Assembly: GCF_900102375.1 (NCBI RefSeq) | Contig: NZ_FNBO01000001.1 | Span: forward strand, 124,001 to 188,000 | Length of the DNA: 64,000 nucleotides | Source: Halorubrum xinjiangense | GTDB lineage: Archaea; Halobacteriota; Halobacteria; Halobacteriales; Haloferacaceae | Direction: 5' to 3' | Shown: piece after piece, positions 1-64,000 of the stretch | How the letters are laid out: every line of letters starts with the position of its first letter | Position numbering within the stretch: the first letter of the stretch is position 1 | The notes under the pieces: generated by a model | Told to the model about the DNA's origin: nothing | Databases searched by the model: none | The model's input: only the letters and a program-made list of their open reading frames with translations | Translations under genes and position numbers: made by a program

Positions 1-1
1 G

Positions 2-790
2 GTCGCCGAGCAGCGCGGCGCGGTCGGCGAGGCGATCGCCCGCGCGGCGGAGGCCCGAACCATCGCCGAGCGGATCGGCTCGGAGCTGTACGAGGCGTTC
101 GCGCTGAGCCACCTCGGCAGCGCGGCGCACGTCGCCGGCGATCTCGACCAGGCCGAGCGGTTCCTGACCGCCGCGCTGGATCGCCTCGACGCGCTCGACG
201 CCGACACGCGCTGCGCGATGGTGACCGCGATCCTGGCGGAGGTGGCGATCGACCGCGGCAACCTGACCGAGGCCGAGCGGCGGATCGAGCGGACCGCGTC
301 GCTGCTCGACGACCACGCGGGCCGCAAGCGGCTGGCCGAACTGGACCGGGTCCGGGGGCGGCTGGCGCTCGCCCGGGGCGATGGCGACGACGCGGCGTCG
401 GCGCTGGAGTCGGCGGTCGAGTCGGCCCGTGACGGCGGGTTCACGCAGGTCGAGGCGCAGGCGCTCGCGGCGCTGGGGGCCGCGGCGGCCGAGCGCGGCG
501 ACGCCGTCGCGGCGGTCGACCGGCTGACCGCGGCCCTCGATCTGGGCCGCCGGATCGAGGGCGCGCGGGCGACCGTTTCGGCGGCCGATCGGCTCGCCGA
601 CCTGCTCGCGGGGAGCGCCGCCGGGTCGAGTTCGATCGACCGCGAGGCCCTGACCGAGGCGCTCCGGGAGTCGCCGCCGGAAGCGGTCCCGGCGGAGTCG
701 GCCGCGGACCCCGAAGCGTACAGGGAGATCGCCGACCGCTGGCGCGTCGACGGCGAGGACGTCGCGGCGGCGTACCCCCCGCTCGGCTGA
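2..790 (+). CDS. TPR-type helical repeat protein, C-terminal part (5' end outside window)
   Basis: The reading frame is open from the first bases of the window, so only the C-terminal 262 residues are seen. They form Ala/Leu/Glu-rich helix pairs of about 34-40 residues with small residues at the packing positions, as in tetratricopeptide repeats. Such repeats make protein-protein scaffolds and often form the C-terminal half of larger regulators (MalT/LuxR or AAA-type). The final 50 residues leave the repeat pattern and end in an acidic tail. No catalytic motif is visible in this part, so the function of the whole protein cannot be given. The PUA gene follows on the same strand after 70 bp. 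Confidence 0.6.
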   Translation, partial: VAEQRGAVGEAIARAAEARTIAERIGSELYEAFALSHLGSAAHVAGDLDQAERFLTAALDRLDALDADTRCAMVTAILAEVAIDRGNLTEAERRIERTASLLDDHAGRKRLAELDRVRGRLALARGDGDDAASALESAVESARDGGFTQVEAQALAALGAAAAERGDAVAAVDRLTAALDLGRRIEGARATVSAADRLADLLAGSAAGSSSIDREALTEALRESPPEAVPAESAADPEAYREIADRWRVDGEDVAAAYPPLG

Positions 791-860
791 GGGGAGCGGT
801 CACGGTACAACCGGGAACCGGTGTCGCAACCGCTTTCAGCGCGCGCGGGGAACCGCGACC

Positions 861-1370
861 ATGACCGACGCCGACACGCTCGCGGACCTGCGGACCGCCG
901 CCGACTACCAGTTCGGCGCCGGCGCGGGCGAGGCCCTGTTCCCGCCGGACGACGCCCTCACCGTGCGCCGATCGAGCGGCGGCCGCCCGCGGCAGGTGAT
1001 CGACGGCGACGTCGACGACACCCCCGGCAGCAGCGAGGGCGACCGGCTCGTCTCGTACGGCACCGACGGCCGGTTCACGCTCGGGCTCGCGGGCGGGAAG
1101 CGGATCGCCGACGCGTTCCCCGAACCGCGACACCGGATGGTCGTCGGCGAGGAGAGCGAGCCGTTCGTGCGCGAGGGGCGCAACACGTTCGCGAAGTTCG
1201 TGACCGCAGCCGACGACGGGATCCGCCCGGGCGACGAGGTCCTCGTCGTCGACGAGACGGACGAGATATTCGGGGTCGGCCGCGCCGAGCTCTCCGGCAC
1301 TGAGGCCGAGGAGCTCGGCTCCGGCGTCGCCGTCAAGACGCGCGACGGGAACCCCGCGGACGACGACTAA
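861..1370 (+). CDS. PUA domain RNA-binding protein
   Basis: This 169-residue protein has a variable N-terminal half and a C-terminal PUA domain from about residue 88 to 160. The domain contains the typical strand-turn pattern 'GIRPGDEVLVVDE' followed by 'FGVGRAELS' and 'GVAVKTRDG'. PUA domains bind RNA in tRNA and rRNA modification enzymes such as archaeosine transglycosylase and Cbf5. No catalytic domain is attached, so it probably acts as an RNA-binding partner. A weak TATA-like stretch lies about 26 bp before the start. Repeat copy A begins 4 bp after its stop codon. Confidence 0.75.
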   Translation: MTDADTLADLRTAADYQFGAGAGEALFPPDDALTVRRSSGGRPRQVIDGDVDDTPGSSEGDRLVSYGTDGRFTLGLAGGKRIADAFPEPRHRMVVGEESEPFVREGRNTFAKFVTAADDGIRPGDEVLVVDETDEIFGVGRAELSGTEAEELGSGVAVKTRDGNPADDD

Positions 1371-1396
1371 CGAATTTCTCTGCGGTGAATTCTCTG

Positions 1397-1636
1397 CGGT
1401 GGCGCGTGCCTGCGAGGCCGCCTTGCGGCCGAGCAGCACGCGCGAGGGAGTCGGTCGTCCGGAGCGAAGCGGAGGACGACCGACGAGGCTGGGGAGGTGT
1501 GAGGTGCCGTGCGGTTGTGGTCGGGCGGGACTCGAAGGGGCAGCCGCGAGGCGGGCGCAGGCGACGTAAGCACTGGAGGGAGCGAGCACCGCGAGCGACC
1601 GAAGCGCGCAGCGAGCGTGCGCCCGCCTCGCGGCTG
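1397..1636 (+). ncRNA. Candidate structured RNA, repeat family copy A
   Basis: Three hairpins can be drawn. Hairpin I pairs 1402-1409 with 1436-1443 and contains a 6-bp inner stem (1416-1421 with 1425-1430). Hairpin II pairs 1450-1460 with 1474-1484 around a loop containing GCGAAGCG. Hairpin III pairs 1541-1559 with 1618-1636, 19 of 19 bases. Two single-stranded boxes, GGCTGGGGAGGYGTGAGG and GGGACTCRAAGGGGCAG, lie between hairpins II and III and recur in other copies. Unlike copies B and C it has no TATA box directly upstream; instead there is a short direct repeat (GAATTTCTCTGCGG / GAATTCTCTGCGG) from 1374. No conserved reading frame is shared with the other copies. Transcription is inferred, not shown. 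Confidence 0.6.
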
Positions 1637-1762
1637 GGGCTTCGGTGGTGGTCGTGTCGATCGGCAGTTTATAAACAATATCATCGTACAGCCGAGCGGC
1701 TGGGGCTTCGGTGGTGGTCGTGTCCCTCAGCGATTTATAAACACAGTCGTCGTACGGCGAAT
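1630..1762 (+). repeat. Two 66-bp tandem modules with TATA-like boxes (3' part of copy A)
   Basis: Two modules start with GCGGCTGGGGCTTCGGTGG, at about 1630 and 1696. Each ends in an AT-rich stretch containing TTTATAAA. They are the counterpart of the 57-bp modules in copies B, C and E but have a 66-bp period. The array ends against the stop codon of the convergent presenilin gene at 1767, so any transcript running out of the element would be antisense to that gene. Confidence 0.75.
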
Positions 1763-1766
1763 ATAT

Positions 1767-2768
1767 TTAAAAGAACCCCGCGAGCCCCAGCGCCTCGAGC
1801 AGCGGGACCCCGGCGACGACCGAGCCGATCAGGTAGCCGCCGATCGCGCCGCCGTTTAAGAGGGGAAGCCCCGCGTGCGGCCGACCCTGTATCACCCAGC
1901 GCATGAGGACGATCAGCCCCGCGAGCGTCCCGACCATCGCGAGCAGTGCGGGGAGGTTGACACCGAGGAGCGGGACCGCGAGGTCCGCCGCCGGCGAGAA
2001 CCTCGCCGCGCTCGCGATGAGCACCGTCGGGATGACGGCGTCGCCGAGGCCGATGAAGAAGGCGTCGCGGTCGCCGTCCTCGTCGGGTTCGGCGGCCGCG
2101 ACTTTCTCCTCCTTGTCGGCGGAAGCAGCCTCGGGATCCGCATCCGCGTCCGCCTCCTCGCCCACGCCCGAAGCCTCCTCGCTCGCTCCCTCGCCGTCGA
2201 GCAGCGAGTACGACAGCGACAGCGGGATCACCAACACGACGGGGATGTTCAGGTCCATCACGCCCTCCGCGAGCGACAGCATGTGTTCGGTGCCGTACAC
2301 CGAGATCGCGTCGTAGACGGCGAGGACGGCGAGGAGGATTAGCGCGGGCAGCAGGCCGAACGAGATGCCGAAGAGGCCGGCGGCGCCCGCGCCCATCAAC
2401 ACCCCGGCGGTGTCGATCACGTACCACTCCGGGTGGACGAGCAGGCCGACGGCGACCGCGACCGCGGGGACAGCGGCCGCGAGCGGCGAGACGAGCGCGG
2501 AGAACACGTACCACGAGAGCCACGCGGAGACGCCGACGATCAGCAGCCGGATCGCCCCGTCGAAGTCGTAGCGGAACGCCGCTAACATCAGTCCGGTCAT
2601 CGCGACGATGGCGACGACGTACAGCACGCTGTTCGTGGGGTTATCGGGGTTTTCGACCGCCTGATAGCCGCTCGCGGCGAACTCGGGGACCAGCGCCAGC
2701 GCGCCCACCTGGACGACTAAGAACAGCCCGACGACGAAGGCGACGCCGCGGTACTCGCGGGGGAACAT
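1767..2768 (-). CDS. Presenilin/signal-peptide-peptidase family membrane aspartyl protease (A22)
   Basis: The 333-residue protein is mostly hydrophobic, with about nine membrane segments. It carries the three signatures of the family: the YD catalytic aspartate at 152-153 (context 'AVYDAISVYG'), the GxGD aspartate at 240-243 ('GLGDAVIP') and a PAL-like 'GLP' at 300-302. An acidic Ala/Glu/Asp loop at about 191-235 separates the two catalytic helices, as in other archaeal members. These proteases cut membrane-embedded segments. The start at 2768 ('MFPREYRG') is chosen because the upstream 47 residues of the open frame are arginine- and proline-rich and unlike the family. Natural substrates in haloarchaea are unknown. 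Confidence 0.85.
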   Translation of the reverse strand: MFPREYRGVAFVVGLFLVVQVGALALVPEFAASGYQAVENPDNPTNSVLYVVAIVAMTGLMLAAFRYDFDGAIRLLIVGVSAWLSWYVFSALVSPLAAAVPAVAVAVGLLVHPEWYVIDTAGVLMGAGAAGLFGISFGLLPALILLAVLAVYDAISVYGTEHMLSLAEGVMDLNIPVVLVIPLSLSYSLLDGEGASEEASGVGEEADADADPEAASADKEEKVAAAEPDEDGDRDAFFIGLGDAVIPTVLIASAARFSPAADLAVPLLGVNLPALLAMVGTLAGLIVLMRWVIQGRPHAGLPLLNGGAIGGYLIGSVVAGVPLLEALGLAGFF

Positions 2769-3460
2769 TCGAACGCGGATTCGTCGGCCGAGGGTTTCCT
2801 CCTTGCGCTTCGACCCGGCCGGCGAGGAACGCGGTCGCTGTCCGGCGAAGTGGAGCGCGCACAGAAAGGGGTTCGGGCTCGGTGTGGGAGCGGGTGGACC
2901 CGAACCCAAGCCGACGGACGACGGACGGTGGAAGCGAGTGGCCGACCGGCCCGCCCGAAGCGGGATGGGGCCGGCCGGATGCGTCCGCGGCGTTTACTGC
3001 CTTTCCCGAGCGACGTATGAACTTACCGGCCGAGTTATCACGAGAGATACTCGGATCGGAGAGACGGCGGCAGCGGCGTGCGGTCGAAGAGGGTGCGACT
3101 GGACGAGGAGAAAGAGATGCGACTGGACGGCAGTCGAGGGCGGAGCGAAGAGAGCAGAAGGGGTGGAAGGGGTGGAAACGCGGAAAGGGTGGAAGCGAAG
3201 GGAGGCGGGCGAAAGGCGAGGCGGCGAGAGGCGGGCGGGCGGCGGCCGGACAGCGGACCCCCGGGCTGTCGTCGGCGACGCCGCCCAGCGGTCGGGACGG
3301 GCGCGCGGATCGATTAACGCCGAATTCCAACGAGAAAAGCGTCGGTCTTCGGCATGTTCGGCTACGTGCCTCACGCGTATAAATATGTGAGATCCGGATC
3401 CGGATTCGAGTCCCGATCGCGGACGCGGGAGGCAACGGACTCGGCCCGCGGACCGGAACC
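2769..3460. other. Long intergenic region with purine-rich tract
   Basis: No convincing gene is seen in these 690 bases between the divergent presenilin start and the nitrilase 3' end. Bases from about 3045 to 3300 are strongly purine-biased on the plus strand, with runs such as GGGGTGGAAGGGGTGGAAA and many GGAG/GAAG words. The open frames here are low-complexity Arg/Gly/Glu translations and I treat them as non-coding. Part of the region must hold the presenilin promoter. An AT-rich box inside an inverted repeat lies near 3380. Confidence 0.5.
3370..3391. promoter_or_regulatory. TATA-like box inside a CTCAC/GTGAG inverted repeat
   Basis: CTCAC at 3370-3374 and GTGAG at 3387-3391 are inverted copies flanking GTATAAATAT. 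A TATA box enclosed by half-sites is the usual layout of an archaeal repressor operator. On the minus strand it would drive a transcript towards the presenilin gene with a leader of almost 600 bases. On the plus strand it would run antisense to the nitrilase gene. Neither transcript is proven. Confidence 0.35.
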
Positions 3461-4267
3461 TCACCGGCGGTCGCGGAGCGCGGGGAACTCCTCGCGGACC
3501 GCCGCGACCCGCTCGGGGTCCACCGTCGCGGTGACGACTCCGGGCTCGTCGCCGACGGACGCGAGCGTCGTTCCCCACGGGTCGTACACCGCGCTCCGCC
3601 CGCAGAGCGCGTCGTCGCCGAACCGCCCGCTCCCGTTGACCGCGGCGACATACGTCAGGTTCTCGATGGCTCGCGCGCGGCCGAGCGTCCGCCAGTGTTC
3701 GATCCGCGGGTACGGCCACGCGCTCGGCACCACCACGCACTCGACGCCGGCTTCGACCATCCCGCGGAACTGCTCGGGGAACCGGAGGTCATAGCAGGTC
3801 GTCACCCCGACCCTGACCCCGCCGAGGTCGACCACGGGCGTCCGCTCGCCGGGGACCATCCGGTCCGTCTCCTCGGAGCCGTACCCGAACAGGTGGCGCT
3901 TCCGGTAGACGAGGCGCCGCTCGCCGTCGGCGTCGAACAGCACCGCGGCGTTGGCGAGCCCCGACTCGGCGGGCACGTCGAGGCCGTCCGCGGCCGACGC
4001 CGACAGGTCCTCGACGACGGTCCCCGCCAGTACCGCCACGTCGTTGTCGTCGGCCGCGGCCGCGAACCGGGAGAGGCGGTCGCCGGCGAGGCTCTCCGCG
4101 GCGCGGCCGTACGCGTCGAACGCGAAGTAGCCGACGTCGAACAGCTCGGGGAGCACGACGAGGTCGGCGCCCGCGGCCGCGGCCGCCCGAACGCGGTCGA
4201 GCGCCCGCTCGACGTTCGCCTCGATTTCGCCGCCCTCGACCGCCAGTTGGACGCCGGCGAGCCTCAT
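3461..4267 (-). CDS. Nitrilase-superfamily carbon-nitrogen hydrolase
   Basis: The 268-residue protein shows the Glu-Lys-Cys triad of the nitrilase superfamily: Glu41 in 'LVVLPELFD', Lys123 in 'YRKRHLF' and Cys158 in 'TTCYDLRFPE'. The family hydrolyses amides or nitriles in the cytoplasm. The close 'CYDLRFPE' form resembles omega-amidase or Nit-type amidases rather than true nitrilases, but the substrate cannot be read from sequence. The ATG at 4267 overlaps the stop of the upstream SRPBCC gene as ATGA, so the pair is probably translationally coupled. An upstream open frame extends further but is only a shadow of that gene. Confidence 0.9.
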   Translation of the reverse strand: MRLAGVQLAVEGGEIEANVERALDRVRAAAAAGADLVVLPELFDVGYFAFDAYGRAAESLAGDRLSRFAAAADDNDVAVLAGTVVEDLSASAADGLDVPAESGLANAAVLFDADGERRLVYRKRHLFGYGSEETDRMVPGERTPVVDLGGVRVGVTTCYDLRFPEQFRGMVEAGVECVVVPSAWPYPRIEHWRTLGRARAIENLTYVAAVNGSGRFGDDALCGRSAVYDPWGTTLASVGDEPGVVTATVDPERVAAVREEFPALRDRR

Positions 4268-4695
4268 GCCGGGGAGGCGAGCGAGGCGCGGAGCGCGTCC
4301 TCTAAGTTGTCCAGTTCGGCGTCGAAGTTGCGCTTGAAGAAGGACTCGACGCCGGGGAGCCGCCCGTCGACGACGAACTCGTTGGCGAGCCGGCAGCCGC
4401 CGTCGTCGGTCTCGGTGATCTCGTGTTCGCCCGTCACGCGGAAGGCGCGCGACTTCCCGACGAACTTCACCCGGTTCGGGGGGTCGCGCTCGACCTCCTC
4501 CGTCTCGACGTCGATCGTCGACCGGATCATCGGTATCGGGAGCGCGACGTGCCAGGTCGCGTTCCGGTCGTCGTGGACCTCGAAGGAGTCGACCACGCTG
4601 ATGGCGCCCGCGCGCTGCTCCGCGTCCGAGATGAACGCCCACACGTCGGCCGGCGGCGCGTCGAACTCGAACGTCCGGGAGACTCGAACGGTCAT
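4264..4695 (-). CDS. SRPBCC (START/Bet v1-like) family protein
   Basis: The 143-residue protein begins 'MTVRVSRTFEFDAPPADVW', the typical first strand and helix of SRPBCC proteins. It continues with alternating strands and ends in a long C-terminal helix. The fold encloses a hydrophobic cavity that binds lipids or other small ligands; no catalytic residues can be assigned. It overlaps the nitrilase gene by the ATGA tetranucleotide and is the first gene of that pair. A TATA-like TTTTTAAC on the minus strand about 27 bases upstream of the start supports a leaderless transcript. Confidence 0.8.
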   Translation of the reverse strand: MTVRVSRTFEFDAPPADVWAFISDAEQRAGAISVVDSFEVHDDRNATWHVALPIPMIRSTIDVETEEVERDPPNRVKFVGKSRAFRVTGEHEITETDDGGCRLANEFVVDGRLPGVESFFKRNFDAELDNLEDALRASLASPA

Positions 4696-4718
4696 ACGTT
4701 CCCGTTTGGGGCGACGGG

Positions 4719-4726
4719 GGTTAAAA
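4719..4726 (-). promoter_or_regulatory. TATA box of the SRPBCC-nitrilase operon
   Basis: The minus strand reads TTTTTAAC here, centred about 27 bases before the ATG at 4695. That spacing is expected for a leaderless haloarchaeal mRNA. Confidence 0.5.
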
Positions 4727-4796
4727 ATGCGCGTCGACGGAGTCGGGTTCGGAGAACGCGGCGAGCGCGTCGGGACGCGACCGCGGCCCTACCGCC

Positions 4797-5024
4797 TCAT
4801 CCTTCCGGCGTCACGCGCCAGGTCGTCGACTTGGCGCGGCCCCACTTCTCGATATCGACGTCGTCCGACTTCTCGGCGAGGCGGGGGAGCCGCGAGCCGA
4901 CCTGCTTCGCGGTGAGCCCGATCGCGTCGGCGATCGTCTTCGAGCGAACGTACCGCTCGCCACGGGTGACGCTGTCCGTGAGGTACGCGAGGATTCGCTG
5001 TTCCTCCTCGGTGTACTCGCTCAT
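4797..5024 (-). CDS. Small winged-helix DNA-binding protein
   Basis: This 75-residue protein consists of one winged helix-turn-helix domain. An N-terminal helix ('EEEQRILAYLTDSVTRG') is followed by the recognition region 'SKTIADAIGLTAKQVGSRL' and ends with a wing-like 'RAKSTTWRVTP'. It lacks any ligand-binding domain, so it is probably a basal or nucleoid-type DNA-binding protein or a small regulator. A TATA-like TTAAGG sits about 28 bases upstream. It has the look of a conserved haloarchaeal family, but its targets are unknown. Confidence 0.75.
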   Translation of the reverse strand: MSEYTEEEQRILAYLTDSVTRGERYVRSKTIADAIGLTAKQVGSRLPRLAEKSDDVDIEKWGRAKSTTWRVTPEG

Positions 5025-5165
5025 TATCAGATATACACGTCTGACGTCCTTAACGGTTTCTCGTCTTCGCGACCGATCGGCCGGACGGGAACCGAGCGCG
5101 GACCGGCCGCATCGATCGACGCGGGACCACCCAGGTCGGTCGACGCGGGACTGCGGCGCGATCGG

Positions 5166-5348
5166 TCAGTCGAACAGCTGAACCGCGCCGACGGCGAACG
5201 TCGCGAAGACGAACGCGGCCGCGAACCCCCACGCCTTCCCCAACTGCCCGGGGTAGGCGAACATGACTACGGCGCCGACGACCGCGACGGCACCGAGCGC
5301 GAGCGCGACGCCGACCTCCTTGTCCGATTCGATGGAACCCTCGCTCAT
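5166..5348 (-). CDS. Small two-helix membrane protein
   Basis: The 60-residue product starts 'MSEGSIESDKEVG' and has two predicted membrane helices ('VALALGAVAVVGAVVMFAY' and 'AWGFAAAFVFATFAVGAV') joined by a short 'PGQLGK' turn. I chose the internal ATG at 5348 because the upstream eight residues cross the likely promoter region. No known functional motif is present. It stands alone between the winged-helix gene and the PhoU-type regulator. Confidence 0.65.
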   Translation of the reverse strand: MSEGSIESDKEVGVALALGAVAVVGAVVMFAYPGQLGKAWGFAAAFVFATFAVGAVQLFD

Positions 5349-5451
5349 ACGAACCGCTTCGCGGGGGGCCACTTAGTTCATGCGAACCGCGCGACGCGGT
5401 CGGCCAACGGCGGCGGGCGCCGGCCGCGTCAGCGCGAAGCGACCGCCGCGG

Positions 5452-6483
5452 TCAGATGATCTCGACGTGGTCAGACGCCTCGTTGAGCGCGAGGTTCGCG
5501 GCGATCTCGGCGTTCCGCATTGCGTACTCCGCGGTGTGCTGGAGGCTGACGAGCACCTCGCGGGTCATGAGCAGCGTCTCGTTGTCCAGGTCGTCCGGCA
5601 GCTCGGCGAGGATTTCCTGCTCGCGGTCCTCCAAGCGCGAGAACAGGTCGCGGCACTCGACGGTGAGGTCGTAGTCGCGCTCGACGACCGCCCGCACCGC
5701 GAGCGCGGTCAGATCGTCCACCTGGTCGGTGAACTCGCGGATCTGTCGCATCGTCGCGCTGTCGACGTCGAGGGTGTGCCCGTCGGCCTCCATCACGATC
5801 TCCGCGATGTCCTCCGCGTTGTCGGCGGTGAGTTCGAGGTTCTTCGCGACCGAGCGGTAGCCGATGAGCGGGAACCCCTCCTCGAGGCCGACCGCGCGCG
5901 CGAGGTTCGGGTTCTGGTAGGCCGTGAAGATCAGCCGGAGGAGGAGGACGAATATCTTGTTCGCCTGCCGCTCGCGGTTGAGCGCGCGCTGCGCGAGGTC
6001 GGGGTTGCCGTGCGCGAGCGCCTTCACGCCCTCGCCGCGCATCGTCGAGCCGGTGTTCTCCAGCCGTTCGAGCAGGTTGTCGAGGGTGAAATCCTCCGGA
6101 TCGACCGAACAGCGGATCGAGATGTCCTCCGGGGTCTCCTCGATGACGCCGAGCCCCATCAGCTGGGTCTCAGCCTTGTACACCGCGTTGATGTGTTCGC
6201 TGTCGAGCGTCCCCTCGCTGCGGACGTGGATCACGCGCCGCCCGAGCACGTACTGCGCGACGATCGCGCGTTCGAGCGACCGCGCGTCGAGGCCGTCCGC
6301 GTTGATGACGGCCTCCGACTCCTCCGTGCTCACGGACTCGGGAAGCACCGTGAGCGTCCCCTTGCCACCCATCCGCAGCGACACCTCGTCGCCTTTGTTC
6401 ACGCCGTGTTCCTGCGCCCACTCGGCCGGGAGAGTCATCGCCAGCGTCGACGGCCCCAACCGCTGGACCTTCCGCGTTTCCAT
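5452..6483 (-). CDS. AbrB-PhoU domain phosphate-uptake-type regulator
   Basis: The 343-residue protein joins an N-terminal SpoVT/AbrB swapped-hairpin DNA-binding domain (about residues 1-48, 'METRKVQRLGPSTLAMTLP') to a PhoU-like helical bundle in the C-terminal half (about 130-340). The bundle contains acidic helix faces such as 'NAEDIAEIVMEADGHTLD'. This fusion is typical of archaeal PhoU homologues, which are thought to control phosphate transport and metabolism. No pst genes are in the window, so it acts on genes elsewhere. ATG 6483 is preferred over an ATG eight codons upstream because the AbrB domain begins there. Confidence 0.85.
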   Translation of the reverse strand: METRKVQRLGPSTLAMTLPAEWAQEHGVNKGDEVSLRMGGKGTLTVLPESVSTEESEAVINADGLDARSLERAIVAQYVLGRRVIHVRSEGTLDSEHINAVYKAETQLMGLGVIEETPEDISIRCSVDPEDFTLDNLLERLENTGSTMRGEGVKALAHGNPDLAQRALNRERQANKIFVLLLRLIFTAYQNPNLARAVGLEEGFPLIGYRSVAKNLELTADNAEDIAEIVMEADGHTLDVDSATMRQIREFTDQVDDLTALAVRAVVERDYDLTVECRDLFSRLEDREQEILAELPDDLDNETLLMTREVLVSLQHTAEYAMRNAEIAANLALNEASDHVEII

Positions 6484-6692
6484 ACGCGACCGTATCGCGG
6501 GATACACCTTAACCTTGTTCCCATGTTCATTATATGCTTTATCGAATATACAAGGGATAGCGTTCGAGAAGGGGTCGCACTCCCGACACCGAGTCGCGCC
6601 CTATCCCCGACCGCGTTCGAACCCCGCGTGCCGAGTGATTCGAGCCTATCTTGCTGAGTGATTCGCGCCGTCCGTCTCATGCGATCCGCGCG

Positions 6693-6699
6693 CTTATAT
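6693..6699 (+). promoter_or_regulatory. TATA box of the CheY gene
   Basis: CTTATAT centred 26 bp upstream of the ATG at 6722 places transcription start at the start codon, implying a leaderless mRNA. Confidence 0.55.
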
Positions 6700-6721
6700 C
6701 GGTCAGGCCGGGATACACTGT

Positions 6722-7081
6722 ATGACCGAGCGGGTGCTCGTCGTCGACGACTCCTCCTTCCAGCGGACCGTCGTCCGGGACGCGCTGGAGGACCGATTCG
6801 AGGTCGTCGACGAGGCGGAAAACGGCGCAGAGGCGGTCGAACTCTTCGAGGCGTACGAGCCCGACGCGGTGTCGATGGACGTCGTGATGCCGGAGGTGAC
6901 AGGGATCGAAGCGACCGCGACGATCAAAGAGCAGCGGCCCGACGCGGTGATCGTGATGTGTACGAGCGTCGACCAGCAGGAGAAGATGATGGAGGCGGTG
7001 AAGGCGGGCGCCGACGGCTACGTGACGAAGCCCGTCGACGCCGACGAGCTGGTCGGCGAGTTCGAGAGCCACCTCGGGTGA
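6722..7081 (+). CDS. CheY-like single-domain response regulator
   Basis: The 119-residue protein is a complete receiver domain. Acidic pocket residues are Asp9 and Asp10, the phosphoacceptor is Asp53 ('SMDVVMP'), the switch residues are Thr81/Ser82 and the conserved lysine is Lys103 ('VTKPVD'). There is no output domain, as in chemotaxis CheY. In haloarchaea CheY signals to the archaellum motor, but no che or archaellum genes are nearby. It may therefore be an orphan receiver with another partner. It is preceded by a well-placed TATA box. Confidence 0.88.
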   Translation: MTERVLVVDDSSFQRTVVRDALEDRFEVVDEAENGAEAVELFEAYEPDAVSMDVVMPEVTGIEATATIKEQRPDAVIVMCTSVDQQEKMMEAVKAGADGYVTKPVDADELVGEFESHLG

Positions 7082-7105
7082 CGTTGTCGCGGAGCCGGCA
7101 CGGAG

Positions 7106-7486
7106 TCAAGCGGGGTCGAACGACCGGAGGAGCGACGCGAGCGCGCTCGCCAGCTCCTCGAACCGATCCATCTCCATCGAGTCGGTGGTCACCCACACGC
7201 CGTGGTCGTTGGCGATCACGCGCGTGAGGTAGCCGTTCTCGAACACGCGAACCGTGAACTGGTACTCGCCGAGCTGGGTGTCCGCGTACATCGTCTGCGC
7301 GTGGAACCCGTGCCGCTCGTTCTCCGCGAAGCCGATCAGGTCGGCGGTCCGGCTCAGGTCGCTGCGGAGGTACAGCTGCTCGACGTCGTCTTCGGTGAAG
7401 TACGTGAGGCTCCGCAGCTCGTCGCCCGTCGCCGTGCGGGCGGCGCTCAGCAGCTCGTCGGCGTGGTCGTCCGGTGGATGTGACAT
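7106..7486 (-). CDS. Conserved haloarchaeal protein of unknown function
   Basis: The 126-residue soluble acidic protein has alternating strands in its middle ('GEYQFTVRVFENGYLTRVI') and an amphipathic C-terminal helix ('MDRFEELASALASLLRSF'). I do not recognise a catalytic motif. The start at ATG 7486 ('MSHPPDDHADE') is favoured over an in-frame ATG nine codons upstream, because the short extension lacks the composition of the rest. It converges with cheY, with a 24-bp gap. Confidence 0.6.
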   Translation of the reverse strand: MSHPPDDHADELLSAARTATGDELRSLTYFTEDDVEQLYLRSDLSRTADLIGFAENERHGFHAQTMYADTQLGEYQFTVRVFENGYLTRVIANDHGVWVTTDSMEMDRFEELASALASLLRSFDPA

Positions 7487-7643
7487 ACAACCACGATCAA
7501 TGCTCACATACATGAGCGTGTGGGTGACCGCAGCACCCGCAGGGGCGGCGGCGTTGCGGGTGGCCCCTAGCGGCGGTGCGGGCGGCCCCCGGCCGCGACC
7601 GGGAGGGACAGAGTTTAGCGACTCCCGCGTGATCGCTCGCCTG

Positions 7644-8675
7644 ATGAGCGATCACGACGACGTCTGCGTCCTGTTGCCGACGATGAACGAGGCCGAGACG
7701 GTCGCACGCGTCGTCACGGGCTTCCGCGACGCCGGGTTCGAGAATGTCCTCGTGATCGACGGGGGGTCGACCGACGAGACGCAGTCGATAGCCCGCGAGG
7801 CCGGCGCGCGCGTCGTCGAGCAGTCGGGCCGCGGGAAGGGACAGGCAGTCAGGGAGGCGGTCCGCGACCACGTCGCGGCGCCGTACGTGCTGATGGCCGA
7901 CGCCGACGCCACCTACGACGCCGACGACGCGGCGGCGATGCTCGACCCGCTCTTCGACGGCGAGGCCGAGCACGTCATCGGCAACCGGTTCGCGGACATG
8001 CGCCCGGGCGCGATGACCCGACTCAACCGGATCGGCAACCGCCTGATCAACCTCGCGTTCCGGACGATCCACCGCGAGGGCTACCGCGACATCCTCTCGG
8101 GGTACCGCGCGTTCACCCGCGAGTCGTTCCGGCGGCTCCACCTCACCGCGGACGGGTTCGGGATCGAGACGGAGATGGCCGTCGAATGCGTGAAGAACCG
8201 CGTCCCCGTCTCCGTTGTCCCGATCACGTACCGAGAGCGCCCCGGCGGCTCGGCGACGAATCTCCACCCGATCCGCGACGGCGGGGTGATCTTCTTGGAG
8301 CTGTACCGGAAGGCGAAGACGAACAACCCGCTGTTCTACTTCGGGAGCGTCGGCGCGGCGTCGACCGCGGCGGGGATAGCGATGGCGGCGTTCGTGTTGT
8401 ACCGGTACCTCGCGTTCGGTATCAGCCACGAGGTGGTCGCCGTCGGCGCGGTCGGCGCGACGATCCTCGGGATCCAGCTGCTCGTGTTCGGGTTCCTCGC
8501 GGACATGATCCACTCGCTCCACCAAGAGCAGATCGCGCGCTATGAACGCGCCGTCAGCGACGAGACATCGGATCGACCGTCCGAGAACGCGAGCCCCGAC
8601 GCCCCCGAAGACCGCGGCTCCGGGCGCGACGACGAACCGGCGCGGCGCGAGGCGGCCGACGAAGCCGGCGACTGA
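7644..8675 (+). CDS. aglJ: AglJ-type glycosyltransferase (dolichol-phosphate hexosyltransferase)
   Basis: The 343-residue protein is a GT-A family 2 enzyme. It has the nucleotide-binding start 'VCVLLPTMNEAETV', 'VIDGGSTDET' and the DxD-type 'MADADATYDADD'. Two membrane helices follow the catalytic domain, and a charged cytoplasmic tail ends the protein. In haloarchaea AglJ adds the first hexose to dolichol phosphate for N-glycosylation of the S-layer glycoprotein and archaellins. ATG 7644 starts the domain directly, and a TATA-like AGTTTAGCG lies about 27 bp upstream. The reading frame extends about 130 codons further upstream but only as a shadow of the convergent gene. Other agl genes are not in the window. 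Confidence 0.82.
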   Translation: MSDHDDVCVLLPTMNEAETVARVVTGFRDAGFENVLVIDGGSTDETQSIAREAGARVVEQSGRGKGQAVREAVRDHVAAPYVLMADADATYDADDAAAMLDPLFDGEAEHVIGNRFADMRPGAMTRLNRIGNRLINLAFRTIHREGYRDILSGYRAFTRESFRRLHLTADGFGIETEMAVECVKNRVPVSVVPITYRERPGGSATNLHPIRDGGVIFLELYRKAKTNNPLFYFGSVGAASTAAGIAMAAFVLYRYLAFGISHEVVAVGAVGATILGIQLLVFGFLADMIHSLHQEQIARYERAVSDETSDRPSENASPDAPEDRGSGRDDEPARREAADEAGD

Positions 8676-8732
8676 TCGCGTCGAAACGCCGGCAGAGACG
8701 GGATTTTCGGGCGATTCGATCCGGGATACCGG

Positions 8733-8741
8733 CCGTTTTTA
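8733..8741 (+). promoter_or_regulatory. TATA box deciding the start at 8765
   Basis: GTTTTTATC is centred about 27 bp before the ATG at 8765 and 21 bp before the ATG at 8759. The spacing favours the second ATG as a leaderless start. Confidence 0.45.
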
Positions 8742-8764
8742 TCGTTCCGGGAACATTCGTGAAC

Positions 8765-9787
8765 ATGAGCTCCCGTGGCACGTCGTTACGAGACAGGATC
8801 CGCGAGCCGGAGTACACCGGAGCGAACCGGTGTGTCCCGTGTACCGTTCTGAACGGGATTCTCGCCCTCGCGCTGACCGCAGCGGCCGCGGTGTTCGGGC
8901 CGGTGGCCGCGGCGGTCGTGCTGGTCGCGTCGCTGGGGAGCATCTACTACCGGGGATACCTGGTACCCGGAACGCCGGAACTCACGAAGCGGTACCTCCC
9001 AGACCGCGTGCTCCGACTGTTCGGGAAGGCCCCCGAGGGACCCAGGGACGGCTGGGAGGAGGTGTCGACCGCGCGGTCCGGCGAGGTGACGGTGACCACG
9101 TTCGAACCGGACGGGACGGTCGACGAGACCACCGGCCGGGCCGGTAGCGACGCCGACGAAGCGGCCGACGCCGAGACCGCAGAGCAGGTCGACGCCGACG
9201 AACCGGAGTTCGAGACGATAGAGCGAATCCGCGACCAGCGGGAGAACGCCGTGGATCCGATCGAGTTCCTCCTGGACGTCGCCGTCGTCGAGCCGACGGA
9301 CGACGGCGAGGACCTGATCTTCGAGGACGACTTCGCTGAGGCGGTCGAGTCGCGCGTCGCCTCGCTCGAACGCGAGGAGGTGCGGGCGGAGACGCTCGCC
9401 GAGATGTTCGGCGTGAGTCCGGACGACGTCGCCTTCGAGGACCGGTCGTATCCCGCGGTGACCGTCCTGCGACGCGTCCGGAAGTGGCCGGGCGACGGCG
9501 CGTACCTCGCGGACGTGGCGTCGCACCTCGCCCTCATCGAGCGCACCGACCGGTGGCTCGACGTGCCGGCCGAACAGCGGCTCTCGATCCTCCAGTCGCT
9601 CCGGTCGTTCCACGCTTCGTGCCCGGTGTGCGGCGGCGACGTCGCGGCGACCGCCGACACCGTCGAGTCCTGCTGTATGGCCCACGAGGTCGTCGCGATC
9701 CGCTGTGCGGACTGCGGCGAACACATCCTCGAACTCGACCCGGAAAAGGTCGCGACGCCGGGCGAAGACACGGGCATAACGCCCTGA
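8765..9787 (+). CDS. Membrane-anchored protein with C-terminal zinc ribbon, function unknown
   Basis: The 340-residue protein has a Cys pair near the N-terminus ('NRCVPC') just before a hydrophobic hairpin at about residues 28-65, then a 'RGYLVPGTPELTKRYLPD' amphipathic stretch. A long acidic cytoplasmic region follows. Near the C-terminus there is a zinc ribbon with 'CPVCGGD', a CC pair and 'CADCGEH'. The combination suggests a membrane-tethered nucleic-acid- or protein-binding factor. I recognise no family with a known role. It lies downstream of aglJ with its own promoter. Confidence 0.65.
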   Translation: MSSRGTSLRDRIREPEYTGANRCVPCTVLNGILALALTAAAAVFGPVAAAVVLVASLGSIYYRGYLVPGTPELTKRYLPDRVLRLFGKAPEGPRDGWEEVSTARSGEVTVTTFEPDGTVDETTGRAGSDADEAADAETAEQVDADEPEFETIERIRDQRENAVDPIEFLLDVAVVEPTDDGEDLIFEDDFAEAVESRVASLEREEVRAETLAEMFGVSPDDVAFEDRSYPAVTVLRRVRKWPGDGAYLADVASHLALIERTDRWLDVPAEQRLSILQSLRSFHASCPVCGGDVAATADTVESCCMAHEVVAIRCADCGEHILELDPEKVATPGEDTGITP

Positions 9788-9805
9788 CCGCGCTTTGGGC
9801 GGACC

Positions 9806-10747
9806 TCACCCCATCTCGACCCGCGGGTCGAGGTAGCCGTACGCCAGGTCCTGAACGATGGTCCCGATCACGCCGACGGCGATCACGACGATGGTCCCGC
9901 CGAGAAGCACGGGGAGATCGCGGTCGGCGACCGCCCGCAACAGCAGGAGGCCGAACCCCTCGATGCCGAACAGGACCTCCGTCACGAACGCCGCGAGGAC
10001 GAGCAGTCCGATCGCCTCGGTGAACAACATCGAGAAGAACGGAATGGCGGCGTTTCGGACGACGTGAGCGGCGACGCGGTACCCCGAGGCGCCCTTCGCC
10101 CTGACGAGCGAGACGAACTCCGCCGTGGCGTACTCCCGCGAGTGGGCCCGCGAGTAGCTGACGTATCCCCCGAGCAGCGCCGTGAACGTCAGTCCGATCG
10201 GGAGCAGGTGATCGAAGAGGAGCGGCGAGCGGTCCAGCCGCCCGTCGAGCGTGAGCGAGAAGAGCATCCCGCCGAGCCAGAAGCCGGGCAGGGCGAAGAG
10301 CAGATAGGCCGTCGCGACGCCGCCGGACCCGACGCGGCTCTCCGGGTACAGCGCGGCGAACATCCCGATCGAGACCCCGCAGACGACGGCCAAGCCGATC
10401 GCGGGGACGACGTACGCGGCCGTCCGGGCGGCCGCTTCCATCACGAGCGGAAACACCGGTTCGCCGGTCGACATCGAGCTCCCCCAGTCGAGGGTGACCA
10501 TGTTTCCGAGCCAGTCGACGTACACCTCGGTAAGCGGCCTGTCGAGGCCGCGCGCCGCGAAGTACTCCGCTCTGATCTCCGCGAGCGCGTCGGGGTCGTT
10601 CTCGCCCGCGAACCTGGCGACGCCGATCTGCCCGGACAACACCCAGTCTTCGGTGAGCGTGAACAGCGCGAATATCGTCGTGAGGACGGCCCAAGCGGTC
10701 ACGAGACCCATGAGCGCCCGCTTCGCGAGGATCCGGAGCGGGTTCAT
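9806..10747 (-). CDS. ABC transporter permease, DppB type (Dpp locus I)
   Basis: The 313-residue integral membrane protein has six predicted helices and the permease coupling motif around 'EFVSLVRAKGASGYRVAAHVVRNA' (EAA-like loop). It ends in 'AYGYLDPRVEMG', as DppB proteins do. It would pair with the DppC encoded at 10995. Unusually it is transcribed divergently from dppC, across a 247-bp spacer, rather than being first in a BCDF operon. No substrate-binding protein gene is linked to this locus. Substrate is probably peptide or nickel-like by family. Confidence 0.85.
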   Translation of the reverse strand: MNPLRILAKRALMGLVTAWAVLTTIFALFTLTEDWVLSGQIGVARFAGENDPDALAEIRAEYFAARGLDRPLTEVYVDWLGNMVTLDWGSSMSTGEPVFPLVMEAAARTAAYVVPAIGLAVVCGVSIGMFAALYPESRVGSGGVATAYLLFALPGFWLGGMLFSLTLDGRLDRSPLLFDHLLPIGLTFTALLGGYVSYSRAHSREYATAEFVSLVRAKGASGYRVAAHVVRNAAIPFFSMLFTEAIGLLVLAAFVTEVLFGIEGFGLLLLRAVADRDLPVLLGGTIVVIAVGVIGTIVQDLAYGYLDPRVEMG

Positions 10748-10994
10748 CGGATCGCACCCGGGTTCGGCGCGCGCGTCGTCGCGTGAGCGGTATCTGGAGG
10801 GAGGGCCGGCCGAGGCTTCGAGATCGATGCGGAGGACACGTTTGCGGGCACCACGAACGCGAAGATATTAAATCAGGGGCGTGTCCGCCGCGAGTCGCCG
10901 ATTCACGGAGAGGGGGAGATACTAGTTGCCGTCGCGTCGCGAATCGGGCAGGTGGTTTTAACGTCCGTCCGTCGATACTACGGTTACCCTCCAT
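10748..10994. promoter_or_regulatory. Divergent promoter region of Dpp locus I
   Basis: This spacer separates dppB (minus) and dppC (plus). GATATTAAATC near 10863 and GGTTTTAAC near 10954 are the only TATA-like stretches. The second lies about 37 bp before the dppC ATG, which would give a short leader of around 10 nt. No clear palindrome is visible. Confidence 0.4.
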
Positions 10995-12206
10995 ATGCCG
11001 CCAACAGAAGACGCTCCGCAGTTCGAAGACCTCGATTGGGACGATATTCAACGGTCGAAGCGAACCGTCACGGCCGAGCGGGCGGCGCTGGTCGTCGGTG
11101 TGGCGCTTATCGCCCTCGTCCGGGCGTATCAGTGGTTGTCGGCGGGGCCGTATCTGATCGGTGACCTGCGGCCGGCGACCGTCGATTGGGTGTTCCTCCT
11201 CGCCGCGACGGTCGTCGCCGCCTACGGCGTGATCCCGTTCGCGAAGCGGCTCCGGCGGCGGCGAGTCTCGCTCTTCGACGCGCTTCGACGGCGACCCGCG
11301 GTGGCGCTCTCGAGCGCGTTCGTCGCCGGGCTCCTCGCGGTCGGGGTGGCCGGTCCAGCGCTCGGCGGCTCCCCGCCGCTCCGGTTCCACCACGCCTTCC
11401 ACCCGCCGGTGGGATTCGCCAGTACGGTCCCCCCGCAGGAGTGTCTCGGCGTCGAGACGGGCGGCGCGTTCGACCGGGTGTGTCACGGGACGTGGGAGTA
11501 CCCCCTCGGAACGAACAAGCGCGGGCACCCGCTCGGCTTCCTCCTGATAGCGGGCGCCCGAACCGCGGCGTACGTGACCGTCATCTCGGCGGCGTTCATC
11601 GTTCCGCTGGCCGCGGCGGTCGGCGTCGTCGCGGGAATCCGCGGCGGCGTCGTCGACGACCTGCTCTCGGCGTACGTCGACGTTCAGCTGTGTATCCCGG
11701 CGCTGCTTCTGTACTTCATCGGCTACGCCTACTACGGGCCCTCGCTGCTGTTGCTGCTCGCGACGTTCGGACTGCTCAGCTGGGGCGGGATCGCCCGGCT
11801 GGTTCGAAGCGAGGTGATCCAGCGCCGCGGGGAGGGGTACGTCCTCGTCGCTCGGAGCCTCGGGGCGTCCGGAGCGTACGTCGCTCGGCGACACATCATT
11901 CCCAACAGCACGAACACGCTCGTTCCGGCCGTGTTCCAGCTGCTTGCGCTGTTCGTCCTCATCGAGGCGGGCGTCGCCTTCCTCGGGTTCCACGAGGTCG
12001 GCACCTACTCGTGGGGGTCGACGATCAGCGAGTCGAGCAACGCGGCGATCGCCGGACAGCTCCAGGAGCGGGCCGAACAGCCCGCCTACAAGATCTGGTG
12101 GGCCTCGACGCTCCCGGCCGCCGCGCTGACGGCGACGCTCGTCGCGTTCAAGACGCTGGGAGATGGCGTTCGGGACGCGCTCGACCCGAGGGGTGACCGC
12201 TCGTGA
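10995..12206 (+). CDS. ABC transporter permease, DppC type with extra N-terminal helices (locus I)
   Basis: The 403-residue protein is longer than usual for DppC (about 300). Two extra hydrophobic segments near residues 35-80 precede the standard first helix. A long extracytoplasmic loop follows with two cysteines 14 residues apart ('PQECLGVETG' and 'RVCHGTWEYPLGTN'). The EAA loop reads 'LVARSLGASGAYVARRHIIPN'. The same extended form occurs in the DppC of locus III but not locus II. It is the first gene of a C-D-F operon, and its stop overlaps the GTG start of the next gene. Confidence 0.85.
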   Translation: MPPTEDAPQFEDLDWDDIQRSKRTVTAERAALVVGVALIALVRAYQWLSAGPYLIGDLRPATVDWVFLLAATVVAAYGVIPFAKRLRRRRVSLFDALRRRPAVALSSAFVAGLLAVGVAGPALGGSPPLRFHHAFHPPVGFASTVPPQECLGVETGGAFDRVCHGTWEYPLGTNKRGHPLGFLLIAGARTAAYVTVISAAFIVPLAAAVGVVAGIRGGVVDDLLSAYVDVQLCIPALLLYFIGYAYYGPSLLLLLATFGLLSWGGIARLVRSEVIQRRGEGYVLVARSLGASGAYVARRHIIPNSTNTLVPAVFQLLALFVLIEAGVAFLGFHEVGTYSWGSTISESSNAAIAGQLQERAEQPAYKIWWASTLPAAALTATLVAFKTLGDGVRDALDPRGDRS

Positions 12207-13318
12207 GCCGCCGACGCGACGGCCCCGTCGAGACCCCGCTTCTCTCCGTGCGGGACCTCCGGACGCGGATCCGGACAGACGGCGGATGGCTCCACGCGGT
12301 CGACGGGGTGAGCTTCGACGTCGACCGGGGCGAAACGGTGTGTCTGGTCGGCGAGTCCGGCAGCGGCAAAAGCGTCACCTGCGAGTCGCTCACCGGGCTC
12401 GTCCCCCAACCGCCGGCTGAGGTGTCGGCCGACGCCGTCGAGTTCGACGGGGAGTCCGTCATCGATCGGTCGGCGACGGAACTGCGGTCGATCCGGGGGC
12501 GTCGGATCGCCCACGTGTTCCAGAACCCGCAGAGCGCGCTCGATCCGGTGTACGCCGTCGGCGAGCAGGTGACGGAGTCGATACGGATCCACGAGGACGT
12601 GAGCCGGTCGGCGGCGCGAGGCCGCGCGGTCGATCTGCTCCGGCGGGTCGGCATCCCCCGTGCGAGGGAGCGCCTCGACAGCTATCCGCACGAGTTCTCG
12701 GGCGGGATGCAACAGCGACTCGCCATCGCGGTCGCGCTGGCTGGCGACCCGGACCTGCTCATCGCCGACGAGCCGACGACCGCGGTGGACGTCACGGTAC
12801 AGGCGCGGCTGCTCGACCTGTTCCGGTCGATCGTCGGCGACGGGACGAGCATCCTGCTCGTGACCCACGACCTGCGAGTCGTCGCCGCCGTCGCCGATCG
12901 CGTGCTGGTCATGTACGGCGGCACAATCGTCGAGCGGGGACCCGTCGAGGCGGTGTTCGGCGAGCCCTCCCATCCGTACACCCAGGCGCTGTTCGACAGC
13001 TACGGGGAGACCGATGGACCGTCTATCGACGAGCGGACCGCTCGCGGCGAGATCCCGGCCGACGGCTGCCGGTTCCGCGCGGAGTGCCCGCACGCGATAG
13101 ACGAGTGCGCCGGCGGCGCGCAGCCGCCGTTCCACCGGGTCTCCGGGGCGGCCGCCCACGCGGCGTCGTGCGTTCACTACGGGGCGGACGGGGACCCGTC
13201 ACCGATCCGCGAAAACGCGACGTCGCCGATGGACAGCCGAGCGGAGCGAGAGTCGGAGGGCGAGATCGCGGAGTCGTCATCGACGGCGACCCCAAACGCG
13301 GAGGGCGAGCCGCGATGA
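12203..13318 (+). CDS. ABC transporter ATPase, DppD type (locus I)
   Basis: The 371-residue ATPase has Walker A 'GESGSGKSVT', signature 'FSGGMQQR', Walker B '[12 protein letters not shown]' and the H-loop 'VTHDLRVV'. The C-terminal oligopeptide-transporter domain contains the cysteine set 'GCRFRAEC', 'IDEC' and 'HAASCVHYG'. The GTG start overlaps the dppC stop (GTGA). It powers the locus I transporter together with the DppF subunit encoded next. A Ser/Glu-rich tail of about 40 residues after the cysteine domain is variable. Confidence 0.88.
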   Translation: MSRRRDGPVETPLLSVRDLRTRIRTDGGWLHAVDGVSFDVDRGETVCLVGESGSGKSVTCESLTGLVPQPPAEVSADAVEFDGESVIDRSATELRSIRGRRIAHVFQNPQSALDPVYAVGEQVTESIRIHEDVSRSAARGRAVDLLRRVGIPRARERLDSYPHEFSGGMQQRLAIAVALAGDPDLLIADEPTTAVDVTVQARLLDLFRSIVGDGTSILLVTHDLRVVAAVADRVLVMYGGTIVERGPVEAVFGEPSHPYTQALFDSYGETDGPSIDERTARGEIPADGCRFRAECPHAIDECAGGAQPPFHRVSGAAAHAASCVHYGADGDPSPIRENATSPMDSRAERESEGEIAESSSTATPNAEGEPR

Positions 13319-14658
13319 GCGGGGACCCGATCTGCTCGGTCCGCGACCTGAAGAAGCACTACCCGATCACCCGCGGGCTGCTCCGTCGCGAAGTCGGCCG
13401 CGTCCGCGCCGTCGACGGCGTGAGTTTCGACGTCGAGCGCGGGGAGGCCCTCGGGATCGTCGGCGAGTCAGGGAGCGGCAAGACGACGACGGCGCACACC
13501 GTCTTGGGGCTCGAAGAGCCGACTGCCGGCGAGGTCCGGTTCGACGGCGAGCCGGTGTCGGAGCTGACGGGCGAGGAGCGCGACGCGTTCCGCCGCCGCG
13601 CGCAGCTGATCGTTCAGGACCCCAACGACGCGCTCGACCCGCGGATGACGGTCGGAGAGGCGGTGGCCGAACCCCTCCGGATCCACGGTCTCGACGACGC
13701 CGAGCGGCGGAACGCGATCGTCGCGGACATCCTCGAACGCGTCGGGCTCTCCGGAGACGACGCGGACCGCTACCCCCACGAGTTCTCCGGCGGCGAGAAA
13801 CAGCGGATCTCGATCGCGCGGGCGCTCGTCGTCAGCCCCGACCTCATCGTCGCGGACGAGCCGACGAGCGCGCTGGACGCGAGGGTCCGGTCCGAGATCC
13901 TCGACCTGCTGGACCGGATCCGGCGCGAGTTCGACATCGCCGTCCTGTTCGTCAGCCACGACCTCGACGTGATCCGACGGAGCTGCGACCGGGTCGCGGT
14001 CATGTACCTCGGCGAGATCGTCGAGCGAGGCGCGACCGATTCCGTGTTGGCGGACCCGGCACACCCGTACACGCGGGTGTTGCTCTCCTCCGTCCCCTCC
14101 CTCGACCCGACGGACCGAGAGCTCGGGCGGCCGCTGACGGACACGGTCCCGAACCCGAGCGATCCGCCCTCAGGCTGTCGGTTCCATCCCCGGTGCCCCG
14201 ACGTGATCCCGCCGGCGGACCTCTCGGTGTCGGAGTCGACCTGGCGGGCGATCGCGGGCTTTCGCTTCTCGGTCCAAGCGGGAGAGCTTCCGGAGGCCGC
14301 CGTCGGGGACCCCGAAAGCGAGACGGGGACGGGCGGTGACCGCGCCGGCGAGGGACGCACCGCAGCGACAGTTCGACGCGCCGTCGGCCTAGCGGAAGAG
14401 CTCCCCGACCCCGACGCGGAGGCCGCGGTCGAGGACGCGGCCGCGGCGCTCGCGGCCGGCGACGTCGACGCCGCGGACGAGACGCTGGCCGCCGCCTTCA
14501 CCAGCGTCTGCGAACGCGAGGCCCCGGCGGCCGTCGACCGGCCGGCGGACGCGGGAGCGGAACGGGTGACGACCGGCACCGTCAGCTGTCTCCGGCACGG
14601 TCGGAGCGGAAGCGCGGAAGCGGTCCGCCCGGACGGCGACGCCGAGACCGAGAACTGA
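13315..14658 (+). CDS. ABC transporter ATPase, DppF type with split cysteine domain (locus I)
   Basis: The 447-residue ATPase has Walker A '[10 protein letters not shown]', signature 'FSGGEKQRISIARAL', Walker B '[12 protein letters not shown]' and H-loop 'VSHDLDVI'. The oligopeptide-type C-terminus starts normally ('GCRFHPRCPDV') but is interrupted by roughly 120 residues, including an acidic Ala-rich helix region, before the closing half ('FTSVCERE', 'TVSCLRHG'). The DppF proteins of loci II and III have the same insertion, so it is a subfamily trait. The ATG overlaps the dppD stop as ATGA. Upstream in-frame codons back to 13084 are a shadow of dppD. Confidence 0.87.
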   Translation: MSGDPICSVRDLKKHYPITRGLLRREVGRVRAVDGVSFDVERGEALGIVGESGSGKTTTAHTVLGLEEPTAGEVRFDGEPVSELTGEERDAFRRRAQLIVQDPNDALDPRMTVGEAVAEPLRIHGLDDAERRNAIVADILERVGLSGDDADRYPHEFSGGEKQRISIARALVVSPDLIVADEPTSALDARVRSEILDLLDRIRREFDIAVLFVSHDLDVIRRSCDRVAVMYLGEIVERGATDSVLADPAHPYTRVLLSSVPSLDPTDRELGRPLTDTVPNPSDPPSGCRFHPRCPDVIPPADLSVSESTWRAIAGFRFSVQAGELPEAAVGDPESETGTGGDRAGEGRTAATVRRAVGLAEELPDPDAEAAVEDAAAALAAGDVDAADETLAAAFTSVCEREAPAAVDRPADAGAERVTTGTVSCLRHGRSGSAEAVRPDGDAETEN

Positions 14659-14716
14659 ACTCGGTGGGACGGGCGAGGAGGCGAGTGAGACGGGCGAGAA
14701 AGCGAGTGCCGCCGAG

Positions 14717-15256
14717 TCAGCGGACGATCCGTACCGTCGTCTCGTCTGTCAGGCCGCGCGTCTCGGCGTCCGTCGCGTTGACCGCGACGCCGATGGTGTG
14801 GCTCCCGGCGTCCGCCGGCTCCCACTCCCGTTCCGAGACCCTGAACAGCTGGTCCCACCGCTTCCGGAACTCCTTGCGCTCCCCGCGATCGAACGACAGT
14901 GTCCCCTCCTCGTCGGGCGGGTCCCGAATCGGAACCTCGGCCGCCTCGACGTTGCCGTCGACCGTCCACTCCCAGAGGAGCGGCGAGACCGTCGGGATCG
15001 ATATCGGGAGCGGCAAGCGGTTGCGGAGGGTCACCGTGAAGGGGACGGGTTCGCCAACCCCGTACTCGTCTTCCGGCGTTTCGACGGCGACCGACACCGG
15101 GAGGTGACGCAGCCGTCGCGGGATCAGCAGGTCGCTCAGCGTCGACGACGGGACCGACCGCAGCGCCTGTAGCTTGGTCGGTCGCTCCTTTTCCGACGGG
15201 GCGTGTGCCTCCTCGTCGTCGCGGTGGAGGGCGTTCGACTCGTAGATCCGACGCAT
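14717..15256 (-). CDS. Haloarchaeal protein with Ig-like (BsuPI-type) beta domain
   Basis: The 179-residue protein has a charged N-terminal region and then a beta-sandwich-like domain. The recognisable part is 'VAVETPEDEYGVGEPVPFTV', then 'NRLPLPISIPT', 'LLWEWTVDG' and 'FRKRWDQLFR'. This pattern (property of growth under load: 'ysvgepv.. v.N.. p') resembles BsuPI-like or DUF11-like folds. There is no signal peptide, so it is probably cytoplasmic. Start at ATG 15256 ('MRRIYESN') is preferred over one 11 codons upstream. It sits alone between Dpp loci I and II. Confidence 0.55.
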   Translation of the reverse strand: MRRIYESNALHRDDEEAHAPSEKERPTKLQALRSVPSSTLSDLLIPRRLRHLPVSVAVETPEDEYGVGEPVPFTVTLRNRLPLPISIPTVSPLLWEWTVDGNVEAAEVPIRDPPDEEGTLSFDRGERKEFRKRWDQLFRVSEREWEPADAGSHTIGVAVNATDAETRGLTDETTVRIVR

Positions 15257-15343
15257 TAGGGTAGCTACGAGGAGCGAACGATAAAACATTACGCCGCACG
15301 GCCGACGCGGTCGACGCCGGGCGACCGAGACGGCTGGCGGCGG

Positions 15344-16672
15344 CTACGCCGCGTTACCGAACAGCTCCCGCTCGGAGTCGAACCGGTCGTCGAACCGGAG
15401 ACACGAGATGTGGTGGTTCTCGCTCACCTCGTAGGCGTCCGGTTCGTGCGTCGAACACGGCGAGGTGAACGCGTCCTCCAACGACGTCGCCGCCTCGGAG
15501 AGCTCCTCGTCGCGGAGCAGGTCGATCGCCTCCGACACCGCGGCCTCCGCGTCGTCGTCCGGCAGGCGCTCCGGGAGGTCGAACTCGGTGCGGACCATCT
15601 CACCGAACTGCTCGCGCGATGCGTCGGTCGGGGACGTCCGGGATCCTGTCACCTCGCCTTCGAGCTCCGCGGTCACCGATCCGACGGAGTCCGCCTCTCG
15701 CGTCCGGAGCTTCATGTCCATGACCGACCGCCACGTCTCCTGTGAGAGGTCGTAGTCGGCGTCGCGGATCACCTTCGGACACCGGGTGTGGAACCGGCAG
15801 CCAGACGGCGGGTTCAGCGGAGAGGGAACGGTGCCGGAGAGGAAGATCTGTTCCCCCTCCCAGAGCGGGTCCGGTTCGGGGATCGCCGAGAGGAGCGCCT
15901 CCGAGTACGGGTGATACGGCGGTTCGAACACCTCTTCGGTCGGCGCGATCTCGGCTACCTCCCCGAGGTACATAACCGCGATCCGGTCGGAGATGTGTTC
16001 GACGACGCTGAGGTCGTGCGCGATGAACACGTACGAGAGCCCGAACTCCTCTTGGAGGTTCTCCATGAGGTTGAGGATCTGCGCTTGAACGCTCACGTCG
16101 AGCGCGGAGACCGGCTCGTCACAGACGATGACCTCGGGGTCGACGGCGAGCGCGCGGGCGATGCCGATCCGCTGCCGCTGGCCGCCGGAGAACTCGTGCG
16201 GGTACCGGTTCGCGTGGCTCGGGTTCAGCCCGACGGTCTCGAGCAGTTCGTAGATCCGCTCTTTCCGCTCCTCCCCGGACGCGATGTCGTGGATGTCCAG
16301 CGGCTCCCCGATGATGTCGCCGACGGTCAGGCGGGGGTTCAGACTGGAGAACGGGTCCTGGAAGATGTACTGGATGTCCTTCCGGAGGTTCCGGAGGTCC
16401 GAACTGGACAGGTCCGTGATGTCCTCGCCCTTGTAGTAGACCGAGCCGCCCGTGGGTTCGATCAGGCGGAGCATGCTCCGGCCGAGCGTCGTCTTGCCGC
16501 ACCCGGACTCGCCGACGACGCCGAGCGTCTCGCCCTCGCGGAGTTCGAGGTCGACGCCGTCGACCGCTTTCACCCACTGCGACCGGCCGAGGAGCTTGTC
16601 GATGAACCCTCCGGTCGAGTCGTAGTACTTCTCTAACCCCTCGACGCGGAGGATCGGGTCGGCGCTACTCAT
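15344..16672 (-). CDS. ABC transporter ATPase, DppF type with split cysteine domain (locus II)
   Basis: The 442-residue ATPase contains Walker A '[10 protein letters not shown]', signature '[15 protein letters not shown]', Walker B '[12 protein letters not shown]' and H-loop 'IAHDLSVV'. The C-terminal domain opens with '[11 protein letters not shown]', is interrupted by about 120 residues, and closes with '[11 protein letters not shown]' and 'HHISCLRF'. It is the last gene of the locus II operon A-B-C-D-F on the minus strand and overlaps dppD by 8 bp. ATG 16672 ('MSSADPIL') is chosen over an ATG three codons earlier. Confidence 0.88.
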
Positions 16673-17741
16673 CGCGATCACCGTCGACGTACTGCGCGGC
16701 GGCGCCGTCCGCCGGCCCGGTCGTCTCGACAGAGTAGGTGAGCCCCTGCGAGAGCCCCTCCGTGTACTCGAGGCAGGCGGCCGAGTGCTCGGTGCCGAGC
16801 GTTGCCTCCTCGCCCGAGTCCACGTCGGTGAGCGGCGGCTCCGTCCGGGTACACTTTTCCTCGGCGAACGGACAGCGCGGGTGGAAGCTACACCCGGACG
16901 GGAGCTCGACGAGGTCGGGCATCACCCCCGGGATGGTCTGAAGCCGATCCCGCTTGTCGTTCACGCGTGGTATTGAGCTCATGAGCCCGACCGTGTACGG
17001 GTGTTTGGGGTCGTAGTACAGCTCCTCGACGGGCGCCTTCTCGACCGGTTTCCCGGCGTACATCACCATGACGCGGTCGCAGACCTCGGCGATGACGCCG
17101 AGGTCGTGCGTGATGAGCTGGATCGCCGTGTCGAACTCGTCGGCCAGCTCCCTGAGCTCGTCGAGGATCTGCGCTTCGATCGTCACGTCGAGCGCGGTCG
17201 TCGGCTCGTCCGCGACGATGAGGTCGGGGTCACACGAGAGGGCCATCGCGATGATCGCCCGCTGTTGCATCCCGCCCGAGAACTCGTGCGGGTAGTCGGA
17301 GAACCGTTCCTCGGCCTCCGGGATGCCGACGCGGTCGAGCAGCTGGATCGTCCGCGCTTTCGCCTCCTTCGAGGAGTAGTCCAAGTGGTGTTCGATCGCT
17401 TCCGCGATCTGCCCGCCGACGGTGTAGACCGGGTTGAGCGCGGTCTGCGCGTCCTGGAAGATCATCGAGATCTCGTTGCCGCGGATCGAGCGGATCTCCG
17501 ACTCGGACATCTCCAGCAGGTCCTGCCCTTTGAACAGGATCTCGCCGCTCTCGATCCGACCGGGGCTGTCGATCAGCCGCAGTACGGAGAGCGCGGTGAC
17601 GCTTTTGCCCGCCCCGCTCTCGCCGACGACGCCGAACTTTTCGCCCTTCTCGATGCGGTACGAGAGGTCGTCGACAGCGGTTACCACGCCCTCTTGCGTG
17701 TAGAAGCGGACGGTGAGGTCCTTCACTTCGAGCAGCGCCAC
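16665..17741 (-). CDS. ABC transporter ATPase, DppD type (locus II)
   Basis: The 358-residue ATPase has Walker A '[10 protein letters not shown]', signature '[15 protein letters not shown]', Walker B '[12 protein letters not shown]' and H-loop 'ITHDLGVI'. The oligopeptide C-terminal cysteines are intact and unsplit ('[15 protein letters not shown]', 'HSAACLEY'). Translation starts at a GTG that shares one base with the TAG stop of dppC (TAGTG), so the genes are probably coupled. It forms the nucleotide-binding pair with the DppF encoded immediately downstream. Confidence 0.9.
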
Positions 17742-18793
17742 TACTCTTCACCCCCGCGACCGACACCCGTCTGCTGTGCGTCCAGTGCGTCGTTGATACC
17801 GTCACCGATCATGTTCATAGACATCACGAAGATGAAGATCGCCGCGCCGGGATACACCGTCGCCCACCACGGGATCTGTCCGCCCGGTCCCTGGATCAGC
17901 GTCGACCGCGTCGCGTTCAGCATCGTTCCCCACTCGGCCGAGCTGGGGTCTAACCCGAGGCCGAGGAACCCGAGCGCGGCGACGCCGATGACGACGCTAC
18001 CGATGTTGAGCGACGCCAGAACGATGAGCGGCGGCATCGCGTTCGGCGCGATGTGTCTGAACACCACCGAGCGGTCGCGCGCGCCGAGCGCTTTCGCCGC
18101 CAGCACGTACTCGTTTTCTTTGATCTTCAGCACTTCTCCTCTCACGAGGCGGCCGTACCCGGCCCAGCCGAAGAGGCTGAACGCTAAGACGAGCTGCCAG
18201 TAGCCGCCGCCGAGGATGGCGACGATGATGAGCGCCAGGATGAGTCCGGGGAACGCGAAGATGGTGTCGACGATCCGCATCATCAGCTCGTCGACGTTCC
18301 CGCCGTAGTAGCCCGAGACGGAGCCGTAGATCAGCCCGAAGGAGGCCGTCAGCGCGACGACGACGAACCCGATCGAGAGGCTGTACCGGCCGCCGACGAG
18401 GAGCCGCGAGAACAGGTCGCGGCCGGAGCCGTCGACGCCCATCGGGTACTGCCACGACGGCGGGTCGTACACGTTCACGCTCGAATCGACGCCCAGATAC
18501 AGGATCGTCGTCGGGTCGTACGGCGCCAGCGAGAACGGCTGGACGACCACGCCGAACATCTCGATAGGACGTGCGAAGAACGACGCCAGCGCCATCACGA
18601 GGACGACGAGAAGTGCGCCCATCGCGGAGCGGTTCCGCTTGAACTTCCGGAAGCCGCGCCGCCAGCGACCGACCGTTTCGCCGCTCGATTCGTCGGTCCA
18701 GTCGGACATCGGCTCTCGGTCTCTGACGCGGTCCGAATCGAAACCGGAGATGCGGATCCGGCCGCGTTCGTCGTGAGTGTGTCGGTCAGTCAT
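17741..18793 (-). CDS. ABC transporter permease, DppC type (locus II)
   Basis: The 350-residue permease has a long hydrophilic N-terminus of about 60 residues, one helix, a periplasmic-side loop with 'YPMGVDGSGRDLFSR' and five further helices. The EAA loop is 'LAAKALGARDRSVVFRHIAPN'. This is the ordinary DppC form without the extra helices and cysteine loop of loci I and III. ATG 18793 ('MTDRHTHDERG') is used; it overlaps the end of dppB by 8 bp. Confidence 0.88.
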   Translation of the reverse strand: MTDRHTHDERGRIRISGFDSDRVRDREPMSDWTDESSGETVGRWRRGFRKFKRNRSAMGALLVVLVMALASFFARPIEMFGVVVQPFSLAPYDPTTILYLGVDSSVNVYDPPSWQYPMGVDGSGRDLFSRLLVGGRYSLSIGFVVVALTASFGLIYGSVSGYYGGNVDELMMRIVDTIFAFPGLILALIIVAILGGGYWQLVLAFSLFGWAGYGRLVRGEVLKIKENEYVLAAKALGARDRSVVFRHIAPNAMPPLIVLASLNIGSVVIGVAALGFLGLGLDPSSAEWGTMLNATRSTLIQGPGGQIPWWATVYPGAAIFIFVMSMNMIGDGINDALDAQQTGVGRGGEE

Positions 18794-19742
18794 ATCGGAT
18801 CCTCGGGTCGAGCGCTGCGTACACGATGTCGGCAACGAGGTTGGCGAGAATGACGAAGAACCCGGTGAACAGGGTGATCGCCATCACGACGTTGATCTCC
18901 CGCTGGTTGATAGCGTTAATGAACTCCCGTCCCAGTCCCGGCCAGTTGAACACGGTTTCCACGACGACCGAACCGGCCACGATGGACGCCGTGAGCGTCG
19001 CCGCGAGCGTGACGACCGAGATGAGGGAGTTCCGCAGTACGTGTTTGAGGATCACCGTCCGCTCGGGAAGCCCCTTCGCGCGGGCGGCTGTGACGTACTC
19101 CTTGTTCAGTTCCTCCGTCATCGAGGTCCGCATCACGCGCATGATACTCGCCGCCGAGGCGGTCCCGATGGTGATCCCCGGGAGGAGCAGATACCACAGC
19201 ATCTCAGGAGAGATGAGGGACTGCCTCGAAGGGGCCAACACGGGGAAGAGACCCAGATACAGCGAGAATATCAGGATCAACATGAGCCCGAGCCAGAAGT
19301 TCGGGATCGAGATCCCGGACAGGGCGAGGAAGCGGCTGACGGTGTCCCCGAGCTGGTCTTTGTTGACCGCGGCGTAGATCCCCGCGGGGATGGCGATGAT
19401 CAGCGCGAACGCCCACCCGAAGAGACCGAGCGCGATGGTCTCGGGAAGCCGTCTCCACACGATGTCGGAGACTTCACGGCCCGTCTGGAGCTCCAGACCG
19501 AAGTCGCCGACGAGCACGTTCGAGATCCATTCGAGGTACTGCTGCCACACCGGGCCGGAAAGTCCCCACCGCTCGCGGAGCGCGGCCTCTTCGGCCGCGC
19601 TCACGTCCGGATTCAACGCGACGAGTCGGGTGACCGGGTCGCCGGGAGTCAGGTGGAACAGCCCGAACGTGATCACCGAGACGCCGAACATGATCGGGAT
19701 GATCGACAGCGTTCGTTTCAGTATGAAGCGTTGGAGGCTCAT
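18786..19742 (-). CDS. ABC transporter permease, DppB type (locus II)
   Basis: The 318-residue permease begins 'MSLQRFILKRTLSIIPIMFGVS' and has six helices. The EAA loop is 'VTAARAKGLPERTVILKHVLRN', and the C-terminus 'ADIVYAALDPRIRYD' is classical for DppB. The binding-protein gene lies 87 bp upstream on the same strand, and the downstream genes overlap, so A-B-C-D-F form one operon. Substrates of the family are di- and oligopeptides, nickel or sugars. Confidence 0.9.
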   Translation of the reverse strand: MSLQRFILKRTLSIIPIMFGVSVITFGLFHLTPGDPVTRLVALNPDVSAAEEAALRERWGLSGPVWQQYLEWISNVLVGDFGLELQTGREVSDIVWRRLPETIALGLFGWAFALIIAIPAGIYAAVNKDQLGDTVSRFLALSGISIPNFWLGLMLILIFSLYLGLFPVLAPSRQSLISPEMLWYLLLPGITIGTASAASIMRVMRTSMTEELNKEYVTAARAKGLPERTVILKHVLRNSLISVVTLAATLTASIVAGSVVVETVFNWPGLGREFINAINQREINVVMAITLFTGFFVILANLVADIVYAALDPRIRYD

Positions 19743-19829
19743 CGTTGCGTGGGTCTCACGGCGGGTTCAGTTGTCAGTAGACGTAATGAGGTCATTTGTG
19801 TGATCGAAACGGTGTCTCCGCGGAACGCC

Positions 19830-21812
19830 TCAGTTGTCCGCGGCGACCTGCTCGAGCAGCTCTTCGGCGCGTTCGACGTTGTACTCGTTCATCGGCCGAA
19901 GTTCGTCTTCCAAGGCCTCGGCGTCGGCGGTCCCGCTCCCCTGTGCCAGCTGCGGGATGGGCGTCCACGCCGGACGACCGTAGCCGCTGAACACGTTCTC
20001 GACGATCCGTTCGCGCGGGATCAGGTGGTTGATCGCCTGCCGCAGGCGCGCGTCGTCGAACGGCGCGACGTTGACCGGGTACTGGATGTACTCGTAGCCG
20101 CCCGTCTCGATCTCGTAGAGGAGGAAGTCCTCCGAGGAGTCGAACTCGTCGAGCGTCGACGAGTTCAGGCCGTACGTGGAGTCGATCTCCCCGTTCTGGA
20201 GCGCACCGGATCGCGTGGAGTCGTCGGGAACGATTTCGACCTCGAAGCCGTCGATGACCGGGCCGTCCGGGAAGTCGCTGGAGCCGTCGAACCAGCTGAA
20301 CGCCTCGCTGACGCCCTTCTGTTCGGTCCAGTAGTTGTCGAACTTCGTGACCTCGAAGTACTGCTCGTCCTCGAACTCGGAGAACTCGTAGGGGCCCGTT
20401 CCGATGGGAGTGTTACCCTCCCGCGGGTCGATGGTACCCTTCTCGACTTCCCCGATCTGCGTGGCGTTGAGGATACTCAATGCGGGCAGCGAACGCTCAG
20501 CCTCGGCGTCGGCGACTTGGGCGTAGATGTCGACGGTGTACTCGTCGACCTCAACCGCGGTTAGCACCGAGTCGAACGTCTGCGGGGCCAGCACGGAGTT
20601 CTCGGCGTACTCGTAGGTCGCGACTACGTCCTCCGCTGTGAGCTCGTCGCCGTTGTGGAACTCGACGCCCTCCTGCAGGTTGTACCGGTACTGCATCCCG
20701 TAGGTACCGTCTTCGGCCGCCTCGACGGCGTCGTCCGGGAGCAGAACGCGAACTTCGTCGTCCTCCGCGGGGCTGTCCTCGGGGTGCTGGACGATGACCT
20801 GCTCGTCCGTGTCGACCGCGCCCTCCTCGGTCGTGCCGACGGTCGACATGTAGTCCGCGTACGCGGTCCGGTCGACGTCGGTCGTGTCAATCAGCTCGTA
20901 GCTCTCGGCGAGCCACGGGTGGACGTTACCCTGCGTGTCGTTGGCGATCAGGCCCTCGTAGATGAAGCCCTGCGCCAGCGTCGACGTCGTGTCGCTGCTG
21001 TGCGGCGGGTCGAACGACTCGATGTTCGCGCCGATGGCGATGGACATCGTCCCGCCCTCGGTGAGATCCGAGAGGTCGGAGTCGCCCGCGGCGTTATCGC
21101 GGTCGATCCACATGATCTGCTCGTCCTGCGGCGCGAACATGTTGTAGCTGTACATCCCCTCTTGGAAGGGCCACATCTCGAACCCGTGGATGTCGGTGTT
21201 CGAGACGGAGGTGGCGAGGTTGAAGTGGGTGATCGAGCTGTACCGCTCCTCGGCGAGGTAGTTCCAGACCTCGTCGTAGCGCTCGCCGCGGAGCTCGGAG
21301 TCCTCGGCCACCTCGACGCCGTACCGCGCGTCGTCCATCATCTCGTCCAGCTCGGAGTCGCTGATCCCGTTGAGGTTACAACACGCGCCGATGTTGCTCG
21401 AGTGGTGGAGGGCGTTACAGAAGCTCCCGGGGTTGAACGTCCCAGACAGCCCGATACAGGGAACGTACCCGTTGTTCTGGTACTCGGGGTCGAGCACGCG
21501 ACCGACGTACGTGTTCCACTCGTACGTCTCGACCGTCGTGTTGAAGTAGCCGGTCTGCTCCATCGACTCGGCGATCAGCTCGACCATCTGGAGCCGGTCG
21601 CTGTTGTCGGCGTTGACTTCGAGCTGAACGTCGAGGGGGAAGAGCTCTCCGTCGCCGCCGTCGCTGCCATCCGAACCGTCGCCGCCGTCACCGCCGTCGG
21701 ATTGGCCGCCACACCCGGCCAGGCTGGCCGCTCCAGCCGCTCCGATGGTGGCGATAACGTTGCGTCGATTTATAGTTTGATTGTTGTTAGATGCGTTGTG
21801 CCGACTTGGCAT
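19830..21812 (-). CDS. Dpp-type substrate-binding lipoprotein with apparently circularly permuted domain order (locus II)
   Basis: The 660-residue protein has a Tat-type signal (Arg16-Arg17) and lipobox 'SLAGC' with Cys34, then a Gly/Asp linker. Residues 57-243 match what normally ends a family 5 binding protein ('LEVNADNSDRLQM', 'VETYEWNTYVGRVLDPEYQ', 'NALHHSSNIG', 'ERYDEVWNYLAEE'). The usual N-terminal beginning appears only at about 253 ('GGTMSIAIGANIESFDPP', 'FIYEGLIA'). The chain ends at 644-660 with 'YNVERAEELLEQVAADN', which in ordinary members directly precedes the segment now at the N-terminus. The protein therefore looks circularly permuted behind its signal peptide. A TATA-like ATATTATAG lies about 25 bp upstream. 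Confidence 0.85.
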   Translation of the reverse strand: MPSRHNASNNNQTINRRNVIATIGAAGAASLAGCGGQSDGGDGGDGSDGSDGGDGELFPLDVQLEVNADNSDRLQMVELIAESMEQTGYFNTTVETYEWNTYVGRVLDPEYQNNGYVPCIGLSGTFNPGSFCNALHHSSNIGACCNLNGISDSELDEMMDDARYGVEVAEDSELRGERYDEVWNYLAEERYSSITHFNLATSVSNTDIHGFEMWPFQEGMYSYNMFAPQDEQIMWIDRDNAAGDSDLSDLTEGGTMSIAIGANIESFDPPHSSDTTSTLAQGFIYEGLIANDTQGNVHPWLAESYELIDTTDVDRTAYADYMSTVGTTEEGAVDTDEQVIVQHPEDSPAEDDEVRVLLPDDAVEAAEDGTYGMQYRYNLQEGVEFHNGDELTAEDVVATYEYAENSVLAPQTFDSVLTAVEVDEYTVDIYAQVADAEAERSLPALSILNATQIGEVEKGTIDPREGNTPIGTGPYEFSEFEDEQYFEVTKFDNYWTEQKGVSEAFSWFDGSSDFPDGPVIDGFEVEIVPDDSTRSGALQNGEIDSTYGLNSSTLDEFDSSEDFLLYEIETGGYEYIQYPVNVAPFDDARLRQAINHLIPRERIVENVFSGYGRPAWTPIPQLAQGSGTADAEALEDELRPMNEYNVERAEELLEQVAADN

Positions 21813-22420
21813 ACAACATGCTACAACTGACTACTATAATATGTTACGATACGTCGGTAAACCGTATTCAACACTCATAATTGGACAAATTCAATTTATA
21901 CGACGAAAACAAGTTTGAAATAGGAATGGACAGGCTCAGCAGGTGACAATCAGACATGAATAATGATTATGGAATGAATCAATATTTGCGATTTGAAATG
22001 ATACTGCTTCAGAATACGTCAGCTTTGGCACAACAATGTCGCCGTGTATCGGATCGAGAGACGCGGCGCGACGGACGGAGTTCATGTTGGCGGAACCCCG
22101 TGAGATTGCTCTCCCAGACGAACCGTAACCCGGTCACGCGTGGTGAAACGGTCCGCGGTCGCCGGTCGCAGGCCTCGACAGTCGGCGAAGTCCCGCGACG
22201 AGTGGTGACCTCAACCCGGCGGTGAGTAAACGGCGACCGCGTCGACGCGTTCTCACAGAAGCGGGTCTCGAGACACTCAGATAAGAGATATTCTACATTA
22301 TCTAACCCCGAAGTATCGAACGAAGGCAAGAGAGCCCCCATATCTGAGTAAACCGACAGATCTATCGGAGATATGATAGTGAGTCTGAAGTTTTTTGTAT
22401 ACGCGTTCGTAGCATGGTGT
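21813..22420. promoter_or_regulatory. AT-richer divergent control region between Dpp loci II and III
   Basis: This 608-bp region is clearly lower in GC than its surroundings, especially 21820-22010. It must hold the promoters of both divergent dpp operons. An inverted repeat AGATAA-N13-TTATCT lies at 22279-22303. A second, CATATCT-N23-AGATATG, lies at 22339-22375. TTGTATAC at about 22395-22402 is a good TATA candidate for the plus-strand operon. The open frames in it are short and lack familiar motifs, so I call no gene. Confidence 0.45.
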
Positions 22421-24352
22421 ATGTCATCTCGAGACATGGAAGATGGTGACGATCCCCGACACGTCAACCGGCGGCAATGGCTCTCCGCGCTCGGCCTCGC
22501 CGGCGCGGTAACGCTTGCCGGCTGCTCCGGAAACGGCGGCGGCGGCGGCGGCGGCGACGGCAACGACACCGACGACGGCAGTGACGGCGGCGATGCGACC
22601 ACGCAACAGGACGTGTACGCGACGGCGAGCGCCGCCTCGTTCACCACGCTTAATCCGATATACAACACCGAGAACGGCGCCGGGAACGCGATCGCTCGGA
22701 CGCTCGATCAGGGGTACACGTTCGACGAGAACAATGAGTACGTTCCCCTGCTCTACGACATGTCCACCGAAGACGGTGAAGTGTGGACGTTCGAGGTCCG
22801 CGAGGGTCTCGAGTTCAGCGATCCCTACGGCGAGGTGACCGCGAGCGACTTCGTCTACCTGATTCAGGAGGTCCATCAGAGCAGCTGGGCGAACTCGGCC
22901 GCGACGACGAGCTGGCAGGGCGTCACCGTCGAGGAGACCGGTGAGTACGAGTTCGAGGCGACGCTGGAGAGCCCGTCGCTCCTCTGGCCCGAGAGCTACG
23001 ACCCGCTGCTGTACCCGATCCCGCAGGAACTCCTCGAACCGTACGTCGAAGAGGAAGACACGGAGGGTCTCCAAGAAGACGAGGAGCTTCTCGAACTCCA
23101 GTTCGCCGGAAACCTCGGTCCGTACGTCCTCGACGAGTGGCAGCGGGACGCCGGGACTCGGTACAGCCGAAACGACGACTACTACCTCCAAGACGTCGAC
23201 GAGCTTCCGGACGTCTTCAACGACGCGCCGTACTTCGAGGAGGCGGAGATCCGAGTGATCGAAGAGGAGGCCTCGCGGCTCGGTGCGCTGGAGACGGGCG
23301 AGGTCGACTCGGCCGCGATTCCGCCGGAGCAGGTCGAGTCGTACCAGAACAGCGAAGAGATCTACGTCAACCGGATCCCGCAGCCCTACAACGAGAAGAT
23401 CTCGGTCAACATGCGCGACAACGGGTGGAACACCGGTCCGGGTAACATGTTCCGGCACACCCCGTTCCGGCAGGCCATGGCGGCCGCGATCGACAAGGAA
23501 GGACTGATCCAGGGCGTGTTCCGTGACTTCGCCGAGACGCATTTCACGTGGCAACCTCGGTTCAGCGAGTTCTACCCGCCGGAAGAGGAAATCCCGCAGT
23601 TCGGCGTCGGCGAGAACTACGGTAGCGAGGTGGCCCGCGGACTGGCCGAAGAGGCGTTCGCGGAGTCAGAGTACGACTACGGCTTCGACGGGGACGCGAT
23701 GGTCAACCCCGACGGGGACCAGATTCAGCTCGACATCTACCACAGCGCGGGCCAAGACACGGAACAGCTGATGGCCGATTTCATCGCACAAGAGCTCGGC
23801 GAGAACCTCGGCATCGACGTGACCGTCGAGGCCATCGACGGCACCAGGTTTAACAACGAGTACTGGACCACGAGCGACTTCCCCACGCCGGAGACGAACG
23901 ACGAAGGCGAGGTCACCGAGGTTCCGGACGAACTCGTCGATACGGTGAACGGAGAAGAGGTCGAGTGGACCGCTCCCACGTCGACCAATCCCGGCCCCCG
24001 TAACGTCACGACCAGCCAGGACTGGGACATGTCGGTCGTGTTCGGGCTGAACACGTACCCGCGGAACCCGATCACCAACAACGCCTTCTTCGACGGCCCG
24101 ACTGCGTTCTACAACCCGGTGGGCTACTACCCCGGGTTCGACGCGGAGTCGCTGTTCGAACAGGCACAGGCGGCGACCTCGCAGGAGGAACTGGCCGACG
24201 CACTCGTGGAACTGTTCGCGAATCTCGCGGAGGAACAGCCCTACATCATGCTCGCGTTCCCCGACAGCACGGTCGGGTACCGCGAAGGACTCGAGGGGCC
24301 GATCGAGAACTTCTCGAACGGCTGGAACCTGCCGGCGTGGAGATACGAGTAG
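22421..24352 (+). CDS. Dpp-type substrate-binding lipoprotein, normal domain order (locus III)
   Basis: The 643-residue protein has a Tat-type signal ('NRRQWLSALGLAGAV'), lipobox 'LAGC' with Cys35 and a Gly/Asp linker. The mature domain follows the standard family 5 order: N-terminal 'ASFTTLNPIYN', then 'LRQA'-like 'FRQAMAAAIDKEGLI', then the late segment 'LDIYHSAGQDTEQLMADF' and the C-terminus. It is a useful contrast to the permuted protein of locus II. Start ATG 22421 sits about 23 bp after TTGTATAC and gives a sensible signal peptide; ATG 22373 and 22436 are alternatives. It opens the A-B-C-D-F operon. Confidence 0.88.
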   Translation: MSSRDMEDGDDPRHVNRRQWLSALGLAGAVTLAGCSGNGGGGGGGDGNDTDDGSDGGDATTQQDVYATASAASFTTLNPIYNTENGAGNAIARTLDQGYTFDENNEYVPLLYDMSTEDGEVWTFEVREGLEFSDPYGEVTASDFVYLIQEVHQSSWANSAATTSWQGVTVEETGEYEFEATLESPSLLWPESYDPLLYPIPQELLEPYVEEEDTEGLQEDEELLELQFAGNLGPYVLDEWQRDAGTRYSRNDDYYLQDVDELPDVFNDAPYFEEAEIRVIEEEASRLGALETGEVDSAAIPPEQVESYQNSEEIYVNRIPQPYNEKISVNMRDNGWNTGPGNMFRHTPFRQAMAAAIDKEGLIQGVFRDFAETHFTWQPRFSEFYPPEEEIPQFGVGENYGSEVARGLAEEAFAESEYDYGFDGDAMVNPDGDQIQLDIYHSAGQDTEQLMADFIAQELGENLGIDVTVEAIDGTRFNNEYWTTSDFPTPETNDEGEVTEVPDELVDTVNGEEVEWTAPTSTNPGPRNVTTSQDWDMSVVFGLNTYPRNPITNNAFFDGPTAFYNPVGYYPGFDAESLFEQAQAATSQEELADALVELFANLAEEQPYIMLAFPDSTVGYREGLEGPIENFSNGWNLPAWRYE

Positions 24353-24391
24353 GACGACTCGTTCTGACCACACGGCATTTAACATATCAAC

Positions 24392-25366
24392 ATGGGATTT
24401 GGAAGGTACGTAACCGCTCGCGTTCTCTGGGCCGGAGTTGTATCGCTGGTCATCACCACGATCACGTTTCTGCTGCTGTCGGCCGCACCGAACCCCGACG
24501 TCCAGCAGGCGGCCACGCAGGCGGCGCTCCAAGGGGGGAACCCCGCAGAGGCGACCGAGCGGGTCAGAGAGCTCCGAGGGCTCGATCAGCCGCTCTACGT
24601 GCGGTACTTCGATTTCATCCGAGGCGTCTACACGCTCGACTGGGGCTGGTCCGAGAGCCGGAGCCAACCGGTGCTCGAGGCGGTCGGAAGCGCGCTGTAC
24701 TACACCGCGCAGTACTCGATCCCGTGGACGATCCTCACGATCATCCTTGGACCGCTCGTCGGCGTGTACTCGGCTGCGAACATGTACAGCTGGAAGGACC
24801 ACGCCGCGACAGGGTTCGCGTTCTTCGGATACGCCATCCCGAACTTCTTTTTCGGGATCATCCTGCTTCTGGTCTTCGGCGTCTGGCTCCAATTCATCCC
24901 CGTCACGTACAACACCGACGTGGCGGTGTTCAGCGTCGAAAACGCCGTACAGCTCACGATACCGGTGTTCGTACTCGTCACGGGCTCGATCGGGGCTGTC
25001 ATGCGGGTCTCCCGGAACGAGTCGGCGGAGTTCCAGAACGCGGACTTTATGAAGACGGCGAAGGCGAAGGGCGTCTCACCGCTTCGTGCGTACGCGTACC
25101 ACGTCATGCGGCCGACGCTCGTTCCGCTTTCGACGACGCTGGTCGGTCAGCTGCTCGCGCTGTTCCTCGGGTCGTCGCTGCTCGTGGAGGTCGTCTTCGC
25201 GATCCCCGGGCTCGGCCGGCTGACGTACAAGGCGCTGATCGCACAGGACACGAACCTCGTGTTGGGCACGACGCTGTTCTTCACGTTCGTCGCGGTCGTC
25301 GGGAACCTCCTCGAAGACATCGTGTTCACCGTACTCGACCCGCGAATCAGCTACGATGACAGATAA
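24392..25366 (+). CDS. ABC transporter permease, DppB type (locus III)
   Basis: The 324-residue permease has six helices, the EAA loop 'KTAKAKGVSPLRAYAYHVMRP' and the C-terminus 'VFTVLDPRISYDDR'. The first extracytoplasmic loop contains 'YTLDWGWSESRSQPVLEAV', similar to the DppB of locus I ('LDWGSSMSTGEPVF'), which groups loci I and III. It starts 39 bp after the binding-protein gene and is followed by dppC after 14 bp. Confidence 0.9.
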   Translation: MGFGRYVTARVLWAGVVSLVITTITFLLLSAAPNPDVQQAATQAALQGGNPAEATERVRELRGLDQPLYVRYFDFIRGVYTLDWGWSESRSQPVLEAVGSALYYTAQYSIPWTILTIILGPLVGVYSAANMYSWKDHAATGFAFFGYAIPNFFFGIILLLVFGVWLQFIPVTYNTDVAVFSVENAVQLTIPVFVLVTGSIGAVMRVSRNESAEFQNADFMKTAKAKGVSPLRAYAYHVMRPTLVPLSTTLVGQLLALFLGSSLLVEVVFAIPGLGRLTYKALIAQDTNLVLGTTLFFTFVAVVGNLLEDIVFTVLDPRISYDDR

Positions 25367-25380
25367 CTCACCGAACAACG

Positions 25381-26565
25381 ATGGCAACTAAGAAATCCGA
25401 AGAGTTCGACCAAGTCGACTGGAACGAGATCTCGCGGTCGGGGAGGTTCGACCTGTCCATCAACTCGATCGGGATGCTGGTGACGACGCTCCCGCTCGTG
25501 CTGCTGGCCGTGTACGACTGGCAGTTCCTCGGCGAGCGGACCCCGACGTTCCAGTTCGTCGGGGTCGACCGAGGGCTCGAGTCGGTGGACTTCTTTTTCA
25601 TCTTCACGCTCCTGCTGGCGTTCTGGTTCCTCGTCTTACCGCTGTACCAGAACCCGCGAATGACGCGGTACTACTGGAAGGAGTTCAAACAAAACCGCCC
25701 GGCGGTCGTGAGCCTCGTCTGGCTCGGCGTCGTGTTCGTCGGCGGCATCGTCGGACCGATCGTGATGGACCCGCCCCAACAGGAGCTGCTCATCGCTTAC
25801 CAGCCGCCGGTGTTCACCTCCGTCGTGGACACGACGCCGGCGACCTGCGTCGGCGAGGTGATGAACGGGCGGTGTTACGGAACGTGGGAACACCCGCTCG
25901 GGACGACGAACGCCGGCAAGGACGTGTTCACGATGATCGTCTACGGGATGACGATCAGCATGCAGATCGCCTTCATCACGACGACCATCGTCGCGACGAT
26001 CGGGATCTCGTTCGGGACGCTGAGCGCGTACGCGGGCGGCTGGGTCGACGAGATCATGATGCGGTTCGTCGACATCATCCTCTCGTTCCCGACCTTCCTG
26101 ATGTTCCTGCTCATCCTGTACATCTACGGCGGGGGACTCGGGATGTTCATCGTGGTTTTCTCGCTTTTCGCCTGGGGCGGCACGGCCCGGTACGTCCGGA
26201 GCAAGTCGCTGTCGATCTCCGAAGAGGAGTTCATCAAGTCCAGTCGGATCAGCGGTGCAAGCACGTATCACGTCATCCGCGGCCACGTGGTCCCGAACGT
26301 CGCGAGCAGCATCATCACGCAGCTCACGCTGCTGATCCCCGGCTTCCTGCTGTTCGAGGCGCAACTGGCGTTCCTCGGCATCGGCGACTCGACGGTCCCC
26401 TCGTGGGGACAGCTCATCTCCGCCGGCCGGAGCGACCTCTCGTTCGCTCCGTGGATCGTGTTGGCGCCCGGTATCGTGCTGTTCTTGACCATCCTCGCGT
26501 TCAACTTCCTCGGTGACGCGCTGTTGGACGCGTTGAACCCCGAAGCGGAGGCGGAGAACACATGA
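25381..26565 (+). CDS. ABC transporter permease, DppC type with extra N-terminal helices (locus III)
   Basis: The 394-residue protein has two additional hydrophobic segments before the standard DppC core. Its long extracytoplasmic loop has two cysteines ('ATCVGEVMNGRC') followed by 'YGTWEHPLGTTNAGKD'. The EAA loop is 'KSSRISGASTYHVIRGHVVPN'. The match to locus I in length, extra helices and paired cysteines indicates a common subfamily; the cysteines could form a disulfide on the cell surface. Its stop overlaps the dppD start as ATGA. Confidence 0.88.
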   Translation: MATKKSEEFDQVDWNEISRSGRFDLSINSIGMLVTTLPLVLLAVYDWQFLGERTPTFQFVGVDRGLESVDFFFIFTLLLAFWFLVLPLYQNPRMTRYYWKEFKQNRPAVVSLVWLGVVFVGGIVGPIVMDPPQQELLIAYQPPVFTSVVDTTPATCVGEVMNGRCYGTWEHPLGTTNAGKDVFTMIVYGMTISMQIAFITTTIVATIGISFGTLSAYAGGWVDEIMMRFVDIILSFPTFLMFLLILYIYGGGLGMFIVVFSLFAWGGTARYVRSKSLSISEEEFIKSSRISGASTYHVIRGHVVPNVASSIITQLTLLIPGFLLFEAQLAFLGIGDSTVPSWGQLISAGRSDLSFAPWIVLAPGIVLFLTILAFNFLGDALLDALNPEAEAENT

Positions 26566-27623
26566 CGTCCGACGATCAGCCACTGCTCGAGGTCGAAGAC
26601 CTCACGACGACGTTCAGCACCGACGACGGAACGCTCACCGCGGTCGACGGGATCGACTTCGACGTCGAGACCGGGGAGACCGTCTGTATCGTCGGCGAGT
26701 CCGGGTCCGGAAAGACGGTCGCGACGGAGTCGATCACCAAGATCATCAAGACGCCGCCGGGGCATATCGAGGGGACGGTGCGGTACAAAGGCCGCGACCT
26801 GCTGTCGCTTCCCGAGTCGGAGCTTCGGCAGATCCGTGGCAACGAGATCGCGCACATCTTCCAGAACCCCCAGGAGGCGATGAACCACTGCTACACCGTC
26901 GGGTGGCAGATCACCGAAGCGCTCCAGATCCACCGGGACGTCTCCGACGAAGAGGCCCGCGCGAAGGCGGTCGACCTCATGGACCGCGTCGGGATCGCGA
27001 ACGCGAGTTCGCGGTTCGACGACTACCCCCACGAGTTCTCCGGCGGGCAGAAACAGCGCGTGATGATCGCGATGGCGCTCGTCGGTGACCCCGACCTGCT
27101 CATCGCCGACGAGCCGACGACCGCGCTCGACGTCACGGTCCAGGCGCAGATCCTGCGGCTCCTCGACGACCTCCAAGACGAGTTCGACATGGGGGTCCTG
27201 TTTGTGACGCACGACCTCGGCGTCGTCGCGGAGATCGCCGACCGGATCGTCGTGATGTACGCGGGGAAGGTGATGGAGCGGGGCGACGTCCTCGACATCT
27301 TCGATCGCCCCGCACACCCGTACACCCAACAGCTGTTAGAGTGCCTGCCGGAGTTCGGCGGGACCGGCGGGGGGATACCGGGGACGCTGCCGGATCCGCA
27401 CGACCCGCCGGACGGGTGTCGCTTCGCGCCCCGATGCGAGTACGCCGAGGAGGCGTGTCGCACCGGCGAGCAGCCCGAGGAGGTCGAGGTCGCCCCGGAC
27501 CAGCAGGTCTCCTGCGTCCACTACGGGCCGGGCGGAAACCCCTCGATAGTGAGAAGCGAGGGGCACGGCCCCGGCGACGGCGCAACAGGCGGCGACAGCG
27601 AGGTGGGTCCCGCCGATGACTGA
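26562..27623 (+). CDS. ABC transporter ATPase, DppD type (locus III)
   Basis: The 353-residue ATPase has Walker A '[10 protein letters not shown]', signature '[15 protein letters not shown]', Walker B '[12 protein letters not shown]' and H-loop 'VTHDLGVV'. The oligopeptide-type cysteine domain is intact ('[15 protein letters not shown]', 'VSCVHYG'). It overlaps dppC by ATGA and dppF by 8 bp, so all genes of the operon are tightly coupled. Confidence 0.9.
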
Positions 27624-28950
27624 GCCGCTGCTCTCGGTCCGCGACCTGAAGAAACACTACCCGATCCGCAAGGGGCTGTTCAACCGACAGGTCGGCGCCG
27701 CACGCGCCGTCGACGGGATCAGCTTCGACATCGAACAGGGCGAGACGCTCGGGCTCGTCGGCGAGTCCGGCTGTGGGAAGTCGACCGCGGCGAATTCAGT
27801 CATCCACTTAGAGGAGCCGACCGCCGGAGAGGTCATCTTCAACGGAAACGGACGCGAGGGCGCGACGCGAAACACCGACGGAACTCACCCCAACGACGTG
27901 ACGAAGTTCGACGACGGCGAACTGATGGAGTTCCGGCGAGGCGCACAGATGATCTTCCAGGACCCGTCCTCGAGCTTCGATCCGCGGATGCCGATCGGGA
28001 ACGCCGTTGGAGAGCTCCTCAAGGTTCACGGGATGAGCGACCGCCACCGGCGCCGCGCGATCGTCGAGGACCTGCTCGAACGCGTCGGCCTCTCGGCGAA
28101 CGACTTCGACCGGTACCCGCACGAGTTCTCCGGCGGACAGAAACAGCGAATCGCGCTCGCGCGCGCGCTCGTGTTGAACCCGGACCTCATCATCGCCGAC
28201 GAGCCGGTGAGCGCGCTCGACGTCTCCATTCAGGCGGAGATCCTCTCGCTGATCGACGACCTACAAGAGGAGTTCGGGCTGTCGCTACTCTTCATCAGCC
28301 ACGACATGTCCGTTATCCGCCAGATCTGCGACCGCGTGGCCGTGATGTACCTCGGCGAAATCGTCGAGATCGGGCCGGTCGAGGAGATCTTCACGAACCC
28401 GCAACACCCCTACACCGAGGCGCTGCTGTCCTCGATTCCGACGCCGGACCCGCGGGCGGAGCTCGGCGGCATCGAGCTGAGGGGCACCGTCCCGAGTCCG
28501 ACGAATCCACCGAGCGGCTGCCGGTTCCACACCCGGTGCCACAAGGTGATCCAGCCAGAGGGGGTCGACATCGATCAGGGCGACTGGCGGGGGCTGTTGA
28601 ACTTCCGTGAGAAAGTCATCACCGGCGAGATAGACATCGAACAGGTCCGTGAGAACGTCGCCGGCGGCGGGACCGAACCGACCGACTCAGAGGTTCGAGC
28701 GGAGGTCCGGCGCGAGTTCGACATCAGCGAGACGGTCGACGACCCGGACCTCGAGGAGACGCTCTCAGAGGCGATGAACCTTCTATTGGAGGACAACGCC
28801 GAGATGGCGGGGGAGTTCCTCTCGGAGGAGATCACGACGCCGTGCGCCGAGACGGAGCCCGGGACGACGGTTCACGCACCCGATCACGAGTCCGCCTGCC
28901 TCAGGCACGAGAGCCGAGCCGCCGCGGAGCCGAACCCCGCGGACGACTGA
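27616..28950 (+). CDS. ABC transporter ATPase, DppF type with split cysteine domain (locus III)
   Basis: The 444-residue ATPase has Walker A 'GESGCGKSTA', signature '[15 protein letters not shown]', Walker B '[12 protein letters not shown]' and H-loop 'ISHDMSVI'. After Walker A there is an extra loop of about 15 residues ('NGREGATRNTDGTHPND'). The C-terminal domain starts '[11 protein letters not shown]', is interrupted by about 110 residues, and closes with 'TTPCAETEPG' and 'ESACLRHES'. It ends the locus III operon. Confidence 0.9.
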   Translation: MTEPLLSVRDLKKHYPIRKGLFNRQVGAARAVDGISFDIEQGETLGLVGESGCGKSTAANSVIHLEEPTAGEVIFNGNGREGATRNTDGTHPNDVTKFDDGELMEFRRGAQMIFQDPSSSFDPRMPIGNAVGELLKVHGMSDRHRRRAIVEDLLERVGLSANDFDRYPHEFSGGQKQRIALARALVLNPDLIIADEPVSALDVSIQAEILSLIDDLQEEFGLSLLFISHDMSVIRQICDRVAVMYLGEIVEIGPVEEIFTNPQHPYTEALLSSIPTPDPRAELGGIELRGTVPSPTNPPSGCRFHTRCHKVIQPEGVDIDQGDWRGLLNFREKVITGEIDIEQVRENVAGGGTEPTDSEVRAEVRREFDISETVDDPDLEETLSEAMNLLLEDNAEMAGEFLSEEITTPCAETEPGTTVHAPDHESACLRHESRAAAEPNPADD

Positions 28951-28977
28951 GACTGACGCGACCCGGTTCGAAGCGGA

Positions 28978-29730
28978 TCAGTCGGCCGCCGACGCGATCG
29001 ACGCGGGGTCGATCCGTCGCGGCTCCGGAACGTCCGCGTCTCCCGGAGCCACCGCCACGTCGCCGCGCGGTTCGTCGTCCGCCTCACCGTCGCCGGTCGA
29101 CGGCGCGAGCACCGCGGTCCCGGCGACAGAGAGCGGAGCGACGAGCCCGGCCGCGAGCGCCGGCGCGTCGGAGAACGGTCGGCGGAGGACGACGCGCGTC
29201 CCCTCGTCCATCTCGCCTGCCTCGACGGCCGCCGCCGCGAGCGAACACAGTTCGCGGTGGCTGCGCTCCCGGTCCGGCCCCGCCACGACGGGGTCGTCCG
29301 GTTTCACGTCGCTCGGCGGGGTTCCCGGATTCTCGCTCCACAGCTCCTTTTCCCAGTGCGTGGTGTCGGGACGCTCCGGCGAGCCGCCGAAGGCGGCGAG
29401 GTTCGTGCCCGGGGCCGGATCGAAGGTCGCCGCGGTCGCGACCGGTGCGAGGACGACCCGGTCGCCCGCGTCGATCCCCGCCGCCGGGTCGAAGCGGACG
29501 GGCGCGCCGACGGCGGCGGCGCCGAGGAACGCGAGCGTCGTGTGAAACCCCGGCGTCGACTCGACGGCAACCGTCGCGCCGGCGCGGGCGCCGAGGTACC
29601 GAAACACGTTCGCCGCCTTGTAGCCGTTCGTTATCAGGTCGTGGTAGGTCCGCTCGCGGCCGTCCGGCGTGACGAGCGCCGCGTCCCGGGAGCGACGGTC
29701 GCGCGCGAGCAGGTCCCCGACGAGGTCCAT
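28978..29730 (-). CDS. Isolated AMP-binding (acyl-CoA synthetase-like) N-terminal domain, probably non-catalytic
   Basis: The 250-residue protein looks like the first part of an acyl-CoA synthetase. 'ALVTPDGRERTYHDLITNGYK' and 'GATVAVESTPGFHTTLAFLGAAAVGAPV' match the N-terminal subdomain of the adenylate-forming family. The TSGTTG-type P-loop, the adenylation motif and the C-terminal lid are all absent, so it cannot be a complete ligase. It ends with an Asp/Glu-rich tail. Frame and composition are normal, so it is an established short protein rather than a fresh pseudogene. It may bind acyl-CoA or nucleotide. Confidence 0.65.
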   Translation of the reverse strand: MDLVGDLLARDRRSRDAALVTPDGRERTYHDLITNGYKAANVFRYLGARAGATVAVESTPGFHTTLAFLGAAAVGAPVRFDPAAGIDAGDRVVLAPVATAATFDPAPGTNLAAFGGSPERPDTTHWEKELWSENPGTPPSDVKPDDPVVAGPDRERSHRELCSLAAAAVEAGEMDEGTRVVLRRPFSDAPALAAGLVAPLSVAGTAVLAPSTGDGEADDEPRGDVAVAPGDADVPEPRRIDPASIASAAD

Positions 29731-29818
29731 ATGCGACCCTCGGGGCGCGCGAGCCTTAACGCTGCGGCGTCAACCGATCGGGTCTCGCCGACGGATCCGG
29801 TCCCCGCGTCGCCGACGC

Positions 29819-30139
29819 TCAGGGTGCGCCGGCGATGACCATCTTCGAGCCGTCGGCCGAGAAGGTGAGGTCGCGCGTGGATCCGGGGTCGACCCGGACG
29901 GCATCGCCGGGTGCGAGGTCGACCGCGTCCCCGTCGACGGTGAGCGTCGCCTCGCCGTGAAGCAGCACGTACACCTCCTCGTGGTCGCCGTCGGCGTGGT
30001 CGTGTTCCATCCCCTCCCAGCCGTCGTCGGCCTCGACGACGGTCACGCCGAGGTGCTCGCAGTCGAGCGCGTCGCGGAGAAAGTACATCCCGGGCGCGCG
30101 CGGTTCGACATCGTCGTAGGCCGTCGCGTCGTAGCCCAT
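29819..30139 (-). CDS. Cupin-domain protein
   Basis: The 106-residue protein is a single cupin barrel. Metal-binding histidines and glutamate are in 'GMEHDHADGDHEEVYVLLHG', and the second motif is 'APGDAVRVDPGSTRDL', where the usual final histidine is replaced. Such small cupins bind metal or small ligands and may act as isomerases or dioxygenase-like proteins; no substrate can be assigned. It stands alone between the AMP-binding-like protein and dnaJ. Confidence 0.8.
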   Translation of the reverse strand: MGYDATAYDDVEPRAPGMYFLRDALDCEHLGVTVVEADDGWEGMEHDHADGDHEEVYVLLHGEATLTVDGDAVDLAPGDAVRVDPGSTRDLTFSADGSKMVIAGAP

Positions 30140-30187
30140 GCGTGGTCCGACGGTCCGGGGGACGGAAAAGCTACGGACTGCGGAGCG

Positions 30188-31357
30188 TCAAAAGGAGCTC
30201 TTCAGCTTCTCGAAGAAGCCGCCGCCGACATCGATGTCCTCGCCGCCGGCCTCGGCGAACGCCTCCAACGCCTCGCGCTGCTCGTCGTTGAGCGACTCGG
30301 GGACGACGACGCCGACCTGTACGTAGAGGTCACCGCGGCCGCGACGACGGAGCCGCGGCATTCCCTTCCCCTGAAGCCGGAACGTCTCGCCGCTCTGCGT
30401 GCCGGCGGGGACGTCCATCTCGACGCTGCCGTCGACCGTCTCCACCTCGACGGTGTCGCCGAAGACGGCCTGCGGGAAGGAGATGGCCTCGTTGACGCGG
30501 AGGTCGTCGCCGTCGCGCTCGAACCGCTCGCCGACGTCGACGTCGACCTCGATGAGGAGGTCGCCCTTCGGCCCGCCGTTCTCGCCGGGCGCGCCCTCGC
30601 GCTCCATCCGGAGGCTCTGTCCGGAGCGGATCCCGGCCGGGATCTCGACCGAGAGCGTCGCCTCCTCGCGGACGACGCCGTCCCCGCCGCAGTCGGGACA
30701 GTCCTCGCTGTACAGCTCGCCCTCGCCCTCGCAGCGGGGGCACGTCGACGTCTGCTGGACGCGGCCGAGCGGCGTCTGCTGGACCTGCTGGACCTGTCCG
30801 CGGCCGTTACACTGGGGACACGTCTCCACGTCCGCGTCCGGCGGGTGGCCCGCTCCGTCGCAGGTGTCGCACTCGGTCGGTCGCGTGAGCGTGACCTCCT
30901 TGGTCGCGCCGTGGAACGCCTCCTCGAGGTCGATCGTCAGCCCCGTCTTGAGGTCGCGGCCCTGCCGGGGTCGGTTGCCGCCACCGCCGCCGCGGCCGCG
31001 ACCGCCACCGCCCCCGAAGAACTGGTTGAAGATGTCCTCGAACCCGCCGGCGCCTCCCGCGCCGCCCGCACCGCCGAATGGACCGCCCGCGCCGCCCGGA
31101 CCGGCGCCGCCGCCGGTCGCGCCGCGCTTGTCGGCCTCGGTGAACCGGTCGTGGCCCATCTGGTCGTACTGCTGGCGCTTCTGCTCGTCGGTGAGCACCT
31201 CCTTGGCCTTCTGTATCTTCTTGAACCGCTCCTCGGCGTTCTCGTCGTCGCTGACGTCGGGGTGGTGTTTCGCGGCCTGCTTGCGGTACGCCTTCTTGAT
31301 CTCGTCTTCGCTGGCGTCCCGCGACACGCCGAGGACGTCGTAGAAATCTTCGCTCAT
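30188..31357 (-). CDS. dnaJ: Chaperone protein DnaJ (Hsp40)
   Basis: The 389-residue protein has all DnaJ parts. The J-domain carries the HPD motif ('[11 protein letters not shown]'). A Gly/Phe-rich region follows with several GGAGG runs. The zinc domain has four CxxCxGxG-type repeats ('CDTCDGAG', 'CPQCNGRG', 'CPRCEGEG', 'CPDCGGDG'), and a C-terminal substrate-binding domain ends the chain. It stimulates the ATPase of DnaK and delivers unfolded clients. It lies 82 bp downstream of dnaK on the same strand. grpE is not adjacent. Confidence 0.97.
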
Positions 31358-31439
31358 GCGTTGCGTTCGTTGATTGGTGTTGATCGACGGGTCGGTTTAA
31401 GCGGCGGGTTCGAAGCGTCGAGAGCCGGGTCGGCGGGGG

Positions 31440-33374
31440 TTACTCGTCGTCGTCTTCGTCCACGTCCTCGAAGTCGGCGTCGACGTACTCCTCGTCGTCC
31501 GCGTCGCCGCCGGGACCGGCGCCGCCGGGGCCCGCAGCGCCGCCGGGACCGCCGGCGCCGCCCATCCCGCCCATGCCGCCGGGACCGGCGCCGGCCGCGC
31601 CGCCCGCGCCGCCCGGACCGGCCTGCGCGGCCTGGCCCTCGTACATCTGCTTGCCGATCTCCTGGAGCGCCTCGGTGAGCGCCTCGGTGGCGGACTCGAT
31701 CTCGTCGGTGTCGGCGTCCTCGTCTTCGAGGACCGCCTCGACGTCCTCGATCGCGTCCTCGATGTCGCCGATGAGGTCCTCGTCGAGGTCTTCCTCGTTC
31801 TCTTCGAGGAGCGTCTCCGCGCGCTGGATCGTCGTCTCGGCCTCGTTGCGGGCCTCGATCCGCTCGCGGCGGGCCTCGTCCTCCTCGGCGTGCTTCTCGG
31901 CCTCCTCTTGCATCTCCTCTATCTCCTCGTCGGAGAGGCCGACGCCGCCCTCGATGGTGATCGACTCGGCGTTGCCCGAGCCCTGGTCTTCGGCCTCGAC
32001 GTTGACGATGCCGTTCTCGTCGATGTTGAACGAAACCTCGATCTGCGGGGTTCCGGCGGGCGCCGGCGGGATGCCGGAGAGCTGGAACGCGCCGAGCAGC
32101 TCGTTCTCCTCGGCGATCTCGCGTTCGCCCTGGAAGACGCGGACGTTGACGGAGGTCTGGTTGTCCGCGGCCGTGGTGAACACCTTCGACTCCTCGGTGG
32201 GGATCGTGGTGTTCTTCTCGATGAGCCGCTCGAAGAGGCCGCCCTTCACCTCGATCCCGAGCGAGAGCGGGGTGACGTCCAGCAGCACGATGTCGTCGAC
32301 GTCGCCGGAGAGGACGCCGCCCTGAACCGCCGCGCCGAGCGCGACCGCCTCGTCCGGGTTGACGTTCTTTTTCGGCTCCTGCCCGACGAGCTCCTCGACC
32401 TGCTCTTGGACCTGCGGCATCCGGGTGGAGCCGCCGACGAGGATGACCTCGTCGATGTCGGACTTCGAGTAGTCGGCGTCCGCGAGCGCCTGCTCGGTCG
32501 GCTCGACGGTGCGATCGATGAGGTCCGAGGTGAGGTTCTCGAACGTCGCGCGGGTGACGGACTGTTCGAGATGGACCGGACCGCTGTCGGTCGCGGTGAT
32601 AAAGGGGAGGTTGACCGTGGTCTCTTTCTTGTTCGACAGCTCGATCTTCGCCTCCTCGGCGGCGTCCTTCAGCCGCTGGAGCGCCTGCCGGTCGTCGCGG
32701 AGGTCGATCCCGTGGTCGTTCTGGAACTCGTCGGCGAGGTGGTCGATGAGCGCCTCGTCCCAGTCGTCGCCGCCGAGGTCGTTGTCCCCGTTCGTGGCGA
32801 CGACCTCGTAGACGCCGCCGCCGAGGTCGAGGACCGACACGTCGAACGTGCCGCCCCCGAGGTCGTACACGAGAACGGTCTGGTCGGACTCGTCGTCGAG
32901 GCCGTACGCCATGGAGGCGGCGGTCGGCTCGTTGACGATGCGCTCGACCTCGAAGCCGGCGATCTCGCCGGCGTCCTTCGTCGCCTGGCGCTGCTTGTCG
33001 TTGAAGTAGGCGGGGACGGTGATGACCGCCTTCTCGACGTCGTCGCCGAGGTACTCCTCGGCGTCGCGCTTGATCTTCTGGAGGATCATCGCCGAGACCT
33101 GCTCCGGCGTGTACTCCTCGTCGCCGATCTCGACGGTGTAGTCTTCGCCCATGTGCCGCTTGATCGACTGGATCGTGCGGTCGGGGTTCTGGACGGCCTG
33201 ATTCTTCGCCGGCTTCCCGACGAGCCGCTCGTCGTCGTCGGCGAACGCGACGACCGAGGGCGTCGTCCGATCGCCCTCGGCGTTGGCGATGATCTCGGGC
33301 TCGTCGCCCTCCATCACCGCGAACGCGGAGTTGGTGGTACCGAGGTCGATACCGAGAATTTTGTTGCTCGCCAT
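31440..33374 (-). CDS. dnaK: Chaperone protein DnaK (Hsp70)
   Basis: The 644-residue Hsp70 starts '[20 protein letters not shown]' and contains the second phosphate loop '[16 protein letters not shown]' and the adenosine motif '[11 protein letters not shown]'. The substrate-binding domain and helical lid follow, and the tail is Gly/Met/Pro-rich before an acidic end ('[16 protein letters not shown]'). ATG 33374 matches all homologues; the frame extends 20 codons upstream without support. Upstream lies a promoter region with a CTTTAAC box, and beyond it tpiA, whereas many haloarchaea have grpE there. Confidence 0.97.
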
Positions 33375-33401
33375 CTTGGTCACAGATAGCGGCTTGTTTC
33401 G

Positions 33402-33408
33402 GTTAAAG
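33402..33408 (-). promoter_or_regulatory. Proximal TATA box of dnaK
   Basis: The minus strand reads CTTTAAC, centred about 31 bases before the dnaK ATG. This places the transcription start within a few bases of the start codon. Confidence 0.45.
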
Positions 33409-33472
33409 GTTACTAGATGCTGCCGTTCGGCCACGAGAATGAACCCGCCGCGGTCATGCGTTTTCTTGATCG

Positions 33473-33502
33473 TGTGAGTCGCTCACATCGATGTCTTTAT
33501 AC
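33473..33502 (-). promoter_or_regulatory. TGTGAG/CTCACA inverted repeat beside a second TATA box upstream of dnaK
   Basis: TGTGAG-TCG-CTCACA (33473-33487) is a perfect 6-bp inverted repeat. Next to it, GTATAAAG on the minus strand (33495-33502) is a strong TATA candidate whose start point would fall in or just past the repeat. This could be a second, regulated dnaK promoter with a leader of about 100 bases. The pentamers GTGAG/CTCAC also flank the TATA-like box at 3370-3391. Confidence 0.35.
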
Positions 33503-33583
33503 AGATCCGCAAACGCAGCGGCGGTTCGGTACCGGCCCCAAAGTCGGGTGCGACTCTCGTCTCCGATCACCGACTCAGATCTC

Positions 33584-33648
33584 TATCTTAGATGCCCGTC
33601 TTAGATGTCCGTCTTAGATGTTCGTTTTAAATGCCAATCTCAGATCCC
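33584..33648. repeat. Five 13-bp tandem repeats between dnaK and tpiA
   Basis: Units of 13 bp start at 33584, 33597, 33610, 33623 and 33636. The central units read CGTCTTAGATGTC and CGTCTTAGATGTT; the outer ones diverge. The last unit runs into the tpiA stop codon at 33640. The array may be a multi-site protein-binding region upstream of dnaK, or a slipped-strand expansion. Confidence 0.7.
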
Positions 33649-34284
33649 GCTTACGAGGTCCTCCAACACGGCCTCGGGGTCATCCGCCTTCGCGACGCCG
33701 GAGGCGAGGAGGACGCCGGCGGCGCCGAGGTCGCCCGCGGTCGAGACGTCTTCGCCGGTCGAGACGCCGGCGCCGCAGAACACGTCGACCGCGGGGTCGA
33801 CTGCCTCAGCGGCCGCGACCGCGTCCTCGACGATCCCCGGGTCCGCGGTGGCGACCGAGACGTCGCCGCCGATGAGCTCCGGGGGCTCGACGGCGACCGC
33901 GTCGGGACCGAGCGCGGCCGCGGCGCCGACCTGCGCGGGGTTGTTCGCGCAGACGATGGTCTCCAGGTCGGCGCGCTCCGCCGCGCGCACGGAGCCGTCG
34001 ACGTCCGCGAGCTTGAGTCGGTTTTCGGAGTGGTTGACCAGCGTCCCCTCCGCGCCGTTGTCAGCGACGGCCTCGGCGAGGGTCGACCCGGTGTGCGAGC
34101 CATGCGCGTTCGGCGAGACGTGCTGCGCCCACGTCTCGACGCCGGTGTCCGCGACGCGGGCGACGTCGGCCGCCTGCGGCGAGACGGCGATCCGCGCGCC
34201 GGACGCCTCGGCGACGTCGCGGGCCGCAGTCGCTACCTCGATCGGATCGCACGGGTACGCCTTGAGGTTCACCAGGATGAACAT
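33640..34284 (-). CDS. tpiA: Triosephosphate isomerase, archaeal type
   Basis: The 214-residue enzyme is the short archaeal form. Substrate-binding Asn6 and Lys8 are in 'LVNLKAYP', the catalytic His85 is in 'LVNHSENR' and the catalytic Glu133 is in '[10 protein letters not shown]'. The phosphate-binding loops '[10 protein letters not shown]' and '[11 protein letters not shown]' follow. It interconverts dihydroxyacetone phosphate and glyceraldehyde 3-phosphate in the cytoplasm. Its 3' end borders the 13-bp repeats and then dnaK. Confidence 0.97.
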
Positions 34285-34436
34285 ACGCCCACTCGGGGAG
34301 CGCGGCGCAAATAGGTTCGTGCTTCGCGACGCTCGCTCTCGGTCGCCGTGCGCGCTCGCGAGCCGCAGAACCGAGTGCCCCGCGGGCCCGAGAGCAGAAA
34401 CGACCTTATACCCCGCTGCTGTGGGTCCGGCAAGGG

Positions 34437-35192
34437 ATGTCCCTCATCGAGCTCATCGCGGGCGTGGAGGCGCACGAGGCCACGCTGACCGTGTTCAACG
34501 CCGATCCGGCGGTTACGGAGGAGCTCCGGGAGTACTTCGCCGACCGCAACGTCCGGATCGTCGACGACCAGACCGCCTCCGGCCCGGAGGAGTTCGCGGT
34601 GTTGGCGCGGGACGGGGAGTTCGTCACGGCCGTGACCGTCGACGACCTCTTGCCGGGCCGAGAGGGGGACGGAAGCGGGGAGACAGACGGCGACGGGACC
34701 GCCGGGGGCGTCGGGAGGCCCGTCTTGGACCACCTCGACGAGACGATGTTCACCTCCTACTCCCGCGAGGACATGGTCGCCGCGTCGCGGGAGATCGAGG
34801 ACCGCGCCTGGCGGGTCGGGGACGGAGAGCTCCACGCGGGGTTCCAGACGCTCGACGTGCTCACCGGCGAGGCGGACACCTACGACCTGCTCGGCGAAAA
34901 GGAACGGCTCGACGTCCACGCGTACGCCGCGGACGAGGGCGAATCGCCCGACATCGAACACTACACCGTTCACGTCGGCGAGACGGCCGAAATCCGCGAG
35001 ACGTGGTTCGTCGCGTACGACGGGGGCGGGTACGAGGACGCCAAATGCGCGCTGCTCGCGGAGGAGCGCGCTCCGGGAGAGTTCTACGGCTTCTGGAGCT
35101 ACGACCCCGAGACGGTCGATTACATCATCGACTACCTCACCGAGCGGTACGGGGGGTCGGAGCAGACGGACGACGGCGGCGCGACGGTGTGA
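34437..35192 (+). CDS. DICT sensory-domain protein
   Basis: The 251-residue protein opens with '[20 protein letters not shown]', and its middle has '[20 protein letters not shown]' and '[20 protein letters not shown]'. This matches the DICT domain, a sensory module found in diguanylate cyclases, two-component systems and many haloarchaeal regulators. No output or DNA-binding domain is attached, so it may be a stand-alone sensor. ACCTTATA lies about 29 bp upstream, giving a leaderless or nearly leaderless message. Confidence 0.8.
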
Positions 35193-35279
35193 GACCGCCG
35201 AAAGGTCAGAAATCACATCGTCGGCACGCGATACCGCGTCTGAGAAGACGTGCGAGCCGCGGTCCGGACGGGCCGGTCG

Positions 35280-35807
35280 TCAGTCCTTCCGTTTGACCAC
35301 GTCGCCGAGGGTCATCGTCCCCGCGTCGTCGGTCTCCCAGTCGGCGTCGTCCGACGACTGCCCCTCGACCAGCGAGATGTCGAGCGCGCGTTCGAGCTTG
35401 CGCTGGACCTCGTCTGTCGGGAGCGTGTCGCCGCGTTCGAGCTTGCGGATGAGGCTCGCCTTCTCGTTGAGCTGGTCGGCCAGTTCCTCCTGGCTCAGCC
35501 CGCGCGACTCCCGCGCCTCCCGGATCCGCTCGTCGTAGTCGGTGGCGATCTCGTCCATGTCGTCGAACATGTCGCGGGGTCGAGTCGAGCCGCTCGACGA
35601 GCCGGACGAGCCCGAGGAGCCGGACGACGATGACGACTTCCCGGTGCTGGAGCTGGTGGAGTACTTGCTGCCGCCGGAGCTCGTCGACTCGTCGCGGACC
35701 TCGGTGCCGAAGTCCGTACACGAGCTACAGAGCTCCAGTTCGGCGCCTTCGACCTTCGTCGTCGTCAGCGAGGCCTCCTCGGCGCCGCACATCTCACACT
35801 GGGGCAT
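35280..35807 (-). CDS. Multiprotein bridging factor 1 homologue (archaeal MBF1)
   Basis: The 175-residue protein has an N-terminal zinc ribbon ('MPQCEMCGAEEA', 'LCSSCTDFG'), then a serine/glycine linker of about 35 residues, and a C-terminal helix-turn-helix of the Cro/XRE type ('SRGLSQEELADQLNEKASLI'). Archaeal MBF1 has this layout and binds the ribosome and possibly transcription factors. The start at ATG 35807 begins directly at the zinc ribbon; the longer open frame is rejected. It diverges from aroA. Confidence 0.92.
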   Translation of the reverse strand: MPQCEMCGAEEASLTTTKVEGAELELCSSCTDFGTEVRDESTSSGGSKYSTSSSTGKSSSSSGSSGSSGSSSGSTRPRDMFDDMDEIATDYDERIREARESRGLSQEELADQLNEKASLIRKLERGDTLPTDEVQRKLERALDISLVEGQSSDDADWETDDAGTMTLGDVVKRKD

Positions 35808-35948
35808 ACGCGACGCTAACGCTCCCGTTGGTATAAAGGGTGTGCCGCGGCCTCGCGGCGGGGGGAGAGCCGACGTGGTCCGGCGCCGCACGGACCGCAA
35901 TCGTGCCGCGGCCGGTACCGACTTGTCGCCGCGGCCGGCAGAGTGGAT

Positions 35949-37337
35949 ATGGACGTCCACATCACGCGCTCAGACCTCCGAGGGGCCGCCCGCGCGCCGC
36001 CGTCGAAGAGCTACACCCACCGTGCGCTGCTCGCGGCCGGCTACAGCGACGGCGCGACCGTCGAGTCACCGCTGATCTCCGCGGACACGCGGGCGACCGC
36101 CCGCGCCGTCGCGGCGTTCGGCGGGTCCGTCGCGCCCGCGAGAGGACAGGCGGAATCTACTTCAGAAGCCGACGGCGACTTCGCCGGCGCCGACGCGCTC
36201 GCGGTCGAGGGGTTCGGCGGCCGCCCCGCGGTCCCCGACGACGTGATCGACTGCGCGAACTCGGGGACGACGATGCGGCTCGTCACCGCCGCGGCCGCGC
36301 TCGCCGACGGCACGACCGTCCTCACCGGCGACGGCTCCCTCCGATCGCGGCCGCAGGGGCCGCTCCTCGACGCGCTCGACGAGCTCGGGGTCCGCGCGGA
36401 GTCGACGCGGGCGAACGGGCAGGCCCCGCTCGTCGTCGCCGGGCCGCTCGCGGGCGGCGAGGTCGCCATCCCCGGCGACGTCTCCTCGCAGTACGTCACC
36501 GCGCTGCTGATGGCCGGTGCGGTCACCGACGAGGGGGTCGAAGTGGAGCTCACGACCGACCTCAAGTCCGCCCCGTACGTCGATATCACGCTCGAACTGC
36601 TCGCCGACTTCGGCGTCGAGGCGACCCCGATCGACGCGGCCGGCGATCCCCTCGACGGCGCCGCCGGCGCCGCCGGCTTCTCGGTCCCCGGCGGGCAGAC
36701 CTACGAGCCCGCGGGCGGCAGCTACGCCGTGCCGGGCGACTTCTCCTCTATCTCGTACCTGCTCGGCGCGGGCGCGGTCGCGGCCGTGCCCGGCGAGACA
36801 GTCCGGATCGAGGGCGCCCGCCCGAGCGCGCAGGGGGACGCCGCGATCGTCGAGATCGTCGAGGAGATGGGCGCGCCCGTCGACTGGGACCGCGAGGCCG
36901 GCGAGATAGCGGTGGAGCGCGCGGACCTCTCCGGCGTCACGGTCGACGTGGGCGACACGCCCGACCTCCTGCCGACGATCGCCGTGCTCGGCGCGGTCGC
37001 GAACGGTGAGACCCGGATCGAGAACTGCGAGCACGTCCGCTACAAGGAGACCGACCGCGTCGCCGCGATGGCCGAGGAACTGGAGAAGCTCGGCGCCGAG
37101 ACGACTGAAGAGCCCGACGTCCTCACGGTTCACGGCGGCGAGAGCGATCTCGAGGGAGCCACTGTCGACGGCCGCCACGACCACCGGATCGTGATGGCGC
37201 TGTCCGTCGCCGCGCTCGCCGCCGAGGGGACGACGACCGTCCGCGGCGCCGAGCACGTCGACGTCTCGTTCCCCGGCTTCTTCGACGCGATGGCCGACCT
37301 CGGGATGGACGTCGAGCGCGACGGCGCGATCGAATAA
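35949..37337 (+). CDS. aroA: 3-phosphoshikimate 1-carboxyvinyltransferase (EPSP synthase)
   Basis: The 462-residue enzyme shows the substrate-binding motifs of the family: '[12 protein letters not shown]', '[11 protein letters not shown]', '[13 protein letters not shown]', '[12 protein letters not shown]', '[12 protein letters not shown]' and '[14 protein letters not shown]'. It joins phosphoenolpyruvate to shikimate 3-phosphate in aromatic amino acid synthesis. ATG 35949 ('MDVHITRSD') is taken rather than the GTG two codons upstream. Other shikimate genes are not in the window. A TATA box of repeat copy B begins 3 bp after its stop codon. Confidence 0.96.
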
Positions 37338-37340
37338 TCC

Positions 37341-37348
37341 TTTATAAA
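37341..37348 (+). promoter_or_regulatory. TATA box of repeat copy B
   Basis: TTTATAAA lies 19 bp before the conserved GCGGTGGCGCG start of copy B. The expected start point, about 25 bp downstream of the box, falls at the base of hairpin I. Copy C has the same box at the same distance. Confidence 0.6.
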
Positions 37349-37359
37349 TAAACGGCAGT

Positions 37360-37600
37360 GCGGTGGCGCGTGCCTCCGAGCGCCCAACGGGCGCGAGGAG
37401 CACGCGCGAGGGACGCGGCGACCGAAGCGAAGCGGAGGGAGCCGCGAGGCTGGGGAGGCGTGAGGTGCGGTTGCGGTCGGGTGGGACTCAAAGGGGCAGC
37501 CGCAAGGCGGGCGCAGGCGATGTAAGCACCGCAACGAGGGAGCGAACGCAGTGAGTGACCGAGTGAGGAGCGCAGCGAGCGTGCGCCCGCCTTGCGGCTG
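37360..37600 (+). ncRNA. Candidate structured RNA, repeat family copy B
   Basis: Hairpin I pairs 37366-37373 with 37400-37407, with an inner stem GCGCCC-AAC-GGGCGC (37380-37394) that differs in sequence but not in pairing from copy A. Hairpin II is reduced to CGCGGC/GCCGCG (37414-37419 with 37441-37446) around a loop that keeps GCGAAGCG. Hairpin III pairs 37497-37515 with 37582-37600 in all 19 positions; one A-U pair replaces the G-C pair of copy A. Both conserved boxes are present. The element is preceded by its own TATA box and has no conserved reading frame. Confidence 0.65.
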
Positions 37601-37710
37601 GGGCTTTGGAGGTGTTCGCGATGGATCCGTTATCAGTCATTTATAAGCGAGTGGCTGAGTCTCTGTGGGTGTTCACTGTCGATCCATACTCACCATTTAT
37701 AAACGATCGA
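37594..37710 (+). repeat. Two 57-bp tandem modules with TATA-like boxes (3' part of copy B)
   Basis: Modules start at about 37596 and 37653, with a third truncated start near 37709. Each begins with a GGCTGGGG-like word and ends with ATTTATAAGCGA or ATTTATAAACGA. The first also contains GGAGGTG, resembling a ribosome-binding site, 6 bp before an in-frame ATG that could extend the Get3-like gene. I regard that extension as unlikely because it consists of the repeat itself. Confidence 0.75.
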
Positions 37711-37800
37711 CTGAGGATTCAAGGAAGTTCGCCGCAGAAACTGCGTAGCTATCTTCTCGGGACCGACGGGTACACAAACCCGCCGCGACGACAGTTCGGT

Positions 37801-38973
37801 ATGGACGACATCGACGTCGAGCCCGTCGACCGCGTCGACGAGCCCGAAGACGAGAGCGCCGTCGAGCCGGCCGACGACGAACCCCTCACCGTCGACGACG
37901 ATCTCGCCGACCTCCCGGCGGGCGTCGAGGCGCCCGACTACGTGCTGTACGGCGGGAAGGGCGGCGTCGGGAAGACGACGATGGCGGCCGCGACGGGGCT
38001 CGCCTCGGCCGCGGGCGGCGTCCGGACGCTCGTCGTCTCCACCGACCCCGCACACTCGCTCTCGGACACCTACGAGACGGAGATCCCCGCGGAGCCGGCG
38101 CGCATCCGCGAGGAGATTCCCTTATACGCCGCCGAGATCGACCCCGACGCCGCGATGGAGGAGGGGATGTTCGGCGCCGACGCCGACCCCCTCGGCGGCC
38201 TCGGCGAGATGGGCGACGCGATGGGCGGGATGGGCGGCGCCGGGGGTCCCGGTGACGGCGACGGGATGGCGGGCGAGGACGGAGAGGGGCTCGGCGGCCT
38301 CCTCGGCGGGACGATGCCCGGCGCCGACGAGGCGGCGGCGATGCGCCAGCTGCTGGAGTACTTGGACGACCCGCGGTTCGACCGCGTCGTCGTCGACACC
38401 GCGCCGACGGGTCACACCCTCCGGCTGCTTCAGCTGCCGGAGATCATGGACTCGATGCTCGGCCGCGTGATGAAGCTCCGCCAGCGCTTCTCCGGGATGA
38501 TGGACGGGATAAAGGGCATGTTCGGCGGGGGCGACGACGACCCCGACCCCTCTGCCGACCTCGAAGAGCTGCGCGGGCGCATCGAGCGCCTGCGGGCGGT
38601 CCTCCGCGACCCCGCGAAGACCGACTTCCGCGTCGTGATGATCCCCGAGGAGATGAGCGTCGTCGAGTCCGAGCGGCTCGTCGCGCGCCTCGACGAGTTC
38701 GAGATTCCGGTGAACACGCTCGTCGTCAACCGGGTGATGGAGGGCGTCGGCGACGTGACCGGCGGGGACGGACCGAGTATCGACCCCGACTGGGTGGTCG
38801 AGCCGAACCCGGACACCTGCGAGTTCTGCGCGCGCCGCTGGGAGGTCCAGCAGAACGCGCTCCGCGAGGCGACAGACCTGTTCCGCGGCCGCGACGTGAA
38901 GCGCGTGCCCCTCCTCGCGAACGAGGTTCGGGGCGAGGCGGCGCTGCGGGTCGTGGCGGCCTGTCTGGCGTAG
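37801..38973 (+). CDS. Get3/ArsA-family ATPase with Gly/Met-rich insertion
   Basis: The 390-residue ATPase has a deviant Walker A 'GGKGGVGKTT' (51-60), switch I 'STDPAHSLSD', switch II 'DTAPTGHTL' (200-208) and the CxxC pair at 341-344 ('TCEFC') that holds the zinc between Get3 subunits. ArsA proper lacks that pair, so Get3 is the better match. Eukaryotic Get3 delivers tail-anchored proteins to membranes. Residues 128-175 form an unusual Gly/Met/Asp-rich insertion, and 217-241 are Met-rich, as in Get3 client-binding regions. ATG 37801 is chosen; the longer frame reads through repeat copy B. Confidence 0.85.
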   Translation: MDDIDVEPVDRVDEPEDESAVEPADDEPLTVDDDLADLPAGVEAPDYVLYGGKGGVGKTTMAAATGLASAAGGVRTLVVSTDPAHSLSDTYETEIPAEPARIREEIPLYAAEIDPDAAMEEGMFGADADPLGGLGEMGDAMGGMGGAGGPGDGDGMAGEDGEGLGGLLGGTMPGADEAAAMRQLLEYLDDPRFDRVVVDTAPTGHTLRLLQLPEIMDSMLGRVMKLRQRFSGMMDGIKGMFGGGDDDPDPSADLEELRGRIERLRAVLRDPAKTDFRVVMIPEEMSVVESERLVARLDEFEIPVNTLVVNRVMEGVGDVTGGDGPSIDPDWVVEPNPDTCEFCARRWEVQQNALREATDLFRGRDVKRVPLLANEVRGEAALRVVAACLA

Positions 38974-38985
38974 GCGCGCCGGAAC

Positions 38986-39621
38986 TCAGCCCTGCGTGCG
39001 AGTCAGTAGCTGGTCGCGGACTCGCTCCGCGAGCCCCGACAGGTGCGCCTGCCCGAACAGCCCCACGAGGATCGCGCCGACGGTGTTGTACGTGAGATCG
39101 GAGATTGTGTCTTCGAGCCCGTGTTGGGCGAGCGGCATGTCGATCCCGGTCTCGGTGGCGATGATGTCGAGCCCGAACTCGAACAGCTCCCAGAGCACGC
39201 CGAACGCCAGCACGACGACGACGATGAAGACGAACGCGAACCGCGACGGGATCCGGATCCCGTCGCTGTGGAGGTCGACCCCCCGGAGCGCCGTGTAGCC
39301 TGCGGCCGCGACGACCGAGGCCGAAAGCGAGTGGGTAACGTGGTCCCACCACTCGATTCGCGCGTAGAAGCCGGCGGACCCGACGGTGTGGAGGAAGACG
39401 GCGGAGGTGATCCACAGCGCGAGCCACGGGTCGAGCGGGAGGTCGTACCGCCGCTCCGAGGCGGCGGGGATCAGCGTGACGAAGAACCCGATTATCCCGT
39501 TGCTTATCGCCTTCTGCTCGCCCGCGAGGAAGCCGTACGCGACGATGCCGACGAGGAGGACCTGCATCGCGCCCGTGAGCCGGCGCTGCGACGCGAGCGA
39601 GGGGCGGGGGAGCAGCGTCAT
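38986..39621 (-). CDS. YjdF-like multi-pass membrane protein
   Basis: The 211-residue protein has about six membrane segments. The segment 'FYARIEWWDHVTHSLSASV' and the later 'GVLWELFEFGLDIIATETG' with 'DTISDLTYNTVGAILVGLF' resemble the YjdF/DUF2238 membrane family, whose function is not established. ATG 39621 overlaps the stop of the upstream membrane protein gene as ATGA, so the two are co-translated and perhaps form a complex. Confidence 0.65.
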   Translation of the reverse strand: MTLLPRPSLASQRRLTGAMQVLLVGIVAYGFLAGEQKAISNGIIGFFVTLIPAASERRYDLPLDPWLALWITSAVFLHTVGSAGFYARIEWWDHVTHSLSASVVAAAGYTALRGVDLHSDGIRIPSRFAFVFIVVVVLAFGVLWELFEFGLDIIATETGIDMPLAQHGLEDTISDLTYNTVGAILVGLFGQAHLSGLAERVRDQLLTRTQG

Positions 39622-40307
39622 CGCCGCATCACCCGCCGGATTGCGCGGCGGAGCACGAGCCCGCGTTGCCGGAAGTAGCCGTCGAAGAGTACCCCGGCCG
39701 CGAGCCCGGCCAGCGTGACGTAGATCCACTCGATCATCAGGGCGTCGTTCGTCGTCAGGAACTCGGTGCCGACGCGCTGGTCGAGGTTCCAGCGCAGCAC
39801 CGTCCACACCGCCGCCGTCGCCAGCGTCGCCAGCACGACGAAGGCGACCGCGAACCAGTGAGTGAGCCGCAGCGTCGTGAACATGTGGAGGTCGACGACG
39901 ATCACGAGCGCCAGCGCCGCGATGGCGACGTACGTCGCAAACGTCCCCAGCTCGCCGCCGAGGAACACCCGAACCAGGACCGGCAACAGCGCGAGTCCGA
40001 CCAGCTCGGCCGGGAGCATCGCCCGCCAGTCTCGGGCCGCGGCCGTCGGCGCGAGCACGACCGCGCCGAGGCCGACGACGATCGCCGCCGACAGGAGGTC
40101 GTACGCGAGCGCGCTCTCGACGAGGACCCCCGCCAGGACCGCGATCATCGCCCACGCCGCGAGCGCGTTGACCCGCCCGTCGCGGACCAGTCGCGCCAGC
40201 CGGTCCTCGACGGACTCCGGCTCGCCGGCGAGCGCGTCGTCGGACTCCGAGTCACCGGGGTCCGCGTCGGCGCCGGCGTCGCCGTCGCGGCGTCGGTCTC
40301 CGTCCAT
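39618..40307 (-). CDS. Multi-pass membrane protein of unknown function
   Basis: The 229-residue protein begins with an acidic cytoplasmic stretch of about 45 residues and then has six or seven hydrophobic helices, ending in an arginine-rich tail ('LRRAIRRVMRR'). I recognise no motif that gives a function. It overlaps the downstream YjdF-like gene by ATGA. The pair diverges from the DUF2103-type gene at 40431. Confidence 0.6.
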   Translation of the reverse strand: MDGDRRRDGDAGADADPGDSESDDALAGEPESVEDRLARLVRDGRVNALAAWAMIAVLAGVLVESALAYDLLSAAIVVGLGAVVLAPTAAARDWRAMLPAELVGLALLPVLVRVFLGGELGTFATYVAIAALALVIVVDLHMFTTLRLTHWFAVAFVVLATLATAAVWTVLRWNLDQRVGTEFLTTNDALMIEWIYVTLAGLAAGVLFDGYFRQRGLVLRRAIRRVMRR

Positions 40308-40402
40308 GTCCGGTACGGAGGCCGGCGAGGGTTATAAGCTGTCGTTACCGTCCGCCGTCGGACGTACCGATCGGCCGTCGCTCGGCCGCCGAACGGACGC
40401 CC

Positions 40403-40410
40403 TTTTATCT
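40403..40410 (+). promoter_or_regulatory. TATA box of the zinc-ribbon gene at 40431
   Basis: TTTTATCT lies 25 bp before the ATG, as expected for a leaderless transcript. Confidence 0.5.
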
Positions 40411-40430
40411 TCCACGACCGTCCGATCGGT

Positions 40431-41231
40431 ATGAACTGCCGGCGGTGTGGGACCCCGTTAGCAAAGCCCGGGGACTACTGTCTGACCTGTAACACCGCCA
40501 ACGCCGACGCGGTCGTCGCCGAGTTCGAGCCGGACCGCGCGCACCTGACACTGCTCCGCGAGGACGACGTCGTCGGCGAGACGACGGTCACCACGCGACC
40601 GGAGGACGAGGAGCGCCTGACCGAGGTCCAGCTGCGGAACTTCGCGGGTCGCGTCGCCGACGAGATCCGCCGGAAGCGCCCCGACACCGTCTACGCCGCC
40701 GGCGAGCGCGAGCCGCTGCGCGAGACGCGCGCACAGCTCCACCACGAGTTCTACCGCGTCCCCGACGGAGGCGCGGACGAGAGCGGTCGGGGCGGCGGAA
40801 CCGCCAGCGACTCCCCGAACGACGGCCCCGAGACGGAGGTGAGCCCGGTCGTCCGATGGGTGCTCGACCGACGGGGCGACCGGTCGCTGGCGGTGGTCGA
40901 GACCCCGCCGCGCGAGAAGATCGGCGGGTCGCACTCCACGCTCATCGGCGACCGCAAGGGGCGGAAGGCCGTCCAGACCGTCGCGGAACACCCGCACGTC
41001 AAGAAGATCGTTCCCGGCCCCATCGACGCCGGCGGGACGGGCTCGCGGACGGGCCTCCGCGCGAAGGCGACGCGCGCGGGGACGAACGGCAACGTCCGGC
41101 TCCTCCTCCGGGACGGCTCCAGCGTCCAGGAGAACCGGATCGTCACCACGGCGATGGACCGCGAGACCGGCGAGCGCGTCCGCGAGGACCTCAACGAGGC
41201 GCTCCGCGACGCCGAGCTTCAGGACGCCTAG
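40431..41231 (+). CDS. DUF2103-type predicted metal-binding protein
   Basis: The 266-residue protein starts with a zinc ribbon half ('MNCRRCGTPLAKPGDYCLTC') and continues with a conserved C-terminal domain containing 'EKIGGSHSTLIGDRKGRKAV' and 'HPHVKKIVPGPIDAGG'. This matches an archaeal family annotated as predicted metal-binding (DUF2103/COG4031) with no established role. A variable acidic linker joins the halves. The basic 'RTGLRAKATRAGTNGNVRLL' stretch would suit nucleic-acid binding. Confidence 0.8.
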   Translation: MNCRRCGTPLAKPGDYCLTCNTANADAVVAEFEPDRAHLTLLREDDVVGETTVTTRPEDEERLTEVQLRNFAGRVADEIRRKRPDTVYAAGEREPLRETRAQLHHEFYRVPDGGADESGRGGGTASDSPNDGPETEVSPVVRWVLDRRGDRSLAVVETPPREKIGGSHSTLIGDRKGRKAVQTVAEHPHVKKIVPGPIDAGGTGSRTGLRAKATRAGTNGNVRLLLRDGSSVQENRIVTTAMDRETGERVREDLNEALRDAELQDA

Positions 41232-41285
41232 CCGCGGGACCGACGCGGGCGGAGCGCGTCGTCCCGTCGGGCTCCGCCCGCCCGA

Positions 41286-41329
41286 CCGTGATCGGATCTG
41301 TCCCTCGCCGTGATCGGATCTGTCCCTCG
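41286..41329. repeat. Perfect 22-bp direct repeat, two copies
   Basis: CCGTGATCGGATCTGTCCCT plus CG occurs twice head to tail, at 41286-41307 and 41308-41329, in the 190-bp spacer between the DUF2103-type and LysE-type genes. It lies about 95 bp upstream of the LysE start, too far for a core promoter but possible for an operator. It may equally be a recent slippage product. Confidence 0.8.
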
Positions 41330-41422
41330 ATGCGTCGATCTCGGGCGTGCGGCCCGGAATCGACCGCTACCGACCGCCTCTCTGTCGCGAGGTTTTTCAC
41401 GAAACCGGGCGTTGCGACGGGT

Positions 41423-42136
41423 GTGAGTACCTTGGTATCGCTCGGTGCGGGCGTCGTCTTCGGCCTGGCGCTCGCGGCGCCGCCCGGCCCGATGAACGCG
41501 GTGATCGCGGAGGAGTCGGTCCTCCGCGGCCGTCTCGCCGGCTTTCAAGCCGGGCTCGGGGCGGCGACCGCCGACGCGGTCTTCTTCGTCCTCGCGTACG
41601 TGGGGGTCGTCGCGGTCGTGGAGTCGCTCCCGCTGCTCCGAGCGGCGATGGTCGCGGTCGGTGGCGTTTTGATGCTGTACTTCGCGGTCGACGCCGCCCG
41701 CGGCGCCCGCGCGTCGTTCCGGCCCACGTCGGGCGACGAGCCGGCGATCGGATCGGGGGAGGGGTTTCGCAAGGCGCTGGTGCTCGCCTTAACGAACCCG
41801 TATCAGGTGCTGTTCTGGCTGACCGTCGGCGTCGGGATGCTCCGGCCCGGCGAGCTCGACGTCCTCGCGCGCCTCCCGGTGGTCGGTGCGGACCTGGCGG
41901 GGACGTTCGTCGTGGCCACCGGCTCGCCGGCGCTCATCGGCGGCTTCTTCCTCGGCGTGCTGACGTGGATCGTGGGGTTCCCGACCGGTCTCGTCGCCGC
42001 CGAACGCCGGATCGAGACGCTCGCGCCGGTCGTCGCGATCGGCTCGGCGATCGTCCTCGCCGGCTTCGGCGTTTACTTCCTCTACGACGCGGCGACGACG
42101 ATAGACGCGCTGGCGCTCCTCGCCGGAGTCGTGTGA
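41423..42136 (+). CDS. LysE/RhtB family amino-acid exporter
   Basis: The 237-residue membrane protein has six predicted helices and the family start 'FGLALAAPPGPMNAVIAEES', with 'ALTNPYQVLFWLTVG' in the middle. LysE-type exporters expel amino acids or related metabolites using the membrane potential. GTG 41423 is used as start because the frame upstream is a shadow of the preceding gene. The ligand cannot be inferred. Repeat copy E lies downstream on the opposite strand. Confidence 0.85.
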   Translation: MSTLVSLGAGVVFGLALAAPPGPMNAVIAEESVLRGRLAGFQAGLGAATADAVFFVLAYVGVVAVVESLPLLRAAMVAVGGVLMLYFAVDAARGARASFRPTSGDEPAIGSGEGFRKALVLALTNPYQVLFWLTVGVGMLRPGELDVLARLPVVGADLAGTFVVATGSPALIGGFFLGVLTWIVGFPTGLVAAERRIETLAPVVAIGSAIVLAGFGVYFLYDAATTIDALALLAGVV

Positions 42137-42195
42137 GTGGCGTGGGGTCGACCAGAGCGCGGACGAAGCGGCCGCGACGCCGGGGTCGCTGTCGC

Positions 42196-42347
42196 TTACT
42201 TATAAACGGCTGCTGGCGAGGCGAGGGCGAACGCCGTTGAATCCCAACCGTTCGCTTATAAACACCTGATAACAGATCGGCGGAGAACACCGCCAAAGCC
42301 CCAGCCGAGAGGACGCCGGTGGCGGCCGCTCGGAGGCGCGCCACCGC
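42196..42347 (-). repeat. Repeat family copy E, internal deletion derivative
   Basis: On the minus strand the sequence starts with the conserved GCGGTGGCGCG (42347-42337) and CCTCCGAGCGGCCGCC of hairpin I. It then jumps directly to CGGCTGGGGCTTTGG of the tandem modules. Hairpins II and III and the conserved boxes are missing. Two modules follow, with starts at about 42306 and 42249 (57-bp spacing), each ending in TTTATAAG. A TATA-like GTATAAAT lies upstream at 42371-42378. The element sits between the LysE gene and egsA and points away from egsA. Confidence 0.75.
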
Positions 42348-42487
42348 GTCGGACGCGGTGCGCGTTGTCTATTTATACGTAGCTGCCGCGATCCGGCTCG
42401 GTCCGCGGCGGCGGGTTCCGCTTCGCGGGCTCGGCGATCCGTTCGAAAATCCGCATCTTCTAGACCCTCCGGTCGCGTATCTGAGCC

Positions 42488-43540
42488 ATGTTCGAGAAGA
42501 CGACGTGGATCAAGCTCCCGCGCAACGTCCTCGTCGGGCACGACGTCATCGACGACCTCGGGGAGGCGGTCGGCGAGCTGTACCTCACGGGGCGGCCGCT
42601 GATCGTGACGAGCCCGACGCCCAACGAGATCGCCGGCGACCGCGTCCGGGCGCAGTTCGACGACCCGGCGACCGCGGTCGTCGAGGACGCCTCCTTCGCC
42701 GCGGTCGAGGAGCTCACCGAGACCGCCGAGGCGGTCGACCCGGGCTACCTGATCGCCTTGGGCGGCGGCAAGCCCATCGACATCGCGAAGATGGCCGCCG
42801 ACCACCTGGACGTCGGCTTCGTCTCCGTCCCGACGGTCGCCTCCCACGACGGTATCGTCTCGGGGCGCTCCTCGATCCCCGAAGGGGACACGCGCCACTC
42901 CGTCGCCGCCGACCCGCCGCTGGCCGTCGTCGCGGACACGACGCTGCTCGCGGAGGCGCCGTGGCGGCTCACCACCGCGGGCTGTGCCGACATCATCTCG
43001 AACTACACCGCCGTGAAGGACTGGCGGCTCGCCCAGCGCCTGCGCAACGTCGAGTACAGCGAGTACGCCGGCGCGCTCTCGGAGATGACCGCGGAGCTCC
43101 TCGTCGAGAACGCCGACATGATCCGGCCCGGCCTAGAGGAGTCCGCGTGGGTGGTCGTGAAGGCGCTCGTCTCCTCCGGCGTCGCGATGTCCATCGCCGG
43201 CTCCTCGCGGCCCGCCTCCGGGGCGGAGCACCTCATCTCTCACCAGCTCGACCGCATCGCGCCCGGCAAGGCGCTCCACGGACACCAGGTCGGCGTCGCC
43301 TCGATCATGACCGAGTACCTCCACAGCGGCGAGAACGGGCGGTGGAGCGCCATCCGCGACGCCCTCGACGAGCTCGACGCCCCCACGACCGCGAGCGAGC
43401 TGGGGATCGACGACGCGGAGCTGCTCGCCGCCCTGACGAGCGCCCACGAGATCCGCGACCGCTACACCATCCTCCAGGGCGGGATCAACGAGGAGGCCGC
43501 GGTCGAGGTCGCGACCGCGACGGGCGTCATCGAGCGGTAG
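42488..43540 (+). CDS. egsA: sn-glycerol-1-phosphate dehydrogenase [NAD(P)+]
   Basis: The 350-residue enzyme has the NAD-binding motif 'LIALGGGKPIDIAKMAA', the substrate segment 'VPTVASHDGIVSG' and zinc-ligand regions around 'SGAEHLISHQLD' and 'ALHGHQVGVAS'. It reduces dihydroxyacetone phosphate to sn-glycerol 1-phosphate, the backbone of archaeal membrane lipids. This gene is a strong archaeal marker. It follows repeat copy E and is not in an operon with other lipid genes. Confidence 0.96.
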   Translation: MFEKTTWIKLPRNVLVGHDVIDDLGEAVGELYLTGRPLIVTSPTPNEIAGDRVRAQFDDPATAVVEDASFAAVEELTETAEAVDPGYLIALGGGKPIDIAKMAADHLDVGFVSVPTVASHDGIVSGRSSIPEGDTRHSVAADPPLAVVADTTLLAEAPWRLTTAGCADIISNYTAVKDWRLAQRLRNVEYSEYAGALSEMTAELLVENADMIRPGLEESAWVVVKALVSSGVAMSIAGSSRPASGAEHLISHQLDRIAPGKALHGHQVGVASIMTEYLHSGENGRWSAIRDALDELDAPTTASELGIDDAELLAALTSAHEIRDRYTILQGGINEEAAVEVATATGVIER

Positions 43541-43596
43541 TCCCGCCGGGGCGAGAGCGGGCGAAACCTCCCGACCGGCGGGAGGACCCGAAGCCG

Positions 43597-43603
43597 ACTT
43601 ATC
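43597..43603 (+). promoter_or_regulatory. TATA box of the DUF420-type gene
   Basis: ACTTATC lies about 25 bp before the ATG at 43625, indicating a leaderless message. Confidence 0.45.
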
Positions 43604-43624
43604 GCTCCGCTCCCTCCCTCCGAT

Positions 43625-44284
43625 ATGTCTACCGCCAGCGTTCGCGAGCGGGCGAAAGAGCGGGCCACCGCGATAACCGTCCTCCTCACCGTCGTCGGCT
43701 ACGGCGCCGTCGGCGGCGTCTTCCTCGTCCCCGAGTTCCAGGCGCTGTTCCCGACGCTCACGAAGGGGACGGTCGACCTGCTCGCGCACGCCATCGCCGC
43801 CGTCAACACGGTCGCCGTGCTCACCCTCTCGCTCGGCTGGTACTGGATCCGCAACGACGAGGTGAAGAAACACGCCGCGGCGATGACGACCTCCTTCGGT
43901 CTCATCCTCCTCTTCCTCGCGATGTACCTCCCGAAAGTCGCCGGCGGCGGCACCAAGGAGTTCGTGCTGGACTCCTCGTACGCGTGGGTCCCGCTGTGGG
44001 ACTGGGTGTACCCCGCGTACCTGATCATGCTCGCGATCCACATCCTGCTCTCGGTCGTCTCCGTGCCCGTCGTCCTCTACGCCATCGTCCTCGGGCTCAC
44101 GCACAGCGAGCAGGAGCTGCGCACCGAGACGCCCCACCGGCGCGTCGGGCGGATCGCGGCGAGCGCGTGGATCCTCTCGCTCGCGCTCGGGGTCGTCACC
44201 TACCTTCTCTTAAACCACCTGTACGACTCGACGTTCGCGGCCGCCGAGGCCGCGACGGTCCTTCTGCCGGTCGTTCCGGTCTGA
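43625..44284 (+). CDS. DUF420-type membrane protein (cytochrome oxidase-linked)
   Basis: The 219-residue protein has six hydrophobic helices. Histidines fall in 'LLAHAIAAVNTVAV', 'EVKKHAAAMTTSF' and 'LAIHILLSVVSVPVVLYA', the pattern of the DUF420 family. In bacteria a member (CtaM) is needed for maturation of heme-copper oxidases; a similar role is likely here but not shown. No oxidase subunit gene is adjacent. The start is supported by a TATA box 25 bp upstream. Confidence 0.8.
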   Translation: MSTASVRERAKERATAITVLLTVVGYGAVGGVFLVPEFQALFPTLTKGTVDLLAHAIAAVNTVAVLTLSLGWYWIRNDEVKKHAAAMTTSFGLILLFLAMYLPKVAGGGTKEFVLDSSYAWVPLWDWVYPAYLIMLAIHILLSVVSVPVVLYAIVLGLTHSEQELRTETPHRRVGRIAASAWILSLALGVVTYLLLNHLYDSTFAAAEAATVLLPVVPV

Positions 44285-44323
44285 GCGGCTCTCCCCGCCT
44301 AACCGCCCCGTCACCCGGCCGCT

Positions 44324-44365
44324 CCGCCGCCCAACCGGCACGCTCCCGCCGCCCAACCGGCACGC
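44324..44365. repeat. C-rich 22-bp tandem repeat upstream of the M28 peptidase gene
   Basis: CCGCCGCCCAACCGGCACGC occurs at 44324-44343 and again at 44346-44365, with degenerate flanking copies in a cytosine-rich spacer (44290-44410). No function is evident. Confidence 0.65.
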
Positions 44366-44450
44366 CCCCGCCGCCCCACCCTCGCCGCCCGGTTCCGGCC
44401 GCCCCCGCCGCCACCGAAACGCTTGAGCGGCGGCCGCGACACCCCTACCC

Positions 44451-45773
44451 ATGACACAGTGGATCGGCGAGACGTTCACGAGCGACGCGGGCTGGAACCA
44501 CCTCCTCAACCTCGTCGACGTCGGCGACCGGATGGCCGGCTCGGCGGGCGAGCGCGAGGCCCTAGAGCTGACCCGCGACGCGTTTGCCGACGCGGGCGCG
44601 CGGAACGCGGCGATCGAGGAGTTCGAGATCCAGGGCTGGGAGCGCGGCGACAGCGCGGTCCGGGACGCGGCGACGGGCGAACCGGTCGCGGTCGGCCCGA
44701 ACGAGTGTATCGCGCTGCCGCGCAGCCCGAGCGGCGAGGCGAGCGGCGAGTTCGTCGACCTCGGCTACGGGATTCCAGAAGACTTCGAGGCCGACCTCAA
44801 CGGGAAGGTCGTGATGGTCTCGTCGGACACCCCCGACGCCGTCGACCGGTTCATCCACCGTCGCGAGAAGTACTACCGCGCCGTCGACGCCGGCGCCGCC
44901 GCCTTCGTCTTCGCCAACCACGTCGAGGGGACGCTCCCGCCGACCGGGAGCGTCGGGACCGCGGACGCGCCGATCGGGGCGGTCCCGGCGGTCGGCGTCT
45001 CGAAGGAGACCGGCGCCCGGCTCGCGCGACGGAACGAGGGCGACGACCTCACCGTCGCGGTCGACTGTAAGACGCCGACGGCGACGAGCGGGAACGCCGT
45101 CGCCGAGTTGGGGCCCGACACCGACGAACACCTGATCGTCTCCTCGCACGTCGACGCCCACGACCTCGCGGAGGGGGCGATGGACAACGGCGCCGGGACC
45201 GCGACGATAGTCGAGGTCGCGCGGGCGCTCGCGGCGCGCGAAGAGGAGCTCGACGTGAAGGTGCGGTTCGCCGCCTTCGGCGCCGAAGAGGTCGGGCTCG
45301 TCGGCTCCTCGGTGGCCGCCGAGACCGCCGACCGAGCGGCGGTCCGCGCCGTCGTCAACGTCGACAGCAACGTGTTCGGCCGGACGCTGCGGCTCGACCA
45401 CCACGATTTCGACGCGCTGGCCGCCGCCGCCGAGCGCGTGAGCGACCGCTTCGACCACCCGATCGCGACGGGGAGCGATCTGGTCCCCCACAGCGACCAC
45501 TGGCCGTTCGTGAAGCGGGGGATTCCCGGCTACATGGTCTCCGGCGAGACCGAGGGACGCGGCCGCGGCTGGGGCCACACCCACGCCGACACCCTCGACA
45601 AGCTGGAGTCGCGCAATCTCCGGGAGCAAGCGATCCTCCTCACCGAGTTGGTCGTCGACCTCGCCGAGGCGGACGCGTCGATCCCCCGCCGAGACACCGA
45701 CGAGATCGCCGCGGCGCTCGAAGCCGAGGGGAAGGCGACGGGGATGAAGCTCACCGGCGACTGGACGTTCTAA
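44451..45773 (+). CDS. M28 family zinc aminopeptidase with PA-like insert
   Basis: The 440-residue protein carries the dinuclear zinc ligands of M28 peptidases: 'SSHVDAHDLAEGAMDNGAG' (His and bridging Asp), 'FGAEEVGLVGS' (catalytic Glu pair), 'VVNVDSN' (Asp) and 'WGHTHADTLDK' (His). Residues of about 75-205 resemble a protease-associated domain inserted before the catalytic part. There is no signal peptide, so it is probably cytoplasmic and trims peptides. The overlapping C-rich tandem repeat lies upstream. Confidence 0.9.
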   Translation: MTQWIGETFTSDAGWNHLLNLVDVGDRMAGSAGEREALELTRDAFADAGARNAAIEEFEIQGWERGDSAVRDAATGEPVAVGPNECIALPRSPSGEASGEFVDLGYGIPEDFEADLNGKVVMVSSDTPDAVDRFIHRREKYYRAVDAGAAAFVFANHVEGTLPPTGSVGTADAPIGAVPAVGVSKETGARLARRNEGDDLTVAVDCKTPTATSGNAVAELGPDTDEHLIVSSHVDAHDLAEGAMDNGAGTATIVEVARALAAREEELDVKVRFAAFGAEEVGLVGSSVAAETADRAAVRAVVNVDSNVFGRTLRLDHHDFDALAAAAERVSDRFDHPIATGSDLVPHSDHWPFVKRGIPGYMVSGETEGRGRGWGHTHADTLDKLESRNLREQAILLTELVVDLAEADASIPRRDTDEIAAALEAEGKATGMKLTGDWTF

Positions 45774-45834
45774 GCAGCGAGCAGAGAGAGGAACCGCAAG
45801 CGGCGGAAGAAAGCGCGGTCGGGGGCGGAGTCCG

Positions 45835-46287
45835 TCAGGCGACGACGAACTGGTTCCAGATCCCTTCGATGAGGAAGAACAGCGCGTAGTACGACGACCA
45901 CACTAACACGACGAGCGAGGCGGCGATCGAGCTCTTCGGCGCCTCGATCTCCATGTCGTTGCGGGCCTCGACGTTGCGCGCCTCCAGCTCGAAGAAGTCG
46001 GCGATGAACATCGCGAGCACGAGCACCGCTAGGATCGTCCCGCTCACCGGCGAGTCGAGGATGAAGAGGAACGAGAGGAGGACGAGCCCGACGTTGGTGA
46101 ACACGTGCGGAGTGTACGCCTCCACGCTGTCGGCGTCCTGTCCCTGGTCGACGTGTCGCTTGTGCGCGAGGTGCCGCGTCGCGAGGTTCGCGACGGTCAT
46201 CACGAAGATCGCGTACGGCAGCGCCGGCCCGGCGGCCGCCAGCCAGCCGAGGGGAACGAGGAACTGCAGTGGGTCCATATCCACCAT
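45835..46287 (-). CDS. Haloarchaeal multi-pass membrane protein of unknown function
   Basis: The 150-residue protein has four hydrophobic helices. The loop 'ATRHLAHKRHVDQGQDADSV' is charged and histidine-rich, and the last helix pair follows 'EARNDMEIEAPKSS'. I do not recognise its function. Starts at 46287 or 46278 are both possible. It lies between the M28 peptidase and the NAD-kinase-like gene. Confidence 0.6.
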   Translation of the reverse strand: MVDMDPLQFLVPLGWLAAAGPALPYAIFVMTVANLATRHLAHKRHVDQGQDADSVEAYTPHVFTNVGLVLLSFLFILDSPVSGTILAVLVLAMFIADFFELEARNVEARNDMEIEAPKSSIAASLVVLVWSSYYALFFLIEGIWNQFVVA

Positions 46288-46372
46288 TTCCGTTCACGAC
46301 GTATTAGAGTGTTTCCGATCGCTGCGCTCGCGTCAGGGGCGCGAACGCGGCGACGGTGGGCGAGGCGTCGCC

Positions 46373-47119
46373 TCACTCGGCCGTCGGCGAGAGGAGATCG
46401 ACCGTCGCCGCGACCTCGATATCGACCCCGCGGTGCGGCTCGACGGTCCCGCTGCGGGCGCCGTCGATAACAAGCGCGACCGGTTCCTCACCGCGCTCGA
46501 CCGTGACGCGGACGCCGCCGCTCGCGACCCACGTGTCGGGACGAGTCGTGAACGGCGCCACGGGGACGACCGAGAGGCCGCCGCCGGGCGACACCACCGG
46601 GCCGCCGGCCGCAGCCGCGTACCCGTCGCTGCCGAGCGGCGTCGCGACCACAGCGCCGTCCGCGCGCACCGAAACCGACTCGCCGTCGGGGAACCCGATC
46701 CCGTACTCGGAGATACGCGCCGGTTCCGCCGTCACGAAGGCGACGTCCGCGGCCGCGAACTGCGGGCGATCGTCGTCCGTGCCGCCGACCGTCAACACCG
46801 GATGCTCGACGCGGGCGAACCCGTCGAACGCGGCCGCGTCCCCCCTGACACCGTCGACCACGTCCGCGAGGCGGTTGGCCGCGAGATCGGGGTCGATCGC
46901 GTGACGCTCGTCGCCGACCGGGAGGATCGGAACCGAGCGCGAGCCCTCGCTCGCGGCCGCGCGCATCGCGCTCCGGAGCGCGGCCGCACCGACGGCGACG
47001 ACGGCGTCCGCCGCGGAGCGGTCGACGAGAGGCGCGTCCGCGGCGGTCGCCGCCGATCGGATGGCCGCCGCCGGCTCGCCGCAGCCGAGAACCGCGAGGC
47101 GGCGCGTCGGCTCACTCAT
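46373..47119 (-). CDS. NAD kinase-like protein lacking the GGDG motif
   Basis: The 248-residue protein matches the C-terminal beta domain of ATP-NAD kinases ('VRADGAVVATPLGSDGYAAA', 'GGPVVSPGGGLSVVPVAPFT'). The N-terminal lobe is eroded: where active enzymes have GGDGT it reads 'VVAVGAAALRSAM'. It is therefore either inactive or uses a different chemistry. A second, normal NAD kinase would be expected elsewhere in the genome. It precedes the respiratory operon on the same strand but is separated by 113 bp. Confidence 0.75.
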   Translation of the reverse strand: MSEPTRRLAVLGCGEPAAAIRSAATAADAPLVDRSAADAVVAVGAAALRSAMRAAASEGSRSVPILPVGDERHAIDPDLAANRLADVVDGVRGDAAAFDGFARVEHPVLTVGGTDDDRPQFAAADVAFVTAEPARISEYGIGFPDGESVSVRADGAVVATPLGSDGYAAAAGGPVVSPGGGLSVVPVAPFTTRPDTWVASGGVRVTVERGEEPVALVIDGARSGTVEPHRGVDIEVAATVDLLSPTAE

Positions 47120-47232
47120 GCGCAGGGCTGGGGCGAGCGGCGGTGAAAAGCTCTCGGTTCGTCGGCGGGTGCCGACGCGCCGCGGACGGACGAGACGGAA
47201 GGGTCAGAGAAGCGAGACGAGCGGTTTCGCGG

Positions 47233-47514
47233 TCAGTTCGCGGCCGCGTCGTCGTCGCCGTTGAGAGCCTCGCGGAGCTGGCGGCTGGCGGGGATGAGCA
47301 CCCAGAACGTCAACGCGCCGATGACCATCAGCCAGAAGAACACGTCGCCCGCGAGCAGGCCGGCCTCGCCGTACGCCGTGTTCACGCCCTCCGCCGGGTT
47401 CACGAGCTGTGACACCTGGTAGTATGACGGTGTCCGGTACCAGCCGCCGAAGGTGATCCACCCGAGACCGCCGATCGCGAACAGGGCGAAGCCCTTCATG
47501 AACTCGTCTGCCAT
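47233..47514 (-). CDS. Small membrane subunit of the halocyanin-cytochrome b locus
   Basis: The 93-residue protein has two hydrophobic helices ('FALFAIGGLGWITFGGWY' and 'DVFFWLMVIGALTFWVLIP') with a short surface loop between them. It is the last gene of the respiratory operon, 4 bp after the preceding stop. Its role is unknown; the context suggests an accessory subunit of the quinol-oxidising complex. Confidence 0.65.
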   Translation of the reverse strand: MADEFMKGFALFAIGGLGWITFGGWYRTPSYYQVSQLVNPAEGVNTAYGEAGLLAGDVFFWLMVIGALTFWVLIPASRQLREALNGDDDAAAN

Positions 47515-47518
47515 TATC

Positions 47519-47950
47519 TCACGTTTCGCTGGGGTCGTCTTGAGACTTTCCCATCTCTTGTCCGCGGAACCGGGTCCCGAGCACGTACACGGCGGTCCCG
47601 AGGACGATGAAGCCCACGCCGGTGATCGCCAGTATCGCCACGAGTACGTCTTCGGGGGGCAAGATCCCGGCGCTGTCGAGCAGGTAGACGATCGTCGTCC
47701 GGATAAAGCTGATCTGGAGCGTCGCAGCGTCGATGAGCGTGAACCCGACGAAGTAGGTGACGACCGCGGCCAGCGTCGAGAAGACGGTGACGGCCTTGTA
47801 CAGCCGGAAGGGGACGACGACCTCTCGGCCGCTCGATCCCTCTCGCGGGCCCGTCGGTTCGTTGCGCGGGTCGGCGTCGTCGTCGGTCGCGATCGGATCG
47901 CCGGTCTCGTCGAACGACTGCGAGGAGTCGCCGTCTGTTGAGGATGACAT
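47519..47950 (-). CDS. Membrane subunit of the halocyanin-cytochrome b locus
   Basis: The 143-residue protein has an acidic disordered N-terminus of about 45 residues and two or three helices ('AVTVFSTLAAVVTYFVGFTL', 'VLVAILAITGVGFIVLGTAV'). ATG 47950 ('MSSSTDGDSSQS') is chosen because the upstream frame is a shadow of the cytochrome gene. Its position between the cytochrome b C-terminal subunit and another small membrane protein suggests it belongs to the same complex. Confidence 0.65.
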   Translation of the reverse strand: MSSSTDGDSSQSFDETGDPIATDDDADPRNEPTGPREGSSGREVVVPFRLYKAVTVFSTLAAVVTYFVGFTLIDAATLQISFIRTTIVYLLDSAGILPPEDVLVAILAITGVGFIVLGTAVYVLGTRFRGQEMGKSQDDPSET

Positions 47951-48045
47951 TGGTATACGGAGCGTCGGAACGGCGGGAGCGGGGCCCGGAACGGGAGCCC
48001 GGTCGCGCCTCGGTCGCTTTACCGCGGCGGAGTGGTTTCGGCCGC

Positions 48046-48834
48046 TTACTTCGGCGGCCGCAGCATGTAGTACCGGCGGTTGAGGTCGTACATGTACCCC
48101 TCGCGCATCGTCTTCAACACCGCGTAGGTGATCACGCCGCCCGCGACCGGGAGCATGAACACGAGCGAGAACAGCAGCTCGAGCGGGACCGGGAAGAAGT
48201 TCTGGATGGCGAGCACCGCAAGCGTGATCGCCAGGATGACGCCGGCCACACCGAGCGCGGCCCAGCCCGGCTCCTCGACGGGGCGCCGCGCGTTCCCCTT
48301 GTTGAGGAAGGGAACGAGCGTGATGACGCCGAAGATGGCGCCGTGGGCGATGAGCCCGAGCAGCTCGTTCGACATGACGATGTTGCCGCCCAGCACCGCG
48401 AGGTCCGGGTTGATCGGGTCGAGCTTCAGCAGGCCGAACGACCAGTAGAGGTACCAGTCGGGGAGGATGATGGCCGGCGTCGAGCCGGGGTTGGCCGGAT
48501 CGCCGAAGTGCCCCGGCATGATCGAAGCCACGAGGAGCATGATCCCGAGGAAAAAGGACGTGATCGCGAGGTTCCGGATCGTCTCGTGGGGCCACGTCGG
48601 GAAGCCGAGCACGTCGCGCTCGACGTACGTCGACTCCGTACGGAGGTCTTCGTCCTCGCGCCGGGAGCGCTCGAAGTACTGGTAGGTGAGCTGGGCGAGC
48701 CCCTGGCTCCGCTCTTTCCGCTCGGACCAGGTCGGCGTCTCGTCGTCCGGCGGGACCGTCGCCGGCGGGCCGCCGTCGGTGCGCGCCTCCTCGTCGGTGC
48801 CTCCGTCCGTCATGGGGGTGGTGTCGTCGGTCAT
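48046..48834 (-). CDS. petD: Cytochrome b C-terminal subunit (subunit IV-like)
   Basis: The 262-residue protein has a hydrophilic N-terminal region of about 85 residues and then the helices of the cytochrome b C-terminal domain. The quinol-site motif PEWY appears as 'LPDWYLYWSFGLLK'. With the N-terminal cytochrome b encoded 4 bp upstream it would form the quinol-oxidising core of a bc-type complex. The split arrangement resembles b6f. The soluble N-terminal extension is longer than in bacterial subunit IV. Confidence 0.88.
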   Translation of the reverse strand: MTDDTTPMTDGGTDEEARTDGGPPATVPPDDETPTWSERKERSQGLAQLTYQYFERSRREDEDLRTESTYVERDVLGFPTWPHETIRNLAITSFFLGIMLLVASIMPGHFGDPANPGSTPAIILPDWYLYWSFGLLKLDPINPDLAVLGGNIVMSNELLGLIAHGAIFGVITLVPFLNKGNARRPVEEPGWAALGVAGVILAITLAVLAIQNFFPVPLELLFSLVFMLPVAGGVITYAVLKTMREGYMYDLNRRYYMLRPPK

Positions 48835-48838
48835 TGGA

Positions 48839-49648
48839 TTAGTGCGGCTCCGCGATGCCCTGCACCCAGACGATGCCGACGTGGATCGCGATGAGCGCGG
48901 TGACCACGAACGGCAGCACGAACACGTGCAGGATGTACATTCTCACGAGCGTCGCCTGTCCGAGGGTGAAGCCGCCGAACAGCAGCTGGGCCGCCCACTC
49001 GCCGATTATCGGGGTCGCGAGCGCCAGTTCGACGCCGATCTGCGCCGCCCAGAAGGACAGCTGCTTCCACGGGAGGACGTACCCAGAGAAGCCAAACAAA
49101 AGCGTCAGGGCGATGAGGACGACGCCGAGGATCCAGTTGACCTCGCGCGGCTCCTTGTACGCGCCGGTGAAGTAGACGCGCAGCATGTGGAGGAACACCG
49201 CGGCCACCATGAACTGCGCCGACCAGCGGTGGATCGACCGGAGCATGAAGCCGAACTGGACGTCCGTCATGATCATCACCATCGAGTCGTACGCCGCGGT
49301 GGGGTCGCCCTGCGCGGCCGCGCCGGCGGTCGACGGGGCGTAGTAGAACCCGAGCAGCGCGCCGGACACTGCCGCGAGCAGGTACGCGATGATAGAGAGG
49401 GACCCGAGCGAGTACAGCGGGTACCAGTACCAGAACTTGTTGTCGAGGTCGTACTGCTCGGTGTGGCTCTTCGGCATCTGGAGGTTGGCGCGGTAGTACA
49501 TCGTCTCCAGCAGCTCGAGGTAGTCGACGATGCGGAGCCGCTTGTCCAGCCAGATGAGCGTGGTCAGGAACGCCGTCTCGATCGCGGTGAGGTCCTGACT
49601 CTTGAGCCACGCGTTGTGGTCCATATCGTCTTGTTTTTTCAGGCTCAT
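48839..49648 (-). CDS. petB: Cytochrome b N-terminal subunit (diheme)
   Basis: The 269-residue protein contains two histidine pairs for the two b hemes: one in 'SIHRWSAQFMVAAVFLHML' (13 residues between the His) and one in 'YILHVFVLPFVVTALIAIHV' (14 between). The spacing in the second helix is that of b6-type cytochromes. Four membrane helices and the conserved 'GFSGYVLPWKQ' complete the picture. It oxidises menaquinol together with the C-terminal subunit. It is third in the operon, after halocyanin and a small membrane protein. Confidence 0.93.
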   Translation of the reverse strand: MSLKKQDDMDHNAWLKSQDLTAIETAFLTTLIWLDKRLRIVDYLELLETMYYRANLQMPKSHTEQYDLDNKFWYWYPLYSLGSLSIIAYLLAAVSGALLGFYYAPSTAGAAAQGDPTAAYDSMVMIMTDVQFGFMLRSIHRWSAQFMVAAVFLHMLRVYFTGAYKEPREVNWILGVVLIALTLLFGFSGYVLPWKQLSFWAAQIGVELALATPIIGEWAAQLLFGGFTLGQATLVRMYILHVFVLPFVVTALIAIHVGIVWVQGIAEPH

Positions 49649-49655
49649 TGTCGAA

Positions 49656-50045
49656 TCACTTCTTGTAGTACGGGTACACCGCGCGCTTCAGCGTCTCGGC
49701 GAGTCCGCCGGTGTCGATTCCCTTGCCCTCCTTGTCCTCTTCGCGGACGTACAGGTCCTCCCACTTGCGGCGGCGCTTCTTCACGATCATCACGTCCGGG
49801 AGGAACTCCTTCCGGTACAACAGGAGGATGAACGCGAGATCAATAAAGATGAAGGCCAACAGCGCGCCGACGTACATGTTCCCGGCCTCCGTCGAGGCCC
49901 ACGCGGACATCAGTCCGTAGGTGAACAGCGCGACGAAGACGACCTCGATGACGGTGAGGAGGACGATCGCAATCGCGGCGGCGGTGCTCTCGCGGGCCGG
50001 CTCGTACCGGTGGATATCGCCGTACGAGGAGCCGCCGGAACTCAT
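49656..50045 (-). CDS. Small membrane protein between halocyanin and cytochrome b
   Basis: The 129-residue protein has two helices ('AIAIVLLTVIEVVFVALFTY' and 'MYVGALLAFIFIDLAFILLL') and a long basic and acidic cytoplasmic tail rich in Lys/Arg ('KKRRRKWEDLYVREEDK'). ATG 50045 overlaps the halocyanin stop as ATGA. Tight coupling on both sides makes it a likely structural or assembly subunit of the complex. Confidence 0.7.
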   Translation of the reverse strand: MSSGGSSYGDIHRYEPARESTAAAIAIVLLTVIEVVFVALFTYGLMSAWASTEAGNMYVGALLAFIFIDLAFILLLYRKEFLPDVMIVKKRRRKWEDLYVREEDKEGKGIDTGGLAETLKRAVYPYYKK

Positions 50046-50689
50046 CTCGCACCTCCGTGGCCGGTGTGGGCGGACTCGCCGTACTTGAGCATGTAGAACG
50101 TGAACACGAACGTCAGCCCGATGCCGAGGATCGCGGAGATGCCGACCCAGTGGGCGTGGAGCGGCACGCCGACCTTGGCGATGTCCTCCGGCCACCCGGT
50201 GTTCGCGCCGCCGACCTCGACCGTTTCGACGTCCTCGCCGACGGCGATACCGCCGTGCATGCCGACCGCGGTGTGGGGGACGCAGTGGTAGTGAGTGATA
50301 CCGGCGTCCTCGCCAGCGGTCTCGTACTCGTATGTGTACCCCTCCTCGCCGACCGGGTCGCCGCTGTCGAGGGCGGCCGGGCCGCCGTCGTCGACCGTCT
50401 GGACGTTGTGGTCGCCGCCGTTTCCGGTCCACTCCCAGACGATGGTCGTCCCCTCGTCGACCCACACTAGGGTCGGGTCGAACGCGAGGCCGTCACTGCC
50501 GGCACCGACCGAAATGGTCACTTCGTCTTGGCCGCGGGCGTCGGTGTACGACCCGACGTTCCCGTCGGCCGCCCCGCTCGGCCAGTCGGGCTGTACCTCC
50601 TGTGCGGCCACCGTTCCGGTCGCCCCGGCGGAGGCCGCGACGGCGGCGGTCGCGCCGCCGGCCGTCCGCACGAAGTCCCGCCTTTTCAT
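50042..50689 (-). CDS. Halocyanin-like blue copper protein with C-terminal membrane anchor
   Basis: The 215-residue protein has a Tat signal ('MKRRDFVRTAGG') and a cupredoxin domain with copper ligands His94 ('GGDHNV'), Cys136, His139 and Met144 ('HCVPHTAVGM'). A single C-terminal membrane helix follows (about 178-203). Halocyanins carry electrons on the outer membrane face; a membrane-tethered one would accept electrons directly from the cytochrome b complex encoded downstream. No Rieske protein gene is seen in the operon. Confidence 0.9.
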   Translation of the reverse strand: MKRRDFVRTAGGATAAVAASAGATGTVAAQEVQPDWPSGAADGNVGSYTDARGQDEVTISVGAGSDGLAFDPTLVWVDEGTTIVWEWTGNGGDHNVQTVDDGGPAALDSGDPVGEEGYTYEYETAGEDAGITHYHCVPHTAVGMHGGIAVGEDVETVEVGGANTGWPEDIAKVGVPLHAHWVGISAILGIGLTFVFTFYMLKYGESAHTGHGGAR

Positions 50690-50784
50690 ACAGACTCACT
50701 CAGGACGGGGTTCGCTTAAACCCACCGACTGAAACCGCCAACACGGAGGAGGCTTCGGGGGCTGAAACCGCCGAAATCGGCGGA

Positions 50785-51708
50785 TTACGCGTCTCGGTCA
50801 CGATCGGTTGCGGCGGCCTCCTCGTCGGTCACCACGCCGTCCTCGACGGGGACGAACTCGGGCCGCTCTTTCGCCTCGCGGAGCGCGCGCAGACGGTCCC
50901 GGTACTCCTCCGAACGGAACCGGTCCGAGAGCCGCGCGTTCGCCACCATCGCGAACAGGAAGACGCCGACCAAGAGGAAGACGATCCCCATCGCGGGGGC
51001 GACGATGGTTCCGAGGTCGGCCACGGCGCTCGCGACGAGGAGCGCCGCGCCGGCGAGCACCTGAACCGCCGCGACGGCCTGTATCACGAGGTTGCCGAAC
51101 TCGCCTGACCCCTCCGGGACGCTGTCCGGGTGCGGGAGCGACCAGTCGTCCGGCGGCTCGGGCACCTCGTACGAGTCCATCGCCGCCAGCGCGACGACCG
51201 GCTCGATGTCCCGGAGGACCGTCCCCTCGCCGCGGACCTGACCCGTGGGGCTGATGATCGCGTACCCCTCGTCGGAGTAGACGAGGATACGCTCCTCGCC
51301 GTCCTCGCGGACGCGCTCGAGGACGCCGAACACGTCTCGGGTCGCGATCCGCGACTTCAGTTCGGCGTCGACGCGGTCGAGGAGCCTGTCGCCGGTGATC
51401 CACGTGTCGGGGTCGAAGGCGGCGTCCCACTCCTCGGCGCTCATCTGAGCCATGTCCGACGGCCCAAAGTCGTCGAAGTCGTACTCCGACTCGACGCGCT
51501 CGCGGAGGGCCTCGATGTCGGTCTCGTCCGCCCGAGTCCGGTCGGCGTCGGCGGGCGAAGCGCCTCCCGCCGGAGTCCCGTCGGCGTCGCCGTCCGGAGA
51601 TCCGTCGTCTCCGGTCGCCGAGTCCGGGTCTCTCGGACCGTCGGGCGCCGGATCGGCAGACTCCTCCGGCGGCGACTCCGACTCTGACCGCGTCGAGGTG
51701 TCCTCCAT
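50785..51708 (-). CDS. Haloarchaeal acidic protein with membrane anchor upstream of the halocyanin operon
   Basis: The 307-residue protein begins with about 85 residues rich in Asp, Glu, Ser and Pro. A soluble domain follows ('TWITGDRLLDRVDAELKSRI', 'RILVYSDEGYAIISPTGQVRGEG'), then two hydrophobic helices near residues 205-255 and an acidic tail. I do not recognise the domain. It lies 95 bp upstream of the halocyanin gene on the same strand and may be part of the respiratory operon. ATG 51708 is used; upstream frame residues are shadow. Confidence 0.65.
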   Translation of the reverse strand: MEDTSTRSESESPPEESADPAPDGPRDPDSATGDDGSPDGDADGTPAGGASPADADRTRADETDIEALRERVESEYDFDDFGPSDMAQMSAEEWDAAFDPDTWITGDRLLDRVDAELKSRIATRDVFGVLERVREDGEERILVYSDEGYAIISPTGQVRGEGTVLRDIEPVVALAAMDSYEVPEPPDDWSLPHPDSVPEGSGEFGNLVIQAVAAVQVLAGAALLVASAVADLGTIVAPAMGIVFLLVGVFLFAMVANARLSDRFRSEEYRDRLRALREAKERPEFVPVEDGVVTDEEAAATDRDRDA

Positions 51709-51845
51709 CGGCTCGGTGTACGTGCTCCTGACGCTAACTGTTTTCGTCCGCGCCCGGCCGCCGAGAACCCGGGACCGCACGCCGAGCGGCGGGAGTCCGG
51801 GCACGGATCGCGGGGCTTTACGCGCCGGAGCACGTAGCCGCGGAC

Positions 51846-52328
51846 ATGGTCGACGAGTCGGTCATCGCGGCGCTCGCCGGGATGTCCGTGACGACGAGCC
51901 TCCCCTTCCTGCTGTACGGCGCCTGGATCATGATCGACGCGGAGACGGTGTCGTGGAACGTGCTGATGCGGCACCTGCGGTACATCGTCGCGGGGCTGGT
52001 GCTCACGACGGTCCCCATCGTCGGGTGGATGATCCCGCGCGTCCTCGACCAGCTGACGGGGATGGCGATCCTCCACGCGTTCTTCGGCGTTCAGGCGTAC
52101 GCCCTTCTGGCGTTCGCGCTCACCGGGATCGTGCGGATCTTCCAGGCGAAGCGGAACGCGGACGCCTACGAGGACCTCGACGTCGACATCGACGAGATCC
52201 ACGAGGACATGGGCCACTGGCGGAAGCGGCTCCGCGCCGGCGTCGCCGGCTTCATGCTGCTGTGGCTGTGCGCGTGGGTAACTGGGCTCTACCGCCTGTA
52301 CACGCTCCACCTCGCGTCGATGATCTGA
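51846..52328 (+). CDS. Four-helix membrane protein divergent from the respiratory operon
   Basis: The 160-residue protein has four hydrophobic helices, with histidines at 'LMRHLRYIV', 'MAILHAFFGVQA' and 'EDMGHWRKRLRAG' that could ligate heme but do not form a known motif. CTTTACG about 27 bp upstream supports a leaderless start. It is transcribed away from the halocyanin-cytochrome genes across 137 bp, so it may share their control region. Confidence 0.65.
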   Translation: MVDESVIAALAGMSVTTSLPFLLYGAWIMIDAETVSWNVLMRHLRYIVAGLVLTTVPIVGWMIPRVLDQLTGMAILHAFFGVQAYALLAFALTGIVRIFQAKRNADAYEDLDVDIDEIHEDMGHWRKRLRAGVAGFMLLWLCAWVTGLYRLYTLHLASMI

Positions 52329-52446
52329 CGGCGGCGCGGGGGCGACTCGCATCGATGATCTGACCGGGACCCGCCGGCGGAGCCACCGCGACGCCCGCCC
52401 CCGCGACCGACAGCTTCAATCCGCGTTTGGCCCTAACGGTGGTATC

Positions 52447-53067
52447 GTGGCAGTCACCTTCGATCTCTTCGGGACCCTCGTCGACGTCGAGTACCCGTCC
52501 GACCCGGCGGAAGCGGTCGCGCGCGAACTGGAGTCCCGCGGCGTGCCGGTCCCCGACGACTGGCACGTCGCGTACGGGGAACGGCACGTCGAGGCGCCGG
52601 CCGGCGCAGAGGTCCCCCTCCCCGCGCACGTCGCCCGCGCGCTCGACTCCCGCGGCGTCGACGCGGATCAGAACGTCGCCAGACACGCCGTGATCGCGGC
52701 GTTCGACCCGGACGTGACCCGACGCGACGGCGCGCTCGACGCGGTCCGGGGCGCGGGCGAGCGCGGCCCGGTCGGGCTGCTCTCGAACTGCGCGGTCCCC
52801 GAACTCGTCCCGCGGACGCTGATCCGCGCCGGCCTCCGCGGCGAGTTCGATGCGGTCACGACGAGCGTCGGCTGCGGCTGGCGCAAGCCGCACCCCTCGG
52901 CGTTCGAAGCCGCGGCGGAGGCGCTCGGCGCGACCACGACCGGGCTCGTCCACGTCGGCGACGACCCGGAGACGGACGGCGGGATCGTCGCTGCCGGCGG
53001 TCGCTTCGTCGACGTGACGGAGACGCCGCTGTCCGAGGTCGTCGGCGAACTCGAAGCAGAGCAGTAG
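52447..53067 (+). CDS. HAD-superfamily hydrolase
   Basis: The 206-residue protein starts at GTG and shows the HAD motifs: I 'TFDLFGTLVD', II 'GLLSNCAVP', III around 'CGWRKPHPSAF' and IV 'VHVGDDPETDGG'. A small helical cap lies between I and II. The 'SNC' in motif II is a mild variation of the usual S/T-N. Substrates of such phosphatases are not predictable. The gene stands alone. Confidence 0.85.
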   Translation: MAVTFDLFGTLVDVEYPSDPAEAVARELESRGVPVPDDWHVAYGERHVEAPAGAEVPLPAHVARALDSRGVDADQNVARHAVIAAFDPDVTRRDGALDAVRGAGERGPVGLLSNCAVPELVPRTLIRAGLRGEFDAVTTSVGCGWRKPHPSAFEAAAEALGATTTGLVHVGDDPETDGGIVAAGGRFVDVTETPLSEVVGELEAEQ

Positions 53068-53103
53068 GCGGCTCGCCGGGGGAGAGGACGGCGATATCCC
53101 GAG

Positions 53104-53964
53104 TCAGTCGAGTCCGTGGTCCGCCAGTCGCGCGCGCCACGCCTCGTCGACCCGTCCCTCGGCGACCAGCTTCTCGACGTGCGCGGCGACCGTCGCCAGC
53201 GCGAGGTCCCGCACGCCGGAGAGGTCCTTCGCGTAGGCGCCGTCGACGACCGCGTCGAGGTCCGCGGCGCCGCCGTCGATCGCGGCGATCACGTCGCGCT
53301 CGCGGGCCAGCCGATGATCGATCAGACGGTCGCACACCGCCGTGGGGTCGTCGATCGCGGGCCCGTGTCCGGGAAGGAGTCGGTCGTAGCCGGCGTCGCG
53401 CACACGTTCGAGGCTCGCAAGGTACGCCGAGAGGTCCCCCTCCGGCGCGGCGACCGCGACGCTCCCCTCGGCGACGGCGAGGTCGCCGCAGCACAGCGCG
53501 GACCGGGTCGACGGCTCCCCCGCTTCGGGCCCGCCGACCGCGAACCCGACGTGGTCCGGCGCGTGTCCCGGCGCGTCGACGACGCGGACCCCGGTGTCGC
53601 CGACCGTCTCGCCCGGCGCGACCGTCTCGTCAGGGGCGACCCCGGCCGCCGCGGCGAACCGGTCCGCGTGGCCCTCGCGCGCGACGACCGTCGCGTCGGT
53701 TAGCGCCGCGTAGTCGGCGACCGCGCCGACGTGGTCCGGATGGGCGTGAGTGACCGCGATCGCGTCGATCGATGGACCGGCCGCGTCGGCCGACCCCCGC
53801 TCCGCGAGCGCGGCGTCGAGCGCGTCGGTCCGGCTCGCCGGGTCGACGAGGACCCTATCGAGGAGGTACGCGTTCGTGGTCCCGCCCGGGGCGCGGGTGT
53901 CGACGGGGACCTCGATCCGGGTGACTGCGGGGTCGTCGACCGATCTCGGCCCGTCGCCCGCCAT
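53104..53964 (-). CDS. Metallo-beta-lactamase-fold hydrolase
   Basis: The 286-residue protein has the zinc motif 'VTHAHPDHVG', followed by 'DAPGHAPDHVGF' (ligand His), 'CCGDLAV' (Asp) and 'LLPGHGPAIDD' (His). The C-terminal region is helical and resembles the lactamase B2-type extension of LACTB2-like enzymes, which cleave thioesters or RNA. It lies 3 bp downstream of the radical SAM gene, so the two form an operon. Confidence 0.88.
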   Translation of the reverse strand: MAGDGPRSVDDPAVTRIEVPVDTRAPGGTTNAYLLDRVLVDPASRTDALDAALAERGSADAAGPSIDAIAVTHAHPDHVGAVADYAALTDATVVAREGHADRFAAAAGVAPDETVAPGETVGDTGVRVVDAPGHAPDHVGFAVGGPEAGEPSTRSALCCGDLAVAEGSVAVAAPEGDLSAYLASLERVRDAGYDRLLPGHGPAIDDPTAVCDRLIDHRLARERDVIAAIDGGAADLDAVVDGAYAKDLSGVRDLALATVAAHVEKLVAEGRVDEAWRARLADHGLD

Positions 53965-53967
53965 CGC

Positions 53968-55830
53968 TCAGTCCCCGCGGCCGAGCGACGACCGCGCGGC
54001 CGGGCCGGGGCCGGATCCGGGCCGGTCGCGGCCGGGGATCGGCACGTCGGTGTCGCCGGCGACGGCGTACGCCGCGAGGTCGACGGTCCCCGGAGCGACC
54101 GCGTCGACGGCCTCGACGGAGTCGTAGGGCCGTCCGACCACCACGTCGCCGGCCGTGCTCCGGTTGATCCCGGGGATCGCGGTGAGCTCGTCCATCGAGG
54201 CCGCGTTGACGTCGAGGGGGTACGGCACGCCCGTCACGGAGCGGTAGCCGTGGTCGGTGATCGCCACGTCGATGCTGGTGCCCAGCTCGCGCTCCCCCGG
54301 GACCGCGACGAGGAGCGCGTAGGTGCCGAGCTGGCGCCCGAACGTCTTGCCGTCCTGATGGTACTCCAGGTGGACGTCGGGGAGGACAGTTCCCGGCGGG
54401 ACGACGCGGTCGAGCATCGGGTTGTCGATGGTCTCGCGCACCTCCCGCTTGTACGCCTGGAACTGCTCTTTGTGCTCCTGCGCGATATCGGCGCCCGTCT
54501 CGGCCATCTCCGTGCCCGCGAACGCCATCACCTGCCGGATGTTGATCCGGCGGAGCATCAGCCCCTCGTCGTACACTGTCTGGAGGAACTCCTTGTTGTG
54601 TTCGTACGTCTCGGGGCGCTCGCCGGTCAGGCCGTGGACGAGGTTGATCCCGGGGAGGAGCTTCGGCAGCCGCGGCGAGGCGTCCGGACCGGTGGAGGGA
54701 CCGGTGACGCGGGTGGTGTCACCGGGCGTCGTCTCCGGGGTGTCGCCCGGGCGCCAGCCGCCCTCCTCGTTGACGACGCGGACGGCCTCTAAACACTCCT
54801 CGGCGGTGACGAGCAGGTTGTTCTCCTCTTGGACGACCGGGTCGGCCGATTCGAGCCCGAACGCCGCCGTGTCGCCGGGCGTGTTGTGCGCGGCGATGAC
54901 GCGGATCGCCTCCCGCGACGCCTCGGGGTAGTCCGTGATCGTCACGGGGTTCATGTTGTCGAGGTGGAGCGTCCGGAGGTCGGGCGCGACCTCGCGGATC
55001 CCGCCGTACAGCTCACGAAGCGCGTCGGGGTCCGGCGCCTCGCCGTCGCCGCCGAACGCGAGGATGTCGGCCTGCCGGCCGAGCCGGAAGTGCCGAACGC
55101 CGCGGTCGGAGAGCGCGTCGACCTCGTCGACGACCGAGCGCGGCGCGCGGAACGCCGGGTCGCCGTACAGCGGCTCCGTACAGAACGAGCAGCGGTACGC
55201 GCACCCGCGAGAGGTCTCCATCTCGCAGATGAGGTAGTTCGGGTGGTTCGGGTGCTGCTCGACGACGAACGCCCCCCGCCGGGCCCAGCGGTCTACCTCC
55301 TCGTTCGTCCGCATCCGGTTGCCGTACCCCTCTAACCCCTCGCGGACGAGGTCGTGGGCCGCGGCCTCGACGTCGCCCATCGCGACGAAGTCGTAGTCGA
55401 GGTCGTCCCGCTGCGTCTCCTGTGCGCCCGCGTTCTCCTCGCCGACCCCGAACCGTACCGGGCCGCCGAGCAGCGTCACGCCGTCGGCCGTCCAGCCGAG
55501 CTCGCGCACCTCGTCTGGCTCCGCGGGGGTCCCACCGACGTACTTCCCGGGCACCGTCATCCCGCCGACGTACACCATGAGGTCCGCGTCCGCGACGTCG
55601 GCGTGTTTCGACCGGTCCTCGCGGAGCTCGTCGATGGTGTGGTAGGTGATCTGCGACTCCGGGACGCCGGCGTCGACGAGCGCGCCCGCCGTGTACCGGG
55701 GGTACGTCGAGAGGTACGGCGGGACGCCGAAGTGGGCCGGCTCGTCGACGTACCCGTCGACGATGGTGACGGAGAGGTCGTTCGGGTCGGCCGGGAGCGA
55801 CCCCCGGGCCGACGCGGGCGAATCGGTCAT
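53968..55830 (-). CDS. Radical SAM protein with B12-like N-terminus and C-terminal helix-hairpin-helix
   Basis: The 620-residue protein has the cluster motif 'CAYRCSFCTEP' after a B12-binding-like N-terminal domain (about 20-190). It carries a TIM-barrel region with 'AAFGLESADPVVQEENNL' and a helix-hairpin-helix near residue 540 ('DVNAASMDELTAIPGI', 'VVGRPYDSVEAV'). The HhH motif usually binds nucleic acid, so RNA modification is plausible but unproven. An Asp/Thr/Pro-rich insertion at about 375-400 is specific to this sequence. It is first in an operon with the MBL hydrolase. Confidence 0.88.
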   Translation of the reverse strand: MTDSPASARGSLPADPNDLSVTIVDGYVDEPAHFGVPPYLSTYPRYTAGALVDAGVPESQITYHTIDELREDRSKHADVADADLMVYVGGMTVPGKYVGGTPAEPDEVRELGWTADGVTLLGGPVRFGVGEENAGAQETQRDDLDYDFVAMGDVEAAAHDLVREGLEGYGNRMRTNEEVDRWARRGAFVVEQHPNHPNYLICEMETSRGCAYRCSFCTEPLYGDPAFRAPRSVVDEVDALSDRGVRHFRLGRQADILAFGGDGEAPDPDALRELYGGIREVAPDLRTLHLDNMNPVTITDYPEASREAIRVIAAHNTPGDTAAFGLESADPVVQEENNLLVTAEECLEAVRVVNEEGGWRPGDTPETTPGDTTRVTGPSTGPDASPRLPKLLPGINLVHGLTGERPETYEHNKEFLQTVYDEGLMLRRINIRQVMAFAGTEMAETGADIAQEHKEQFQAYKREVRETIDNPMLDRVVPPGTVLPDVHLEYHQDGKTFGRQLGTYALLVAVPGERELGTSIDVAITDHGYRSVTGVPYPLDVNAASMDELTAIPGINRSTAGDVVVGRPYDSVEAVDAVAPGTVDLAAYAVAGDTDVPIPGRDRPGSGPGPAARSSLGRGD

Positions 55831-55901
55831 GTTACCCTCCGTACTCGGCCGAGACGGGAAAAGCGTGCGGAAGGTCGGCCGGGAGGGACGCCGGATCGCT
55901 T

Positions 55902-56378
55902 ATGATGGAACGCGCGGAAGCGCCGGCTATGCCCTCCAACACGCCCGCGACCGGTGAGACGTGCTCGGGCGACGGCACGCCCCCGGCCGCCGACGAGCCC
56001 TCTCGCTGGCAGCGGGTGGGGAACTACCTCTCGTTCGCCGCGCTCTGCGGGCTGGCCGCGATACAGTTCCTCGGTGCCGAGCCCCGGCCGTGGGGACTCG
56101 CGGGCGGCTGGGCCGCGGCGACCGCAATCGCTCTGGGACCGATCGCGTGGCTCGCCCGCGACCGCCTCTCGCCGGACCGCTACGAGACGCTGACCTACGT
56201 CGCCTTCGGCGCCGCGATCCTCTCCATCGCCGTCGGGCTGGGCGCCGCGCTCGCGTTCGGGGTCCCGTATTACCCGTACGGTCCCGGCTTCCTCGCCGGC
56301 GTGGCGCTCGGCACTGCGGTCGTCTCGGTCGCCGAGCGTGCGGTCGTTCCGGAGCGGCTCCGCGGATCCGCGGTCTGA
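55902..56378 (+). CDS. Small multi-pass membrane protein of unknown function
   Basis: The 158-residue protein has a hydrophilic N-terminus and three or four hydrophobic helices ('YLSFAALCGLAAIQFLGA', 'AAATAIALGPIAWLA', 'AILSIAVGLGAALAFGVPY', 'FLAGVALGTAVVSVA'). The start may be 55902 or the later ATG at 55929. No motif was recognised. It diverges from the radical SAM gene. Confidence 0.55.
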   Translation: MMERAEAPAMPSNTPATGETCSGDGTPPAADEPSRWQRVGNYLSFAALCGLAAIQFLGAEPRPWGLAGGWAAATAIALGPIAWLARDRLSPDRYETLTYVAFGAAILSIAVGLGAALAFGVPYYPYGPGFLAGVALGTAVVSVAERAVVPERLRGSAV

Positions 56379-56458
56379 TTGCCTCCGGGGAGTCGGCACA
56401 CCTCCTCGACCGCCGCCGCCACGCCGTTTAAGCCCTCGCCGACACAACTGGTTGGTAT

Positions 56459-56614
56459 ATGCCATCGACGATGGAGGTCAAGTGCGTCAGCGACGACTGC
56501 GAACTCGACATGTTCGAGAATCACTACACCTACGACGTGCCCGACGACCACGCGGTCGAGGACCTCTCGTGTCCGTACTGCGGCGGGAGCGACCTCGTCG
56601 AGATCGAGGTGTGA
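56459..56614 (+). CDS. Small CPxCG-type zinc-finger protein (51 residues)
   Basis: This short gene encodes 51 residues with two cysteine pairs: Cys9 and Cys14 ('VKCVSDDCELDMF') and Cys38 and Cys41 ('SCPYCGGSD'). The CPxCG motif marks the abundant haloarchaeal zinc-finger micro-proteins, several of which affect growth or stress responses. Its ATG is at 56459, and its TGA is followed 4 bp later by the GTG of the Hsp20 gene. The pair is therefore likely co-expressed. Confidence 0.82.
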   Translation: MPSTMEVKCVSDDCELDMFENHYTYDVPDDHAVEDLSCPYCGGSDLVEIEV

Positions 56615-56618
56615 GCGC

Positions 56619-57035
56619 GTGAGCCGACTCGTCGAGACCGGTCGGTCCGCGCTCCGGAGCGCCCTCGAACGCGTCGGCCGCGGGTGGGGTCGCGTCCAGG
56701 AGCGCCGCCCGCTCTCCACCGACCTCCTCGAGAGCGACGACGCGTACCTGGTCGTCTTCGACGCCCCCGGCGTGCGCGGCGAGGACGTCGACGTCACCTT
56801 CCTCGACCGCACCGTCGAGGTAAACTTAGAGCGCTTCCGCGACTTCTACGACGGCTATGACCTCGTGTTCCCGGGCCGCGGCGTCTCGCTGTCCGGGAGC
56901 GTCACCCTCCCGCGCGACGCCGACGTGACACCCGAGGGGGCGAACGCGACGCTCACGCGCAACGGCACGCTCCACGTCGAGATACCCAAGCGCGGCGGGT
57001 CGAGCGACGTCGACGTCGTCGAAGAGAACGACTGA
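56619..57035 (+). CDS. Hsp20/alpha-crystallin-like small heat shock protein
   Basis: The 138-residue protein starts at GTG ('MSRLVETG') and has an alpha-crystallin-like core from about residue 40. 'DAYLVVFDAPGVRGEDVDVTF' and 'GSVTLPRDADVTPEGANATL' are typical strand pairs, ending with 'NGTLHVEIPKRG'. Small heat shock proteins hold unfolded proteins in ATP-independent oligomers. The N-terminal arm is short, and the usual C-terminal IXI motif appears only as 'VEIPK'. It forms an operon with the zinc micro-protein upstream. Confidence 0.85.
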   Translation: MSRLVETGRSALRSALERVGRGWGRVQERRPLSTDLLESDDAYLVVFDAPGVRGEDVDVTFLDRTVEVNLERFRDFYDGYDLVFPGRGVSLSGSVTLPRDADVTPEGANATLTRNGTLHVEIPKRGGSSDVDVVEEND

Positions 57036-57047
57036 CGCGGCGGCTGT

Positions 57048-57052
57048 TTTTT
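57048..57052 (+). terminator. Short T-tract between convergent genes
   Basis: Five T residues follow the Hsp20 stop by 12 bp and overlap the TAA stop of the convergent oxidoreductase gene. Archaeal termination needs only such T-runs, so this may end the Hsp20 transcript. Confidence 0.35.
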
Positions 57053-58319
57053 AGCTCTCCTCCGTCCGAGTCGACAGCGACATCCCCTCCGCGATCTCGA
57101 ACGACTCGTCGCCGTCGAACCGCGCCGGGTCGAACGCGCCGATCCACGGGGAATCCGGAGCGTCGAACGCGACGCCGGCGAGCGACGCCAGCACACCCTC
57201 GGCGACCGTCTCGCCAGTCGCCGGCGCGCGCATGAACCCGTGTCCCTGCCAGCCGGCGGCGACGAAGAGCGTTGGAGAGACATCGCCGTCCCCGTCCACC
57301 GGCCCGACGAGCGGGTCGCCGTCGGGCGTCGCGGTACAGAGCCCGGCCCACGCCCGGGAGACGTCGAGGTGGCGGTCGACTCGCTCGGGAGCGTCGCCGC
57401 GATCGGTTCCGGCGAGCCGCTCGTCGAGGACGGCGGCGATGTCCTCGCGGAACCAGTCGTCCGCCTCGCGCCGGTAGTCGTCGGGGTCGGCCGGGACCGG
57501 TTCCGTGCCGTCACCCGCGAGCAGGCCGTCCGGGTGTGGGCGGAGGTACGCGTCCGCGCTCGCGTCGTATACCATCGGGCCGTCGTAGGTCCCTCGGGCG
57601 ACGAGCGCCTGAACGCGGTAGGGGACGACCGGGACTGAAATCCCGGCGTCCGCGAGCAGCGACCGCGTGTGTGCCCCGGCGGCGACGGCGACCGCGTCGA
57701 AGGCGCGCGTTTCGGCCCCCGAGTCCCCGTCGGCTCCGGCATCGCGGACGCGGAGCTCTCGGCCCGTATCGGTCCGCGAACCGAGCGCGACCGCCGTCTG
57801 CGTCTTGACCGCGACGCCCTCCCGGGCGGCCCGCTCGCCCAGCGCGCGGACGTAGCTCGGCGGGTCGGTCCAGCCGGCCCCTTCGGCCACCGCCGCGACG
57901 GCGAGGTCGGCGGTCCGGAGGGCGGGGAAGCGCTCGCCGAGCGCGTCGGGGTCGACGAGCGACACTTCGCGACCGTGGTCGCGCATGCGCTCGACCATCG
58001 CCGGGACGGCGTCGGCGTCGGGGTCGCCCTCGCGGACCGCGATCACGTACGGGCAGGAGAGAAAAGAGAAGCCGGGGAGCGACCGGTCGAAGGCGCGGAA
58101 CCGCTCCAGCGCGCGGGCGCCGACCGCGGCGTCGACGTCCTCGGCGTAGGCGTCGTAGAGGACGCCCGCCGCGCGCCCCGAACTCTCGGCCGCCAGCTCG
58201 CCGCGCTCGTAGAGCGTCACGTCGGCGCCGCGAGCCGCGAGATCGCCGGCCGCCGTGACGCCGACCGCGCCGCCGCCGACGACCGCGACCGACGGCGCCG
58301 GCTCGACTTCCTCGGTCAT
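57051..58319 (-). CDS. FAD-dependent amine/amino-acid oxidoreductase (DAO family)
   Basis: The 422-residue protein has the dinucleotide fold 'VAVVGGGAVGVTAAGDLAARG' split as GxGxxG, followed by 'LYERGELAAESSGRAAG'. Late motifs are 'YDASADAYLRPHPDG' and 'LFVAAGWQGHGFMRAPATGE'. This is the D-amino-acid oxidase/sarcosine oxidase type. It oxidises an amine with FAD; the acceptor and substrate are unknown. ATG 58319 is preferred over a longer frame that reads into repeat copy C. Confidence 0.88.
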   Translation of the reverse strand: MTEEVEPAPSVAVVGGGAVGVTAAGDLAARGADVTLYERGELAAESSGRAAGVLYDAYAEDVDAAVGARALERFRAFDRSLPGFSFLSCPYVIAVREGDPDADAVPAMVERMRDHGREVSLVDPDALGERFPALRTADLAVAAVAEGAGWTDPPSYVRALGERAAREGVAVKTQTAVALGSRTDTGRELRVRDAGADGDSGAETRAFDAVAVAAGAHTRSLLADAGISVPVVPYRVQALVARGTYDGPMVYDASADAYLRPHPDGLLAGDGTEPVPADPDDYRREADDWFREDIAAVLDERLAGTDRGDAPERVDRHLDVSRAWAGLCTATPDGDPLVGPVDGDGDVSPTLFVAAGWQGHGFMRAPATGETVAEGVLASLAGVAFDAPDSPWIGAFDPARFDGDESFEIAEGMSLSTRTEES

Positions 58320-58370
58320 GGGTCGAGATACGCGAGCGACGACGAAAAGCCACCGGGACGACGACCTTTG

Positions 58371-58378
58371 TTTATAAA
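58371..58378 (+). promoter_or_regulatory. TATA box of repeat copy C
   Basis: TTTATAAA precedes the conserved GCGGTGGCGCG of copy C by 18 bp, as in copy B. The predicted start point falls at hairpin I. Confidence 0.6.
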
Positions 58379-58388
58379 CGAACGCTGT

Positions 58389-58685
58389 GCGGTGGCGCGT
58401 GCCTGCGAGCGGCCGCCCCCGGCGGCCGCGAGGCAGCACGCGCGAGGTCGCCGGCGCTACGCGCCGGCTGCCAGAGGGACCTTCGGTCCCTCGCTGGAGT
58501 CGGCGGTCCGGAGCGAAGCGAAGGACCGCCGACGAGGCTGGGGAGGCGTGAGGCGCTGTGCGGTCGCGGTCGGGTGGGACTCAAAGGGGCAGTCGCGAGG
58601 GCGGCGCAGGCGACGCAAGCACTGGAGGGAGTGAGCGAAGCGAACGACCGAAGCGCGCAGCGAGCGTGCGCCGCCCTCGCGACTG
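58389..58685 (+). ncRNA. Candidate structured RNA, repeat family copy C
   Basis: Hairpin I carries an inner stem CGGCCGCC-CCCG-GCGGCCG and the outer GCGCGTGC/GCACGCGC. Two extra hairpins follow that are absent from A and B: GCCGGCGC-TAC-GCGCCGGC and AGGGACC-TTC-GGTCCCT. Hairpin II pairs 58499-58509 with 58523-58533, all 11 bases, with two compensatory changes against copy A. Hairpin III pairs 58590-58608 with 58667-58685, 19 of 19, with three compensatory changes against copy A. Both conserved boxes are present. A TATA box lies upstream. Confidence 0.68.
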
Positions 58686-58917
58686 GGGCTTTGGAAGTGT
58701 TCTCCGGCGTCCTGCTGCCAATCGTTTATAAATGATCGACTGGGGCTTTGGAGGTGTTCGCTACCGATCCACAGTCAGTCATTTATAAACGAGCGATTGG
58801 GGCTTTCGAAGTGTTCTCCGGCGTCCCGCTGCCAATCATTTATAAGCGATCGACTGGGGCTTTGGAGGTGGTCTCCGTCGATCCGCAATCAACGATTTAT
58901 ACTCGATCGGATCGAGA
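58681..58917 (+). repeat. Four 57-bp tandem modules with TATA-like boxes (3' part of copy C)
   Basis: Modules start at 58681, 58738, 58795 and 58852, exactly 57 bp apart. Each starts GAYTGGGGCTTTSGARGTG and ends ATTTATAARCGA or a variant. Modules 1 and 3 share the spacer TCTCCGGCGTCC, while 2 and 4 share a GATCC word, so the array looks like a duplicated pair. The period is a multiple of three and leaves a frame open, but the frame differs from that in copies A and E, which argues against a coding role. Confidence 0.8.
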
Positions 58918-58966
58918 GCTCTCACAGAACCCAACTTAAAGAGGTGACACGCGTGTCCCCGCCCAC

Positions 58967-58973
58967 GTTATAC
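58967..58973 (+). promoter_or_regulatory. TATA box of the GST-like gene
   Basis: GTTATAC is centred 27 bp upstream of the ATG at 58997. The gene therefore has its own leaderless promoter and does not depend on the TATA-like boxes of the tandem modules. Confidence 0.5.
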
Positions 58974-58996
58974 GGGTCGAACCCCAACTATCGAGT

Positions 58997-60028
58997 ATGA
59001 ATCAGCTCGTGGACGGCGAGTGGCGCACGGACACCTACGAAACGACCGACGAGGAGGGCGCGTTCCAGCGCGGCGAGACCACCTTCCGGAACTGGGTCGC
59101 GGGCAGCGACGTACCGGACCACGTCGACGCGGAGCCGGACGAGCGCTTCCAGCCGGAGGCCGGCCGGTACCACCTGTACGTCTCGTACGCGTGCCCGTGG
59201 GCGCACCGGACGCTGCTCGCGCGGTCGCTGCTGGGCCTCGAAGACGCGATCGGCGTCTCGGTCGTGGACCCGTACCGGGGCGAGGACGGCTGGCAGTTCA
59301 CGCCGGAGAAGGACGGCTGTACGCCCGACCACCTCCACGGCAGCGACTACCTCCGCGAGCTGTACGTCGAGGCTGACCCCGACGCCACCTGCCGGGTGAC
59401 TGTGCCCGTGCTGTGGGACACCGAAACGGAGACGGTCGTCAACAACGAGTCCAGAGAGATCCTCCGAATCCTCTCGACCGCGTTCGCGGACCTCGGCAAC
59501 GGCGCCTCGCTGCTCCCCGACGCCGAGGACGACGCGACCGTCGCGGACGTCGACGAGACCATCACCGACATCTACGAGCCGATCAACAACGGCGTCTACC
59601 GCGCCGGCTTCGCGACCTCGCAGAGCGCCTACGACGAAGCGATAGACGACCTGTTCGACGCGCTCGACCGCTACGACGACCACCTCGCGGACCAGCGCTA
59701 CCTCGTCGGCGACTCGCTCACCGAGGCGGACATCTGCATGTTCACCACGCTGGTCCGCTTCGATCAGGTGTACCACACCCACTTCATGTGCAACCGGAAG
59801 TTCATCCACCAGTACGAGAACCTCTGGCCGTACCTGCGCGACCTCTACCAGACTGAGGGCGTCGCGGAGACGGTGAACATGGCGCACATCAAGGAGCACT
59901 ACTACACCACGCACCCGGACGTGACTCCCTCGGGCATCATCGCGCGCGGCCCCGACCTCGACTTCGAGGCCGCCCACGACCGCGGCCGGCTCGCGGGCGC
60001 GCCGCCGACGCCGACCGCCGACGACTGA
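58997..60028 (+). CDS. Glutathionyl-hydroquinone reductase-like GST (YqjG/Xi class)
   Basis: The 343-residue protein has the active-site motif 'YVSYACPWAHRTLLA' with Cys66 and the N-terminal tryptophan-rich start 'DGEWRTDTYETTDEEGAF'. The C-terminal helical domain contains 'YLVGDSLTEADICMFTTLVR' and 'PYLRDLYQTEGV'. This fits the Xi-class enzymes that reduce glutathionyl-hydroquinones. Haloarchaea are generally said to make gamma-glutamylcysteine rather than glutathione, so the natural thiol is uncertain. It follows repeat copy C and has its own TATA box. Confidence 0.88.
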   Translation: MNQLVDGEWRTDTYETTDEEGAFQRGETTFRNWVAGSDVPDHVDAEPDERFQPEAGRYHLYVSYACPWAHRTLLARSLLGLEDAIGVSVVDPYRGEDGWQFTPEKDGCTPDHLHGSDYLRELYVEADPDATCRVTVPVLWDTETETVVNNESREILRILSTAFADLGNGASLLPDAEDDATVADVDETITDIYEPINNGVYRAGFATSQSAYDEAIDDLFDALDRYDDHLADQRYLVGDSLTEADICMFTTLVRFDQVYHTHFMCNRKFIHQYENLWPYLRDLYQTEGVAETVNMAHIKEHYYTTHPDVTPSGIIARGPDLDFEAAHDRGRLAGAPPTPTADD

Positions 60029-60057
60029 GTGAGAACGGCGCCGACTGGCTGCGGCCA

Positions 60058-60062
60058 TTTTT
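60058..60062 (+). terminator. T-tract after the GST-like gene
   Basis: Five T residues 30 bp after the GST stop codon, just before repeat fragment D, are a plausible archaeal terminator. Confidence 0.4.
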
Positions 60063-60077
60063 GGATGCTGACACCTT

Positions 60078-60195
60078 GGCGCGCCTTCGAGCGGCCGCCA
60101 TCGGCGGCCGCGAGAAGCCCGCGAGGGAGGCGGCGGCTCGGCGCGGCTCCGCCCGCGCCGGGCCGCCCGCCGAGGCTGGGGAGGCGTGAGGTGCG
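60078..60195 (+). repeat. Repeat family fragment D (5' half only)
   Basis: The fragment contains hairpin I with the inner stem CGGCCGCC-ATC-GGCGGCCG (60092-60110). Next comes a long stem in the place of hairpin II, capped by GGCGCGG/CCGCGCC (60140-60146 with 60153-60159), and then the conserved box GGCTGGGGAGGCGTGAGG. It stops before hairpin III. No tandem module and no TATA box are present. Confidence 0.7.
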
Positions 60196-60200
60196 TGGCC

Positions 60201-60260
60201 GTGCGGAGCGGTACCGGACAGTGCGGAGCGGTACCGGACGGTGCGGAGCGGTGCCGACGA
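60201..60260. repeat. Three 20-bp tandem repeats next to fragment D
   Basis: GTGCGGAGCGGTACCGGACA/G occurs at 60201-60220 and 60221-60240, and a diverged unit follows at 60241-60260. The array starts exactly where fragment D loses similarity to the full copies, in the spacer downstream of malG. Confidence 0.8.
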
Positions 60261-60353
60261 TCGAACGCGAGTCGGACCGCTCGGCCGAAACCGAACCACG
60301 AAAGCGAGAAACGAGAACAGCAGACGGACGGCCGACGGACCGCGCTCGGTCCG

Positions 60354-61436
60354 TTACCCTTCCATCCCGCCGAACGAGAGGCCGTCCTCGACGGAGCGCT
60401 GCGCGGCGAAGTAGACGATCGCGACCGGCAGCGCGAACAGGTTCGCGAACGCCGCGAACCGCGTCCACGGCGTCGAGAACCGACCCTCCGTCGCGATGTT
60501 GTACAGCTCCACCGAGAGCGGGTAGTTCTCGGGGCGCAGCAGTGTCTGCGCGATGATGAACTCGTTCCAGCCGGCGAGCCAGACGAAGATCAGGACGACG
60601 GCGAGCCCCGGCTTCGTCAGCGGGAGGATCACCTCCCGGATCGTGTCGAGGAAGCTCGCGCCGTCGACCATCGCCGCCTCCTCGTAGGAGACGGGGATGT
60701 TGTCCATGTACGTCTTCAACAGCCACGTGTTGAACGGGATCGCCCCCGCGGCGTAGAACAGTCCGAGGACGAACAGGTTGTTCGTCAGGCCGTACGAGCT
60801 GAAAAGCGAGTACAGCGCCACGAGCGTCGCGATCGACAGCCCGGCGCCGATCTGCGTGAAGAGCACGTAGCCGTAGAGGATGCGTTTACGCGCCACGAAC
60901 TGCCGGCGCGAGAACGCGTACGCCGCCGGGACGATCATCCCGAACCCGGCCGCGAGCGTCACGCTGACGATGTAGAGGCTGTTGAACAGCGCGCCGGGAC
61001 CGGTTTCGGTGCCGGCCCACCGGAAGCTCACCAGCCCGCCGCCCCCGCCGAGGACGAGCTGGGGGTACCCCCAGTCGCCGTCGACGAAGAAGAAGTCGGA
61101 CTCGAAGATCACCCACCGGTACGCGCCGAGGTTGTACGTCGACGGGTCGGGGAAGATTCCGCTCGTGTTGAACAGCCGCGACCCCTCCGCCAGCGACGCG
61201 GTCGTGATCCAGAACAGCGGGAACAGAAGCACGAGCACCATCACGAGCCCGAACAGCGTCATGATGACGCTCTTCGTCACGTCCCACGAGCTGCGCTTCC
61301 CCGTGCGAACGTCGTAGACCGCCCGCTGGACCAGCACCGAGAACCGCTTCGGCGCGGTCGCGAGCCCGACCAGCTTCGAGCGCACCAGCGCGAGCGCGCC
61401 GCCGATCAGTCCGGTCGCGGAGTCGAGGGGGCTCAT
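60354..61436 (-). CDS. malG: Sugar ABC transporter permease, MalG type
   Basis: The 360-residue permease has six helices and the EAA loop 'VSYEEAAMVDGASFLDTIRE' followed by 'VILPLTKPG', the MalG signature. The N-terminus is extended by about 50 residues. A large extracytoplasmic loop after helix 1 includes a glycine run ('LVLGGGGGLVSF'), unusual for the family. It overlaps malF by ATGA. With MalF it forms the membrane channel for a sugar, probably an oligosaccharide. Confidence 0.88.
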   Translation of the reverse strand: MSPLDSATGLIGGALALVRSKLVGLATAPKRFSVLVQRAVYDVRTGKRSSWDVTKSVIMTLFGLVMVLVLLFPLFWITTASLAEGSRLFNTSGIFPDPSTYNLGAYRWVIFESDFFFVDGDWGYPQLVLGGGGGLVSFRWAGTETGPGALFNSLYIVSVTLAAGFGMIVPAAYAFSRRQFVARKRILYGYVLFTQIGAGLSIATLVALYSLFSSYGLTNNLFVLGLFYAAGAIPFNTWLLKTYMDNIPVSYEEAAMVDGASFLDTIREVILPLTKPGLAVVLIFVWLAGWNEFIIAQTLLRPENYPLSVELYNIATEGRFSTPWTRFAAFANLFALPVAIVYFAAQRSVEDGLSFGGMEG

Positions 61437-62428
61437 TCGTCACCCACCCCCTCGGCGAGGCCGCCGTAGCGCACGGCCACGTACATGAACATGCCGACGA
61501 ACGCGATCCCGACGATCAGGATGGCGGCCGACAGGCCAAACTGGTTGAACGTGATCGCCTCGCGGTAGCCGTACACGATGATCAGCTCGTTCTGTCGCGA
61601 CGGCCCGCCCTGGTTGAACACCCACGGGATCAGGAACTGCTGGAACGACGTCGCGGCCGTGAGGATCGACGCGAACAGCACCGGCCCCTTGATCGCGGGC
61701 AGCGTCACGGTGCGGAACCGCTGGAGCGCCCCAGCGCCGTCGACCATCGCGGCCTCGTGGAGCGACCGTGGCACGTCTTGTAAGGCGCTCACGATTATGA
61801 TCACCATGAACGGGTACGCCAGCCACACCTCCGTGGTGACGTACGCGAAGAACGCCTCCCAGCGACCACTGAGGAAGCCGATCGGCACGTCGAACAGGAG
61901 GAGTTCCGGGGCGGACAGCGACGACATGAACTCGTTATATCGACCCAGTATCGTGTTGAACACGCCGTAGCGCGCGTCGCTGAACATCCCGCGCCAGACG
62001 GTGATCGTGAAGATGCCGGGGAACCCCAGCGGGACGATGACCGCCGCGCGCATGTACCGCTTGCCCGCGACGCGCACGTGGTTCAACAGCAGGGCGATCC
62101 CCACCGCGAGGAACACCTTGATCACGAGCGAGACGGCGACGAACAGCCACGTCGTCGTCATCGACGTCCAGAACTGCGAGTCCCCGATCAGCTGGACGTA
62201 GTTCGCCAGCCCGATCAGCTCGGCACCGCCGCCGATCACCGACCCGGCGAACGTCGCGTCGGTCAGCGAGATGTAGAAGAGATAGAAGATGGGGTACAGC
62301 ATGAAGCTCGAAAAAAGCAACACGCCGGGCGCGACGAGGAGCAGCCCCCAGTCGCGACTGGAGAACGGCAACGCTGACTGCAGCCGCGCCAGTCCGCTCA
62401 CGCCGGTTCCGGATTGCGAAGAGGCCAT
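61433..62428 (-). CDS. malF: Sugar ABC transporter permease, MalF type
   Basis: The 331-residue permease has six helices and the EAA loop 'SLHEAAMVDGAGALQRFRT' followed by 'VTLPAIKGPV'. 'GGPSRQNELIIVYGYREAI' is the typical late loop of the carbohydrate family. It lies 15 bp after the binding-protein gene and overlaps malG, so malE-malF-malG form one operon. Confidence 0.9.
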   Translation of the reverse strand: MASSQSGTGVSGLARLQSALPFSSRDWGLLLVAPGVLLFSSFMLYPIFYLFYISLTDATFAGSVIGGGAELIGLANYVQLIGDSQFWTSMTTTWLFVAVSLVIKVFLAVGIALLLNHVRVAGKRYMRAAVIVPLGFPGIFTITVWRGMFSDARYGVFNTILGRYNEFMSSLSAPELLLFDVPIGFLSGRWEAFFAYVTTEVWLAYPFMVIIIVSALQDVPRSLHEAAMVDGAGALQRFRTVTLPAIKGPVLFASILTAATSFQQFLIPWVFNQGGPSRQNELIIVYGYREAITFNQFGLSAAILIVGIAFVGMFMYVAVRYGGLAEGVGDE

Positions 62429-62443
62429 CGCTCCGGGAGGTGC

Positions 62444-63748
<1,305 letters not shown>

Positions 63749-63806
63749 GTGGCTAGAACAAATGATGAATTATATTTTCATACATTTAGTGTTTGGGGTA
63801 CATCCC

Positions 63807-63824
63807 GATCGATCCGGATCGATC
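63807..63824. promoter_or_regulatory. Perfect 18-bp palindrome between malE and malK
   Basis: GATCGATCCGGATCGATC reads the same on both strands. It lies about 60 bp upstream of the malE start, upstream of its TATA box, and is a candidate operator for the divergent sugar operons. It contains four GATC sites. Confidence 0.5.
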
Positions 63825-63872
63825 CGTGTCGACCGTGAGATTCGACGATCGACTGTCTCGGCGCAGCGGGTC

Positions 63873-63904
63873 GATATTTGAGAAGAGATTCTTCACCAAA
63901 TATC
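63873..63904. promoter_or_regulatory. 32-bp nested inverted repeat upstream of malK
   Basis: GATATTT (63873-63879) and AAATATC (63898-63904) are perfect inverted arms enclosing a second pair GAAGA-GAT-TCTTC. The site ends about 17 bp before the TATA-like CATATGC of malK, where an activator or repressor could act. Confidence 0.5.
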
Positions 63905-63952
63905 AGGAAAACAGCAAAGAACTCATATGCCAGCGGACCAGTTTTGAGGAAA

Positions 63953-64000
63953 ATGGCACGAGTCACGCTCGATACGCTCCGGAAGGAGTTCGACCGGGGA
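63953..64000 (+). CDS. malK: Sugar ABC transporter ATPase, MalK type (5' end only)
   Basis: Only 16 codons are in the window ('MARVTLDTLRKEFDRG'). This is the classical N-terminus of MalK/UgpC-type ATPases, just before the Walker A region. The gene is divergent from malE-malF-malG and would supply their ATPase. CATATGC about 27 bp upstream suggests a leaderless start. The assignment rests on the N-terminal motif and the context. Confidence 0.75.
   Translation, partial: MARVTLDTLRKEFDRG

Follow-up and report, generated by a model that had tools for sequence, protein, structure and literature searches.

The closest published precedent for the protein described here is Tp0684 (MglB-2) of Treponema pallidum, a naturally circularly permuted sugar-binding lipoprotein classified as 'Type Ic / cluster Bc' (PMC4990184). 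Tp0684 has the cluster B sugar-binding fold with permuted N-lobe strands and an added hinge crossing, shows weak homology in its permuted part and retains ligand-induced closure (PMC4990184). The binding protein that we analyzed, encoded in a 64,000-nucleotide stretch of Halorubrum xinjiangense DNA (the window), resembles Tp0684 in being, on our reading, a naturally permuted, membrane-tethered ABC-importer receptor. Unlike Tp0684, it belongs to cluster C, is highly identical to unpermuted orthologs and comes from a clade with an apparent reversal. The Type I / cluster B fold does not apply to it, since the best sequence and fold matches were all to family-5, cluster C proteins. With the family-5 proteins (SBP_bac_5, PF00496; DppA, OppA, AppA, NikA) it shares homology in both halves, a predicted bilobal fold and an operon that also encodes a pair of permeases and a pair of oligo_HPY ATPases; it differs from them by a rotated segment order, new termini that are placed in the second lobe and fused old termini. 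No report of a permuted family-5 or haloarchaeal binding protein was found in the open-licence PMC literature, and a report elsewhere is not excluded. The recurrence and likely reversibility of the rotation are what is unusual here; a permuted cluster B protein has already been published (PMC4990184).

The window protein (ORF 21812..19830, 660 amino acids) lies on the minus strand, which the original prediction had left unstated, as do all window features below unless stated otherwise. With a probability of about 0.9, we interpret the gene product as a functional, naturally occurring circular permutant of the substrate-binding lipoprotein of Dpp/Opp-type ABC importers, transport itself being inferred. 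We could demonstrate the swapped order, the conservation of the swap, purifying selection and a conserved operon. A Tat-type (twin-arginine) signal peptide with lipobox, recognized in the sequence by its NRR...SLAGC motif and with Cys34 as the lipidated residue, occupies residues 1-34 (21711..21812), a region that matches other lipoprotein genes of the genome; the expectation that this leader had stayed in front was correct. Between the lipid anchor and the relocated segment lies a Gly/Asp-rich linker, likewise read from the sequence (residues 35-56, 21645..21710).

The collinear segment order of family-5 proteins was absent downstream of this leader. PF00496 matched with 207.4 bits, against a gathering cut-off of 32.4, over residues 297-655, equivalent to profile positions 2-275 of 368. 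In phmmer searches against the PDB, residues 251-309 aligned to positions 19-77 of AppA (1xoc) and residues 364-653 to positions 71-339, while residues 46-215 aligned to AppA 348-506: the missing end of the family sits at the front of the chain. These three non-collinear blocks were found without any curated reference, and a profile built from the 47 permuted orthologs returned the identical blocks in the identical swapped order. Residues 57-234 (21111..21644) are the usual C-terminal third of a family-5 protein, as judged from the match to AppA 348-506 and from 63-66% identity to the C-terminus of normal-order orthologs. Residues 253 onward are the usual N-terminal two thirds (253-643, 19884..21056), which begin with EGG/GGT and are covered by PF00496 and AppA 19-339. 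When all rotations were scanned against 6 normal-order homologues, the local alignment score peaked at residues 240-246; rotation lifted the score from 1441 to 2087 for homologue L076 and from 1319 to 2012 for L086, and one fixed rotation improved the score to every normal-order homologue (41/41). The protein meets what defines a natural circular permutation, namely that the old termini are joined, that a continuous chain is opened elsewhere and that nothing large is lost. The original prediction of a circularly permuted Dpp/Opp binding protein was thus upheld by the non-collinear structure matches, by 47 permuted against 41 normal homologues and by a halved sequential fold match (see below). 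The homologue alignment that it had suggested gave swapped blocks and scores that rose upon rotation, and the segment boundaries that it had placed were right to within about ten residues (C-terminal segment 57-234, joint 235-252, normal start about 249-253).

The structure prediction that had also been suggested yielded a confident AlphaFold2 fold for the permuted protein (pLDDT 92.3, pTM 0.90, alignment of 47 permuted sequences), as it did for the normal relative L086 (pLDDT 92.8, pTM 0.89). Input alignments for the permuted model came from the permuted family only, and the high-salt state may differ from the model. Foldseek, which aligns in sequence order, found the same PDB family for both models. 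The top matches of the permuted model were family-5 structures that aligned over about 440 columns, with a target-normalised TM of about 0.45-0.52, whereas L086 reached mostly 0.75-0.86 over 577-630 columns, with 0.81-0.86 for its top matches and 0.81-0.85 for the first five; sequential alignment to DppA/AppA structures recovered about half of the permuted fold. Foldseek found no full-length PDB match to the permuted model, so no solved permuted family-5 structure is apparent and the PDB appears to contain none. Evidence for the bilobal cluster C fold is limited to the confident AlphaFold2 model and to its Foldseek match to family-5 structures, which is partial and sequential. Because no superposition stands behind the fold comparison, the retention of the usual clamshell fold is an inference, as is that of the receptor function. 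The best-supported function is that of a lipid-anchored receptor of a peptide/nickel-type importer; its ligand is unknown and there are no binding data.

The old C-terminus is connected to the old N-terminus by the joint WIDRDNAAGDSDLSDLTE (residues 235-252, 21057..21110). With few exceptions among the permuted orthologs, this joint is 17-21 residues long; its sequence is conserved among them, and in the window protein it was modelled with a pLDDT of about 87-92. Normal proteins end with ...APQDEQVIYLDRD and start with ...DFxDLQEGGTL, whereas permuted proteins read W-[IL]-D-x-DLSDLxEGGTL across the joint. The short joints here, and the still shorter ones, a few residues long, of an independently permuted lineage, are consistent with the proposal that the usual termini lie close together in the fold. 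At the other end of the chain, the last 17 residues (644-660, 19833..19883) form the helix YNVERAEELLEQVAADN, with which the model ends (helix at mature-part residues 591-604). In normal orthologs this helix runs uninterrupted into the segment that is relocated here (...ERAEELLEEVVDDLGLDTPIEIQLEVNADN), just as had been predicted. The cut region is unbroken in normal proteins (EELLEEVVDDLGLDTPIEIQLEVNADN), whereas permuted proteins stop just past the helix and begin at the strand; the cut falls inside ERAEELLEEV-DLG-PLEV, with few residues lost. The opening of the chain separates a helix (AppA about 339) from a strand (AppA about 348-360) and, judged by AppA positions 339-348 together with the textbook domain limits of OppA, lies in the second lobe (domain III of OppA/DppA). 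We infer that the lipid tether, formerly on the first lobe, is now on the second.

Downstream of the binding protein, Pfam identified a DppB-like permease (BPD_transp_1 and BPD_transp_1_N, 18786..19742), a DppC-like permease (BPD_transp_1 and OppC_N, 17741..18835) and two ATPases with ABC_tran and oligo_HPY domains, one DppD-like (16665..17741) and one DppF-like (15344..16681). The divergent neighbour on the plus strand (22373..24352; its start may be 22421) is a family-5 binding lipoprotein that served as an internal control. It has the normal order, in agreement with the original prediction (PF00496 at residues 130-503, profile 9-339). Positions 15344-28950 of the window hold two complete, divergently oriented Dpp-type operons that stand back to back; the binding protein is permuted in one and of normal order in the other.

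Searches of haloarchaeal genomes, with the fetched ORFs classified by segment order, supplied the homologues, of which 47 distinct ones are permuted and 41 distinct ones have the normal order. Identity to the nearest normal-order orthologs was 57-64% for the large (N) part and 56-66% for the small (C) part, within an overall range of 55-66%. Where flanks were available, the same four partner genes (permease-permease-ATPase-ATPase) followed permuted and normal genes alike, with a partial set only at some short loci and in a few divergent cases. Normal-order proteins are also encoded elsewhere, in orthologous operons of five genes, with identity up to about 64%. The normal-order orthologs L076 (G256), L077 (G215) and L086 (G075) have the same four partners, similar signal peptides and about 57-67% identity per half; they differ from the window protein by their canonical N-to-C order.

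The history of the rotation within this clade depends on two loci at equivalent operon positions, the normal-order L086:5614-7608 (minus strand, G075:C3) and the permuted L093:6068-8056 (plus strand, G054:C3). The permuted proteins clustered strongly in trees of the two parts concatenated after rotation. L086 and L093 came out as sisters whether the tree was built from the joined parts, from either part alone or from the four partner genes (SH-aLRT 91-100, the only support measure for the partner-gene tree). The two proteins are 72.8 and 72.1% identical in their two parts and 72-90% in their partners, with nearly identical signal peptides. A tree with the permuted proteins as a lone clade without G075 was rejected (AU test, p 0.009); one with the permuted proteins and L086 as a single clade improved on the free tree, with a margin of 7.3 log units. 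The joint of G054 scored a mean of 32.5 (maximum 47) against other permuted joints and 16.9 (maximum 23) against normal N-termini, and its tail a maximum of 51 against permuted and of 36 against normal proteins. Owing to this permuted-specific joint and tail sequence in G054, a single origin of the rotation in the clade followed by one return to normal order in G075 is favoured and seems to us the probable history. The clade may alternatively have rotated twice, once in the G054 lineage and once in the rest, with G075 having kept the ancestral order and no reversal at all. We consider this unlikely but cannot discard it: the no-reversal tree, although 6.9 log units below the free one, survived the test (p 0.36), and parsimony assigns two gains the same cost as a gain and a reversal. 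However, the tree that unites the permuted proteins with G075 is 14 log units better, and the G054 joint PxDTDLSDLQEGG and tail EEVIEDRGY are common to permuted proteins and absent from normal ones.

The window clade (subfamily A) is not the only permuted lineage. A junction profile retrieved subfamily B, permuted haloarchaeal proteins of about 550 amino acids and roughly 35% identity. Their cut precedes the helix, whereas that of clade A follows it, and their joint consists of a few residues. Subfamily B comprises permuted (L120, L121, L122, L126, L128-L132) and normal members (L123, L124, L125, L127), the normal-order relatives being 40-49% identical and likewise in five-gene operons. In phmmer, residues 246-534 of the permuted L130 matched 51-334 of 5u4o and residues 62-189 matched 362-484. 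In the tree, B was separate from A, with its permuted and its normal members forming one clade each; subfamily B was permuted independently of the window clade. In the deep lineage C, all 20 newly fetched haloarchaeal loci (L133-L152) were permuted, as was one protein of the window's own genome. This protein (G000:C13:25184-27022; L008:1354-3312, minus strand) has profile positions 287-362 upstream of 3-283 and is, besides the window protein, the second permuted one among the genome's 7 PF00496 binding proteins. Alphaproteobacterial plasmid relatives (L160:4920-6518, L161:4899-6584, L162:4893-6569), annotated merely as 'ABC transporter substrate-binding protein', aligned with the permuted query in unchanged order over about 90% at 30-37% identity, and the Nitratireductor protein gave the same swapped PDB blocks. 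Lineage C is old, widespread and common to archaea and Alphaproteobacteria. From these lineages we lean, without being certain, towards the view that rotation of family-5 proteins is a recurrent and reversible event in evolution: three or more lineages, of haloarchaea and Alphaproteobacteria, would share a single hot spot of the second lobe at or near which the chain was opened, and a descendant in one of them would have reverted in the same operon position.

Whether membrane tethering drove the rotation, as speculated for Tp0684 (PMC4990184), appears doubtful. Rotation would then have been selected because it shifts the anchor to the other lobe. It necessarily displaces the anchor point, and the haloarchaeal members examined carry a Cys after the Tat signal; the normal-order sister proteins, however, are tethered as well. 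The hypothesis is further weakened by three alphaproteobacterial lineage C proteins that have cleavable non-lipid signals without a lipobox. Domain shuffling, a possibility raised by the discoverers of Tp0684 (PMC4990184), would mean that another family-5 gene donated the front segment. Weakly supported forks at which the N-part and C-part trees disagree leave it a very slim chance, but both halves (N 57-64%, C 56-66% identity) have their closest matches in one and the same set of normal-order orthologs, no such protein retains a second copy of the segment, and G054 pairs with G075 in both part trees. An assembly or annotation artefact can be dismissed, and with it the mis-assembly that would have refuted the original prediction: the window does belong to a draft genome of 25 contigs, but the same order recurs in dozens of genomes that were assembled independently, several with as few as 1-3 contigs (G206, G043, G085, G297), and in records of Halorubrum trapanicum, coriense, aidingense and tebenquichense, and the conserved order, the shared operon position and a dN/dS of 0.10-0.23 among Halorubrum orthologs exclude both mis-assembly and a pseudogene.

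As to the rotation of a single gene, which we prefer, the chain has been rotated in place with its operon position unchanged, a short conserved linker fusing the old C-terminus to the old N-terminus. We infer that this would have happened once in the clade by tandem duplication and subsequent loss of ends, and that one descendant, G075, may have rotated back to normal order. Tandem duplication with end loss is the standard route to permutation and would permit reversal, too. The suggestion that this route was taken here remains plausible but unproven, since none of the 123 N-part and 116 C-part ORFs from the loci examined was a duplication intermediate in which either segment occurred twice.

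The inference of a natural circular permutation usually rests on comparisons of distantly related proteins. In the present case, one gene occurs both permuted and unpermuted in orthologous operons at 57-73% identity, and joints, cut sites, the order of events and even reversal are thus legible in the sequence and open to testing by gene swaps. Beyond what had been predicted, the rotation is conserved, recurrent in the family and apparently reversed once. This suggests that a receptor in need of ligand closure and permease docking tolerates, repeatedly, a cut in one lobe and anchoring from the other. A warning concerns the tools: profile methods cover only some two thirds of the length of a protein permuted in this way, and sequential structure aligners underrate them.

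A separate observation concerned the relocated segment (21111..21644), in which a vicinal Cys pair (CCN) within NPGSFCNALHHSSNIGACCNLNG was invariant in both the permuted and the normal alignments. The pair lies near a conserved His and possibly has a metal or disulfide role.

Follow-up and report, generated by a model that had tools for sequence, protein, structure and literature searches.

An internally deleted copy of a high-copy, putatively RNA-forming repeat in the lysE–egsA spacer of Halorubrum xinjiangense

Relation to described haloarchaeal repeats

Core-deleted ('terminal-only') PATEs and IS605-type elements have been described in Haloquadratum walsbyi, and the core deletions there run between direct repeats of 19–22 bp, near-terminal palindromes (PMC3119063). 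The same source describes MITEs and small mobile repeats (SMRs) of haloarchaea, which have terminal inverted repeats (PMC3119063). A PATE of Halorubrum lacusprofundi was reported to be strongly expressed in virus infection, and no link between it and the repeat analysed here was seen (PMC10544981).

The present analysis is based on a window of 64,000 nucleotides from the genome of Halorubrum xinjiangense, in which copies A to E of an intergenic repeat were compared. For copy E, which lies in the spacer between lysE and egsA, the core-deleted PATEs of Haloquadratum are the closest precedent (PMC3119063). Like those PATEs, the repeat is a high-copy, dispersed haloarchaeal element too short to encode a transposase (copies A to C measure about 350–540 bp, and no terminal inverted repeats were seen by eye). 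A further likeness is that a PATE complete in one strain can be core-deleted at the corresponding position of another (PMC3119063); at the site of copy E, a full element is present in a related genome (G166, locus L177). However, the junction of copy E has only about 2 common bases, compared with the 19–22 bp direct repeats of the H. walsbyi deletions (PMC3119063). Moreover, PATE ends match IS605-type elements (PMC3119063), whereas the present repeat is not linked to TnpB beyond the chance estimate: of the 25 TnpB loci of the genome, three lie within about 3.2 kb of a copy, where our own estimate from box density predicts about 3.7, and the other 22 have none of the repeat's boxes. Judged by this linkage, near-terminal palindromes related to IS605-type (TnpB) elements were not found, and a PATE/IS605 origin was rejected because the linkage is at the estimated chance level.

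The repeat shares with MITEs and SMRs that it is short, mostly non-coding and dispersed (PMC3119063). It differs from them in having a direct TTTATAA-type motif at both ends; inspection of 59 5' ends and 25 last modules revealed no inverted ends. The covarying hairpins on one strand and the conserved boxes resemble Rfam structured RNA families. Neither the window nor the repeats in L177, L129, L175 and L068 reached the gathering score of any Rfam family; elsewhere in these four loci only a tRNA and a leuA element matched, and copy C gave no match up to E 1. A search of an open-access library by sequence string and by topic found no description of the repeat.

Architecture, distribution and predicted fold of the parent repeat

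Three full elements are present on the plus strand of the window: copy A (1396..1745) with two modules, copy B (37341..37707) with its first module at 37596 and a second, decayed one, and copy C (58370..58905) with four tandem 57-bp modules. Copy D, also on the plus strand (60075..60210, both ends approximate), is a 5' piece that comprises hairpin I, hairpin II and box 1. It is truncated on the 3' side soon after box 1 and has neither an exact box 2 nor a module behind it. Box 1 usually stands 35–50 nt upstream of box 2, and the first module usually 97–114 nt downstream. The usual module period is 57, with one to five modules per copy (71 copies). A TATA-like box was found within 45 nt upstream of the core in at least 40 of 59 scored copies of the genome, a low count because at least four copies were misanchored. 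A second TATA-like motif, often TTTAAATA, was observed about 30–34 bp ahead of the 5' TATA box (14 motif matches at −30 to −34 in 39 aligned copies), and GCGACGAT often precedes the 5' TATA box in the copies of this genome.

In the source genome (G000; 3.26 Mb in 25 contigs), box 2 (GGGACTNRAAGGGGC) has 126 exact matches (control 0) and 159 matches with at most one mismatch (control 3). Ten other genus genomes of the phylum sample contain 4 to 151 exact matches. A box 2 match was found in 53 of the 392 phylum genomes, several distant ones having a single match that is possibly due to chance. In other haloarchaea, box 2 often occurs in divergent pairs about 41–47 bp apart (e.g., L174 of G288 and L175 of G387). 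At positions 1300–1900 of L175, each box 2 is accompanied by a separate hairpin, and inverted repeats (AACAGCAAGAAAGCCCC / GGGGCTTTCTTGCTGTT) can be read at the outer ends.

The occupancy of the sites in five compared genomes was five for C, four for B, three for A and two for E; copy A is absent from G225 and copy B from G411. At the A site of G408, a second full copy, in inverted orientation, appears to have inserted into copy A between its first and second modules. Both the box 2 counts and the site occupancy are variable, which indicates that the repeat family does spread or get lost. Matches in plasmid records were restricted to 5 of 72,556 and covered 25–67% of the query; the phage collection gave no match to the repeat, and viral contigs gave 15 stretches with an exact 15-mer. 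As the plasmid matches are few and partial and the phage collection has none, carriage by plasmids or viruses was rejected. The family appears to be mainly chromosomal because the plasmid-record matches are few and partial, although the contigs of this genome are unassigned.

All 68 scored copies are intergenic, and the directions of their neighbour genes are even (19/19/16/14). The scored copies are those with box 1 and a module among 76 collected matches, which were the best BLAST matches, E-like matches and first pattern matches and not a random sample; neighbour genes were called by a home-made codon score, with open frames inside the element left out. A role as terminator or UTR was rejected on account of these even directions.

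The stem of hairpin III was evaluated on 60 aligned copies against 500 shuffles. Including the box 2–module 1 pairing, 93.5% of its cells were standard pairs versus 83.1% in the shuffles, and 32–52% when slid by one to three columns. Changes on both sides were found in 125 cells versus 38 and in 15 pairs versus 7.6, and the covariation score was 0.250 versus 0.085. For paired cells, both-side changes and covariation score, none of the 500 shuffles was as high, and the 31 further pair types (25.8 in shuffles) were reached by two of the 500, although these frequencies are not probabilities, as the copies are related paralogs and the structure was drawn from their consensus. The RNAalifold structure contains 400 G-U cells versus 16 A-C cells, and some of the G-U pairs are constant.

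The pair between box 2 and module 1 was A-T in 66 and G-C in five of 71 copies, with no exception: CTCGAAGG in box 2 occurs with CTTCGG in module 1 (5/5) and CTCAAAGG with CTTTGG (66/66). Later modules follow box 2 loosely, with C in 24 of 87 beside the A form and in two of two beside the G form. At the few loci compared from other genera (L129, L172–L175), a C of the Halorubrum box 2 is replaced by G, and the G opposite it in the Halorubrum module is replaced by C. Because compensating changes occur both within the Halorubrum copies and at the loci of other genera, it is predicted that box 2 and module 1 pair on either side of a GGG/GGG internal loop and so form the base of hairpin III. A small hairpin within the module (GGNGGU-GUUC-RCCNCC) was also considered and was rejected, as its middle pair showed no covariation.

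Copy E and the lysE–egsA spacer across the genus

Copy E is located on the minus strand at 42193..42377, between the end of lysE (42136) and the start of egsA (42488). Its similarity to the repeat family is beyond chance: it matches other copies in its own genome down to 1.5e-23, and the hairpin I half alone matches paralogs in the set of collected loci down to 1.2e-8. Read on the minus strand, it begins with the TATA-like box TATAAATAG (42369..42377), followed by hairpin I, of which the 5' arm and the loop side are present (42314..42347) and the 3' arm is absent. The deletion junction, ACCGGCG joined to TCCTCTCGG, lies within 42305..42320. Module 1 (42248..42306) has TTTATAA near its end (start 42262), and the degraded module 2 (42193..42249) retains TTTATAA (start 42206).

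The first-pass annotation had described this copy as a clean internal deletion of the repeat, and the deletion was confirmed at that place: the distance from GCGGTGGCG to the first module is 41 nt, compared with 236 nt in copies A and B, 292 nt in copy C and 388 nt in the G166 ortholog. In 49 copies of the same genome, this distance has a median of 240 nt and a range of 162–351 nt. The length lost, measured against copies A and B, is about 195 nt and comprises the 3' arm of hairpin I, hairpin II, box 1, box 2 and almost the entire hairpin III. The annotation's view that the 5' start of hairpin I is joined directly to the modules, with hairpins II and III and both boxes removed, thus holds in outline, but the cut lies in the loop of hairpin I, whose 3' arm is lost as well, and this loop is fused to the 3' base of hairpin III, of which about 8 nt of the 3' arm are left ahead of module 1. 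The two modules and the upstream TATA-like box that it listed as remaining are indeed kept, although module 2 is strongly degraded. The bases in common at the junction are at most about 2, as judged from paralogs. Since box 2 is lost, copy E cannot form the box 2–module 1 stem. Its TATA-like box lies 30 nt from GCGGTGGCG; the commonest spacing elsewhere is 13–15 nt (25 of the 40 copies with such a box).

The search for egsA covered 52 genus genomes, and the lysE–egsA spacer was read in 50 of them, all but G406 and G420 (30 search loci including the window and 20 fetched ones). The comparison of this spacer in related strains, which the annotation had proposed as a check, yielded short spacers of 47–155 bp (69 bp in L195) with neither box 2 nor module in 45 genomes. 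For two of the 50 (G412 and G404), the sequence fetched upstream of egsA showed no lysE. The element is present in three: the window (spacer of 351 bp, deleted copy E), G166 (738 bp, a full copy with three modules on the same strand as copy E, locus L177) and G397 (377 bp). The G397 copy carries another deletion: it lacks hairpin III and has decayed modules, but retains hairpins I and II, box 1 and, with one change, box 2. The closest named relatives by egsA belong to Halorubrum. The 38 named loci L091–L128, which probably represent partly the same genomes, have no copy at the site either. A deleted form shared by all relatives as the ancestral state, which the annotation had named as the outcome that would speak against its reading, was not found among the 50 genomes read.

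Three TATA-like boxes are left in copy E though module 2 is otherwise degraded, which would suit a copy kept as a working tandem TATA array, e.g., an antisense or decoy promoter between lysE and egsA. We consider this improbable, as the 45 empty spacers argue against a general need at the site, and full copies show no orientation bias towards the direction of neighbouring genes.

The genome with the egsA most similar to that of the window is G166. The alignment between the two extends without interruption from the modules to lysE (78%); towards egsA, the identity is 92% up to about 40 nt from the TATA box of copy E; the roughly 40 bp adjoining the element on that side do not align. The hairpin I of the G166 copy is of a different subtype. 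In L177, hairpin III is larger because it contains several additional stem-loops and a series of near-identical GACCGAGGAGCACAGCGAGC units. The egsA promoters of the genus (e.g., window 42440-42487) are of two unrelated types, CGCATCTTCTAGAC and CATGGACAACGGCTTT. All three occupied sites have the first type, CGCATCTTCTAGAC; G424 has the same type, yet its spacer is empty. The egsA gene tree is poorly resolved, and G397 falls in a different group from the window. No target duplication was seen at the site of copy E, although the divergence of the flanks could have obscured one. Insertion into pre-existing TATA boxes was dropped as an idea because no TTTATAA is present at the two empty sites inspected for such boxes, G424 at E and G225 at A.

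The annotation had compared copy E with the deletion derivatives of non-autonomous mobile elements. Such a derivative, inserted already shortened, would fit the wide span of box 2 counts in the ten other genus genomes and the presence of sites A, B and E in some genomes and their absence from others. However, the 25-base junction of copy E is exact in one of 52 genus genomes, namely in copy E itself; with three mismatches there are four further matches versus two control matches. In the module survey of the genome, based on the first 100 of 198 exact module matches, which form 62 clusters of exact-matching modules, four clusters had no exact boxes upstream; three of these had slightly altered boxes, and only E had none. 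Together with the full copy at the same site in G166, these results did not sustain the mobile-derivative claim, and we regard this origin as very unlikely. The related statement that the ends can persist without the core holds for the locus of copy E and does not extend to a joint rule for both ends, as copy D has the 5' piece without modules.

Origin of copy E and significance of the repeat family

The explanation that we hold with good confidence as a whole is that the parent is an intergenic repeat whose sense strand would fold as RNA, and that copy E is in decay, having arisen by a locus-specific deletion from a full-length element that stood earlier in the lysE–egsA spacer. Because a full ortholog stands in G166, the genome with the closest egsA, copy E may most simply be read as a secondary deletion private to one site. 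A point against it is the small number of common bases at the junction (about 2, judged from paralogs), unlike the 19–22 bp repeats in Haloquadratum. The reverse order, in which copy E would be an ancestral short form and full copies would have grown from such forms, found no supporting evidence and seems scarcely credible: full architecture is the rule in the copies examined and at cross-species sites (C in five of five compared genomes), and copy E is degraded and unique.

We infer the following order of events for the deletion reading. A full element would have been present in the spacer before the lineages of the window and G166 split, or would have reached both with a common egsA promoter segment. 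A deletion of about 195 nt (versus A and B) would then have brought the hairpin I loop up against the 3' base of hairpin III, presumably through replication slippage or end-joining at DNA hairpins, leaving two TATA-bearing modules and a promoter-like box. The parent element would be transcribed, and copy E would have lost its function. The parent of copy E was not identical to the G166 copy, since about 40 bp of flank are unaligned and the hairpin I subtype differs.

The loss of hairpin III is also seen in other copies of the genome: L034 and L294, from which all or part of box 2 is missing as well, and L047 and L048. The 3' breakpoints of these four copies and of L187 (G397) lie near that of copy E, at the base of the 3' arm of hairpin III. 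As the breakpoints of several copies cluster there, the long stem of hairpin III is a putative deletion hotspot.

Copy E could instead be a chimera, its 5' end and module array having been combined by recombination or gene conversion between two copies. The different hairpin I subtype of the G166 ortholog is in line with this, as is the observation that same-site cores from different genomes have a mean similarity of 0.76 (32 pairs), slightly above the 0.73 (25 pairs) for different copies of one genome and the 0.72 (133 pairs) for non-orthologous copies of different genomes, while the syntenic blocks around them are mostly about 80–92% identical. Such low likeness of same-site cores within these blocks suits exchange among copies or fast evolution of the stem. 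However, both outer flanks of copy E are orthologous, which makes a rearrangement unnecessary, and similar losses of hairpin III occur in other copies, so that a chimera appears unlikely. With the unaligned flank and the differing hairpin I subtype, gene conversion between copies is possible. Recombination of the whole lysE–egsA spacer is also possible and the order of states at the site is not fixed, because the egsA tree is poor, G397 is grouped elsewhere and the spacer of G424 is empty.

Copy E itself is an ordinary deletion remnant, and the main interest lies in the parent repeat family. One site in related genomes presents an empty, a full and two different deleted forms, which shows change at a single site. 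Copy E also led to a strong, testable statement, namely that module 1 is the pairing partner of box 2 on the RNA strand, whereas later modules follow box 2 loosely. The parent looks like an undescribed, high-copy, structured RNA-like element. More tentatively, it could represent an undescribed class of haloarchaeal RNA with well over 100 copies per genome in some species. Its box 2 arm would pair with module 1 in an array of one to five modules, spaced 57 bp apart in most cases, and each module would repeat the 3' arm and generally bring a TATA box with it. If this is true, a knock-out of the 5' arm (box 2) would have arisen naturally at one site in copy E. The family may be a selfish or a house-keeping RNA gene family in which promoter and 3' arm have been multiplied together. 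An RNA-like repeat with more than 100 copies in a 3.3 Mb archaeal genome and no Rfam entry would merit naming.
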